A stretch of DNA of 64,000 nt. Origin: Polytrichum commune. Taxonomy: Eukaryota; Streptophyta; Polytrichopsida; Polytrichales; Polytrichaceae. The stretch's first letter is position 1. Each line of letters begins with the position of its first letter. Of the stretch, positions 1 to 64,000 are shown one piece after another. The translations under genes were made by a program, and so were the position numbers. The stretch spans positions 41,280,429 to 41,344,428 of the forward strand of contig OX485804.1 in assembly GCA_950295325.1 (NCBI GenBank), written 5' to 3'. The notes beneath the pieces are model-generated. The model was not told the DNA's origin. It searched no databases and saw only the letters and a list, made by a program, of their open reading frames with translations.

Positions 1-195
1 AGAATTGAACTAAAAATTTACTAAAAAAAATAAAGATGACTAAAAATATATAAAAAAATACAAAAGATACTATCAATGATTATGTATATGTAGAAAAATA
101 TCATAAATTTTAAAATTATATATGGCATGTAATATAGGGGTAGCAAACTTTGTCCGCACGTGGTGTCAACTTGACAATGAAGTGACCTCCCCGTG
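1..195. mobile_element. Right half of a second copy of the 51.7-kb hAT-type MITE, cut by the window edge
   Basis: Nearly identical to 51910-52103, including TATGGCATGTAATATAGG and GTCCGCACGTGGTGTCAACT, and ends at CCCCGTG where the other copy ends CCACGTG. The left half lies outside the window, so its target duplication cannot be checked. Confidence 0.8.
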
Positions 196-199
196 CCGG

Positions 200-447
200 T
201 CTAAGCATCAAAGTATCTCATATTGCATGCGGATGCACACAAAACAATTAACTCAATGACACCTAAAAGTGATCCCAAGTGGTGTGAAACATGACCTATT
301 CGTCCAATCATTGTATTTGGCCTATCACTGCATCCTTTACGCACCACCACTTTTACATTTAACCATTTTGGGTCCACGCAATAATCATTCTACTCCTAAT
401 CTAGTGCACTAGTAGTGGTCATTCATCGTTTTCCGTTTTTCTACCTT
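200..447 (+). repeat. Dispersed repeat family A, partial copy
   Basis: Shares AGCATCAAAGTATC, CACACAAAAC, TTAACTCAATGACACC and GGGTCCACGCAA with copies at 2660-3040 and 33605-34000. It begins where the edge MITE copy ends. Confidence 0.7.
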
Positions 448-1199
448 AGTTGATGTCTTAGAATCTGTAATGACACACCAATCAATTTTGGTTTTATCCA
501 ATATTGATTATGACTCAACAAACTAACATTAGAAATATGATATTGGGTGTTATGAAAACTTAACCATATTGTAATATTATCAACCATATATAAGAAGTGT
601 ACATAACATTACTCAACAAAGCAATTTTATTATGTGTACCCATCGAGAACATAAAGACCCAAGTCTCGTTAAGATGTTTTAGGTTTTGAAAGAAAACATA
701 ATTTAAAGTTTTTGGCTATAATGAAGAAAGTCCTACGTGTTTCATCCACCTAGACGATCAAAGCTCTAACACTAGAACCTTCAATTGGATCTCAATAGAA
801 AAAGTTCTTCAAAGAGGCAACATGCACCAAACTCCTTCATAAGTTTAGTGCCCCTTTGGAGGGCTTTGTGTAGAACTTTCTTGTTTTGTCAGTTGCCCGC
901 ATGCTAGTACCTCCTTTCGGGGGTAAGTTGATGTATGGCAACTCATTTGTTCACCTAAACATTTGAGGACTTATTCTATGTGATGGGCGAGGAGGGGGGG
1001 GGGGTAGGGAGGTTAATATGCACATAATAGAATAGGTTTACATTTATATTGAACAAGGCCCAAAGACCAAGACATTAAGCTATTTTTGTTGATATGTATA
1101 TAGTAATGGACAAATATATGCCATTCCAATGCAATTCCAATAGATTTATTGTAAGCATGCCTTCAACAAACACTTTTGGTTTTGAATCCACTTTTCACA

Positions 1200-1530
1200 T
1201 GATACAAAACACATCATGAGAGATGACTCTCAAATCCAAAGTGTGTTTGTCGTCATTTTCTTGATAATTTTTGGAGTTCGTACGAATATCTTACTCATTG
1301 TCAAAGCGAAATTTTCTTTTCTTTTCTTAGAGTGATTATACATGTCTCCTTAATGATGCTGACTATTGAGCCTAAGTCGTTTAATAGATTTTAGCACATA
1401 ATCCCATCTCTTTTAAACACGTGTATTATGGGTGTCTCTTTTGTAACCCACGGTTGACCACACATCACTCAAATATACTAGGTGTTTGTTGAAAACACGT
1501 AACCAGATCAGGCCCGCTTACCTTTAGTCA
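1200..1530 (-). repeat. Dispersed repeat family B
   Basis: Reverse-complement member of a family marked by CTTCACTTTGA(T/C)AATGA, GAGCTCCAAAAAT and GAGATTGGA(C/T)T. No coding capacity. Confidence 0.6.
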
Positions 1531-1536
1531 AAATAA

Positions 1537-1918
1537 GGGTCGGTTCACATGGAGTCCCAAGTCCCAAATCCTATGGCAGCAAGTCCCAACATGGAGGCAA
1601 AGTCCCAACATTTGAGCCTAAGAAAACTATTAAAATATGCTTTATATTAATTAATAGTTGAATTCTCGTTCTTTTATGCAAAAAGTCTCCAGATTGTGTT
1701 GAGAGTTGGATCTAGCTTTTTGCTTGACCCAACTCTCAATACAAGTCCCAAGCCTCGTCTTCAAATTATGTTTCCATCTAGACATCAATGTCATACTTGG
1801 GACTTGGGACTTGGGACCATGTGTGCAATGGTAAGTCCCAACTTTCATGATCTCAACGGTTGAGATTGCATGGATTAACCTCAAGTGACTTGGGACTTGG
1901 GACCCGTGTGAACTGGCC
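1537..1918. mobile_element. PIF/Harbinger-type (Tourist-like) MITE, copy 1
   Basis: Ends GGGTCGGTTCACATGG and GTGTGAACTGGCC are inverted repeats. It is flanked by TAA on the left and TTA on the right, a one-base mismatch to a TWA duplication. TGGGACTTGGGAC motifs repeat near both ends. It is homologous throughout to 45041-45379. Confidence 0.78.
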
Positions 1919-2659
1919 TTACGTCACATGGTGCATAATGTTAGATTGGTGATTTATGAAAATCAAAACAAGCTTGGGTAAACTACAACTCTACAACAAA
2001 ACAAGGTTGTAAAAGGACATGAGGTGGCAATTAGGCATATGAGGAATACAAGGAGAAGTCCCCAATGTTACAATTAGCTAACACACACATAAGGTGGAGA
2101 GGTCATAAAGTGGTTACTAGTGTACGGTTCTTCAAGATTTTGTGTTCACAAATGAACACACATGCTACATTATAAAATCTAATAATCACTTTAAGAACAC
2201 ATGTTTGTGGTATTAGGCGCTTCTACCTTATCAACTGTTGTCGGTTGGTGAAGAATGTTCAATATGAGTTGGCCACCAAATCCACAACTTGGACTTGAGG
2301 ACAATCGTACATTTCAAATCAACATGCGAACAATAGGAGCACGTGTTCAACTGGCATGTGAATAAAAATATGAAATTTATTTAGTAATATTTGGATAGAA
2401 AGAATAAAAAGAGAAACCTAAAAGAAGTCAACACACCGAAGCACACAACATGATTTATTTTGTGTTGAAGAGTATGTGTAAAATCCTCCGCTCAAAGTAA
2501 CAAGTGTGAAGACTACCTCTTCACCCAACGTGGCCTATTCCTTGCCAAGGTTCTTGTGCAAGCTATGTGGACCTCATGTGGTTATCGCTTCCTAAATGAG
2601 ACATGTCTATATATGGTATATGGCAAGGCTCGAGGTAGAAAATTGGCTTGAAATTTGTG

Positions 2660-3040
2660 CAATACTTTCAGAGATAGAGGAGACGAAATGATGAGGAATG
2701 CAAGTTGTATTGAAAAACACATTCCCTGTAAATAATTTAGTAACATCTTCCCAAAGATGCAAGTAAGTCAACCCCCCTTATGTGTATAATAGAGTCTCTC
2801 TGATTTGAGCATCAAAATATCCTACTTTGCATATAAATGCACACAAAACGGTTTAACTCAATGACACCCACAAATGATCCCTAGTCATGTGAAACATGAC
2901 CTATCCAATCAATTATTGCATCCTTTTCGAGCCACCACTTTTACAACTAACCATTGGGTCCACACAAGAATTGTTCTACTCCTAGTGTACATAATGCACT
3001 AGTATTGGTCATTCACCATATTCCAGTTTCCTACCTTATA
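2660..3040 (+). repeat. Dispersed repeat family A, fuller copy
   Basis: Extends from ATGATGAGGAATGCAAGTTG through TTTAACTCAATGACACCCAC and GGGTCCACACAAGAAT to the CTACCTTA end. Confidence 0.7.
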
Positions 3041-3109
3041 GTTAAGGAAGGGCGAGCAAAAGACATGCACCTGTTAAGACGAAATTGAAATACGTGCAAG
3101 GAATATACT

Positions 3110-3720
3110 GACCATTGTAGGTTCAAAAAAGGGAACACGTTTGTGACCACTTAAAGAGAACGAGGGTTTCACTTTGACCTTCCATAACTTTGCATCTCAA
3201 CCCCACTATTGAAATATGAAACCACAACTTTCATGTCTATAATTTATCACATTTGCTACATGAATGAGACGCTTTTTGATCGAGTGAGGTAGACGTGCCT
3301 AATTCGGTTGCTTCTCTTAAATCATACACCTGTATTTGAGTGAGATGTGGTTAGGCGTGGCTCCAAGAACGAACACCATACAAACATGTGTCTGAAAGAG
3401 ATTGGATTGCTACTCAAAACACGATAACCATTCTAGAGTCAACGATGTAGTTAATTGGGGAGGAGGGGGCACAGAGCGTATATGATCATTTAACGAGCAC
3501 AAGAAACTTCACTTTGATAATGAATAACATATTCATATGAGCTCCAAAAATTACGAGGAGAGTGGCTATGGCCTTGATTTGGATGCGCTAGCCATCTTAT
3601 ATTAATTGTGTGTTTCACATCCTACTAAAAGTGGGCTAATTAGAAAAAAAATAGCCATTAAAAACCCATCTACCTTAGGCAACATTGTTGGTCAATAGAG
3701 AAACAATACACCTCGAGTTA
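3110..3720 (+). repeat. Dispersed repeat family B, longest copy
   Basis: Contains AGAGATTGGATTGCTACTC, CTTCACTTTGATAATGAATA, GAGCTCCAAAAATTACGAG and CTTGATTTGGAT, in the family order, plus an upstream block shared with 54870-55140. Confidence 0.65.
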
Positions 3721-4019
3721 CACAAGTATATGAGGACCTCGTGGTGTGAGTTTTCAAAGCAACATTTGACTGTGATTAAGCTATTGGTCGGAGGTTTGGA
3801 AGGTTCCAATGTTTACTTTCTTTAAAATAGTATAGAGTGTCCAATTACACAACGGTAATAAAGTGCGGCCATCACTTGAGACGTCATGCCAACTACTCCC
3901 ACCCACTTTGAAGTCACTCCCTTGGACACACAATAATAAATTAACAGAACCAAGTGGGCTATTATTAGTGCGAACGCAGGACTTGGGCTGACCAGCCTAC
4001 CAAACACTGATGAGTCCCC

Positions 4020-4095
4020 ATTGGCTCAAGCCAAGCACTCACATACCATACCCATACCCATACCCATGCCATACCATACTATACTATACCACATG
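4020..4095. repeat. CATACC/CCATAC microsatellite
   Basis: Alternating CATACC, CATAC and ATACT units, partly pure (CATACCCATACCCATACCC). Confidence 0.7.
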
Positions 4096-4254
4096 ACCAT
4101 GATGTGTTGTCCCAAAGACATGCCGGCATCCATGCCAATTAATTAAAATTACGCCCGTATTTAAATACCGGCATGAAAGTAAGCCCATTGGTATAGTGCT
4201 GATCACGGTATTCAGGCATCCATGCCAACATAAGGTATGTGGGTGTTATTCGGT

Positions 4255-4560
4255 TCGTCGAGAAGAAGTCTATGAGGGGTGAAATGGGCTTCTGCCTCTC
4301 GTGAGGCCACGTCGTTCTTTACTACCTTGGAGACTCCGTCCATGTTGTTCCAAATCTACCAATCCTAGTATCTTCGTAATCCTGTCATTTTCTGTCTTCC
4401 CCGTTTGTTTCTTCGCCTATGCCTCGCTCTTGTGTTTACCCTCTTCTTTGTTGTTGTTGCCGCTGCTGCGGATTTCTTGCTGCGGATTCCTTGCCATCAT
4501 CTTTTCTATTCAGCGTTTTGTTGAACACAATTTTCTGGCTGGATGAGATTGGCATGTCCT
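4255..4560 (+). other. Leader-like segment related to the one before the myosin fragment
   Basis: 4255-4315 matches 27388-27450 (CGAGAAGAAGTCTATG, then GTGAGGCCACGTCG). The rest is pyrimidine-rich and resembles a plant 5' UTR, but no coding exon follows. The small open frame at 4301-4546 has no recognisable family motif. Confidence 0.4.
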
Positions 4561-4639
4561 CCACTCGAAGTTTTTCTAAGGTTTCCTAGGGTGAGCCACA
4601 CATGCAAGCACATCCACGTCACCCAAAAAATGTCTAATG

Positions 4640-4745
4640 GGTTCTAATGTTATTCATGTTCTCCAACTTCTACCGATTAGATTTATAGAACAAAATTTGT
4701 GTTGCACTAGCAAATCTATGATGAAGCACCTAGAACTTGATTTCC
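4640..4745 (-). repeat. Dispersed repeat family C
   Basis: The reverse complement contains TTTGCTAGTGCAACACAAAT and GGTAGAAGTTGGAGAACATG. Other copies are at 6160, 35640 and 59930. Confidence 0.6.
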
Positions 4746-5859
4746 AGTGCACCCTACCACATATGATACACCTAACCATAGTGGGGGTGTCCAAATGAGC
4801 GAATATTTTCAACCAACTAGGTAGAAGCCTAGGGGCTTGCCCTTGGGGGAGGGGGGGACAGGTTCCAACTGGCTTTGTCCGCACCCATCGAAGGTGTTCA
4901 CCTTCGAAAGAAGCAATATTTATCGAGACCCTCTATGATAATTCTTGTAATGCCCGTTTCTTCATTATGTATAAACTTAGACCAACTTGAAAATGAAGCA
5001 ACACTATACTTCACAGTAGTGGCAACATCAAAGTCATCTTTCTTTCTCATCTACAGTGGTTTAAAATGGCATAACTAAAAAATTCACATTGGATATTAGT
5101 GGTTTATTCATTACAAACAGATGTTCATTTGATAAAATTGAAGATATGATTTGAACAACCAAGCACATTACCGCAATACTTAGAACATTGTTTTAACCAT
5201 TTCAAGTTTCAAGATTGGAGTAACTTAGAGATGCATATGTCATAAAAGTCCAAAGTGAATATCCTTCTATTCTATAAGTGATCACATATGAGGCCCTCCC
5301 ATTGTGTTCACTACATTGTTTATGGTAAACATTGTGCTTCACACTATAAACGAGGAAATTAACACTACAAACATTGGGGATGTTACCATGGATGCACTCC
5401 ATATTTCAACCCACATTATATAACATCAAAGGTATGTGTTGTAGGTTGAAATATTCGTATTGGATGGAGAAAGAACGCCCATTTGATAGACTTCCATAAT
5501 GTTGAGATCCAATTGATACATGTCTTACTTGGGCAATTTCAAGTATTAAACTACTAATAAAAATAGACTTTATCAATATTCAAAATTGCCATTTTCTTCC
5601 TAAAAATCCATGTTGAATGTTACTTGTCTAGAAACATAATTTCCATAAAATCATTGCTTTTCAAAATATCATAGTTTCCATGAAAGTTTACATTGATGCA
5701 TAAACAATTCCCTCAAGTATACGGTTCCACACTATATAATGCGTGATGGTGTATATTGCGGGGCACACTATAGTGTGGCAAAAGGTATGTCACATTATAA
5801 ATATGTCCACAATATTTACCACGAATAGCATAGCTACTATACTTACCTATTATAAGCTC

Positions 5860-6080
5860 AACATACAACATAAGGTAGATAAGTCCTAAGTGGCTCATTT
5901 TCTTGACTGGACCCCTTATATTTGACTGGCATGTGGTTTGGTGAGGATCAAAGAGCAAACATCAGAAAGAAAAAAAAAACATGTTTAAAAGAGATTGGAC
6001 TACATCTTCAAATATCAACAACTACTCTACACTCAACGATGAGGACGATTGGGAGGACCGATGTATCTAGTCAAGAAATC
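5860..6080 (+). repeat. Dispersed repeat family B, left-part copy
   Basis: Carries TTGACTGGCATGTGG, AAAAGAGATTGGACTAC and ACTCAACGATGA, then diverges before the CTTCACTTTG block. Confidence 0.55.
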
Positions 6081-6159
6081 AACAACACACAGTTATGTTA
6101 ATCACAATTAAGTAGGGGGATCCGATTTTCAATTTGGTTTTTGCAAATGTTTCATTGTA

Positions 6160-6255
6160 GATTTGCTAATGCAATGCGAGTTTTGTTGAGTATAATCTAA
6201 TTAGTAGAAGTTGGAAAACATGAAAAACGAACCAAATTACATCCACATACCGTAG
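6160..6255 (+). repeat. Dispersed repeat family C
   Basis: TAGATTTGCTAATGCAATGC, AGTAGAAGTTGGAAAACATG and CATCCACATACC mark it. Confidence 0.65.
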
Positions 6256-7339
6256 TTGAGTGGGTGCAAACATTGAAAAATATGTCCCTCATTGTTGATT
6301 GGCGACATCCTTTTAATTACTTCTTGCTTGTTTTTATGCAATTTGGCATTATAAATTTATTATGAATAATGTAAGAAGAAGAAGAAGAAGAAGAATTTTG
6401 ACCCGTAGGGCCAGCGTGAATGAAGAGTCTATTCGGGGGAGGAATAATGTAACAAAATTGTTGGGAATTGTGAGAAGTAGAATCTCAGTGGGAGGCCCAT
6501 GTTGCATTTCCCCAATGTTGCATTCTCTCATGCCCCATTCCTTTGCCCAATGTTGCATTCTTCACTCAAGACATTCTTTGGGCTCGGCATTGATGAAAAC
6601 ACATTAATTCCAATCGAATTGCATAAGGTAGACATGTCTTAAATGCTTGGTTTTATTATTTGCAGCTATAATTCTCAACTTAGATGTCAAGGTTATGAGT
6701 AAAATTGATGTCTAGTATTTGATGTTTGAGTAAAATTGGACTAAGTCCAAGTCCATAATTATAACATGTCTATCATGTATATCATGTATCTACAAAACTT
6801 ATGTATATCATAAGTGTATCAACTCATCCGCCCATAAAATTGAAGCAACCAAAGAATCATGAGTTTGAAGGTATGCCTACATTACTTTAATATGTGTTTG
6901 GTTCCTTTTGAGTACATGTATTTTTGGTGTCCATTTTTAGATCCACACCAAAAATCTTCACTTATTATAGAGCTCATAGTATCTATTGAAGTATACATTT
7001 ATACGAGTTCCAAGAATCATGTGAAAAATGGCTATCGCCTTGATTTGGATATGTTAATTATCATCATGTATTGGTTGCGTTCTTCATATAATAGAAGAGG
7101 TTGGTGCAAAGCTTTAGCACGAGCGATATGACCCGTATAACATTTGTGAATGGCATATTCGTAGTTAAGATGCAAAAGCTATAATAATCCATAATGAAGA
7201 TTTTCTTATTCTTCAAATGATGACAGAGCATTGAACCTGGAACAATGCCAATCTTTTTGGTGCCCGTTCTTGACTACTAGCCTTGCTAATAGGTACCATG
7301 AATAGATGCTGATTCATTATTAAAGGGTTGGCCACACTA

Positions 7340-8450
7340 GATTTTAGCTATCCATTATGTAAGGGTTGAACAACAATCGAGGATGGCACATTAACATGAT
7401 TATCGTTAGCACCCATGCTCTTCATATTATGACATTCATACGAGCCACACCTAGTGATACTGTTATAAATGACTTGATTGGTTCTTTTTTGGACATGTTG
7501 AGCCGAAACACGAGACTCGACAATAAGAGCTAATGACAACTTTACACCAAATGATACATTACCATTGGTGTTTAATATCAAGTGACAAATCATACGTCTC
7601 ATAAGATTTGATGGAAACTCTAACTGTACGTGCGGACACATTGTATGTCAATTATTCGACTCTTAAAGTTGAAGTTACCATACAAAGTTGGTTTCCTATG
7701 TGTCCAAAAGGGGACCAATTAAGTCAATGTAAACTTTACCACTTGGTGTGGACATGGGAATGCAATAACAACATCATAGTTGCTAACAATGATAATGTTA
7801 ACACGTGCCATTTTCAATTGGTGTCAGGCCCTCCACGTCATGGACAACCAACACTTGGTGTGGCCAAATGATTAAGGTCTAGTCACACCAAGTGTAAGCC
7901 ATCCATAATGTTAATGGCCTCATACCAATTGAAGTTGGCATGCTAATATTGCCATTATATAAACACTCGTGCTTTCGTTGTTTTCATAGCATTCCTATAT
8001 TCACACCTAGTGGTAAAGTTAACCGTGACTTAATTGGTCCTTTTTCTGGACAAGAAAAAGTAAAAGAAAAGTAACGCATGTAACAAGGTACCGGCGTGAA
8101 TGTGAGCCCGTTAGCCTAATGCTGATCATGGATGTCCATCATGCAACATAGGTGTTATGCCTTTTGAGAGGTGGGGCGATGCAACATAGGTGTTATGCCT
8201 TTTTGGACATATAGAATACCATCTCGTCTTGAGCTAAAAGTTGAGACTTAGTAATACGATTTCATGATAACTTAACATACATGGTATCTTACCACTTTGC
8301 TTCACATCTAGCGACACATCGTATGCCACATAGGATTTGATGTTGGACATGTCATATGTATGATAGTTTCTAACATTGTGTTACCATTTGACTTACCGCT
8401 TATTAGTGTGGCCAAACCTTTACATTCCTAGTGTAAGAAGTCTTAGCATG
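7340..8450. repeat. Complex of inverted repeats related to one another
   Basis: The block CACACCTAGTG...TTAATTGGTCC (7985-8045) recurs in the same orientation near 7443-7490 and inverted near 7690-7755. Perfect 12-bp arms ACACTTGGTGTG and CACACCAAGTGT face each other around 7853-7905. A further relative lies at 8220-8420. It is probably several copies of one foldback element inserted in or next to each other. Confidence 0.6.
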
Positions 8451-8464
8451 ATGAGCGATGGGGG

Positions 8465-9300
8465 ATGATGGTTTAAATTAAAACCCTAATGGAGGATGGT
8501 GGTTTGAACCCTAATGATGGCCCCGATGCGGCGATGGCGACGGGGAGCTTCGCGGGCGACGACAGGCCGAGGACCCGGCGGAGGAGCTGGAGAGCCTGGG
8601 CCGCTGCTCCGTCCGATGCAACGCAGCTGCCGCCTGCACTGTGCAGCAGCAGCAGCCTGGCTCGCGATTCGAAGCAGGCCTGGAGCGGTTTGGTTGTTTT
8701 GTATTGTGGTGCCATATTCCGCCCCTTTTAGCTCCCGACACCAGGGTTTCGCGGATTGCATGAAGCGTGGCCGGTCTCTCCAGCCAATTCCTGGTGGCAC
8801 GCCACGAGGACAGCGAGCGAGCCAACTCCTGCGGAAGGATCACGGACCACGGGCTATTATGGCGACTCAATCAGGCCTGTAAAGCGAGGAGGTCGGGCTT
8901 CTGCTGCCGCTTCGTCACAATCAGAGAAGCCTCATGGGCGGGCACACAAACAATAATCCTGCCCTGCCTCGGGCTGGATCGCCGTTCCGAGCCGAGTCGA
9001 GGACGGGACATCATGGCGAGTTAAGTTAATACAGCGTCGCAGGGGTTTGTGTGGTCGCAGGCATTTAGCCTGATCATCTTTCTACTTGTGGTCTTCTTTG
9101 AAACCGGGAGGTGATTGGACAACCTCGGCGAGCAGAGTTTGAACTAGTTGCGCATTTTATCGGAGAAGAGACCTGGAGTCAAAGACTCGGAGATGGATGG
9201 CAAGTAAAGAAGAGGGAGAGAGTGCAGGCTTCGTCACTCCTAGCTGAGGGTTTGGATGACAGGTGTGTGGCGCGGAGGGGGCGCGGAGTGGAGAGAGGGA
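8465..9300 (+). promoter_or_regulatory. GC-rich promoter / leader region upstream of the histidine kinase
   Basis: Base composition shifts abruptly from AT-rich repeat DNA to GC-rich sequence near 8510. The shift is preceded by two AACCCTAAT motifs, common in plant gene leaders. Several overlapping open frames occur on both strands, as expected in GC-rich DNA, and none resembles a known protein. The same orientation and about 1.7-2.5 kb distance to the kinase start suggest a promoter, 5' UTR or leader exon of that gene. A separate short gene cannot be excluded without transcripts. Confidence 0.45.
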
Positions 9301-9860
9301 CATTAGAAAGGACGTAGGGTTGTATCTCTCTTTCTAGAACAGGAAACGAGTTTAACCGGCTTCGAAGGCTGTAAAGAAGAAGTTCTTGAAAGCTTATTAA
9401 AGGCGTGAAGTGTGACTAGGTAGTAACGCAGGAACTGATCCTGTCTGCATGCTTGCCGGGCACGGGGCAGTGGTGTAGTAGCAGTGGAAAGCACGCACAA
9501 TAGGGTATTATAATGATTGCTTTGAGTATTCAGGATCAAGGGGTATATTTTGACGCAGGCGAGTGCGCATCTTGAATCTGAGGGGGGCATGGGAGATGGA
9601 CATTAGAAGGGTGTAGTGTTGTTTCTTTCCAGACTCCAGAGCAGGAACGCGTTGAGCTGGCTTCGAAGGGTGTAAAAGAAGTTCTTGAGAAGCTCATGGT
9701 TGTAAAGTGCGAATAGGTAGCAACGGTGGCACTGATCTCCTGCATGTTGCTGGGCAAAGGGCAGCGGTGTAGTAGCACTAGAAAGCGCTTGCAGGAGGAT
9801 AAGGTGCACTGCAATCTAATGATTGCTTTTGAGTGTTCAAGATTAGGGATTAGTACTTGA
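9301..9860 (+). repeat. Tandem duplication (about 300 + 260 bp) in the kinase leader region
   Basis: Unit 1 (9301-9600) and unit 2 (9601 to about 9860) both begin CATTAGAA(A/G)GG and share, in order, a GGCTTCGAAGG block, GTAGTAGCA near the middle and TAATGATTGCTTT near the end. They differ by many substitutions and small indels, so the duplication is old. Frames do not stay open across either unit. It is probably untranslated leader or intron. Confidence 0.7.
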
Positions 9861-10986
9861 TTTTCGCTTTCATGGCGAGTATGACGCACCATGACGAGGC
9901 TTGTCTAGACAAATTTCCTATTGAATTGAAGAGGTAGGCTCTTTTGTTTTGCCTTACCCACTTGGTCGTCCTTCTCTCACTGAAAATAAGTACTAGAGTA
10001 GATGATGACAAAGTAGGGTGTCCATTCTCCATTCTCCTCACTGTGGAAGATTGTAATATTGCGTCCTTTGACAGCATGAAGAGTGTTTTCTGCAGAGCAT
10101 ATGTAGCGATACAACATACAAGTCGTTTGTGACAAAAAATGGAGGCGGGTTATGAAGAGTCGAGGACATGGGGGGATCCCAAAAGAGGGGAAGTAATGGT
10201 TGCGTGGAGCAACTTTATGGATGGGAGTGACGAGAAGGTGTTTTCCGATGTCTGGTGGAGTAGCGATTGGTCTGTAAGAAGACCTTGGACAGTAAGAAGC
10301 TGGAGTTGCAGTACTAGTAATACTTTCGCCACGAGGAGACCTAAATATCGTGTTGCGGAATTACTCTTCGTGTCTGAATTGTAACCATACCGACTAGGAG
10401 AGAGTCTGTTTGGGGATGGAAGACGACATATGGAGACTGTAGAACAAGGATTGTGAAGTGTGGCCCTTGGAAGTTGGTTAAAGTTCATACGAAGATCTCC
10501 AAGATTGATTGCTCTGATGGTTTTCAATGCCATTCTCTCCATCTAGGAAGTCCATCATGTATGGGACACGTCGGATTTCTTGACAGTGAATGAAGAAACC
10601 AGGCATCAGGGCTATGAGTCAATTGCGTAATCAAGTGGCAACCATCTGCGACCCCTTCTTCCGATGTTCAGAAATTCTCGAGCTTGGAGCCGTCTTGGGT
10701 TTGAGAGAAAGTTGAAGGAGTTGGGTCTCTATTGATCAGACTCCTTGTATTTTTTTTAATCATGAGACTGGGTTTTAGGATTCCAGCTTTGATAACTGCA
10801 ACCAGGCAATCGGTACCCCTGATCAGAATCTTGATGACCATTATTGAACAGTTCTTTATGGTATAAATCACGCGCAGACAACCATATAGCAAGCCACAGT
10901 ATTGCCGCTTCTGCACTTGTATTGTTAGAAAGGAGGAAAGCAAATGGTTGGTCACAGCTGACTTGCTGAGATTAACAAGGAGCAAG
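9861..10986 (+). other. Unclassified low-repeat stretch before the kinase start
   Basis: No recognisable protein is encoded here. A short open frame at 10139-10384 (+) has no family motif, and the opposite-strand frame is its shadow. The composition resembles the kinase exons more than the repeat deserts, so 5' UTR exons and a leader intron are the simplest reading. Confidence 0.35.
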
Positions 10987-13900
10987 ATGGCAGACATTAA
11001 GTTTTACTCTAGGGAGTGCATTATTTGGAACTTTGTGGCCCTATGCGTGTATGTGGGGACAGGGAAACTCTCCAACACCTTGGCGACTATTCAAGACCAG
11101 GCCTCCCCTATATGGGCTCCATCAGGAGTAATGGTAGCATTTGTCCTTACACTTGGCTACAATGTTTGGATTGGTGGTTTTCTAGGAAACGTGGTAATTA
11201 ATTTCTGGTACTTCCATAATTACCCGGCTAAATATTACATGCCCTCAAGTGTGGCATGTGCCGTATTCTCAACTTTGGAAGCTCTCATTTGTGGTTGGCT
11301 GCTCAACCATCCGGTGAAATGGAAGAATGGTCGTATTATTTTCCCTCCTCAGGTATGAATTCAAGATCCTCAGGAATGATGAGACATTTTCTGAACATGT
11401 GACTGGTCTCTACATAAGTATGCCGCAATGCTGGAGAATATTTTCTGCATAAAGATTATTTTGGGAATCAGTTCCACCTCTCTTTTCTTTTGGATATAGG
11501 ATGGAGATCAACCTGAAGTCTCTAGTGAGCAGGTTACTGTATGTGTATATATCTTGTTGACTGGCATGTAAAAGAAGCATACCCTTGGCCGTCTTGCAGG
11601 AGGTGAAGAAAGGGGCACTTACAGTGGACACATTGCATGATGCAATGTGGCTGTTCGTCGTGGTGCCATTTGTCAGCTTTGTGTGTGGAACTTGCAATTC
11701 GTTGTCCCTTTGTATTTTCAATCTTGCTCACTGGAATCAGTTTTTTGATATTTGGCCAACCTGGGTGCTTGGTGACCTCTCAGCTATTCTGTGTGTCACA
11801 CCCTGCATTCTTCATTTGTGGAATATTCTGCATCCAGATTTGTTACCAATTTGGGGACAAACTCAACAGTCCAGCATTCCGGGTAACGCATCACAGGCAG
11901 ATGATGACTCCCAACCACATATTGATTCTGAAGATGGGGTGATTTCCTCAGAGATTGTGGAATCACAACCACAGTCTTTGCTGTCACTCAGTAATACGCA
12001 AAGTGATGTAGCTCTCTTACCACTGAAAGACTTTGAGAATTATCGAGAACCCACTAACAAAGTTGATTCACAAAGCCTTGGGACTACTATCAACGATTCC
12101 TTTTCACATATGATCACATTGGACACAGAGGATAGAGGATCGCCAAATGGAATAGACAATCCAAGGACATCTACTTCCCACCAAGATCCATCAGTCAGGC
12201 AAAGTCTGGAAAAGTGGAAAGCTCAGTGGAACAAGTGGGTATTGGATCGGAGAGGGAAGTTGTGCTCCGGAGGGGTGAACACCACATCAATGTCTGTGGG
12301 TGAAGAGAAAAGTGAATCAAGTAGGGAGCCCAGACTCAACTCTGGCAGGAGACGTTTTCCTAGGTGCGCTTACCTTTGTCTGTTACTTCGTGGAAGTATT
12401 TTCAACTGCAATACTATCTCAGAAGAAGACATGTAAAGAAAGCATTTTATAAGACTCAATAGATGATGGTTTGGACTTACTCTTTTTCTGTATTTTTAGA
12501 ATATTGTTTTCCAAGTCAACTTTTGCTAGAGTAGTGAATAATCTCTATGTACCTATGAACCTATGCCATTAGGTTTTGGGGTGTGAACATAATGGACACT
12601 ACAAATGGTTGACAGGTCCCAACAGGCTTCAGACCTGATTGCTCGTTTACCACTCCTCAGAAAGGCTCCTCAAGTGTGTTCCCTACAAAGATTTGTACTG
12701 AAATTGGCAGAATGTGTGGCACTCTTCGTGGTTCTGATTGTCCTCTCATTAATCATTTTCTTCAATGTGGTAAGCTCACAATACAGAGTGCCTACATTTA
12801 AGATTTTATTGGAGATTATGAGTTACTTTGGATGTTGTTCTATGTGCATGCTGGGTTACTAGTTTAGAGCAGGATTTGGCTTCTCTATTTGAGAAAGTGT
12901 AACCGATTTGACATGTGTGACACAGCCAATTTTATTTGTGAAGCATGTGCTTAAATTATAGTGTATCCTGATGTGAAGATAACTAATGTGACAGGGAGTT
13001 CATGACACAAGTGCGGTTCAGCGACTTTCTTATCTGGTGTTTCCAGTGGTCATCTGGGCTTCATTTCGATTTAACCGTGTTGGGGTTCCTCTGGCAGTCC
13101 TTGTTGTTGCCATCATAGCCAGTTCTGGCACAGCAGCTCACAAAGGGCCACTTTACCGTATGAATGACAACCACTCACTTTTGCAGGTTTGTAAATGTTA
13201 TGTTTCTTAAGCCAGTGCATGGATCTCCTATCAGGAATCAATTCACACATTTATTAAAATTTAAAATTAGTTCTTGATTTGTGGCTACCATCCATTTTAT
13301 TGTAGATTTGTGTAGACCATCCAAAGAGAGCATGCCTTCAGATCTGTGAAGCATATTATCCCTGTGTGTTTTTTTAATATAGAATAATATATTAAAATGA
13401 GTTGATGCTAGCATCAGGTTATTCTCAAAATAGAGGGCGTGGAGCACCAGTATTATCATACTCTGTCTTGCGAAGTTTTGAATTTCATGCGTGTACTTCA
13501 ACCTGTGTACAGGTGCAAATGTATGTTTGTGTTTTGGCTGTTGTGGCCATCACCTTGGCAGCTATAGTTCATGATCGCAAAACCATGGAGAGTAGGCTCA
13601 ATGAATGGAACAGCACTCTTGAGCTACAGGTATCCTAACATCCGGTAACCACCCTGAAAGTTTATGCTATGTCAATTGTAATCTCCAGTTAGTCACATGT
13701 TAAAAATAAAGCCTGCATAGAGAGGCTTTAGCTACTTGCTTTGAGTGTAGAAGAGGTGCTTAGCTACCGAATGTAGTCTACAAAAACACGCCTTAAATGA
13801 ATTAGTTTCTCTCTACATTTGACAGTATATTGCTTTCATGGAATGAGGTGAGTGTTTGATGCCACATTACAGGTATGTGCACGGACAATTGAGTTGGAGC

Positions 13901-16900
13901 GAGCCAACAAATCCCTGACAGTGTCTCAAGCTGCCGCTGAGGAGGCCAGCCGAGCCAAGTCTGAGTTTCTTGCAAATATGAGCCATGAAATCAGGTAGCT
14001 TTTCGTACTACCACATTTGAGCAGCACCATTAGTAAGCAGCAGACGAGTAGCATATTTTCTAGTATTCAACTGCACATGGTGTAGGAGCTTTGGGAACAT
14101 TAGTGGAACTGACTTTGTGGCTGACATACAGGACCCCAATACATGGAATTATTGGAATGGCTTCACTTGCCCTCGAGACTGATCTAACTGATGAGCAGCG
14201 TGAACATCTGGAGACTGTATCCCAGTCAGCTGACTGTCTACTCCATATTGTGAATGCAATTTTAGATCTTGCAAAGATTGAGGCTGGCCGAGTTGAGCTA
14301 GAATGTGTGCATTTCAGTGTGTCACACACCATGGCTTCAACAATGAAGATGCTTCAGGTGAATTCCCATCCAGTCAAGTAGAGTGCTTAATTGTTCAACA
14401 AGTGCCACACCTCTACTTAGTTGATGCAGGTTCACTTAAAAACCTTCGAGGTACAAGGTCTGCATTTTTTGATTGCATGTCAATTGAAGAGGCACTGATT
14501 GAGGATTCTCTTGAGTGTGTTATGTTTCCTTTGATGGCTAATGGAGTGTGAATCTCTCAGGTTAGAGCAACTCAAAAGCAATTGAAGCTGTCATGGGAGG
14601 TTGATGGAAATGTTCCCAGCCATCTGGTGGGAGATGCAGGCAGGTTGCAGCAGTGTCTCATCAATTTAGGTGGTTTGTCTTGGCACTTGTCATGATTGTT
14701 TACCCTATGGCTTCTGGACTTCACCTTTAATAGACATAATTATGACTTCTGCTCGCTCTTGTGTTCATTGGTTTTCATAGGACTGGTGATTGATGGTTTC
14801 TAACTTGCATTGATACTGTTTGTTCATTTTCCTGACCACACACAGTACTCATTTGTTCCATCTGTGGCAGTTGGTAATGCAATCAAATTTACCCAAGAAG
14901 GTTCAGTTTCGTTTTCAGCAAAGATTTACACTGAAGATCTCCTATTAGAAAGAACTTCAAGTTCCAAACTCAAAAGGAGCAGTTTGGAAAGGAGCCATGG
15001 AAGTGGAATAAATTCCACCAGTTCTGTTAATGCAAACAAAGACAGCAGCCGAGGACCTCATTCTACTGAATCCTATTCGGAGAATCCTACAAAAGATGAA
15101 CACCATGTGATGGACATATATGACAAACCCACTCCTAATGGGGACATCAAGCGAAGTTCTAGTGGTATAAGTTCAAAGTATTCTTCAGGCAGTGGCATCT
15201 CACCGTCTGCCACCAAGGAAGGAAGTAAGTTGGAGCGGCGGCAGTCAGAGGGAAAGAGTAAGGCGGAAAAAGATAATAAGCTGAGATTGCTTTTCACTGT
15301 CAAAGACACAGGTATTGGAATAAGTAAGGAGAAGCAGAAAGAGGTGTTCAAAGCTTTCTCACAAGCTGATAGCTCAACTACTCGACTGTATGGAGGCACA
15401 GGACTGGGTCTCAGCATTGTTGAGCGGTATGGAGGCTATTCCAAAATTACAGAAATTTAGAAGTCCTTTCATAACTGTAATGGTAGGCCCATAGAGGTCT
15501 CTTTGATTTGGGGTTGCTTAATATGGCTGGGTGTGATGTGTAGTGCTTGATACATGAGTTGAAGTATCAGTTCAATATTTTTGCCATTGGTAGTATAGAT
15601 TCAAACATGATTTGGTGTTGATTATATACTTTTCTTTGAATTTCTCCAGGCTGGTCCAAATGATGGGTGGTCGGATATGGCTTGAAAGTGAGCCTGGTAA
15701 AGGTAGCACATTTTACTTCATTGCATGCTTTGAAACTGCCGAGAATCAAAGTTCAAGGGGTGGAGATGATTTGATATCTGAAGGAGATGAGAAGGATGTG
15801 AGTGATAAGTACTCTGAACCAAGTCAATCAAAGGAAGTCTTCAGAGACAGGTCAGATCCTCGAGAAGCAGCCAAACAGCAAGAAACTTCTGAGATTTCTA
15901 CTGCACCAACTAAGAACATGCATAATGAAATTGCTGCGAAAAGGACCGACGAAGCTCCCATCAGAGTGGGAAACCACAATCAACCTAGCACCTTGAGGCA
16001 AGTACTCCTATTATGAGCACATCTCTTGTTTGGCTTGAGGTGTAGCACATCACATGCATGATGAATGTCACCAATAAATGTGCTTTAAAAACGTCCTTTG
16101 TGCAATTTATTGATCTATAATTTCTCAACAATCTCAAAGAACCTCTTTGTTACCTGAAAGTATTGAAGCTAGCCATGTAATAAATGGCTGGTAATCTGCT
16201 TGCCTAGAAGCTTGTTAATTGCCAGGATTGGCAACAATGTTATTTAGTCTGCTGTAAATATTTCATCATCATGAAATGTGGAAGGTGCCATTAGAATTCT
16301 TGATATTGGAATTGACAAACCATGCAGGCAAAAGAGATATAACAGTATAGCAGCAGGTTCAATACCTAAAGTCCCAAGTGACTTGCCTTTACCGATCAAG
16401 TCATCAAGTTTTCCAAGAAATTCAGATAGAGACCCCTCAATGGAGGATGTGGATCCCAAATTTGAAGGTTTACTTCGAGGAATGAAGATATTACTTGCAG
16501 AAGACAATGTTGTCAATCAGAAAGTTGCTTGTCAGCAGCTTAAGAAATATGGGATGCATGTGGAGGTGGTGTCGGATGGTCAACAATGTTTGGATGCCTT
16601 AGAAGGGCATCGAGATGACTTTGAACTCATCCTTATGGATGTCCAGGTATGCCTTTGTTTCCTTTTGAAATTTCATTCTCAAAAGATGCTACGATAGGAC
16701 ATTCAAGGGAGATGTTTTGTAAGAGAAACTCATGTTGCATGCATGGGAGTTACTTGTGATTAAGTTCTCAGTATCCGAGTATGGATGTAGGTTTTATGGA
16801 TTTTGATGGAAGGTTCAAGTGGTAACCGATCATCTACATTTTGGGTTCATTTTATAATCTAGACCTGAATTGTAGTTTATGCTCCTTCATGACTGTGCTT

Positions 16901-17323
16901 CCTCTTTGCTTACTGATAGCTAGGGGGTGCATGTCTTGAATATCATAAAAAGAAGGAAAATAGAGTTGTTATCAGAATATTTGTTATTACAATTATCATA
17001 TGATGGTATTTTGTGTCTCATAATTTGTGCAGATGCCAGTTCTGGATGGATTGGAAGCAACCCGAAAGATAAGGGAAATTGAGATTCAGCATAAGTATCC
17101 ACACAAGCCCATTATAGGCCTTACTGCTCATGCCATTCAAGGCTATAAAGACAAATGCTTAGGAGCAGGCATGGATGCTTATGCATGTAAGCCTTTTCAA
17201 GCTAGAGAGCTAATTCAAGTTATACAAAGAGTTTGTAGAAAGTGGTCCACCAAATTTATAGAAGCAGAAACTTGTCTCACAGCTGGGGTGGTTGCAGAAG
17301 AGGAAGAAAGGGAGAACCTGTAG
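10987..17323 (+). CDS. MASE1-domain hybrid histidine kinase (13 coding exons)
   Basis: Predicted membrane sensor kinase that autophosphorylates on His and passes phosphate to its own receiver Asp. Exons: 10987-11352, 11500-11532, 11600-12363, 12616-12769, 12995-13186, 13513-13629, 13873-13994, 14132-14357, 14561-14669, 14871-15426, 15650-15997, 16328-16646, 17033-17323. They join in frame to 1198 residues. The start is the first in-frame ATG; the frame is open upstream to a stop at 10864 but has no ATG. Domains: MASE1-like membrane sensor (about 10-535; SPIWAPSG near the start, WVLGD in the middle, [11 protein letters not shown] and GTAAHKGP at the end), split by a hydrophilic loop of about 190 residues; HisKA with MSHEIRTP (His about 580); HATPase with an N box ([11 protein letters not shown]), DTGIGIS, FSQAD and GGTGLGL, interrupted by a Ser/Lys-rich insert of about 115 residues; receiver (about 1048-1175) with AEDN, phospho-acceptor Asp about 1100 in LMDVQMP, and Lys in CKPF. 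All key residues are present. Intron 11 is GC-AG. The family call is firm; the ligand is unknown. Confidence 0.93.
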
Positions 17324-18371
17324 TAGATATTTTAAAACAGCACGCAAGATTGGAAAGTCAAGTTCCAATTTCTAGGTCTTTTTTTTGCTGGTGATTTCTC
17401 ATGGATCACGCCTGAATGGTTAGATGTACATTCTTGCTCAGGTGGTTTGGGATGATTAACCTTTTTTCTGTCACCATGGGCAGTTCTTTTTATCATATCA
17501 AGTCTCTCATCTGACATGAGAAACACCGAATTTGGTGTTTTGAGTTATCCTCAAAAGAAGGAAATCGATGCAAGTTTTTGAGCATAGACAGATCGTAGAG
17601 AGCGTCTCACGTACGTGGACATTGATTATATTGAAGCTGACCGCCCACATGAACATTTGTATGTGTGGTGAGATTTGGAAGATTGTATACTGGGAAAAGA
17701 TTTGGATACACAAAGCACATTTGGCTCAAATGGAATTTTGTATCAAGGTGGGCAAGTTTGGAAAGGTTGATACAAAGACTGGCCTTGTTGTGGGCACTTC
17801 CATCTCCACATCACAAAGATTCTCAATCAAGTTTCATAATTGGAGTTGAGATGCAAAAATCATAAGAGTCAAAGAGAAGATTCTCTTTTTCTTTACCTGA
17901 TAGGTCCTGCTTGTAGTTGTGTGTAGTATTGAACCTAGGATGTGTATCATATTTTGAGCAGAATCCAGTCTTATTGTAACATGTATCTTTATGTTGTCCA
18001 TCCTCCACTACAAGCTTTGCCATATACCACTTGAATATAGGTGTCTACTTAAGAAGAATAACCACATAAGCCCTGAATCCTGTCTTGACTTTGTTCTCAA
18101 CAGCTTAGTGCACAGTAAGCACAATACAAGAGACGTTGCAAAAGATTTTTCTGAAAGCAAATAATTGTCAAATCTGTAACCCTATTATTTACTTACAAAC
18201 ATTATGATGAGAGATACCTATCTAGTATCTACTCCAGAATTGATCAAAGTTCTCAATGCTCATATCAATCCAATATTTCTAATGGAGGGACCTGTCATTA
18301 ATAACAAAATACATTGATGAGGATGGACCTATTAGTAGGACATTCACAAAAGAATCCTTGCCACATACTTT
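17324..18371. other. Convergent 3' flanks of the kinase and the alpha/beta hydrolase
   Basis: The two stop codons face each other 1048 bp apart. No further gene is recognised; the open frames of 60-93 codons here are unremarkable. Both 3' UTRs must lie here. Confidence 0.5.
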
Positions 18372-21300
18372 CTAATTTACAGATTTCATGAAGTTGAGCA
18401 GAGCTCCATTGACTTGCTCGGGAACCTCGTCATGTGGGCAATGTCCAGCTTGCAAACGCACCATTGTAGCCTTTGGGTAGAGTCTCTTAATCTGGTCGCA
18501 CTTTGATGGACCCATCCAAGGGTCCAGATCTCCCCACAACAGAAGCATTGGACATGAAATTTGGCTCAAAAGCTCATTCATTGTGGCATTCTTCTTTTGA
18601 AACAATACACCCGTCATAAGCCTGCATTCACCCACATCAAGAGAGATAGAAAAAAAATTCAGCTCCACATTCAAAATTCAGCTCCACATTCAACATCTTC
18701 TCAAAGAGACTTATGAATTATTTCAAGTAGTACATGGCCCACACTATTTCTAAGCATCCACATTCCGAAATTAATGTTGACCACAACAATCACAACATCA
18801 ACATTGCATTTTGGTTACAAAAAAGGTGGTGCATACCACATGAAAAGGTTTGGTGTCCAAAACAAGGTACAATACAGGGTACGTTATACATGCGAGTGAT
18901 GTAAAAGATCTTGTGTACATGTCAAATTTGTGGCACCACCGTTGTCATCAATGCGCATCACAGTAAACCACTTGACATGTGATTTTTTGGGGGGTTCAAA
19001 TAATATATATTGAGAAGTCAATTAATGTAAATGCTTGTCCATGTGCCAACACAATTCCCTTGGAATCCTCACAAGCACCAACTTCATTTTTATTAAAGGT
19101 TCAGTAATAATAGTATAAAAGTTCTTCAAGAGCCTATGTAATGAAATAGTAAAAATTAGTATAACACTAATAGAGATGAAATTAAAACATTAGTAGAAAT
19201 TGGAACAAAACATATTATTATCGTCAGAGTTCTGGGTTTTCCAAACAATTTGTCTCGCCGCCTCTACAAAGGATGTATTACATAGAAAGAAACCACTCCC
19301 TTCAATCTACTACATAAGGTACATAAAGTGCAGGTATTGAAGTGCACCTGTAATATACCTCCCCTGCATTTGGATCATTTGTAGGTTGCACAATGGAGTT
19401 TACTAGATAATCGTCGACATTAGTTTGATCCTTGTATACCTACATTAAGCAGCATCACATGGTTCAGAATCAGTAACAAACTTCACATAAAATTTATCAG
19501 CAAATCGCCATATGATGATGTCACACAAAATGAAACCATAATATATCAGCACTTCAGTGTTATTTTACTCACATTCTGAAGAACTGACTTGATACGAGCT
19601 GGTTGCTTGGCTTGCCAAAAGGCAAATAATATTGTATACTTGCGGACCGTGTCCTTTATTGGGTTGATTACAAGGCGGTTTACGAAGGTTTCTTCAGCTT
19701 CGATGACATCCTTTTGTGTGGTCTCGCTGCCCAATTTTTGGTCTGGGTCTGAGCTCTCAAACTGGCCGGATGCATTTAGCAGAACTAGCCCTGATACTAG
19801 GTTTGGATAGGCAGTTGCTGTGTTCAAAACAGTGAACCCTCCCACACTGCACAATGCTCACAAACATCCAACATGAATCAAGATTAAGCACATAGGCACC
19901 TCCACAAACTCAAGCTTAGATCAATGGGTTGTTGGTTAAACTTAAAAAAAACTCAATTCTTTGTTCTTGCAAGTCTAATCCCATGTTAGCTTTGAAAGAG
20001 CACTCCAACATATTGCATTCTCACCCATGTGTTCTACCCGACCCATGATCAAGCCCCCAACTTGCAAACAAGGTTACCCATTCTCGAGGTTGGTATGATC
20101 ATAACAAAAGTATCTAAAACACATAAGGGGCATGCCAACGTATTAGTAATAGTGACCTCTGACAAACATAAACCTTTTTTATTATTATTTGAGATGTCTA
20201 GGTTAGGCTTTACGGTATGAGCAACTCCAATAATAAGGTCACTATGTAATGACTAGAGACAGCCTTGAGGTTTGAATATGCACTATGCAACAAAAACTCG
20301 CTAAGACTAAGAGTGTGGTTCTAAAGAGAAGTGGGAATTTAACGTTGATCTCATCAAGCGTGTATGGTGCAATTTTATCTCCATAAAAATTAACTCTAGA
20401 TAGACTCTCCACCCCCTTCCACCTTGTAATATGGGTTTCAGAAAGCCAAAAACTAAGGTTCAGATATGACGAAGGTACTTGAAGAAGGTGGTACCAAAGT
20501 GACTTCAACAGTCCATTTTTGGCATCTCAATGGAAACGTACCCTAAATGCCCACCAACAATATGTACCCGATGACCTGCCTTAAGATATGATCAAAATCG
20601 TTAAAAAGTTTGAAGATCATCAAATTCATGCATGCTTGGAAAGAAATCGAAAAAAACAAATACCTGTTTCCTGCAAGTACGGCCGGCTTGCCCACAACCT
20701 CCTTGAGAAAGTCGCCAACTTGATCTCGCCATACGTTTGCATTATACTCTATCAACGCTTTCTCGGACAACCCAAACCCAAGAAGGTCCATTGCGTATAC
20801 TGTGTGGGTCTTGGCCAACTCTGGGATGTTATATCTGCCCGAGGACACCAGTCAAACTGTTAAACCCAATTCATAGAGATAGATAGAAAGATAGCCTGAA
20901 TTCTAACCTCCAAGGAAGCAAGCATGAATGAAGAGTCTCTTCATCCGCAGGCTACTCAAATCAAATTTATTATGGACAAGATAACCCCTCTCCTCTCGTT
21001 GGTTATGAGACACCATAATGTGTTTTCCAGCTTCAATATATCCATAGAACACGTAGAACGTGAAAGTGCTTGCCAATGTTGGACCAATGCCATCTATTTT
21101 CAATACCAATTGCATATAAGGTAATGAGGATTTTACATTTTATTGATATCGGTAGGGTATTTGAGCATGTTTTTATCTTTGATACCATTCGAATCTATAC
21201 ACCATGCAAGAACCTTCATTACTTTGCTGATATTATAACTCCGTTAACAAACATGTAGGAGTCATAACATTACTCAACATGCAGCTCTCGTTCTCTGGGC

Positions 21301-24145
21301 CCTCAGAATATAACAACGGGATGCTCGAAAAGCTGCGCAAGGAGACTCAGAGCATCCCACTGTCATATTCCGAGGGTCCGTGTCGTTGAGTACTGTTACA
21401 ATCTTTGATACCAAATTATTGACATTGTATACTGATACCGATACATTCACCCACCTACATACCGGACCAAAATTGACACATACCTCCAATGAAATGCGGA
21501 TGCCCCGAAGCCGTGAATTAAAACGATCGGAGGGCCCTGGCCTTGCACCACATAGTGCACCTTCGATCCTCGCCATGTCCAAAAGTTGTATCCGTCTTTC
21601 TTGAATGGTAGCATTTCGAGACCTGCCCATGAACCAAAACCACAAGGTTGAGGCATCCGATACAGGCAAATTGGGCTCCAACACCACCGGCAACTAGGTC
21701 GCAATGTTTACAACAAAACTTCCAACATCAAAAGATTATGCCGTCCCTCCAAGGATTCGTAAGGAGAACCGCAACTTCAAACACACCCACCTCATTCAAT
21801 AAATGGGGTGTGGTCCGACAGATCGTTTGTTGCAAAGTGTACTACAAAGTTCTTCACGAGTTCTTCAACGATGCACATAATCTACTCTTGATGGAAAAAT
21901 TATGTTACATGTTAAATGATGTGCTCGCGGCCACCTGTTGCACCGTGCACCCGAGTGCACCCATGGTCTTTATCCTCTCTATATATTGGAGACATTCTAT
22001 ATTTTTCTGCTATGTAAAATTGAACTCCTTATGACACTTCCAAGAGCACCATTTTAGGTGTCTTCAAATATTTGTCATGACATTCGTTGTTACGTTGCAG
22101 TTTTTGGCCAAAGTCGAACGCACTCCTTTCAATTCAATAAATTGGGGGTTCCAACAACACTTTGAGACTCCAAAAAATGTCAAAAAAGTGGGCCAAAATT
22201 CCCTACCAACCCAGGAGTCTCTAAGACACTTTTAGGATAACTCTATTATACGGTGATCGCACATGTGATAAGGCCATCGATGTTCAACCTTTCCAAAATA
22301 GTTGGATGTTGATGGTTGCTTGTTGAATGGACGGTGCGATGGCTAGGCACATTAATTGGTAAGGTTGACATGCCTATTTCAGATACTTATCTTAATCAAA
22401 CACCTATATTTGAGTGGCATGTGGTGAGATGTGACTCCAACGAATGAACACCAAAAAGGCATCATGTGTTTCAATTAGATTGGACTACTACACGCTTAAC
22501 CGCTCTAGACTCAATAATCAACATAATTGCGGAACCTCTATGACAACTTAATGAACATGAGAATCTTCACTTTGTTTATGAATAAAATATTCATGTGAGC
22601 TCTAAAAATGATGAAAAAAGCGGTTACGCCCTTGATTTGGATTTGAATATAACCATCTCGTACCAATCTTGTGTTTCACATCCAAGAAGAAGTGGGCTAG
22701 TCGGGAAACAGTAACCATTTGAGACCCATCTACCTCTTGTACAAATGCGACGGATCGGTCCGGCCCCAAACTCGTCTAATCCATTTCATATTGGAGACTA
22801 TAGATCCCCAAGAAGTGAATGAAAGGAAGTTGCATAATTTGTGTGTATGTGCATGTGATGTGGAGAGTGGAGAGAAGGAAATGAAAAGCAAACCTTTGTT
22901 GCCCGGAGGTCCTTCCACTGCGGCAGTCTCCGCCATGGCTGCCGTGCACACAAGCAACCCGGCGGCGGCAGCAGTCAGCGCACCGTCTCTCACAAATGCC
23001 CTCCTTGGCACCTTCAATTCACCTGCACATAGCTCACACAGATTAAGTTAAACGGCCACATCAATTTTCTATCAGCTACCGGCATCCATTGATCAGTGCA
23101 AATTTGACAATTCGGATTCAGCAGCCGCAAAAGGCTAATTTCATCCTCGTTAATTAGCATTTCACGTTTATCTTCTGCCGGAATTTCCCCTCACGCGGCG
23201 TGGCAAGCCTGGTAGCTCAAGCACCGCTACTCAATTGCAACAAACTGCCGCCGACCAACATAGGCCTGAGTCGGTGGAGGATTAAAGGGAAAGGAGGGCT
23301 CCCACAACAGTTTCCATCAGCTAATGGTATCAATTATTCAAAGAATTTAGACAATTGGGACAATTTCGACAATTCAGGTTCAGCAGCCAGAAGAAACTCA
23401 TGTCATCCCTAATCATTTCACATGACGTATTCTGCCAGAATTTCCCCGTCAACTCAATTGTGCAGACAGCAATCGCAAATGCTCAAAAGTGTCCAAAGCT
23501 AAGTAGCTCCAACACCGCTACTTAATTGTCCACTCAGTTGCAACTCAATTTCACAAACTGCCGCCGACCTGAGTGATGGTGAATTGAAGGGATAGGATGA
23601 CTTCCCACAACAATTCCCTTCAACTCCTGGCATTACTTATTATTTATTCCACTAAATCTGGACTATGGCGACGATGTCGACCATTCAGCAGCCAGAAGAA
23701 ACTAATGTCATCCTAAGCGCTTCACAAGACGTATTTTGCCAGAATTCCCCCTCAAATCAATTATCCACACAGCAATCTCAAATGCACCAGACTGTCCAAA
23801 GCCTAGTAGCTCAAGCACCGCTACTTAAATTCTCCACTCAACTGCAACTCAATTTCCCAAACTGCCGCCGACCAAGATACTGAGCCCGACTGAGACGGTG
23901 GAAGATTGACAATGGCAAATATGGACGTAGTTCTCACCAACCAAGGGAGTCCCCGCCCCCGTCCTCCTCCTGCCGCCGGAAATTCGAAGTGGCTGCTTGA
24001 GCTTCGCAACTAGTAATCTCCGTCCACCGAAACTCCGGACCAGTGCGACTTCAACTCGATGGCTCCTGCGCACACATTCTGTTTGAAAACTCCTCGCAGC
24101 AGATTGAACAACCAAGTGCTTCCGACTCACTATGGCTTGTTCCAT
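18372..24145 (-). CDS. Plastid alpha/beta-hydrolase (7 exons), probable thylakoid-lumen transit peptide
   Basis: Serine hydrolase of the alpha/beta fold, closest in my memory to the plant plastid protein typified by Arabidopsis AT4G36530; its substrate is unknown to me. Exons in transcript order: 24145-23938, 23022-22894, 21622-21484, 20834-20664, 19846-19573, 19439-19348, 18621-18372. They join in frame to 420 residues. The N-terminal 69 residues are basic and acid-poor, like a stroma-targeting peptide. Then come Arg76-Arg77, a hydrophobic Ala/Leu stretch and Ala-Met-Ala at 98-100, the layout of a Tat-type lumen signal. The catalytic fold follows: LIHGFGAS oxyanion loop, nucleophile elbow GNSVGG (Ser216, codon split across exons 4 and 5), acid in LWGDLDPW (Asp371) and His398 in QAGHCPHDE. 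The catalytic set is complete and the mature length of about 320 residues is normal. Introns 1, 2 and 3 hold repeats. The gene is convergent with the kinase. Confidence 0.92.
21297..21379. mobile_element. Small foldback element in hydrolase intron 3
   Basis: An inverted repeat of about 30 bp (starting GGGCCCTCAGAATATAACAA, ending with its near complement) flanks a spacer of about 25 bp. A related copy in opposite orientation lies at about 53687-53823, sharing the flanking CATAACATTACTCAACATGC block. Confidence 0.65.
22350..22735 (+). repeat. Dispersed repeat family B in intron 2 of the hydrolase
   Basis: Contains TTTGAGTGGCATGTGGTGAG, AGATTGGACTACTAC, CTTCACTTTGTTTATGAATA and GAGCTCTAAAAATGATG. 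It lies on the strand opposite to the gene. Confidence 0.65.
23023..23937 (-). repeat. Three imperfect tandem repeats filling intron 1 of the hydrolase
   Basis: A unit of about 310 bp recurs roughly three times (about 23055-23290, 23290-23590, 23600-23910). Each carries the landmarks CCGCTACT, then CAAACTGCCGCCGACC, then a GGTGAA/GGTGGA block. Spacing between landmarks is conserved while bases diverge. The array lies between exon 1, which encodes the transit peptide, and exon 2. Confidence 0.7.
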
Positions 24146-24683
24146 CAATTCGTTGTTTTGTAGATATGGCTCCGCCTGCCGGTGGCGTGCTCAACAAACT
24201 AAACCGCAATTGGGCCTAGAATACACCCGAAGCTCCCCGAATGAAACTCTAGATCCCCCGAACTACTGTATGCTACAATGTGCATATTGTAAGATTCAGC
24301 GACTCAATTGTCAACTTAACTAGTATTGCATTGCAGATTTGGTTGTTGTCGACGTGTGCCTGCGCTTTGATCCTTCCAGGTGCTCTGTTGTCGCGGTTGC
24401 ATGTGAACCCAGCGATCAAAAAGGCGTGGACCGCATACCGATCACCAGATCTAAGGTAACGGTGGAAGCGCTTAGGCGGCAGGGAACTCTTCATTTGTGG
24501 ATTTAAACATCATGCGTGTTGAGTACCATGCAACAACTTAAGTTGCCAACAAATGGCGTCCCAAGAAAGCCCCAACGCTCTTATCTTTCAACATGGTTGG
24601 TAGTTTGCTTTCTTTGGTGCACTATATATGCCCATGTGGGTTTTCGCAACACACAAATATAGAGTAGAGTAGAGGCGCTCATG

Positions 24684-24702
24684 ACCCTAAACCCTAAACC
24701 CT
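24684..24702. repeat. Interstitial telomeric repeat (CCCTAAA)
   Basis: Nearly three CCCTAAA units, the complement of the plant telomere TTTAGGG. Confidence 0.7.
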
Positions 24703-25023
24703 TTAAGGCGGTGCAAGTTTTTTCCGTGTAGGGAGATAGAAATTAGGAGGATCATAGTTTTTTTGGTAACCTTATTCCTTAAATTGAAATTACTATGCGT
24801 TTTTGAAGCCAAAAGTTGGTTCAAACATATAACCAATATCTAGAGTCTGTAATGTCCGCTTATTTTAGCCAGCCATTCCTCCTTCCTCTCTAGCACTCAA
24901 AGCCACAACATGTGTCATGGCACTATTGGTTTTGGCCTGATCAAAATTCCGTCCCAACCTAATTGAAATTCATGTACCCTATAGATTGCCGATGGACCCC
25001 TAATCGGGAATAGGTGCCTCTAC

Positions 25024-25254
25024 TATAACTAGAATTCTAGTTGCCCTGGACAAGAGTAGCTCATGGTTGCATTAGACAAGAATAACATAGATTTGATGGT
25101 GGTCGATTGTGGGGAATGTTGATTACAAAAATTGTATTCAAAATTTATTGTAATCATTGTTTGCCACATTCGATTGTTGTCAGTCATTTATGTTATTCTT
25201 GTCCAACGCAACTACAAGTTATGCTTGTCCGGGGCAACTAAAATTCTAGTTATA
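25024..25254. mobile_element. Hairpin (foldback) MITE with arms of about 100 bp
   Basis: The left arm starts AACTAGAATTCTAGTTGCCC and runs through GACAAGAATAACATA to GATTACAA; the right arm is its near reverse complement ending CAACTAAAATTCTAGTT. The arms nearly fill the 231 bp. TATA flanks both ends. Confidence 0.75.
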
Positions 25255-25551
25255 TTGTGTGCTACGAAAATCATGTATGGGTGTGGTGGTTCTATTCTTG
25301 GATGCATGGACAATACGAGGGATGAGGTGCAATTATGACAAACACAACTATTTCATACCAACTATCATACAAGATGTAAGTTGGGTGTAATCTAACATCA
25401 TACAATGCAGCTTGGCTACAAAACAACATCCATAGGAAGCTCCAACATTTCTATATACTAAGGGGGTTTACATATAACCTAACCACTACCGTAGTAGTTT
25501 ACTTTTGTTGGTTCTAATTTTGAGGGATGGTGAAGGATAAGGTGTGAATTA

Positions 25552-26350
25552 CTCCTTTGGTAAGATGACTTCACATAAGTGCAAACTCAATTTCATGAAG
25601 GTTCCAAGCTAGTTCATGAACTATCCAGCTAATGTTACCATAATGTTCTACCAAATCCATGAACCTTCTAAATTAGTTCACGAGTCTTCTAAACCGACAC
25701 GACATGTGGCACACCTCAATTTTGTGATAGTGGACTTTTACCTCTAGCAACTTCATGAATTTTCCAAACCAATTTCATAAATATTTTCACACTCTGTAGT
25801 TTTCATATTCTCAAATTCTCGCCTCCTTGTTTTACGTTCTTTGCCTTCTTGTTGTTCATTGGCTCCTCTTCGTTATGTGTTTCCTAGAAGGCTCTAGCTT
25901 TGACGTTGATTTTTCTTTGATCATTAAATATAATACCTTGAAGCTGGAAGCAAGCAATGTCGGTTCTTTTGTGGTCTTTGATTACTGTACATCAAAGCAA
26001 GTAACACAAACCACTGTAGACATGGTCCACAGTTGACAAAAGAGAGGTTCATTGAAATTTTGGTAGAGCAAGTTGTGAGGATTGATTAAGAGAATCATAT
26101 ACACCGTTCTTTGTGAAATGAATTTATATAGTTCATGAAATTGATTTTGTGAAGATGTGAATATGTGTGCCAAATCATGAAATTGTTCATAACATGTAGT
26201 GAAATTGGTTGAAAATTCAAGTTAAATTGGTTGTCTATATAGTGAACTTGGTTCACGATTCCAATGAAATTGGTAGAACCTATTGCTAAATTAGTTTGTA
26301 AAATCATGAAATTGAGTTTGTAATTTTACGTATTCATCTTACCAAAGGAG
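25552..26350. mobile_element. Long MITE with TA duplication (Tc1/mariner-type)
   Basis: TA at 25550-25551 and 26351-26352. The 799-bp element has ends CTCCTTTGGTAAGATG and CATCTTACCAAAGGAG, with the inverted similarity running about 48 bp to CAAACTCAATTTCATG. The interior repeats short TTCATGAA/TTCACGA motifs and is non-coding. Confidence 0.78.
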
Positions 26351-26814
26351 TAGTATGACAACCACAACCGTAAGTGTTCTTACTTCCCAACTATAAAAGA
26401 TCAGTTGGGAGTGGTTCAATATCATACATTGCAACAACTAACAACTTGTTGACAAATGGCTCCAAAAGTATCTTCAACACTCTATCTCTTGAGGGGCTTG
26501 TATCAAGTCAACTTGACTATCAACTATATTCATGAGTAAATCTAGACATATGCATGAAATATGAACATAATGAAATTTTATATGTGTATTTCTATTGGCG
26601 GACCTCAACCAATCCTAGAAGCCGATTGCATCTCCTGTTGTAGCATGTGTTAGCTCCATGCACACTCTGATATTTGTGAGACATACATATCTAGAGAAAT
26701 TGTTTGACCATATTGCTTCTCAAAGTATGTGCATTTGGAGTTTTCATCATATTCTTCTAATTTCTTCCCCCCAAAAAATTGTTTTACAATGTACATCAGA
26801 GCCCAACATTGGGC

Positions 26815-27200
26815 GCCCATGCCCATGCCCATGCCCATGCCCATACCCACCCATGCCCATGGGTTTTGGGTGGGCATGGTTGAGCTATTATTGTTCATGG
26901 GCGGGCATGGGTGGGCATGGCTGAGCTATTATTGTTCATGGGTGGGCATGGGTGGGCATGGCTGCGATATTATTGTTCATGGGTGGGCATGGGTGGGCAT
27001 GGGTGGGCATGGGTGGGGCACAATTACACAATTACACAATTACACAATACACATTACATAATTTTTGAATACATGGGCGCAATTTGAATAGCATGGGTGG
27101 GCATGGGTGGGCACATGTCATGCTATGTGTGGGCATGGGTGGGCATGGGTGCGCACATGTCATGCTATGGGTGGGCATGGGTGGGCATAGGTCGCTGCTG
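26815..27200. repeat. G-rich minisatellite array of GGGTGGGCAT blocks
   Basis: It starts with CCCATG hexamers (about 26817-26850). Then GGGTGGGCAT blocks alternate with a spacer containing GAGCTATTATTGTTCAT (period about 41 bp, about three times), then with CACATGTCATGCTATG (period about 43 bp, two to three times). The switch from C-rich to G-rich makes a long imperfect palindrome near 26850-26880. Confidence 0.85.
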
Positions 27201-27387
27201 ATGGGCATGGTCTGGGTATGGGTGCAATTAGAAAGGAAAATGTTGGGCTCTGATGTACATGTTTCAACAATGCAAAAAATACTCTCAATTGTATTATTTA
27301 AATATGGACAAGTCTTCTGTTCATATTTACTTAAATCCGTTGACTGAAGAAGTTATCTTCTTACTCGCATCCACATTCCTTCAATAT

Positions 27388-27918
27388 ATTGTCGAGAAGA
27401 AGTCTATGGGCGATGAAAGCAGCTTCTGGCTTCTGGTGAGGCCACGTCGCCTGTGCTTTCTCGACCGTCGGATCTGACCGATATAACCCTCTCCCCTAAT
27501 CTCCTCCGTCCACTGCCTGCAGACAGACGCTCACTCTCTTCACCTTCCCGATTCCGATTTCTTTGCCGATTCTCTTCGCCAGAGGTGATCCGATTACGCA
27601 TTGTCTGTTAGGAGTGAGGAGTGCTTGGGGATGATGTATATTTCGTGGTTTCTTGGTGTTTCTCGTGGGACCGGCGATGACTCTTCCTTTCTTCGTTATT
27701 CATACTTGCTATTTGCTTTTCTGAAGAGGGTTCGAGTCCGAGGTCTAGCTGCTCCGCTGTTAACAAATTTGCTCATTAGATTGTGAATCGAGCTTGGATT
27801 CAGGGCTCTTTTTTTCGCCTAAATTGGCAGAATTTAGGTCACACGTTCGCATCGTTTAGTGTAGTGGTCCCTTAAATTGCAGAGTTTGATGGTAATTCTT
27901 GTGCATATTACTTGACAG
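27388..27918 (+). other. Leader-like segment joined to the myosin fragment
   Basis: A CT-rich, 5'UTR-like stretch has a possible donor at CGCCAGAG|GTGATCC (about 27582) and ends at the acceptor TTGACAG before the first myosin exon. Its first 65 bp (CGAGAAGAAGTCTATGGGCG to GTGAGGCCACGTCG) recur at 4255-4315. A chimeric transcript of foreign leader plus myosin exons is possible but unproven. Confidence 0.4.
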
Positions 27919-28539
27919 AGACCATTGGGAATGATCTCATTGCTGGATGAAGAGTGCACGTTTCCACGAGCATCAGATATAACGCTTGCAAATAAGCTGA
28001 AGGAACATCTGAAAGGAAACCTCTGTTTCAGGGGAGAGCGTGAGAGGACGTTTCGAATTTGTCACTATGCTGGAGAGGTACGCAGCTGTTTCCATATTGT
28101 GGCATTTACTGTGGCAATTTTTTTTGCTCCGGATAAATGTTCATTGAACATTCTGACCCTACCCTTCTTCTATGTGCAAAAATCCTTTCTATCTGCTATA
28201 GGTTGTGCATTTGTAGAGGTTGGGCACTGTCAATTTAATTTTGTGTCGAGGCCGTATGTCTTGCACTAGTTCACTTTAGTATACTCTGGAGTGTCGTGGA
28301 TTCTTTTGTTGAAATTCAAAACAAACTCGAATTAACTCTAGCTATTTGCTTCAGGTAGTGTATGAAACAAATGGCTTCCTTGAGAAGAACAGGGACCTGC
28401 TGCATGCAGACATGCAGACCTATTGCAGCTTTTGGGTTCCTGTGATTGTGCATTGCCTCAGCTATTTGTGGCTTCTATTGGAGAAGGTGTGCAAAAGTTG
28501 CTCAGCCCAACTCGTTGTGGAGGACACTTAAAGTTGTTA
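27919..28539 (+). pseudogene. Broken class VIII myosin motor fragment (two exons, one intron)
   Basis: Exon A (27919-28077) encodes 53 residues of the myosin motor core, with SLLDEECTFP, LANKLKEHL and HYAGE. Exon B begins at 28355 after a GT-AG intron and continues with TNGFLEKNRDLLHAD. Wording such as GFLEKNRDLL fits plant myosin VIII rather than XI. In exon B the octamer ATGCAGAC occurs twice in tandem at about 28402-28417; downstream the myosin frame (SCDCALPQLF, then EGVQKLLSP) resumes in another frame, so the tandem copy shifts the frame. Homology ends near 28540. No other motor, IQ or tail exon is visible within several kilobases. The retained intron makes this a genomic duplicate, not a retrocopy. 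Confidence 0.85.
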
Positions 28540-30764
28540 GGGTCGTGCATATAAAGGAAGCGTTTTATGACAATGGTTAGATGCTAGCATTTAGTTGGTC
28601 CAATGATGACATTACCATTGACAAAATTCAATGTGGTTACAATCCAATTCCAAAAATGGTATGGTTGGTGAATGAGCACAACCCATTTTGTGGTGAATTT
28701 TGGTATCAAGAACAAAATCTAATAGTCGATGTATGATGGTTATATATATAGGTGGAAGGTCTCCAATTAGGTAATACTTGAAGAAGCAGTAATTCAAGGT
28801 ACAAGTTGAAATGTTGGGTTCTTGCCAATGCAAAGTCTAAGTTTGCTAAGAAATTAGAGGTGTAATTGTAATGACATTCAAGAGTTCTCGAATGTCTGCT
28901 AGTGGACATTTGTAAGGTAGAAGGTGGTAATGCAATTGCTGGAAGGGTTGGAAGCCCGTGGGAAACAAAAGAGCCTATAGTAACATGTGATCATAACATT
29001 ATTCAGCTGCATGGTTGTGTTCCATTTTATGCTTAGCATCTGACATGGGCCCTCACTATCTTATCTTCATGGGAAGAAACTAACGCCATTACGAATGATG
29101 AATAGTGCTAAATAATGAATAATGAATAATTTTATGATCAATTTTTGACAAGTTCCAAATCACTTTGGGGCTTGAGTTGAAAGCTATAGGTTCAACCTGT
29201 ACAACTAAACTAGCAGAGGATGGGCCAGGATAGGCACAACACATTGTGGCGGATGTGTGCACCAAGGAAAGTCATCGCGGTAACTTGGTTTTGACAATAT
29301 CCTAGTTAGCTCATTGAGCATGGCACTATCACCCATTGATTGCAATCATGGGGGTGCACCATACATTAAAAACCGAAACCCACATGCATTCGCAACATAA
29401 ATCCCCTATATATAAAGTAAGTATGTGTGTGTGTTTATTATTAATTTTCAATTTACTAATTTTCAATTTAATTAATATTTTCTTTGTAAATCAAGCAACG
29501 CACTTACAATTCCAATGATGAAAATTAAAAGTGGAAATATTTATACATAAAAAAATTACATGCATATATAAATATTAACATAAGTTTACAAATATACTTT
29601 TGAATAGAAAACAACCCCTATCATATATAAAATGCAAAGCCCTAGCATTCATCATAAAGTTGTTGAAAAATTTTCATCCCCTAGATGTAACTTATAGGCA
29701 TGCAAGTTTATAGTCTATGTCATAGAAGCTGATGTAATTATTGTTTCAAAGAATTAGTAAGATCATATGCAATTTCTCATCAAATGATTAGTAAGATTGT
29801 AAGTCCACTCGTTGTTGGCATTCTTGATACCAACATAAGCCAATCTCCATGTTTGATGAACGGTTCATCAAGTCATTGGATCCCTATACTCCATCCAACA
29901 ATTGCCAAACTTTCAACACGTTTTCTAAACCCTCCCAACAAACCACATCCTGTTTGGAGCTGGATTTTTTTGGTCTACCACATTTTTGACAACTCTAGCT
30001 TCATGTGTGTTCTTATCTTGACTTTCCTTGCTTGCATCTTGTGATTTTGATAGCAATCAAAACCCAAAATATCTTGAACAACAAAAAGCTACTTGGCCCA
30101 TTTTATTCCACTTCTTAATTAGTCTCTACCATGCATGCTTCAATAAGAGTCACAACTTAATTTGGAGACAAGACAAGCATTATGCTCTCTATACAAAACC
30201 AAGAATTCAACTGATGGAAGAATTTGTCTATAAACGCCTATTGTTGCTTCCACAACAAAATACACAAAACCACTCAAATGATTAGCACACAAAAAGGAGG
30301 TAGGGACAATATGAAGCACATCAAACAAATGAGGAAAGGAGGAGTTTTGAGCACCTTTGCAATTTCAACAAACTTTTCTGGCAACCTTTGCAACAAGACC
30401 TAAGTTCTAAGCCGCCTAATGCCTGCAATCACTACCTACATCCACTTTGATCAACTTCCACATTGAAGCGTGGCTCGTTCCTCTTGCAACCCTAAGCAAG
30501 AAATGCCCTTGTTCTCAGCTCAATGACCCCTTGCAAAACCCTATTACTGACTCTTCCATACATCTAGACTTTATGAAAGGTATATACTCTTCCATACATC
30601 CATACATCCACGGTAGTACCAATGGCTAATGCATTAACACCATTCAATAAATGCCCACAACCACCTAGACAAAGGAGAGCGGTATGAGAACCCAAAATAA
30701 ACATTATAAGATATTGTGAAATGATCATAACATTATTTAGATCCATAAGAGTGTTTTATGGGAC
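28540..30764. other. Intergenic stretch without a recognised gene
   Basis: AT-rich, with several open frames of 60-86 codons and no family motif. Nothing else was recognised. Confidence 0.4.
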
Positions 30765-32870
30765 TGACAATATTCCACAAAGTATTCTATGATATTCCCC
30801 ATGTGAAGAATATTCTATGGAATATTGTCGAGGTCACCTTCAAACCCTCAGCAACTTAGACGGTGTAACCCGCTGCTGACCAGTTTATATGGACACTACA
30901 CTTATCTAAATTAACTTTTGAAGGTGTTTCCTCTTGGATAAATTTCTAAGGAGAAAGTAGTCTAAGCTTTCAAGCTTATGTTCCCCGAAATCCTAATGTC
31001 GAGGTTAAGTGTTATGAATGAAGAGAGTGTTCTTTTGTAATCAATAACAACATTTTTCCATTCATTTATAAATCCTCGACCAAAGTTCACAATCACATTA
31101 CTTTGAGAGTTTTCATTTAACAATTCATTGCAATGCCTTCAAAGTGGAAGTTGACTACTTGATGGTCTTTAATTTCTTCTTTTCTCGAATGATGGCTTTG
31201 AAATCCTCTTAATGTCTTCATTCTTCTAAAGTTCCTTTTTGTCTGGTTTTCCTTTGTATTCTCTACTCATGAGAGTTTAGTTCTTCATTCTTGAATATTT
31301 CTAAATTCCTAGGAAGGATCTTCTCTAATCTTCCTATTCTCTTGAGTGCTTCGGTCTTGGATTCCTTACGCAATCTTCTTTGTCTTCACGATGAGCTTCG
31401 GATTTTGTCAATCTCTTAGCATCTTCACTTTTGATATCTTGACATCTCCTTAGACCCAAAAGGTATCTTAGATCTTGGTTAGAAAGTTCGTTTAAACCTT
31501 TAGTCCTCAAAAGGGCTTCAAACTTGCGGTCTTGGTCTCGGGCTTGCGGTCCTCTGGTCCCGCGGGCCCTTAGTCTCCAAATCTTGAGAAGAAAGCTTTG
31601 AATGTCTTCAAGTCTTTTCTTGTAGTCCTTGATTTCGTAATCTTTTGAAAAGACCTTCAAATCCTAAAGTCCTCTCGGCCTCTGGTACTGTGGTCCTTCA
31701 GTTGCGCGGGCCCTCAGATTTTAAGACCGGCGTCGTGCCTCCGCGATTCTTCGAACTCGTTCTTTACGGATCTTAATTTAAAGACCGGCTCCGATCAATT
31801 CCCCGGACCTTCGGTCTCGTGGGCCTTCAACTCGAAGACCGGCGAAAAGCAAACTTGCGGACCTTTAATTCAAAGGCCGGCTTCGTGCAATCTTGCGGAC
31901 CTTCGAATCAAGGCCGGCTTCGTGCAATCTTGCGGACCTTCAAATCAAGGCCGGCTTCGTGCAATCTTGCGGACCTTCAATTCAAGGCCGGCTTCGATGA
32001 CGCTCACGTAGGAATGTTGGAAATGATTAATGAGGTGCTATAGGGGTCCGTAGTGCCCCTTTATATAGGTTTTTGAAATCTTAAAATTGGTTGAATTAGC
32101 GGTTAGGGGTGGCCCCTAATGCCAAATGTCTAAATAGGCTAATTTTAGTATGAATCAAGGCTGCAGTCTAAATTTAGGTTTGTCGGATCTATTTACAGAA
32201 CCCCACACGTGCTAAATATAGATGTTATTGTGGGGAAGATTGGTTATGTTCTTCTAATTTCCTAGATGTGCCTAGGTGTGTTCAGTTACCATCCATGAGT
32301 CATTCATTCCCAATTTCATCCTTCATTGCTTAGATAGTTAAGGCGGTTAATGTCATCCAAGGGATGGAAATCCCTTGGCTTTGTCTTTCATCCTCATCTT
32401 TAACAAGTAAGTACGTGTTCACTACTTGCTAAGTAAAGTAGCTAAGTGCTTACTAAAGAAGGCTAAGATTAACTCCTAATCTTTCCGTCCATATCCGGCC
32501 CCGTCACGTTCCCGAGGAACCCGGCTCGTTCCCCTCCTCTTAGCCCTAAAAGGACCGGCTTCCCACTCTGTCCCATCATCTCGCCGCCTCCCGGTCTTCT
32601 CGCACCAGCTCCCTCGAGTTTACAAGTACCCAGCCGTCCTGGGTATTAACCCAGTCTTCTCTCCATCCCGGGTCTCTCCCCGCTGGGTCCCTTTCAAGCC
32701 GCCACTTGTCTGCCTTCTCGCTTCCTCGGCCAGCGCTCCATTCTCTCTCTCTGCCCTCGGAGACGCTCCCTCGGCCATCGCTCCATCCTCTGTCCTCGGA
32801 ATTCTTCACTTTGGATCTTCGCACCTACAGTTGATAGTCTTCACTGATCACACAAATATTGTCAATCCCA
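30765..32870 (-). mobile_element. LTR-like block, probable old solo LTR
   Basis: Read on the minus strand, it begins TGTGGGATTGACAATATT and ends AATATTGTCAGTCCCATA, matching inverted ends in the TG...CA style of long terminal repeats. A TATATAAAGGGGC box lies near 32070 with a CT/GC-rich tandem region downstream. Length is about 2.1 kb, with no coding domain and no second copy in the window. No clear target duplication was found, so it looks old. A large non-autonomous DNA element is the alternative. Confidence 0.45.
31855..31992. repeat. 37-bp tandem repeat, about four units, inside the LTR-like block
   Basis: The unit reads CTTGCGGACCTTCAAATCAA followed by GGCCGGCTTCGTGCAAT, repeated head to tail with one or two changes. 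Looser relatives continue on both sides (31500-31850). There are no spacers of constant length, so this is not a CRISPR array. Confidence 0.85.
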
Positions 32871-33604
32871 CATAACATTGTTATATATCTGAATAATGTT
32901 TCGGTCATAAAATTATAAAAGAAAAAATTGTGACGCTTGTGGTAAAAATAAAATAAACGATTATCATCAACTTGTGGTGATCAGGTCCTTGTGTCTAGGT
33001 CAATGTTTTTTCATGACATGACATCCTCAATGGCCGATTTGAAACTTAGAATTTATAACATTTGTACATGGAAATGAAAACATGCAAACTTTGGTGCATT
33101 TCAATCCACTTTCAATTGCTAACATGAAATCTACAAAACATTATCAATAGGATAATAGTAGAGACGTTCAACCACATGGAGGATGATAGACCGGAAACCG
33201 CATTTCCGCTAGATATTATGACCCCTTGGCAATGGTCAACGTATCTTAGAGCATCCCTCCAAACACAGCAAGGGACTTATCACCACTATCCCACGTATTT
33301 AGGTACTTGTACTGCCAAAAAAAAAGACCCACCATTGGTCGCCCCATCAAAATTGTGTACCGTTGCACGTACCATGGGAGCAAACCCCTGCCATATAATG
33401 GCCCATATGAGGTGCCTTTCTGGCCCTCTAAGGAACATACTTAACAATAGATGTGTGCTATTTTTCACTACATTATCCTATGTCAAAAGAGAGATGGCTA
33501 CATAATATTGGTTAGGCCCCCATTATGGCGGGGCATGCCCAACTATTGGTGAACTTTGACTCATGATGAACAACTCTGCCCAAGTTGGCAGCCTCCCCAA
33601 ACAT

Positions 33605-34000
33605 ATAGGGTAGAAAAACAAGAAAACGGTGAATGAACACGATTGGGTCACTAAACTAGAAGTGGAATGATTCTTGTGTGGACCCAAACTAGCTCACTGT
33701 AAAAAATGGTGGCCCAAAATGGATGCAGCGATAGGCTGGATGTAGTGATTGGCCAGTAGGTCTTGTTTCACATCACTTGGGATCATTTGTAGGTGCCATT
33801 GAGTTAACCGTTTTGTGTGCTTAGGTATGCAAAGTAGGATACTTTGATGCTCAAATTTGGGAGACTCTAGTGTACAAGTAGCTAGGACGTCTAACTTACT
33901 TTGCCTCTTTGGGAAAATGTAACTAATTAATTACATGGTATAAAATCCCAAAACAACTTGCATTCCTCATCATTTCTTCTACTCCATCTCTGAAAAAGAA
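33605..34000 (-). repeat. Dispersed repeat family A, inverted copy
   Basis: The reverse complement follows 2660-3040 over its whole length, including ATGATGAGGAATGCAAGTTG. It ends about 40 bp before the nested MITE pair. Confidence 0.7.
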
Positions 34001-34040
34001 TGAAAAATAAAATAAAATTCAATCCAGCGGAATCAACTTA

Positions 34041-34896
34041 TAGCCCACCCACACTTACTAAGGTAGAGGGTGCTAAAACCAACACCCCATCCAAAACCAA
34101 CACCTATAAACGCCTCCCAATTGCCAACACTCTACAACCTTGAACCGTACCCGGCGGTGTAGGAGTGTCTGGGCCCACGGAGTGATGGTTTTAGGTGCCA
34201 TTAGTGATGCCACCTCATAGCGGCCTTCATGACCTTCATGTAGGGTATGTAACGGGCTCCAATTTATCTCGGGTTGGTTCAAGGTGGGATTAGGGTGGCT
34301 TGTCAATGCCTATTCAAGTCATTCTATTTACAACGCCAAGGAGGTAGGCCCACAAAGCACAAAAGGGTCATTTCCCGGGATGCAAGGTGATGGTTTTGCA
34401 AGCGAACCGGGAGGGATCATGAAGGTAGCCGTGTGGCTTTGCATACCATTACTACTTGGGCTTTGATGTAGTTTGGGTCTAGTACCCAACTATGTTGTGT
34501 TGGTTCTAGGCAATGAAGGTGGGGGTCCTCATCATATGCGAGGTTGTCATACACGGGGCCTATGGATTGGTATAAGGAAGCTAGTAGTTTTGACTTTGAA
34601 TATTCATCAAATATTCAATTGAGACTAAAAATATTTTTTCTTTCTTGATACCTATGTTTAGCCCAAAGGCTAATATGAATATATATTTTATATATCAACC
34701 ACATAACCATATGTATGTGCAATAGCTTAAAGTGTTGGTTTAAGCACCCTCTACCTTAATGCGGGCCAGCAATGAACAGTGAGTACCAACACTGGTTGCA
34801 ACCGCTGGCTCTCACTAGCTAAACCATGTCTAAAAATAACCCCTGCTGATAGGAATCGTTTACTGGTAGCCCGCACTAGTAAATATGGGTGGGCTA
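34041..34896. mobile_element. Outer MITE (PIF/Harbinger-type, TTA duplication) carrying a nested MITE
   Basis: TTA at 34038-34040 and 34897-34899 flanks the ends TAGCCCACCCACACTTACTA and TAGTAAATATGGGTGGGCTA, which are inverted repeats. Only 20 bp of the left part and about 140 bp of the right part belong to this element; the rest is the nested insertion. Confidence 0.72.
34061..34756. mobile_element. Inner MITE (TA duplication) nested in the outer one
   Basis: The 696-bp insertion is flanked by TA at 34059-34060 and 34757-34758. Inverted ends of about 27 bp start AGGTAGAGGGTGCTAAAACC. No transposase is visible. Ends and TA duplication suggest Tc1/mariner-type mobilisation; a TAA/TTA-type target is an alternative. 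Confidence 0.72.
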
Positions 34897-35469
34897 TTAT
34901 TCTCACCACATGTACTGCTCTTCCTTAATCGTGTTTGGCGTTGGTGAATATTCCGGCGGGGATGCTTCTACAAGAAAGTCCTGTGTCCATTGCGCAGCGC
35001 TGCGCTTGAAATCGTGACAAAACGTGCCCAACATGGAGTGGAGTCGCCTGTCCCTGGCTCTTCACCACATCACGCAACAAAAGAAATTGAGATGAGTGGA
35101 GAACTAAGTTGAATTGACGATGAGACAGACAAGCCGGCAGCCGAGAGCCTCCGCTGTACTCTTGGGTTGCTTCCCACCCACTCGAAGCTACCTAATCGCC
35201 ATTCATAAAGAATCTTCTTCCTATTTCAGCATTCATGTGTCCAAGCCTCTCCTGCACCTAACCTCTTCCTTCGTCTTCTTCCTGTGGTCTTGGGAAGCCC
35301 CTGATCTCCTCTTCTTGCACTCGATTGATCTCCCCTCGTGTACATCATGTTTCATGAAATGAAGAAACGCCTTCACGTATGCTTGCACTTTTGGGGGCCG
35401 GCGTTTATATCTATCTATCTATGTATTTCTCTGTTTCATGAAGTCTGGTGAAGCAGAATCAGCCTGCTA

Positions 35470-35640
35470 GTCAGCCGAAGTTGTGGGGTGTTTTCAGTTC
35501 TGTTTCTGCAGCCGCACAACGTATATGGAGGGACGATATTGTTGTTGAGATCAGTGTTTTGTGGAGGCACTGCACGCAGCTAGGTGAGAGATTCTCACCA
35601 AGTCCTTTGTGTAGAAGGCATCATATATACGTTGTCTAAC
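35470..35640 (+). repeat. Further partial copy of family X
   Basis: Matches 36575-36715 in the same orientation, including GGAGGGACGATATTG, GGAGGCACTGCA and CCGAGTCCT/CCAAGTCCT. A small open frame crosses it, but the product is not recognised. Confidence 0.55.
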
Positions 35641-35760
35641 TAAGGTATATGGGTGTTATTCGGATCGCTTTTCGTGTTCTTCAACTTCTATTGATTGGAT
35701 TTCTTTCCACAATGAAACTCGTGTTGCATTAGCAAATCTATGCTGAAGCATCAGCAAAAC
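35640..35760 (-). repeat. Dispersed repeat family C
   Basis: The complement of TATGGGTGTTATTCGG and GCATTAGCAAATCTATG matches the family in reverse. Confidence 0.65.
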
Positions 35761-36096
35761 TGTCTTTGAAAAATTTGGACCTAGCTACCCTGATTTGGTT
35801 ATTGTTGTCGGAAGTGCATGTTTGTCGATTCCTGTACTGAATACATAGGTCTTCTCAGTTGTGTTTACTATTGACTGTGGAGTAGTTGATAAAATTCGAA
35901 GACATAGTCCAAGCTTTGATCCCTTTCTTCACCACCCACCATTAATCAACTACAGAGGTGCGATTGAAGAAAAGTAAGTGAAGAACACCCACATATCTTT
36001 AGGTAGCTTGACAAAGAACAGGAAAGAAGAAGAAGAAAAACAAACATCGGTGGAACGTGAGCCCCTAATTGGCCCCATCTTGTTCAAGAGTGGTGT

Positions 36097-36393
36097 CCGG
36101 GGAGATTTTTGGGCATAGTCAGTCAAGATCCTAGTGTTTCGAAATCCAACCGGTTACATGCTGTGATCTTTTGGTTTTTCTTTATTAAATTGAGGTATAC
36201 TCCATTGATTCTTCTAAAATGATACATAATTTCTCAGAAATTTTGAACTCCAAGCGGGTATCTCTCAAGCTCAACCGGTTCATCTGTAACTAGCGGTCGG
36301 TTCTCCCCGTTCATTGAACTTCAAGCAGGTATCTCTCAAACTCAACCGGTTCATCTGTAACTAGGGGTCGGTTCTCTCCGTTCATTGTTCAAG
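36097..36393 (+). repeat. Dispersed repeat family D with an internal tandem unit
   Basis: Starts GTCCGGGGAGATTTTTGGGC. The segment from the Arg-like CTCAACCGGTTCATCTGTAA block to CGTTCATTG is present twice in tandem, about 78 bp per unit (near 36241-36393). Other family members are at 51057-51287 and 59215-59345. Confidence 0.7.
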
Positions 36394-36679
36394 AGTCCTC
36401 TTGTTAAAAGGAAGGGTGTAATGCCTACATTTCGGTAGGTGGGGGGTAGCTTGACAATTTACTTCGGAGGCAAAGCTTCATAATTCTGGTGCGGTGGTTG
36501 TTATAAGTGATGTGCACTTGAGAGTGTTGGAGGTCCAAAGCGAAGGTGAAGTTGATTTCCTGACATGTTTGGTTTCAGGCACTGGTATATGTGCGCTCAA
36601 GTTCGCAACCACAACCAATCTGGAGGGACGATATTGGTTGTTGCGGACATCATTTCTGGAGGCACTGCAGCAAGCTGAG

Positions 36680-37155
36680 AAATTTTACACCGAGTCCTCG
36701 TCTTGGAAGGCATGGGTTTGCAAAACTGAACAACTCCACAAAACTCACAAGCCAAAGTTTCCATAATTTCGGGATGGTAATTGCGGCTTATTTGCACTTA
36801 AGAGTGTTGGACGAAAGAATTTGATGTGATGTTGATTCACTTATTAGATGTAATTGATGTACGGTCGAGCGAGCTGGCAAGGAGAACCTCAAAACTTTTT
36901 CGTGCTCATTGGCTTTATCTCTAGGGGCTGAAATTGTGTCATTCACGAGTTTCCAACTTGGCATGCAAATTACGAAGTTATGAAGAATTATGTGTTTTTC
37001 AGAAAACTGAGACACCTTCGAGTCAAGTGGCTGATAACCACGAAAAACTTTTCCAAGTGCTAGTATAGTGTTTTCTATCTTTCCTATTTGAATGTCAGGA
37101 TCCGAAGTTTGCTTGGTTTGCTGTGAACCGACACCTTGAGAGTTCATCTCCTTGT
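36680..37155 (+). repeat. Inverted duplication, left arm (unknown family X)
   Basis: Homologous in reverse orientation to 38405-38910. Shared blocks include GAGTCAAGTGGCT, CCAAGTG, TTTGCTTGG and CCAAAGTTTCC(A/G)TAAT. The arms are clearly diverged. The spacer contains both hAT-type MITEs. An opposite-strand open frame of 142 codons (36788-37216) is not matched by an open frame in the other arm. Confidence 0.65.
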
Positions 37156-37294
37156 TGATATAAGGGCCACTTTCCACTCGAGCTTTGATGCCCTTGACTT
37201 GTGATATACAAATCATGTGAAGGGTCGAGAAGCCGGAGACTGGCCCAATACTAGCAAATTTAGATTTCTATTTCCCATGGTACGGCCTTTGGGT

Positions 37295-37630
37295 CCCGGG
37301 GAGGGCAGTGTGTTAAAAAGTTAAGGATATAGGTGCGAACAACCACTATTTTATAGGGGGGTATTACTTTCAATTCTCTTTTTTTTTTCACATGCTATCA
37401 TTATATAATTTTCTACTTTGGGTTAATAGAAAAATGGTTTGCATTACTTATAATTCCAAATTCCTTATTATTCCATACCCTATAGTACTTTAAAGATGTC
37501 CAGTGCCATTTTTGATACCCTATATTACTCTGAAGTCCAATTATAATTTTTTGCCCCCATGTTTTTAAAATACCCTATCATTTGTTCGCACGTATATTGC
37601 TACTCCAACCAATGACTACCCTCCCCGGGG
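37295..37630. mobile_element. hAT-type MITE, copy 1, with 8-bp target duplication CTTTGGGT
   Basis: CTTTGGGT occurs at 37287-37294 and 37631-37638. Between them is 336 bp starting CCCGGGGAGGGCAGTG and ending ACTACCCTCCCCGGGG, which are inverted repeats. The element is non-coding. An 8-bp duplication is the hallmark of the hAT superfamily. Confidence 0.88.
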
Positions 37631-38044
37631 CTTTGGGTGGTTTCCAAGGGCCCTTAGATGTTCATGGTCATAGCTCTTTGGTCCATGTGTAAAGTGGCCC
37701 TGAGTATGATGGACATTATAAAAAGATAAGTAAGCTTGTTTAGTTGTATCAAACGTGTTCATAAATAATAAACTCTCACATCAAGAATAAATGTCGAATA
37801 ACACCCACATACTACCTCACGAAGAGAATCAAGTCTTATTACAAGAAGTTGCAGACTAGAAAATGAAAGACAAGTTTGTTTCATTTTCTAGTTAACTTGT
37901 TTAAGACTTGAATCTTCTTACGTAGTGAGGGATGTGAATGTTATCCAGTCACTTTTCTTAATGTGAGAATTTACCACTATAACTACATTTGATTGAGATA
38001 TTCATACAACTTACAAGCTAACTCATCTTCATATAATGTTCATC

Positions 38045-38386
38045 CTCGGGGGGGGGGGGGGGGCAGTGTGTTAAAAAGTTAAGGATATAGGTGCGAACAA
38101 CCACTATTTTATAGGGGGGTATTACTTTCAATTCTCTTCTTTTTTTCACATCCTATCATTATGTAAATTTCTACTTTGGGTTAATGAAAAAATGGCTTGC
38201 ATTACTTATAATTCCAAATTACCTATTATTTCATACCCTATAGTACTTTAAAGATGTCCAGTGCCATTTTTGATACCCTATATTACTCTTAAGTCCATTT
38301 ATAATTTTTAGCCCCCATGTTTTTAAAATACCCTATCATTTGTTCGCACGTATATTGCTACTCCAACCAATGACTGCCCCCCCGAG
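38045..38386. mobile_element. hAT-type MITE, copy 2, with 8-bp target duplication TGTTCATC
   Basis: TGTTCATC occurs at 38037-38044 and 38387-38394. The 342-bp element lies in the same orientation as the copy about 0.4 kb upstream and is highly similar along its whole length. Its left end has expanded into a run of about 17 G. Confidence 0.88.
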
Positions 38387-38404
38387 TGTTCATCATACAT
38401 TAAG

Positions 38405-38910
38405 AAGACCCTATAAACAGTCAAGGTGTTAAGTTCACAACCAGCCCAAGCAAATTTGCTTACTGACATTGCAAATCTTTGCATCAAATAGGTATAATTA
38501 AAAAAAACTACAATAACACTTGGAGAAACTTTTCATGACCGTTATAAGCCACTTGACTCAAAGACTCAGTTTTCTTCAAAACCAACATAATTGTTAATAA
38601 CCGGGTGATAACACACCACATCGATGATTAAAAACCATTTGTTTTCAGGTGATTGAAAACAATTGTCAGCCCCTCGAGATCAAGACAACAAACACAAGAA
38701 GTTTTCAAGTTGGTTGCTAACTTGATCATACGTTAACACTTGAAACCAAACATCTAACGCCAATCAACTTCATGTTTTCTCTCCTCCAGTACTTTCGATC
38801 GCCAATAAGTAGCAACCTCCACGCCAAAATTACGGAAACTTTGAATGTGAAGTTTGTGAAGTTGCTGAAATTTGAGAACTTTTGCCTTCCAAACCAGGGA
38901 CTTGGTATAA
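38405..38910 (-). repeat. Inverted duplication, right arm (unknown family X)
   Basis: Reverse-complement counterpart of 36680-37155. It is more A/T-rich and interrupted by stops in all frames examined. Confidence 0.65.
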
Positions 38911-39539
38911 AAAGTTTCACCTTGTTGTATCTACTCTAAACTAGTGATGGCCCGCATCGGACATCGGCTCGGTGACTATATCATACAAATAAATGTATAA
39001 ATAACTCTATAAATATATTTTTTATCTTATCTTATTAACACACATTTAGATCAAATTGGATTTTTTGAAGGTCCAAATTTAAGTTTAGGATTTCCCTTGG
39101 AATCATTGTACAAACGTATGAAATCATTGTTCATTGTGTAACTGTAATCGGTAGGAGTCGGAGAAATTGAAAAACAAACCAAATAGAACCAACATACCTA
39201 AAGTTACGTTGAGGGTTTTGACACAGCCTTAGGATTGTACTCATGTGGACACCGATGTAACTTAGCCACATGCAAAGATATTATAATTTATTTATAACTC
39301 GTCAAGGGTCTTTCAATCACTGAGAAATCAACTTTGTCATTCTTATAAAAAACTATGTCTGCACAAATGAGTCGTTGCCATGTTTCTTACACACATTAAT
39401 CATCATACTTACAAACACATAAAAAGCATAGTTGTTTGGCAACTTAGTTCAATTGGGAGTTAAGTTACCTAATTTAAACCTAAACTCAACTCAAACTTTG
39501 AATCTACATGATTCATGCTTATCATTAATATATTACATG

Positions 39540-39563
39540 GTTTAGGGTTTAGGGTTTAGGGTC
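39540..39563. repeat. Interstitial telomeric repeat (TTTAGGG)
   Basis: Three TTTAGGG units, followed by an inverted repeat AACCAGGAG / CTCCTGGTT about 30 bp apart. Confidence 0.7.
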
Positions 39564-40789
39564 TGTAACCAGGAGCGGGGTTTAGTCTGCGGTTGGAACT
39601 GTCTCCTGGTTGCAAACAAAAAGCACCGCTCCTCCATGTATAGAAAAAATATGATTGTCACTTATAGTTTGAAGTTACATTGTGCTATATCTTTTTACAA
39701 ATTGATGTGATATTTTACCAAGTAAAGTTGTTGATGTTCTATAATGTCCAAACAACCAATTTAATATTTATTGGTAAGATATGAGATACACAATAAATAG
39801 ATATAACATTACGTAATTCCAAATAGCAAGTGAGCTTAAATACAACACATGAATGGTATATCTTATTCTTGAGAGGTAAACAATGTTCTCAATGTGGATA
39901 TAACCATAGCATCAAGTACTTGTAGAAGTTCAATTATATGTAATGAAGTGTTCCAAAAAGTGATTGAAGTTATATGTTTATATTTTTCTAATGTAGAATA
40001 GGGTTGGTAAATGTCCTTGAACACCACCTATAGTGTGATTCTGAAAGTTCTCACTCTTAGCATGCTAGTAAGAGTATGAAACATTTTTCAAGAGATACTC
40101 TCAAGACTCGACTTGAATTGTCATATGTTGTGAATGTAATTTGGCATGATTATATATTGTTTCAAAGTGGTTAGTGTTTATGAACACTTTTGGGATACAA
40201 TTATTTTCATTTCAAGCTTAAAATCCTTTGTCATTTGATTGTCATGTCTAAGTTGTTTTGATGGTTCAAATGAATACATTTTTCTTTCTACTATGCCCAT
40301 TGTGGTGTGTTTTGTTTTTGAATTACTAGTATAGTTTTGTAATTGGGGTCATCTTATTATTTTTAATATTTATATGCAATGTAGCATGCCAAAAAAGCAA
40401 TGTGGCACTTAAGCGTATTTTAAGCAACAAAATCGTTATTCATGGTCGGGAGAGAAGATTGCATAAGTTTTCTTAATGGGCAAAAGAATATCAAGTTTAT
40501 AAATTTATAGAAAATTTCAACTATTTTTTAAATGGTATTAAATTATGGCTATTCTCTCCAATCGTAATTGCATACACCTCAAAAAAAATTCAAGTGTTGA
40601 AGGTCTCTCACAAGAAGGCTTCAAGCTCAATTTTGTAAAAATGTCCACTTAAGTACCTTAACACTTGTCTGTGACACCTTTCGTTCTCACTTTTATGATA
40701 ATAATGCATCCCACACACTAGCAGAAAAACTATGCCCAAAAAAACCACAACATTGACTGATGAGTACAGTTTGGCACAAAATTGACCAT

Positions 40790-40940
40790 TTATTGAGAAC
40801 AAAAATCTTCACTTTGATAATGAACAAGATATTCATACGAGCTCCATATATTATGAGAAAAATGGCTACAACCTCGATTCGGATTTGCTAACCATCTCGT
40901 ACTAATCATGTGTTTCATATCCTAAGAGGCTGCAAAAACA
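40790..40940 (+). repeat. Dispersed repeat family B, right-part copy
   Basis: CTTCACTTTGATAATGAACA, GAGCTCCATATATTATGAG and CTAACCATCTCGTACTAATC mark it. Confidence 0.6.
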
Positions 40941-41479
40941 ACATCAATCCCACAACATGCAACAATCAAACTTCGGTTACCGTAAATGTTGTGAAGTTTA
41001 GGATATATGTGGCTTATTTTGGTATTTTAGTTTTTTTCAAAAGTAAAGTATGTAATTACCTTGCATTATGGTGGCACTAACACTTGTCATGTCACATCAT
41101 TTTATGTGACACATGTGCAACCCTATTGTACATTTTCAATGCTTCTATGCTTAGTGTGTGAAGACTCATTAGATCAATGCTTTCGACTCATAATAAAAGA
41201 CTAAAAAAACGATATCTACTTTATATTAGAAACCAGCTCAATACTTAATACATGCATATTTTTATATCATGATTTTAAATTTTATGAAGCAAAAAAATAT
41301 CTTATAGTAAAGAAAAACTCATTCTATATTATTAAATCGTATGGGTAAACTAACCTTTTAAAACAGTGTAATACAGCATGAATTCAAAATCGAATTTACC
41401 CACAATGGTTTTTAGTTTATTGTAAAATAAAAAATTGAAGAGTTTTACAGCAAAAGTACGATGAATGTTAACTAGATAA

Positions 41480-41790
41480 CAACAAAAGTAAAACTCCACT
41501 TGCCTTGTGATTTTTGGAGCTCGCATAAGAACCCTATTCATTGTCAAAGTGAAGATTCTATGAGTCATTGAATGATCGTATGAAAGTCCTTTCAGTCATG
41601 TTGATTATTGCATCTAGAATGGTTTTTTTGTTTTTTTAAATTTATTTTTAAACATGCAATCCAATCTCTTCCAACACTTTTCTTTCAGATGTCCGTTGTT
41701 TGATCTGCAACCAATCATTCACCACTCAAATACATGTGTTTGGTTAAGACGAAGCACCGAATTTAGTGCAATTGCTATTTACCAAATCCG
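41480..41790 (-). repeat. Dispersed repeat family B
   Basis: The complement of TTTTTGGAGCTC and CATTGTCAAAGTGAAGATTC, followed by CAATCCAATCTCTTCCAACA, matches the family in reverse. Confidence 0.6.
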
Positions 41791-42989
41791 AGTTTTGTGT
41801 TCTCTTTAATACTAACCCAAGATAAGGAAGCACACCATGGAACCTCTCTATCTCACTAAAGGTTTACCAAAAATATTAATATGTGTTCCTCGCAGTAAGC
41901 TCCATAACACTACTAAGCAACTACAAGACGGTTTCTTTCCAAAAGAAAGAAGTTGCGATTAAAATACTATGATAATTTATAGTTTCTTATTGAAAAGTTC
42001 ACAGTACACAACTTGAGTGCTCCCCATAACATAAATGAAGAATCCCGGAATCAAAGGCGAATTATGCTCATGCGAAACATGTTCCCATGGGACGCAGCCA
42101 AGGAGATGTGTAATGTCATGTCTCCGACTTTAGTAAAAAAGATCCCGCTTAGAAATGTTGAGAGTTCAAACCCTCAGTTTGTGTGTGCGAGTCAATGAGC
42201 TTTCAAGCATTCATTGGCTTGTTACAAATTGTCCTTTTCTTCAATACAACTTCTCCTTTGATATCTCACCTTGAACATGGTCACTCTACACTTGCTCAAG
42301 CATCTACTCTTTGAAGTTCGTAAGATCCCTAGTGTGAAAGGGAAGTAAAACACACACACTTAGAAAAAGGTCGACTTCAATGGGCCATTCTATTTAAGAA
42401 CATGCAGAGTCTTCTAATCATCAACACTAAATTGAGATTTTTTATCTCAAGTGTGGGTAATTAACTTGATTTGATGTGATGCACATTATAGTAGAAATAT
42501 CACAACATTACATTTCATAATTTAACATGGGTTTAAACTAAAACTAGATCATTTCATGTGATTTGCACACTTGTTCACTTTGAGAGCGGTGGCTAAATAG
42601 TGTGCACGATGTTTCAAGATCCTTATAAAGCAAAAGCTATTTCTACACACATCGCTCACATCGACATTGGCGGCATGTTATTGGACAAAAAAAAAATCCA
42701 TTCAAGTGGTCCACCTTAATGTCGATTTAAGTAGTCCAATGTCAAAAAGGTTTAGCCAAAGAGGAGATTTAAAGAATCTACATCATGTCAAAAGTAAAGC
42801 ATTCTCGGGCTACATGGCTAAAGTGAAAACCGGTGATTGCACTACATAATGCAAGTAACTCAAATCCTCTTGAAGAATGTACTTTCTCATTGTTTGCACA
42901 CCGCCTTCCCTTTCTCAAGTGCCTACGTGATGCGGTGACCAACCTACTTGGTGACAACCTTCCATCCTTACTCTACAACACAACTATCG

Positions 42990-43440
42990 TATTTCTCTAG
43001 TAGCTCGGGGGCAGAAAATAATTAATTTTGAAGGTGCCTAAATTTGTTGAGTGTCCAAAAAAAGAAGAAGCAACAACATTCAAGGAGTGCCTAAAATCAT
43101 AGTAATGCAAGTGACATCCCCTGGAATCCAACAAAATAGCACCAAATAAAAGCAAAGTATGTTGCCAAGCAAAACCTTGACATACAAGTAGAAGATAAAC
43201 TTTAGGGTAAGGAATGTTGGTTAAGGGAAGTGTTTAGGTTATCGTAGCTGTCATGGATGAAATTAGGAAAATTGTCCATGAATTATAGAAATGACTTGGA
43301 TGAATGTCTAACTTATTGTAAATTACTTTTTGAACCTGCCCAATTTTAGAATATTATTTTTTGGGTTGCCTAACTTACTTTCACATTTTAATTAATTATT
43401 AGATTGAAAGGTGCTCAAATTGCTAGAGAGTTACGGTATC
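42990..43440. mobile_element. MITE-like repeat family F, copy 1
   Basis: Ends CTCTAGTAGCTCGGGGGC and GTGCTCAAATTGCTAGAG are imperfect inverted repeats. The whole length matches 56805-57220 (TAATGCAAGTGACAT, GGTAAGGAATGTTG, CTTGGATGAATGTCTAACTT). The target duplication is unclear. Confidence 0.6.
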
Positions 43441-43512
43441 CACATATTGGTTCAAATTCCACTTGCAAGTGATGCTTCCTCCATTTGATTCACATTGTTG
43501 AATGAAATGAAG

Positions 43513-43523
43513 ACCAATAACCC

Positions 43524-43554
<31 letters not shown>

Positions 43555-43555
43555 T
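43513..43555. repeat. Poly-C run followed by a CA microsatellite
   Basis: A C run of about 17-20 leads directly into (CA)n. Similar C runs occur near 54104 and 54635. The G run at 38047 has arisen at a MITE end. Confidence 0.7.
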
Positions 43556-43664
43556 GAATGGAGGGGAATGGTTTCGGCATGGTAGAGGGATATTAGTGCT
43601 AATGAGTCAAGGTTTGATTAGGGGACCCAACTAGATGAACTTATTTTGAGGGTTCAAAGCAAAG

Positions 43665-43780
43665 TATATAAAATGGCATGTGCCAAGACCAAAATGCACC
43701 CACTGATGAGTTAGCATTGACCTAGTCCATAATAATTTGATCCTAGTCGTCTAGTCATATTTGTTTCTTCTTCTTTTGCT
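43665..43780 (+). repeat. SAR1-upstream segment, distal copy 1
   Basis: Shares with 45380-45475 the order: imperfect CAYGTG palindrome (GGCATGTGCC), CCCACTGATGAGTTAGCATT, GACCTAGTCC, CCTAGTCG. Confidence 0.6.
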
Positions 43781-43861
43781 AAATCCTTTTGGCATGGGAG
43801 ACGGTTTCTAGGTAGTGACCCGACATTAGAAGCTATGTTTGGGTAGCAAAGAAAAGCATCT

Positions 43862-43960
43862 AATAAGTAATTGACATGTGGGAAGAGCCACAATGCACCC
43901 ACTAAGTTAGCATTGTTGTAGTCCAATCCAATATAGTCAAATATAGTGTAGTCTAAATCA
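43862..43960 (+). repeat. SAR1-upstream segment, distal copy 2 (carries the empty MITE site)
   Basis: Contains GACATGTGGG, GCACCCACTAAGTTAGCATT and TAGTCCAATCCAATATAGTC. Its left flank GCATCTAATAAGTAA equals the MITE target at 45031-45385 without the insertion. Confidence 0.65.
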
Positions 43961-44477
43961 ATCTTAGGGTGAGTCTCCATATAGGTTGCTTGCCCACCAT
44001 ATTGTGAATAAGGACAAACCGGTCCAAATGTAGAGGAAATTTGGTGGGGTAGGGTTCGTATGTGCCAACTAGCTACTCCCATCTTCTCAAATCCAGGCCC
44101 ATTTACTAATCTCCTCCTTCATGTTAAAACCTCCTCCTCCTTCTAAAACCAATCTTCAATCCTTTAGTGACCAGTAGTTGTAGGTTTAAGATTCTTTAGT
44201 AGGTGCATGGAAGTCTAGTGACCCATGTCCACAACCCTCCACATTCTAGCGGACCACTAGAATGTGGTTGGATGGTGGGTTGTATTGAACTACATGCGAA
44301 CACTTCCGACCCACTATTATCTAGAATTGAGTGAGCAAGCGGCCTACATGGAACCATAATGACATAAATTACCATATGATACTAAATACCATGTCTAGTG
44401 TAGTGCTAATGAACCATGTTTTGGTAAGGGGATTTTAGAATATATATAACCACTATTAATTCCAAAGCATAGCTTAT

Positions 44478-44600
44478 TGTCAGTAAGTGCCACATGGCAA
44501 GGAACTAAACACACCCACTGAGTTAACATTGACCTAATCCAATCCAATATAGTCCAGTCCACCCCTGTTCATATAGTCATCCTCATCTTCTTTTCTGGCA
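44478..44600 (+). repeat. SAR1-upstream segment, distal copy 3
   Basis: Contains GCCACATGGC, ACACCCACTGAGTTAACATT and GACCTAATCCAATCC, followed by a CCTCATCTTCTTTTCTGG block similar to copy 1. Confidence 0.6.
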
Positions 44601-44789
44601 CGAGTGAGGGATAATACATTGTTTTTGGTATATAGCGTCACCAACTTGTAGTGTCATTTACCCTATTATGAGTTCTATGTTTAGGTTATACTATTAGTCA
44701 CCGAGTTGACCGTTAGTGTAACCACGTAACACATAACACCTACACACTTAATAATATCTTGGAATTTCTATCTTAAGTGACATTACGAG

Positions 44790-44965
44790 GCCTACATGTC
44801 TAGGTTAAATAACAATCAACAAGTTTCGAGCACATAGTCCAACCTCTTTCAAGCACGTGTTATTCTGGTGTTTGTTCTTAGACATGCACCTTGCCACCCA
44901 CGACGCAAATACATGTGCCCAATTAAGATAAGTAACTGAATTGGGCCCACTCACCTTAGACTGTA
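44790..44965 (-). repeat. Dispersed repeat family B, partial copy
   Basis: The reverse complement contains the AGAGGTTGGACTATGTGC and TTGGGCACATGTATTTG blocks. Confidence 0.5.
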
Positions 44966-45040
44966 TAAGTTACGTGATAGGGGGCCCAACAACATGAAAA
45001 TATGTTTGGGGGGAAGGGTCCAAATTAAAGCATCTAATAA

Positions 45041-45379
45041 GGGCCGGTTCACATGGGATCCCAACTCCCACTCATGTCAACAAGTCCCAACTTTTGAACC
45101 TCAATAAACCATTAAAGCATGGTTTATATTCATTAAAATTGTATCTTGATTATTTTATGTAAATGAATTCTTCAGACATGTGTTGAGAGTCGGGTCTAGT
45201 TTTTTGCTCAGCCGCCTCACTTCCAAAAAGTGGTGCCATGTTGGCATCCATGTCATACTTGGGACTTGGGACCTGTGTGAAGTGGTAAGTCCCAACTACC
45301 ATGCACTCAATGGCTGAGATTGCATAGATTGACCTCAAGCGACTTGGGACTTAGGATTGGGACCCGTGTGAACCGGTCC
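45041..45379. mobile_element. PIF/Harbinger-type MITE, copy 2, with TAA duplication and a visible empty site
   Basis: TAA flanks the 339-bp element at 45038-45040 and 45380-45382. The ends GGGCCGGTTCACATGG and CCGTGTGAACCGGTCC are inverted. The paralogous sequence near 43856-43880 reads through the same flanks with a single TAA, which is the pre-insertion state. It sits about 470 bp upstream of the SAR1 start. Confidence 0.87.
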
Positions 45380-45382
45380 TAA

Positions 45383-45475
45383 GTAAACGCCACGTGGCAG
45401 GAGCCCAACGCACCCGCTAACTTAGCACTCGGACCCAGTCACCCCAGTCCCAGTCGCCTAGCCGTGTCACCGTGC
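45383..45475 (+). repeat. SAR1-upstream segment, gene-proximal copy with intact G-box
   Basis: Contains GCCACGTGGC (perfect palindrome with CACGTG core), GCACCCGCTAACTTAGCACT and GACCCAGTC. It is the only copy of four with an intact CACGTG. It starts right after the MITE target duplication. Confidence 0.6.
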
Positions 45476-45853
45476 ACTTACCACGTAGGTAAAGTAACTC
45501 AGTAAAAATCCAATAATTACCACGACAGGCAATGAGGACAGAGGAAGGAGGCGAGAAAGTTACCACCCCTCTCTCTCTCTCTTCTCTCTCTTCTCTCACC
45601 CTGTGCGTCTCGTGCTCTGCGAACAGAGCGGAACCAGAAGCCTAGAGAGGACACAGGAGAAGAAGCTCGGGGGTTTCAACGAAGCTCTACTCTGCTCTGC
45701 TCCGCGCTCGAGCGCTCCGGGGAGCGAGGGAGGGAGGGCGGCACGTGCGCTCTGGTGAGAGAGAGAGAGAGGGAGGGAGGGAGAGGAGAGGAGAAAGAGA
45801 TATAGAGGAAGAGAAACGGCAGCCGTGGCCTGGTCGGGAGGCCAGCGGGGAAG
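45395..45853 (+). promoter_or_regulatory. SAR1 promoter and 5' leader with CT/GA tracts
   Basis: Composition turns GC-rich from about 45380. A (CT)n tract lies at about 45568-45595 and a GA-rich tract at about 45752-45800, typical of plant core promoters and 5' leaders. The palindrome GCCACGTGGC near 45388 contains a G-box core. Transcription start was not determined. Confidence 0.5.
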
Positions 45854-47209
45854 ATGTTTTTGTTCGATTGGTTCTACAGCGTGCTTGCCACCCTAGGGTT
45901 ATGGCAGAAGGAGGCCAAAATCCTGTTTCTCGGTTTGGACAACGCGGGCAAGACCACTTTGCTGCATATGCTCAAGGATGAGGTGAGAGAGGCACATGTG
46001 TCTCATAGTCGAAAGCATTCTTTCACGTGCTAGGGTTTGGTGTATGGGGTTTGCTATGGATGTGATGTGATGTGATGTGATGTGTGGTATGGGAGGAATC
46101 GATCTGGTCGTAGTTGAGAGACGGGGTGATGGTCGTGGCATGTGGGGGTTGCATATGTTAGACTTAGGAATAGAGAGAGGAGACTGTCATCATTGCGGGT
46201 CGATGTGATTATTTATTCTTACGGAATTGTTTCGTTCTTTGACAATACAGAGGCTGGCGCAACATCAACCTACGCAGTATCCTACATCGGAAGAGCTGAG
46301 CATCGGGAAAATCAAGTTCAAAGCGTTTGACTTGGGGGGTCACCAGATCGCCAGACGAGTGTGGAAGGACTACTACGCTAAGGTATGGTGCTGTGCATAT
46401 GGCGTTTCTCATTCCATTTAGAGATGTATGTGTGTGTGCTGGCAGTGAATGATGTTCGGTTGCTGTGACGGATGCTCCCAGTGTCATAAGGCATGCATGC
46501 AATGCTGGAAATAGAGATGTCTACTTGAGTAGAGTGGAATGAGTTGATTTTGCTGAATCGAATGTTGACTACTTTACGATTCAGGTGTCGTAGGGGAGTT
46601 CGCTGGCTTCGAAGATGCTTCAAGCCAGGAATGGTGGATAGGACATTGTGATATTTGGTAGTTAGGGTTACGATTGTCAAGGTCCAGTTCATTGTAAATT
46701 TTTTAATTCTTTCCAATTCACACTTTTCAAACAATTCTTACACACGTACCATGGGCCAAATTCCCTTCATTAGGGTTTGCAGACACATCATGGTTGTCCT
46801 TGAGTTAATATTTGAAGGGAGTATATGTGGGGAATTTGAGTCTGAGGTTGAAGCTTAGCTGGTTCCTGAACGTTATATACCCATGCAGGTTGATGGTATT
46901 GTCTACTTGGTAGACGCAGCAGACAAGGAAAGGTTTCCAGAGTCCAAGAAGGAGCTGGATGCTCTTTTGTCAGACGACTCACTTGCACAAGTTCCCTTTC
47001 TCATTCTGGGCAACAAGATTGACATCCCCTATGCAGCATCAGAGGATGAGTTGCGGTACTCATTGGGGCTAAGCAACTACACCACAGGGAAGGGCAAGGT
47101 GAATCTTGGGGAGACCAACATGCGACCCATTGAAGTTTTCATGTGCAGTATTGTGCGGAAGATGGGATATGGAGAGGGCATCAAGTGGATGTCACAGTAC
47201 ATCAAGTAG
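45854..47209 (+). CDS. SAR1: SAR1 small GTPase (COPII coat assembly), 3 coding exons
   Basis: GTPase that recruits Sec23/Sec24 to ER exit sites and starts COPII vesicle budding. Exons 45854-45982, 46251-46382 and 46889-47209 join in phase 0 to 193 residues, the normal SAR1 length. An amphipathic, aromatic N-terminal helix ([11 protein letters not shown]) inserts into ER membrane; unlike ARF proteins there is no myristoylation Gly at position 2. The P-loop GLDNAGKT is at 27-34, switch region TQYPTSEEL at 51-59, DLGGH with catalytic His74 at 70-74, NKID at 129-132, and the C-terminus is [12 protein letters not shown]. All nucleotide-binding motifs are intact. The start is fixed by the conserved N-terminus. 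CT- and GA-rich tracts and a palindromic G-box lie just upstream. Confidence 0.97.
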
Positions 47210-48774
47210 ATAGGAGGGTAATGATGCGAGTGGACAGGCATGGAGTTTGTATGGAGTAGGAAGTGGATATTGGTAGTGAGGGTCGAGTGTTGGTTAACTC
47301 TATGCACAGTAGTAGTTTTGTTATGGAGGTTTGGCCGGAGCAGGTTGACTGCAGCAGGTTAGGGCGGGGCTGAAAACGGTAACCCTTTACAGATCATAGA
47401 AGTGACTTAGTATAAATTAGAACTCTCATCTGCAGATGTTAATTTGTTAGCAACAGCGGTGTTTGCCCAGATTCTGCACTTAGGGGCTGGTTCTTGGATA
47501 AACATTTAGAGCCAGGATTTTTTTGACTACTTTGCATGTGCAAAGAGTGGTTGACAAAGCCTTCCTGGTGCATGTTTTAATCCTTCATAGTGGAAGGATT
47601 GAGCTCCTTAACGCTGGCTAGTAAGTGCCCTGGATCGCTAGCTCAGTTGCAGTGAAGTGCCATCATCCAACAAGCCTTGCGGTGCCTAGGTTGTAAGAGG
47701 GCCAAAAGGTGGTGAAGGTAATTCTACATGTGGAAGGCAGGTGCAGAAGGGCTTTATTGGCATCTGTTCAACCATTTGATCACACTTTTAAACCATTTGT
47801 GTAAAGTCTATTGGTCTTGATACTTGTCACTCATATGGCAGACTTCTGCCCCCAGAATAAATTGATGTTGTAAGATTTTCTTCACAATTCCCTGAATGTT
47901 GTGTTCATTTTATAAATATTACCAGACAGATTCACTCTGAAGTAGTTGTGTATACATCTTTCTTGGATGATGCCTTTTGCAGTAGGCAGTCTGTGGAATT
48001 ATGTTGTTAATGTACTGGTCTGTTGGGTCATAGACTCTATGCTGGACAATCTGCTACTTGTATGTAGATATTTTGATGGTAAGGTGATCGATAACCTTCA
48101 TTCATTTGATAGCTTGCTCCAAGTCATGTTTACTGTACTGACTTTGTGAGTTAATCCGAACTTGTAGGAAATGTCTTCCGAGGACTGACTTTGGTCTGAA
48201 GTGGGCAAGAGTTACTTAGGTCAAACTTTGACCTTCTGGTCCAATGCAGTTGGGAACTCCAAATAGGGATAGGATTTTCATGAATTCCTTAAAAACGTGT
48301 ATGTCCTGTGACTCCTGTCCACTGGGGTGTAAGGTAGGATATGTCATAATGATGTATACTTTTGTCAGCAGAGGGCAAATTGATGAATGGGGCTGGCGTT
48401 TTAGTCTTTGTTGTCAATCTAGTGTTACTCTAACAGGTGACTGCAATGCTGACCTGCTAGACCTTTTCAAGCTGGCTTTTGTGTAATCACTTGGAAACTA
48501 TTTCTGGTCAAACCAATTAGGCTTATCCCTGCCTTGAAATTAGCTTATCAGTTCTTGGATGGTCAGGCTCCAGTCTTCAATGCACTTCTATACAAACCAA
48601 CCTTCTGTAGGTGCCGGGTTTGCTAACTCAAATAATCACTCACAGAGAAATGTTGCAATCACAAAGAGAATTTTAGATATGTCAGAACTTTTGGGATATG
48701 GATCAACAGGTGTGCACCCTACTATGAAAATCATAATGCATTCAGTTTTAGGAATCTGTTGGTGTTGGTCGATG
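47210..48774 (+). other. SAR1 3' flank; possible AATAAA signal
   Basis: No second gene is recognised. An AATAAA at 47856-47861, about 650 bp after the stop, is a candidate polyadenylation signal. The rest is unique-looking sequence up to the hAT element, with small unremarkable open frames. Confidence 0.35.
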
Positions 48775-49192
48775 GTCAGCACCAGAGTTCGGGAAGTTTT
48801 TGAAGCCTTATTGGCTAATTGCTGGTAGTTGCTACGAAGGGTTGGATTTTTTCCAATTTACATCGGCAAGAGCCGGTCTTTTGTAAAATCAATCGGCCAA
48901 TTGCCTATATTTTCATATTTTCATTGGCCAAAATCCGATTAAATGGAATTCATATCAGCACTAATTGTTTAAAAATGTATGAAAAGTTATTAGAAATCAT
49001 TTCTTAGTACAAAATCTTGAATAAGTGAAAAGAAAGGCATGTTCAAAACTTTAAATTTGAAGAGTTAATATCGTTGGCAGGAATTGAACCTAGCAATGCC
49101 TTCACCGCTTGAAGGCCGAGGGTCCCCCAATTCTTTATAGAAGCAATTGGATTTGGTCATGGAAAGGTTGCATAATTCAAAAAGTTTAAGGT

Positions 49193-49640
49193 TTAGGGTA
49201 CTTCCTCAAGTGCATCATCAGATGCCCCAGACAAATAGCGCTTTGGATTGCTATACAAATAGTGAAACTTAGCAGCATCCTTCCAAAGATCTAGAGCACT
49301 TGTTAGAATGTCATCAAAATCATTGTCTAGGCCTTCTATAGCAACACGCATCATACTTTCTAAGTTAGATGTAGACATTCGATTACGAAGTTTTTGTTTA
49401 ATAGTATTTTAAACAGAAAACGCCCTTTCACATGTTGCAGTACTCACACATTGGCACTTAGCAATCTCAGCAAGAATCAGAAGGTTAGAATACTTCACTT
49501 TCAAATATGGAGACCAAGAAATTGATGTCCATACATCTGCAAAAGTAAGATCCATCCACTATGTACTTCCTTGTATCTTGAAAGCAAAAAACTCTTGCTT
49601 GCACAGTGTGATCGCAATAAGAGATCAAGTTGAAAAGCTG
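49193..49640 (-). pseudogene. hAT transposase C-terminal remnant
   Basis: The minus strand encodes the hAT C-terminal dimerisation region: a YSNLLILAEIAKCQC block, the signature CERAFSV, then KLRNRMSTSNLESMMRVAIE and a final KRYLSG block. Two in-frame stops interrupt it (TAA right after CERAFSV, about 49410; TAG about 49545). No BED zinc finger or catalytic N-terminal part is recognisable. It is a non-functional remnant. Confidence 0.82.
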
Positions 49641-49949
49641 AAAACAATTGAGGCAATCAGGCAGACAGAGGAATTACCAGATGTGGTGCACAATCATAAT
49701 GCAAATTTATGAGCAAGAGTGATGGGAAGGTTCTTCAGGAGGTCTCCGCTTTGCAGAAGGTGCGCAACACGACAAGGAGCAAGTGACAAGATCCAACGCG
49801 ATACGAGTAGGTGAACGAGTGAACAGATCTGATACTCCGATGCAATTTTGTGAGCAGAAGGTTGTGCAAGGAGTCCGCTCTTCGCGCTAAACATGACGAG
49901 CAAAATGTGAAGGTCAGAAGCCAGGGAGCAATTGGAGCACTATGGCGAA

Positions 49950-50100
49950 GGACAGAGGCGGAGGCGCGGGGCACTGTGTAGATTGCAGAGGACGGAGGCA
50001 GAGGAGAAGTGCGCATTGGGCGGAGGACGGAGGCGGAGGCGCGGGGCATTGTGTAGATTGCAGAGGACGGAGGCAGAGGCGAAGTGCGCATTGGGCGGAG
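49950..50100. repeat. Two tandem GC-rich units of about 75 bp inside the hAT element
   Basis: The unit starts GGAC(A/G)GAGGCGGAGGCGCGG and includes TGTGTAGATTGCAGAGGACG; two nearly identical copies sit head to tail. They create overlapping open frames on both strands with low-complexity Arg/Gly- or Cys/Pro-rich products. Confidence 0.75.
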
Positions 50101-51056
50101 CACTCTGCGGAGCAGCGGAGGATGGAGGCGCCGCCGCGGAGCAAGTTGCCGTTCATCTTCGAAGCCCTGACCTGCATCCCTCGATACATGCTTGCACTCA
50201 GATACCCATGCTCATGACCCGGAGGATATCGGTTACCATTTCCCGGGTATCGGCCAGTATTTGAATACTTCTTCCGGCTAAAATCCAGTAACTCACAAGA
50301 AGAATCGGCTACATTCCCGAGATATTTTTTGGTCCATCGGCTAATTGCCAGAGGATTGAAATTACAATCGGATTGCCATCCGATGGTTGGAAATTTGGAC
50401 CGGCCATGAGGAGAAATCCATCGGCTGATAATGAACTAGCCGTCGGTTTTCCCCGACCATTGGTCAGCACTCGCATTCAATGGTTTTTCTGCATGCAAAC
50501 AAGTTAACATCAGAATACTTGAGGGGACTGTTGTGCCAGAGTTTTGATTGCAACAAAACTTGAGTCCAATTTGCAGATTACAAATGAAGCTCTACATGTG
50601 ATTTGTGTATCAATTTGTAGAGCAAATGGATTTCTGTATAGATGTGTATGTCTTGTGCAATTCAAGAATCTCAAACATAGCCAAACAAACAATGCTTGGG
50701 TTTTAAAACGGTTCAGGGCTTGCCTAAGTGAATGGCATCTACGTAACTTATATGTTGTCCTATTAATAAGTTGTGTTCTTTAATCACATTCAACAACATT
50801 TGTTTGTCACTGGGAAGAATAAGCACTGAGAACCGATGAAGATATTTACTTTGTATCCTTTGTCCAAAACTTTGAGTTATTTCTGGGTTAGAACTGAGAT
50901 TCGTTGCATTTTTCGACAATTGTTGAAAGACTCATATCTATTCCCAGTTGTTAAAAGGAAAACAAACACAAGTACATGAGTCAGCATGGAATTGAATAAC
51001 TTGAGTATACACAAAGATTCTCTCATCCTATGATATGTAACAACCAAGTACAATGT

Positions 51057-51287
51057 CCGAGGAGATTTTTGGGCACAATCAGTCAAAATTCTTGTGTTTC
51101 CAAGTCCAACTGGTTACGCATTGTGATCTTTCGGTTGTTCTGTACTAATTTGAGTATGTTCTATAAATTCCTCAACAATGACCGGTAATTTTCCTGAAGT
51201 CTTCGACTTTAACTGGTTATTTCTCAAACTCAACTGGTTCATGTTTAACTAGCGCTCGGTTCTCCTTGTTCATTGATTAAGTATCTA
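51057..51287 (+). repeat. Dispersed repeat family D, single-unit copy
   Basis: Starts GTCCGAGGAGATTTTTGGGC and follows the 36097 copy through CTCAACTGGTTCATG and CGGTTCTCCTTGTTCATTG, without the tandem unit. Confidence 0.7.
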
Positions 51288-51695
51288 TATCTTATTTACA
51301 GTTCACATGTTTTTTTTACAATTTTGATATTGAGTGAGAAAATTCTTTCATATTATTATTCACATTGTCTAGTGATACCGTGCATTGACCTATATGTAAG
51401 TCAATTACAAGGAAGGTGTTGAGGCCTTAAACACTTGATGAAAATAAGTCTTAATACGACTACAAAATGACGTTGTTATGACACTACTAGGATAGTAGGG
51501 CCAAAGAGATATCAATTTTGACTTCATTTTAATTAAAATTTATTAATCTAACTAGAGTTAATATAATAACCAAATTTGACACCTCCAATCAAATGGTTGT
51601 CATTTGGTTCACATTACAATGACTAGGATCAATTTCACACTTTTTATGTGGTAGACGTATTATATTATAGATATTATGACACCTTGTGTTGCAGG

Positions 51696-52103
51696 CACGG
51701 GTAGATCACTCCATTGTCAAGTTGAACACCACGTGCGGCCAAAAAAAATCTTCTTTTGGTAAGTTGCACCACCAAAATGGGTCAAAATTTTATCAATTTT
51801 TTTTCATGAGTAGATATACACAATACCTATGACATAGTTAAAAGTGGTAACTAAATTTGATGATTTGTTTTTTTCATAAAACATATCATTTCTAACTAGA
51901 ATGACACAAAATTGAACTAAAAAAAATACTAAAAAAAAAATATGACTAAAAATTTCAAAAAAGTATACAAAAGATACTATCAATGGTTATGTATATGTAG
52001 AAAAAATATCATAAATTTTAAAATTATATATGGCATGTAATATAGGCGTAGCAAACTTTGTCCGCACGTGGTGTCAACTTGACAATGAAGTGACCTCCAC
52101 GTG
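51696..52103. mobile_element. hAT-type MITE with 8-bp target duplication GTTGCAGG
   Basis: GTTGCAGG flanks at 51688-51695 and 52104-52111. The 408-bp element has inverted ends of about 35-45 bp (CACGGGTAGATCACTCCATT on the left; the right end complement begins CACGTGGAGGTCACTTCATT). The interior is A/T-rich and non-coding. Its right half matches 1-195. Confidence 0.87.
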
Positions 52104-52267
52104 GTTGCAGGACCTGCTATTTGATCATTATTATTTTTTATTTTAGGAAGGTGAATTAGATTGTATTTTCTATATTTAAAAATTAATGCATAGTAAGTAG
52201 TCAAATCTACTCGTACGCAGGACCCAACACAACATCTCCAAGTACGTGGGGTGCCAAATGGTCACAA

Positions 52268-52648
52268 AATCTACACTAAATATTGTATTTAGTGTCACCA
52301 ATTTAATTTTGTCTAGTCAATATCAATTGGGAATAGCTCGTGTACTATCACCAACACTAAATGTGAACCTAACATTATTTGTCATTCCTTTTCAAAAAAT
52401 CGGACAATATAGATTTACAACATTGCAATTACTATCAATTACTAAATGGTTTTTCATCAAAATTTCAATCATCCATGATGGTAATCCATGATTAAAATGT
52501 CAGGATGTAGGATATGCCAAAAGTGGATGAACTAAAAGTAAATTGGAATGACGATATTTGTAAACTTATTCATAAGAAGTGTCATTAGAAAATTTACCAC
52601 AATGACATAAAATACCATATGACATTGGATACAATATTTGATGTAGTA
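52268..52648. mobile_element. MITE-like repeat family H, copy 1
   Basis: The left end ACTAAATATTGTATTTAGTG and the complement of the right end (ACATCAAATATTGTATCCAA) are similar. The body matches 59345-59710. Confidence 0.58.
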
Positions 52649-53686
52649 ACCCTTGACGCATTATCCACTTTATGTCATGTAGAGTCCATGTAGTTTTCCA
52701 CTCATTCAGATAGATAAATAAAAACTCCAGACCTCTTGTAAAGGCCAGCATGAATAAAGTGTATGTTCATACTGGTAATGACCCCATGTCCATCCACTCA
52801 TTCAAACTTCCTTGAGCTCCAAAGTTTGAATGTAAAGAGGAGCGGAGTGGAATGGTTGACATCAAATCAATGAAAATGGAGTATGTTCTCAAAATATAGA
52901 GACCATTCTAGAATTAGTAATGACCATAGTTGAGAAGACCTACATGATCGTTTATATATAAATATACACTTACTACCACCTCCTATAAATTTTCCCATCT
53001 CAACTCTCATTGTGAATGGGATATGAAAATATTTGTGACTTGCAATTGCTTGCTCGATGAAACATTTCACCCATTGAAATTTTATGGATGTTCAATATCT
53101 GATGCTACACTGATTATCCCAATTAGCGAGTATTATTATTTGGAGTTACGTAGTGCAATAACATCTTACTCAAGAGTTCAATTTTTACTAACGAAAGTTC
53201 AGTGGGTTGTTTGGGCATTATAGAACATAATTGACTTTGCTTGGTAAAATATTACATTCTCGTTAAATAGTTGTAGTATTGCATAACTCCAAATAGTAAC
53301 ACACACTAATTGGGATAATCAATGCAGAGCTAAGATGAGAATGTAGTATGAAAAATAATAATATGGTGTGCCAAAAAAATATTTCAACTCATGCCCATAA
53401 ATTAATTAGGGTGGCACAAGGAGTAAGTAACAAACACTATACCTCAATCGTAGCTACCGAACCTCTTATGACAATCCAAACCTATTCCAACAAATGCGAA
53501 CCTACCCCGATTGAGCTCTTGAAACACTGTCGAAGTGATATAGATGTCAAATGGTGTTGTCGTGAAAGTACCTTGTTTCTATTAGTGTAAAGTAACACCT
53601 TCCCTTTGGTGACACATATTTTTCATCCATAGGCCATCAACAACTGAGTGCAATGGTTCCATCAAAATGACATTGCTCAAAGATGT

Positions 53687-53823
53687 GGGCCCTCAAAATA
53701 TAATAAATGAATGTTGGGAGTTCATTTTGAATTTGAGTCTCCTTGTGTAGCTTTTTGAGCATCCCACTATTATATTTAGAGGACCCACAGAATGAGAGTT
53801 GCATGTTGAGTAATGTTATGAAG
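53687..53823 (-). mobile_element. Second copy of the small foldback element
   Basis: It begins GGGCCCTCAAAATATAATA, ends with the complementary arm ATATTTAGAGGACCC, and is followed by the same ATGTTGAGTAATGTTATGA flank seen inverted at 21260-21296. This spacer copy is more diverged than the intronic one. Confidence 0.6.
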
Positions 53824-54869
53824 TCATTGTTAAAAACGATTAATCGTATGCGGCATCAATTATAAAATAGCACCACTTCGGCCATTCATGATAGCGGTGT
53901 AAGAAGGATGCAAGAACGCTTTTAAAAGAGCACCAACTTTGGCCAATCACAATGGCTAATCAGAAATCTATATGCTCAAAGAGACGGTGTAAGAAGTGAT
54001 TCACAAAAGGGGGACAACACCTGTATTTCATAAATAAAAACCCTCACTTGTAATGAGGTTGACTTTGCGATGATTCTCATTTAGCAATCCAACATGAGTA
54101 GACCCCCCCCCCCCTAGTTGACAATGAAAGGCTCTTTCCTTAAGTCGATTGAGAATTTTTGTAGGTTGCATATGAATTTATTACTTTCTGAATTTTTTTG
54201 GTAGACTCCGTATAGATTCACTTATCTATGGATTTATTTTTATAAAATAAACAAATAAAAAAATCAAGACTACTTAACCTTCATGAAATAGAAAAAGTTT
54301 CTTAAAGTGTCACTTTAAGGCCTCAATACCTTATGGAGTACAAAAGTTGCAATTTGCAAGTAGTGTCAAGACCTCCTTTGGTCCCGATTTCTTTAGCACC
54401 ACGTACCTAGGTACCCTAAAAGCTTGAGGGCTTGACAAGTTTCCGTATGTAATTACTATGGTGGGACTCATGTAGGGGTCACACACGTTTGAAAACTTTT
54501 TGAAATGGGGTTGGGTAGGATGAAGTAAAAGAATTCCGGCCTTAACATGTGCCTAAATTTGGGGATTTGGATGCCCAAATTGGTTCTCCCACAAAACTTT
54601 GTACCAAAATTTATGTTCTTGAATGTGTGTGGACCCCCCCCCCCCCCTTTTCCAACATCACAACACATGAGGTATAAGTTGGCATGTCTACATGTTTGCC
54701 AAGCCTCTTTTGGCTATGCATATACAAAATGCATGTGGGTCTTTTGTTAGCCACTCGTCTTTATTGAATACCTAGAATTGAGTGGTACATGGTCAACAAG
54801 GTTTGTAGTGAAAAAAGGACACCCAAATGACACCCAAATGACACTTGGTGTAATGAGATTGGAATATTT

Positions 54870-55420
54870 GCTTAAAATAACTCTTTAACTATTCTATGTT
54901 CAATAGCTAACATAATTAGGAGGGCCTATGTGATCGATCAATGAAAAATAAAATCTTCACTTTGATGTTTTCTAATTTTACATCTCAACTTCAATCCTGA
55001 AATTTCAAATGACAAATTTCGTGCTTCACAATTATTAGCATGATGAGTTGATGTTTTTGATCTCATCCAATGGTCAAGAGCGCATGTGGAGTTGGAAGTG
55101 CCTACAACAATGCCACATACCTCAAGGTAAGCAGACATATTTTGTTTACAATCTTAATTGCACATCTATACTTAAGTAGGGCATGCTTTTGAGTGGGGCT
55201 TGTGCGGATTGAAAACCATTCCCAAAAACACATGTGTTTAAAAAAATTCGATGACATGCTCAACATGTAATGTAGTCAACATGTTTGAAGGGACCTATAT
55301 GGTCATCTACTAAGAAATATAATCTTCACTTTGACAATGAGTAAGGTATTCATATGAACTCCGAAAGTCAAGAGAAAAATGGGTACGTTTGACCTCGAGA
55401 ACTTGGTTTCGCTCATATTG
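54870..55420 (+). repeat. Dispersed repeat family B, long copy
   Basis: It has two CTTCACTTTGA blocks (about 54955 and 55325), as in the 3110-3720 copy, suggesting the full element contains an internal duplication. Confidence 0.6.
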
Positions 55421-56804
55421 TAGATGGCAAAGAAATGTTGTCTGATTTTTTTTTTTTAAGTTAAAAAAAATTATTCTTTGCAAACGTTACTATAGGTAAG
55501 AGGAAATTAGGGAAGAAGAAGGGGGAGAAGGTCAAACATGGAAAAGAAATCCCCATAATTGCCCTTTTTGGACACATATTAAAAAAAATCAACACATCCA
55601 CTTATTGGTGCACGGTCACTCCTCTTGGTCCACGTCCAGTTTACACCTAATGAGGGGCCCAAAAATATTAGAATAATGCATTTACCAAAAACTGGACCAT
55701 GGAAGTGTGACCATGGAAAAAGGCCATCCGACATGGGACAACTTCGTGGTCCATGGTTTAAACACCCCCTTACTACTTGCAAACACTCTAAATGAGTTGT
55801 CATTACCATGTACAAAGGGTCCCACATATGTTGAAGAATGTGGTCGCAAACCTAAGACATCTCAGCTCACACATCCGACACTTACAATAAGACGCTATTG
55901 CATCATCTCCACCGGGTATTATTATTTTTATTATTTTGTTTTGAAGTGTGTGTGATATGTGTCAACCAGAGGTTAGTGTGGATGAAAGACGCTTCACCCT
56001 TGATCATAGATTTATGGCTCAAGCTAATATGTGCACACTTTTGTATACGATCACCTCATTGTATATCATACAAGGTGGAGATGAGAAATGGTTTTGTAAG
56101 AGCAAGTGTGAGTTCCTTGAAGCCTTACATGTTGGGCTTTTGTTGGACATGGGAGGGATTGAAAATGTTATGAAATGTGTTGAGGGTTTTGCATGATGTG
56201 GGGGATGTGACGTACATACATGTGTGTTGTGAATGAGTGGTGCATGGCTACTTATTTTTCGTGTAAGCCAAGGGGGTGGAACTTGAAATGACAATCTTTG
56301 TGATTCACAATTGCTAACCGGGTGAGACGATTGAATCCGTGTTGATTCGAAGAGAAAAATAAAATTGTGTGTAGAATTGGAAGCACCCACTAGTAGCTTG
56401 GCCACATACCTTACTAGACATAGAAAAAGGAAAGATATGAAAGAGAGTGCAATGTGGGGTTGCATTGTGATGTTTCCCATGGCGTTCCCCTCTTGATAAA
56501 ATTAAAAGGCACTCCCACATTATTCTTTATGTTTAAGAGCATATAGTAAACAAATAGGAACACAAATCACATTTGTTCATTATATTGGATATCCAAATGA
56601 AATTGATCTTGTTTGTTAATTAAATTGTGTGCGTTGCATGATGTGGGCATGACGGTTTCATGTTGGAATGTTTCCCCTCATATCCTTTTGTGTCCATGGC
56701 ATTTCACATTGTTGCCCTAAGACACACACACACACACAACCTTTTAAGTTTTGACCTTTGACTTCCATGCAAACACCCGCATGTGCAATTGGAGATCACT
56801 AAGT

Positions 56805-57220
56805 ACTATAGTTCTCTAACAACTTGGGCATAAAATAATTAACTTTAAAGGTGCCTAAATTTTTGGGAAATTAATTTCGTTGAGTGTCAAAAAAAATAAA
56901 AATTCAAAGAGTGCCTTAAATCATCGTAATGCAAGTGACATTCACTGGAATTCACAAAGTAGCATTAAATAACTTCAACAAGTGACATACAAGTAAAAGA
57001 CAAACTCTATGGTAAGGAATGTTGATTAAGGGAAGTGTTTACGTTAATCGTAGCCACCATAGATGAAATTAGAAAAACCATTTGTGAATTATAGAATTGG
57101 CTTGGATGAATGTCTAACTTATTTTAAATTGTTTTTTGGACTGCTTAACTTACTTTTTCACTTTAATTAATTATTAGGCAAAAAGGTGCCCAAGCTACTA
57201 GATAGCTATAGTAGTGACAA
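56805..57220. mobile_element. MITE-like repeat family F, copy 2
   Basis: Ends CTCTAACAACTTGGGC and GCCCAAGCTACTAGATAG are inverted repeats. CTATAGT occurs directly outside both ends, a candidate 7-8-bp target duplication. Confidence 0.62.
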
Positions 57221-58809
57221 ATGAAATCCCTACCAACAAGAGTCATTTCACGATCACCATCTCAATGCCCATGATGGACCAAAGCTACTAGTGTAACATG
57301 CAAACATCAAAACATTGCTACAATGTAACCTTGTAATAGTGGAACATTATGTGAGTTGCATTTACTGAAGGGGAGAGAGGAAGGGGGGGGAATAATTACC
57401 CTAGGGGTTGACTCATAAGTCCACTTTGAGCCATTTGACTTTTGATATCAACATAATCCTATATCATGTGCAAAAGTCGGGCTACTAGGTCAATAGGTTA
57501 ATCTATATATTCGACCCATTTACAACCAAAATTTTAGTGCATTTTGTAAACCATTCCAATATGCCAACTCTTGGTAGTCAAAGGCTTTGTACATTTAGAT
57601 GATTTTTTTGCAGGACCTTCTCAATGAGTAAATGACAAAAATGGATGAAAAATTAAATTGTTGGATAAAATTTGCACATTTATCATCAAAAAATAGATCT
57701 AAAATTAGAAACCCCTTTTGTACATCTACCTTTACTCTAAAATTCACAAAGCCTTTTCAATTTGTACGTACTAGAGTAATACATTACCTTCCCTTTATGT
57801 AAAACATGTACGGTTTTGCTTTAAACAATAACTCTTTTTACACTTATGTTGGTTCGTACGTGGTATGAAGAGTCCACCCACTGGGTGTATTACATGGGGT
57901 GAAAGCCATGCGCTAACATAGGGTGGCATGGGTGGGCATGTGTTGACACACTGATTTAAATATAGGTGGATGCATTCAAGACAAGTCACATATTGAACTA
58001 TGCTAACATGTTGGTCATTGTTCATCAAGGATAACGACTTAAAGATTGTGTCCTTGGGATGTAATACTCCCATAAGTTTTGGTAAAATGGGACAAGTTTG
58101 ACTATGTATGAACTTTTGGTGAACACGGACGCCACATACTTTTGAGGAAAAACACCTTGGAAACAAAGTTTGATGGCTAAGGAAATTATATGTTTGAAAA
58201 TTGAGACTGGGTTTTTATGACATTTGAATAGGTGGACTTGTGACACTAATTATTCATATTATTGTGGATTACCACTTGGAGATATTGATGTTATAGCGCT
58301 TGATTAAGATTAACGATTTAAACCAAAATAACATAAATAGCTCCATCGATTTGGTAGATTGGTCATTTGGTGTTATGCATTGTTATAGTAATTGTTGATT
58401 GAGAATATCAATATTGTGTTTGGATAACATTGTCCCAAAAACGTAGCCAAAAACCTTCGGTTGATAACCAAAATGATTTTTTTATGTTTTTTTTTTTTTT
58501 GGCCATGAGTCGCAATGGTTGAGTCACAATGGACGGGTTGTAAAGGAGAAGTTTTCTTCTAGTGATTGAAAATGATGCTTCTAGTGAAACAATCAAACCA
58601 ACATGTAACTGCCAATGGTTGCTTTAACCAATGTGAGAAACTGGTTTAGTAACACATAAAGGGATAAGAAATATCTCACTCGACATAAAATGATGGTCTC
58701 TATAGAATAAAATAAAAGTTAGAACAAAGCGTAACTCCAAATGGCAACCCACACTAATAGGACAAAATTTGGTGCACCTAAGGTAAGCAAGTCTTAAAAT
58801 GGACACTTT
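57221..58809. other. Intergenic stretch without a recognised gene
   Basis: AT-rich. One opposite-strand open frame of 123 codons (57795-58166) has no recognisable motif and skewed composition. No repeat family of this window was placed here. Confidence 0.35.
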
Positions 58810-59165
58810 CCTCTATACACCCACTTCTCATAGGATATGAACCACGTAGTTAGTTCGAGATATTTTTTCTAGTATTGACCATTTTAGCAAATCCAAATCA
58901 TGTATGTAAGATATTCCTCATGATTTTTGGAACTCCCATGGATATCATATTCATTGTTAAAGTGATTCTATTTTGAGTTAATAATCGATAATACAGGCTC
59001 CCCCACTTGACTATTACATTTAGAATGGTTAATTGATTTTGAACATGTATTTTAAAATTTAAAATTTAAATTTATGTCGATTCTTAGATCCACACCCAAC
59101 CATACACCCCTTAAACATGGGTGTCCGTTTAAAGATCATAAACCAAATTAGGCACATCTCCCTTA
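58810..59165 (-). repeat. Dispersed repeat family B
   Basis: The reverse complement carries the GATTTGGATTTGCTAA, CCAAAAATCATGAG and family-end TAAGGGAGATGTGCC blocks. Confidence 0.6.
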
Positions 59166-59214
59166 GTTGCCAGTGCTTCTAAGACACCAAATTGCAAATT
59201 TTGTTACATGTGAC

Positions 59215-59345
59215 ATCTTTCGGTTTTGCTTTACGAAACTGAAGAATATTCTAGAAATTATTATTTTGTGGGTTGGTACTTCTCCCGAAGTCTTGAATGT
59301 GAACCACTTATTGCTCAAACTCAACCGTTTCATCTTCACAATAGT
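59215..59345 (+). repeat. Dispersed repeat family D, 3' partial copy
   Basis: Shares the ATCTTTCGGTT start block and the CTCAAACTCAACCGTTTCATC block with the copies at 36097 and 51057. Confidence 0.55.
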
Positions 59346-59710
59346 GAAATATTGTATTTAGTGTCACCAATTCAATTTGTCTTGCTCGATACTAATTGCA
59401 AACTGCCCACATAGTGGCACCAACACTAAATGGCATACCTAACATTATTTGTTGTTCCTTGTAAAAATGTTTTGGCATTATAGATTTACAATGTTACAAT
59501 TATTGTCACTGACCAAATTCCAATCATCCATGACAATATTTCACTATAATTTGTTAGGATGTAGAATATACCAAAGTTTGTTTCAATAATTAGTGTGGAT
59601 TTCATCCAAAATTCAATCATCCATGACAAAACTTGTAAACTTATTCATAAGCAGTGTCATAAGAAGAATTACCACAAGTGACATAAAGTACCATATGACA
59701 CTAAACATCA
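59345..59710. mobile_element. MITE-like repeat family H, copy 2
   Basis: Shares ATTGTATTTAGTGTCACCAA, CAACACTAAATG, CTAACATTATTTGT and ACTTATTCATAAG with copy 1. It follows directly on a family D fragment, so one may have inserted into the other. Confidence 0.6.
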
Positions 59711-59840
59711 TGAAAAAACATGTTTAAAAGAGATTGGACTACGCCTTCAAATATTAATAACTACTCCACACTCAACAATGAACACAATTGTGAGGACCTA
59801 TGTATCTAGTTGCAAAAAAAAATCAACAAACATGCATTTC
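59710..59840 (+). repeat. Dispersed repeat family B, left-part copy
   Basis: ACATGTTTAAAAGAGATTGG and ACTACTCCACACTCAACAAT match the 5860-6080 copy closely. Confidence 0.6.
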
Positions 59841-59929
59841 TGATAACCGTAACTAAATCAGGGGAGGTCCGATTCTCAATCCGTTTTTTTTGTTTTTTGT
59901 TTTTGTTTTTTGCAGATGTTTCATTGTGG

Positions 59930-60030
59930 ATTTGCTAATGCAACACGAGTTTTTTTTGTGTCAATTTGATCGGTAGAAGTTGGAGAACATGAAAAAAAGA
60001 ACCAAATAGCACCCACATACCTTACATATT
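59930..60030 (+). repeat. Dispersed repeat family C, upstream of eIF2-beta
   Basis: GTGGATTTGCTAATGCAACA, GGTAGAAGTTGGAGAACATG and CACCCACATACCTTA mark it. It ends about 230 bp before the eIF2-beta ATG. Confidence 0.65.
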
Positions 60031-60059
60031 ACCAAAAGCCAAATTTGAATTAAAAAATG

Positions 60060-60260
60060 CCAACCCAAATAGTAACTTACTACAGCATGGGCCTTACCTT
60101 ACTACTTAGTAGGCTTGGGCAAGGAAGTTAGCTGAAGGTGAGCTTTTCCCCTGCTGCGGTGTGTTTGTTGGTTTGGTTAGTTGGGTTCTTCTCCATCTCT
60201 TCTGTGAAACCCTAATCTCCATCGCTCTCCATTCTCGGAGCACACAGCAATTGCGTAGCC
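60060..60260 (+). promoter_or_regulatory. eIF2-beta promoter and 5' leader
   Basis: A short region between the last dispersed repeat (ending about 60030) and the ATG. It contains AAACCCTAATCTCC about 50 bp before the start, a motif common in leaders of plant translation genes. No TATA box is obvious. Confidence 0.45.
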
Positions 60261-63200
60261 ATGGCGGACACTCCGCACGATGAGCCCGTGCCGGAGCTCA
60301 AGGAGGATATCGGAGGCGAGGTATGTTGCTACCCGCTCGGCCGTGTTTTGTTTTGGATCCTATTCGCTTGGAACAATGGGAGCTCAGAAAAACCGGATGT
60401 GATTTGGTGTTGTAATGGCAGATTGGTGCGTTCGATCCCACCAAGAAGAAAAAGAAGAAGAAAGTGCGCATGCAAGAGGACGAGGAGCCGGAGGCTGTGA
60501 AGGAAGTGAGGGAGAGCGTGGAGTCTCTGGCAGGTGAGCGTGGTTAGGGTTTTAGGGTTTATGAGGGTTTGGGCTCGGAGTGGGTTTAGGACGCAATGTG
60601 TTACATGTGATTTTGTGCTTTTGGATTGGAGCATGTGTCTGTTTATGTGCATTTAGTAAGGTTGGGCAAATGTGTGGGTGCCAGCAACCCACACACTCAG
60701 TAGGTGCACTGTAATTGGTTATGTGGCTTTGTTTGGGGACTCAAGAGTTTGAAGCTGACCCTTGTGTGGTCCGGCAGTTGCTGAAGGTCTAGACTCCACA
60801 TTTGCTGGATTGAAGAAAAAGAAGAAGAAGAAGCCGGTAAGCAAAATAACACTGGACCTGTCGGCCTGCCCAAATTTGAATAGGAGTGTTTCGTAGGCAA
60901 ATCTGCCGCTTATTTAGACTTGTGGACATCCTGTCTTAAAGTTCTGAAATCTCTTTCACAAACTGACATTGGGATCAGGGGAAATTCCTCTCTCGAAAAA
61001 GGACTGGGTTGTATCTATGAACTACACAAGGCGGCTGACTAGTATTTGTTGAGTGAAGGTTGAAGGGGAATCTTTGGACGAAGAAAATGGTGATGCTGAA
61101 GATGAAGAAAATGGTAAGTATTGCTGCTTACAGGTTCTAATTGTAATATCAGATTTGGTGCCCTTCTCAGACCTGTGTCATAGTGGCATGGAAGTTCATT
61201 AGCATTCCCTGTTCCAGCTTGGGTTTCTGTGGTCAAACGTGTTGAATCTATTAAGCCTCTTGTAGAGGTCACTATAACTTCAGCTGAAGTTTTTGTATAC
61301 TGTGTCAAAACTTTCTGGTCAATATAACAGGGCTGTCTCTTTCCACAGGGGTGGAGGTGGAAGCTGAAGACGAGGAGGAAGCAGTAGGTATTGAGCTCGG
61401 AGGAACAACAGCTTACCCTTGGGAGGGCACTGATCGTGACTATAAGTATGACGAGGTGAGCTTAATTTATTTTTGAAGTGCAGTCCCTTGTTGCCTGTGT
61501 CATTCGGGAGTTCTTTCTGCTCAATCCCACTGCAGAACAAAGCAACAAAGTGCACTTGCTATAGGATTTTAATTATCTTATATAGGTCATCAAAGAGGGA
61601 ACTGGAGGGATGTCTCGGGTTTAATTCATAGCATTCTTAGGTGGTGAATTTGGTGTTTTCCCTAGATAAGCATTTTGGAGAGTAAATGTGCAGTGTGATG
61701 TTTTTGGCAAGGCTTTAAGTTGTATCTTGCTAGATGGGAGTAGGCTCTATCTGGAGATAGGTACAATGAGGTGTTGACTAATGAGAGCTTTGCTACTTGA
61801 TTGTGCTTGGCCTTTATGGATGTAACCTTAAACCTTTATTCTTGGAAATTATTCTTGAAGCTATAATAGAAAGAGAACGTCCTTGCAGATGCTTCAGAAT
61901 GCTCTTTGAGTGGTTGACTGTGATTGTCAATGGCCCAAGTCATTTTCTAATAAATGTTCAAATGCGGAGTGCTGCAGCTCCTAGGGCGAGTGTTCAACAT
62001 CCTGAGAGAACACAATCCAGAGCTCTCTGCAGAGAGGAGGCGTACCATCATGAGGCCACCCCAGGTTCTTCGAGAAGGAACCAAGAAGACTGTCTTTGTC
62101 AACTTTATGGACCTCTGCAAGACGTATGCATCCTCACTTTCAGTAACAGTTTATGGTGGAAACTTCTCTTTCATGTTCCATTTAAATATGTCAGCTGTCA
62201 TCCTTAACTTGTTTCCACTTTGTGAATAAGTGAAATGTTACATTGACATAAACTGCTGCAAAGGGTTGCTAGGTAACTTCCATGATGTGGCATTACATAG
62301 TATTGTCATCCTGTCTTGGTTTATATTTGCAATCTAATATCTGTAGTGCTTGTTTCTGAAAATACATTGCAGCCTACATATCATCCCTAGTTGTTTGTGT
62401 TCTGCATTTATATTCCTGATTGCCATATTATCTGTACTTTGTGTAGTATGCATCGGCAACCAGAGCATGTCATGGCTTTTCTATTGGCTGAGTTGGGTAC
62501 AAGTGGATCGCTTGATGGGCAGCAACGTCTAGTTGTGAAAGGGCGATTTGCCCCCAAGGTGTTTGAGGGTATTTTGAGGCGCTACGTCAGTAAGTGACCA
62601 AACTCTGTTGTTACTTGTAGACTTATCCACAAATCATCTTGCAATTTAGAAATAAAGGCTACACTAAATGTCTGATTTAGTGTGGGCCACACTATTTATT
62701 ATATACCCACAACAATGAATGTGGACTAATTATCATGGGCCACCATATATTTCTAGTAACAGCTTCATTCACTAATGATTTCTATCGTGGGCCACATGAT
62801 TAAATGTGTGGGCCAATACTATCAGACTATAAAGATAAGTTCTTGTTGTGAGGTTTTAATTATTTGTAACATGAAAAAAAGAGTTGGAATTGTAATGTAG
62901 CCCACAATACATATGTGACACGTTTATTATAAAGCGCTTTGCGCGCTCTCCTGCAGCCTTCACAACACTAAATCAGATATTTAGTGTAGCCTAATTTGTT
63001 AGGAAAAGCACGTATGACTTGAGATTGTCAAAGCCCTGAACTCTTTGGTGACTTGTTTTTATGAATTGCAGATGAGTATGTGATGTGCAATGGTTGCAAA
63101 AGTCCTGACACTATTCTCACGAAGGAGAATCGTTTGTTCTTTCTGCGGTGTGAGCAGGTAATCCATAAATTTCAATCCCTTATTCAGCTGTATTTCTTTG

Positions 63201-63945
63201 CAATGACTTGGATAGGATAAGAAATAATAAAGCTCGTTTTACTTCAGTGGAACTCATTTATAATGGATCTCATGTAGATGAATATGCTCTTGTGGCTATT
63301 ATGAATTACGATGAGTAGAGAGATGATGAGTTGTTCACTTTTCTGTTGCACGCACATTGGATCTCTATGTTGAGGATCCAAGGGGCCGCAGATAGAGCGT
63401 TGGCTTTGGGTGGTTCATTATTGTTAAGTAATAGAAGTTCTGGGCTGTATTAGATTTATCCTTCAAACTTAATGTGACTTTTCAACCAGGAGTTGGTCCT
63501 TCTATGATTTTCCACTTGTTGATTTGCTTACAATATCAATAGTTTCTTTCCATTTGTGGTGCATGCTCGAAGGGAGTGTTTGGTTTTGAACAAAGAGCAA
63601 CCTGTTTTGGTACATTAAGGACCAAATTCATTCAAGCATCTATTGGCATATCAAAATCAATGAACCGATATTAAATGCTTTTTGTTCAAACCCCCACAAC
63701 TACCTCCAAGCATTCACGAAAAATTTAACTGAAAATGGAAGGTGTTGTATGCAAATCAATGAAAAGTCATATTGAGTCGGGGGTTAACTCCATTGAGCTT
63801 CTTGTTTACTTTCATACGAGTTGTAGTAGTGGTGCTAACATCATTCCTGGGGTATGGTTGTCTGCAGTGTGGATGCTCGCGTTCTGTGGCACCTATCAAG
63901 GCTGGTTTTGTGGCTAGGGTTGGACGTCGGAAGACTACCACTTAA
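60261..63945 (+). CDS. Translation initiation factor eIF2 beta subunit (9 exons)
   Basis: Subunit of the eIF2 ternary complex (eIF2-GTP-Met-tRNAi); its lysine blocks contact eIF5 and eIF2B epsilon. Exons: 60261-60320, 60422-60533, 60778-60836, 61059-61113, 61349-61455, 61978-62123, 62447-62589, 63072-63157, 63868-63945. They join in frame to 281 residues, close to other plant eIF2-beta proteins. N-terminal half: two lysine runs (exons 2 and 3) separated by acidic sequence, then an acidic stretch (exons 4 and 5). C-terminal half: the conserved core ([51 protein letters not shown]) and a Cys4 zinc finger (Cys233, 236, 254, 257). All zinc ligands are present and the stop is within the window. 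Confidence 0.97.
62657..62991. mobile_element. MITE in intron 7 of the eIF2-beta gene
   Basis: A 335-bp element with terminal inverted repeats of about 27 bp starting GGCTACACTAAATGTCTGAT, one mismatch between the arms. GTGGGCCACA-like motifs repeat internally. The flanks are A/T only, so a TA or TAA target duplication cannot be separated from background. It lies between exons 7 and 8 and has no coding capacity. Confidence 0.8.
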
Positions 63946-64000
63946 GAGGTGGTATATTAGTATGATGCTATAATGCCATATGTTATGCTCGGATACAGCT

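Follow-up and report, generated by a model that had tools for sequence, protein, structure and literature searches.

The gene at 10987-17323 on the forward strand of the window encodes, in our reading, a membrane-bound hybrid histidine kinase that takes its input through a MASE1 bundle and acts in the plant phosphorelay; we put the probability of this at roughly 75%. By "the window" we mean the whole stretch of DNA that was analysed, 64,000 nucleotides of Polytrichum commune (C2:41280429-41344428), taken from an assembly of 407.8 Mb in 64 contigs, of which C2 accounts for 70.3 Mb. Both the MASE1 module and the domain architecture are already known from bacteria, and here they are found inside an established family of plant hybrid kinases. 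Such proteins would add a phosphorelay input beyond those of the cytokinin, ethylene, AHK1-, AHK5-, and CKI1-type kinases.

The gene was rebuilt from the DNA as 13 exons that are predicted to splice in frame into a protein of 1198 residues (Table 1). Eleven of the 12 intron donors are GT and one, after exon 11, is GC; all 12 acceptors are AG, and every junction is in frame. The coordinates, the length, and the order of motifs given in a sequence-only reading of this DNA are thus reproduced by the new model, and so is its claim that MASE1 is joined in frame to HisKA, HATPase, and a receiver with their catalytic residues, which the rebuilt exons, the Pfam matches, and a residue check all bear out.

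Table 1. Exons of the MASE1 kinase gene, in window positions (a slash within a motif marks an intron site)
Feature	Position	Strand	Content
Exon 1	10987..11352	+	Start codon, TM1-TM3 of MASE1, residues 1-122; MASE1 match from residue 16
Exon 2	11500..11532	+	33 bases, TM3/TM4 loop; spliced in frame; least certain exon
Exon 3	11600..12363	+	TM4-TM5 including WVLGD, followed by the bulk of the Ser-rich insert (residues 223-405)
Exon 4	12616..12769	+	End of insert and TM6
Exon 5	12995..13186	+	Second half of MASE1, including GTAAHKGP
Exon 6	13513..13629	+	Final TM helix and start of coiled-coil linker; LLQ/V site precedes exon
Exon 7	13873..13994	+	Linker and first part of HisKA, phosphorylation site H580
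Exon 8	14132..14357	+	Remainder of HisKA
Exon 9	14561..14669	+	Linker from HisKA to ATPase domain
Exon 10	14871..15426	+	N box (N697), 108-residue Ser-rich insert, G1 and G2 boxes
Exon 11	15650..15997	+	End of HATPase_c and linker; GC donor
Exon 12	16328..16646	+	First part of receiver: E1054-D1055, D1100
Exon 13	17033..17323	+	Last part of receiver: T1133, K1155, stop codon

The Pfam MASE1 profile (PF05231), proposed earlier as the check on the sensor, matches the whole protein significantly (E 1.3e-25; 90.5 bits against a curated cut-off of 29.8). The match is in two pieces: residues 16-209 align with profile positions 4-171 and residues 422-525 with 194-298, so that the profile, 299 positions long, is covered as a whole domain interrupted by an insert. 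Since each half exceeds the cut-off when scored separately (59.4 and 45.6 bits), the match is not a chance one. The earlier statement that the first 535 residues are MASE1 therefore stands as to the domain but not as to its continuity: it is split at 223-405 by 183 hydrophilic residues, including 30 Ser. A second insert of 108 residues (721-828; 28 Ser) lies inside the HATPase domain.

All parts of a hybrid histidine kinase are present, namely HisKA (570-635, E 1.9e-21), HATPase_c (831-904, E 3.6e-26), and Response_reg (1050-1166, E 5e-22), and activity is predicted from the residues in place: H580, N697, D840, G842, G872, G874, E1054, D1055, D1100, T1133, and K1155, which we take to have the catalytic roles usual in these families. 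No CHASE domain was found in the protein (Pfam, E 0.01). Kyte-Doolittle analysis predicts a multi-pass module N-terminal to the kinase, with eight hydrophobic stretches (overlaps merged) between residues 10 and 528. Positive charge is unevenly spread over the loops: Lys or Arg makes up 5 of 31 residues in the loop joining TM3 to TM4 and 10 of 38 in the last part of the insert, but none of the 14 and 7 residues of two loops nearby; by the positive-inside rule, this weakly suggests that loop and insert face the cytosol.

The window gene has three diverged paralogues elsewhere in the genome, at C2:68.46 Mb, C2:33.69 Mb, and C1:54.59 Mb, all of them hybrid kinases. An exon-by-exon search with Pfam MASE1 returned four matches, two exons of the window gene and two other loci, and the fourth locus was found via its kinase part. 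The receivers of all three paralogues score 88.6-90.9 bits, and in two of them MASE1 is above the cut-off (48.3 and 40.4 bits); the third has no Pfam MASE1 match at 0.001, yet it resembles the window gene along the sensor in tblastn. Over the kinase part, the paralogues are 55-57% identical to the window gene; the next long matches reach 36-42%.

The introns bear on descent. Four sites in the kinase part are common to all four genes: HEI-R/TP (phase 2), NL/V (phase 1), R/L or F (phase 2), and DVQ/MP (phase 0). A further site, LLQ/V (phase 0), is common to the window gene and two of the three paralogues. As the HEIRTP site is uninterrupted in all three other kinases of the genome that were looked at, the shared introns point to one plant ancestor of the four copies, and the descent of the four MASE1 kinases from a single ancestral plant gene is supported. 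The MASE1 part has extra introns in the window gene and is a single exon in the paralogues. What we see looks like a family that has settled in this plant genome. The earlier claim of a plant gene with a MASE1 input holds in that the gene sits in a nuclear genome with introns, with CHASE kinases, and with a SAR1/Arf neighbour; that reading overlooked the division of the sensor and the presence of three paralogues.

To place the sensor among its bacterial relatives, we ran a plant MASE1 profile (A4) on samples of four bacterial phyla. Only the best candidates of each genome were scored, and the counts are therefore lower bounds. At E <= 1e-14, the profile matched at least 44 of 339 genomes of Cyanobacteria (at least 73 at <= 1e-8), the phylum with the strongest match of all (2.2e-29); at least 10 of 291 in the phylum of the MAG 'bacterium PMG_196' (at least 14 at <= 1e-8; best 7.3e-23); at least 3 of 398 Pseudomonadota (best 8.3e-21); and at least 4 of 288 in the phylum of a Lentisphaeraceae MAG (best 1.6e-27). 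Pfam found MASE1 in all 20 bacterial proteins scanned, and six of these show the order MASE1-HisKA-HATPase_c-REC with no other named domains between. Four of the six are cyanobacterial hybrid kinases (L014, L099, L105, and L150), with the domains and order of the window protein; L014 is 26% identical to it over MASE1, and the cyanobacterial kinases differ in having neither sensor nor ATPase inserts, nor introns. Many cyanobacterial MASE1 kinases, including the best profile match (L139), carry intervening PAS or GAF domains. The other two, L151 and L136, belong to the phylum of the Lentisphaeraceae MAG and have the same order again; L151 has the highest MASE1 identity (31%), and the kinase part of both is set apart in the kinase tree.

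A close bacterial donor was not found in plasmid, viral, and genome scans or with the plant profile in the four phyla. The plasmid tblastn search gave 64 records, all from Rhizobium, Sinorhizobium, or Bradyrhizobium, with about 24-26% identity among the 30 listed; the viral scan gave no relative; and the bacterial genome scan gave 203 relatives among 342 pattern matches, of which 80 were kept. A Roseibium plasmid protein annotated as a CHASE-domain protein (L013, 2929-6549) opens with a shortened MASE1-like part and thus has two sensor modules. Two Rhizobium MASE1-PAS kinases (L008 and L009) lie beside several response regulators, and one of the records calls the kinase NodV-like. A Streptomyces MASE1 protein of 326 residues (L012, 2911-3891) ends soon after the membrane part and adjoins a gene for a PP2C-type phosphatase.

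Trees were inferred for the two parts of the protein: one of MASE1 with 68 hand-thinned rows, 64 of them bacterial (duplicates and most Streptomyces and rhizobia were dropped), and one of the kinase part with 52 rows, including 45 of 63 bacterial kinase matches. Because the bacteria were picked by their likeness to the plant profile, these trees cannot show which is nearest among all bacteria. The same four plant rows form one clade in both (100/99 each time). No bacterial row exceeds 31% identity to the window MASE1, and the plant MASE1 clade has no supported bacterial sister in the tree of 68 rows. In the kinase tree, the plant clade stands beside L147 and L148 (Pseudomonadota), another plant kinase, and a Lentisphaeraceae kinase (support 85/85). 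AU tests rejected none of the groupings tried: plants with the cyanobacterial hybrid kinases (p 0.269 for MASE1 and p 0.203 for the kinase part), plant MASE1 with all sampled cyanobacterial rows (p 0.151) or with L151 and L136 (p 0.295), and the plant kinase part with two of the genome's ethylene-receptor-like kinases (p 0.313). We take the genome's kinases with the HEMRTPMHAIIALSS motif to be ethylene-receptor-like.

How might such a protein work? In the mechanism we propose, the MASE1 helix bundle would serve as the input module, and a signal in the membrane would alter its last transmembrane helix, which would extend as a coiled coil to HisKA, neither a PAS nor a HAMP domain intervening. 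The kinase would then phosphorylate H580, the phosphate would pass to D1100 of its own receiver, and from there along the usual route of plant phosphorelays, by way of an HPt protein to a response regulator. The structure modelled is that of the cyanobacterial relative L014 rather than of the plant protein: it is predicted with confidence as an all-helical bundle (mean pLDDT 87.1, pTM 0.82, 38 aligned sequences) whose last helix (291-357) leaves the membrane part in the direction of HisKA (Pfam start 375). From this model, we infer that the window protein may couple MASE1 to HisKA in like manner, via residues 504-570. Plant CHASE cytokinin receptors and ethylene receptors are hybrid kinases of the same phosphorelay kind with other sensors.

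For the nature of the input, we turn to two proteins of Escherichia coli. MASE1 is the N-terminal membrane input module of DgcE and UhpB, as in the window protein. In DgcE, the GTPase RdcA docks on MASE1, which is also required for turnover (PMC6510439). DgcE is a diguanylate cyclase, unlike the window kinase, and UhpB differs in having HisKA_3 and no receiver. The MASE1 of UhpB scores 60.3 bits in Pfam against 90.5 for the window protein, and the plant profile A4 does not detect UhpB, which makes it a distant guide. The gene uhpC adjoins uhpB and is annotated as sensing glucose-6-phosphate, and UhpC signals to UhpB. Because both proteins take their input from partner proteins, we favour a partner here as well: by analogy, MASE1 may mainly dock a second protein of the membrane, either a GTPase or a receptor resembling a transporter, instead of offering a pocket for a soluble hormone, a proposal to which we give even odds.

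Other accounts have to be weighed against these. Bacterial contamination of the assembly, or a transfer of very recent date, would account for a domain and a domain order that are both bacterial, but the gene is cut by 12 spliceosomal introns, lies inside a 70.3 Mb contig, shares introns with three paralogues, and has a SAR1/Arf gene in the same window, and the bacterial MASE1 rows of the tree are no closer than the 31% given above; we leave this account virtually no chance. The introns, the position, the paralogues, and the neighbouring genes rule out bacterial contamination as such. A different doubt is raised by the two Ser-rich inserts (223-405 and 721-828) and by the greater divergence of the paralogues in the sensor (28, 29, and 25% identity to the window copy in the A4 alignment) than in the kinase (55-57%), which would suit a vestigial MASE1 that merely anchors the protein in the membrane, the kinase being set by phosphorylation of the inserts or by partners of the linker. 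We consider this unlikely: in the window copy, both MASE1 halves exceed the Pfam cut-off and 9 of the 14 near-invariant columns (those shared by at least 90% of the 64 bacterial rows) are kept. The paralogues keep 7, 8, and 6 of these columns, and their sensors could be decaying or re-purposed, given these losses and the one copy that has no Pfam MASE1 match.

The stronger competitor is that MASE1 is itself the receptor, binding a small molecule or lipid or sensing the state of the membrane (osmotic or redox). Eight residues conserved between plant and bacteria (P45, W185, W188, G191, P201, R464, F465, and G469) lie in or near the membrane, as expected if a site for binding or gating were buried there. 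A PDB fold search with a bacterial relative gave 248 matches at E <= 10 and none at E <= 0.001, and a PDB sequence search with MASE1 found no relative, its one match being at chance level (E 0.94). Against a receptor of this kind stands the reliance of DgcE and UhpB on partner proteins, and we hold it a real contender at somewhat less than even odds. Docking of a partner remains our preferred reading of the input.

As to origin, MASE1 receptor kinases may have been taken up from bacteria early in the history of green plants, the cyanobacterial ancestor of the plastid being one possible source. The fuller scenario, a family of bacterial uptake that was kept by seed-free plants and lost in seed plants, and that reads a membrane partner rather than a hormone, is put forward as a tentative one, with the odds leaning against it. 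If true, it would give seed-free plants a class of phosphorelay input with no flowering-plant counterpart. Kinases of bryophytes that are unknown in seed plants are already in print: PMC6137987 describes a non-hormone hybrid kinase class in charophytes, bryophytes, and lycophytes that was not found in ferns and seed plants and whose best bacterial matches include cyanobacterial proteins. That class differs in its sensor, which is PAS and not MASE1, and the paper never uses the term 'MASE'. MASE1 is widespread in bacteria, and PMC8846402 counts it among the sensory domains of unknown purpose. The open-licence full-text literature yielded no report of MASE1 in plants' own kinases, although Ishida 2010 (moss) or a survey of eukaryotic kinases from 2019 may already list them. 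A plant MASE1 family offers a genetically tractable setting for finding what the domain reads.

The wider genome has 37 exon matches to HisKA and CHASE exons at six places. The exon-by-exon search gave no match for Hpt (PF01627), though small genes that are split into short exons, as plant HPt genes are, can escape a search of this type. Dynein_heavy exons occur at eight places, and dynein heavy chains are not known from flowering plants. This indirectly makes swimming sperm, and with it a seed-free plant, likely, as a genome of 408 Mb would be unusual for a cycad or Ginkgo. Within the window, Rfam gave no match. The SAR1/Arf-type GTPase gene has two exons (45854-47209, forward strand; Pfam Arf). 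About 1 kb downstream of the kinase gene, on the opposite strand, lies an alpha/beta hydrolase gene (18372-21707, reverse strand), whose joined exon pieces match Abhydrolase_1 at 2.6e-23 and whose single exons have no match at 0.001. A direct repeat of 300 bases, 95% identical between 37298-37597 and 38056-38355 (starts 758 apart), might mark the termini of a small non-autonomous LTR element. Tandem repeat arrays are found at 26867-27192, 31849-31996, 36243-36387, and 49944-50100, with periods of 41-42, 37, 71, and 75.
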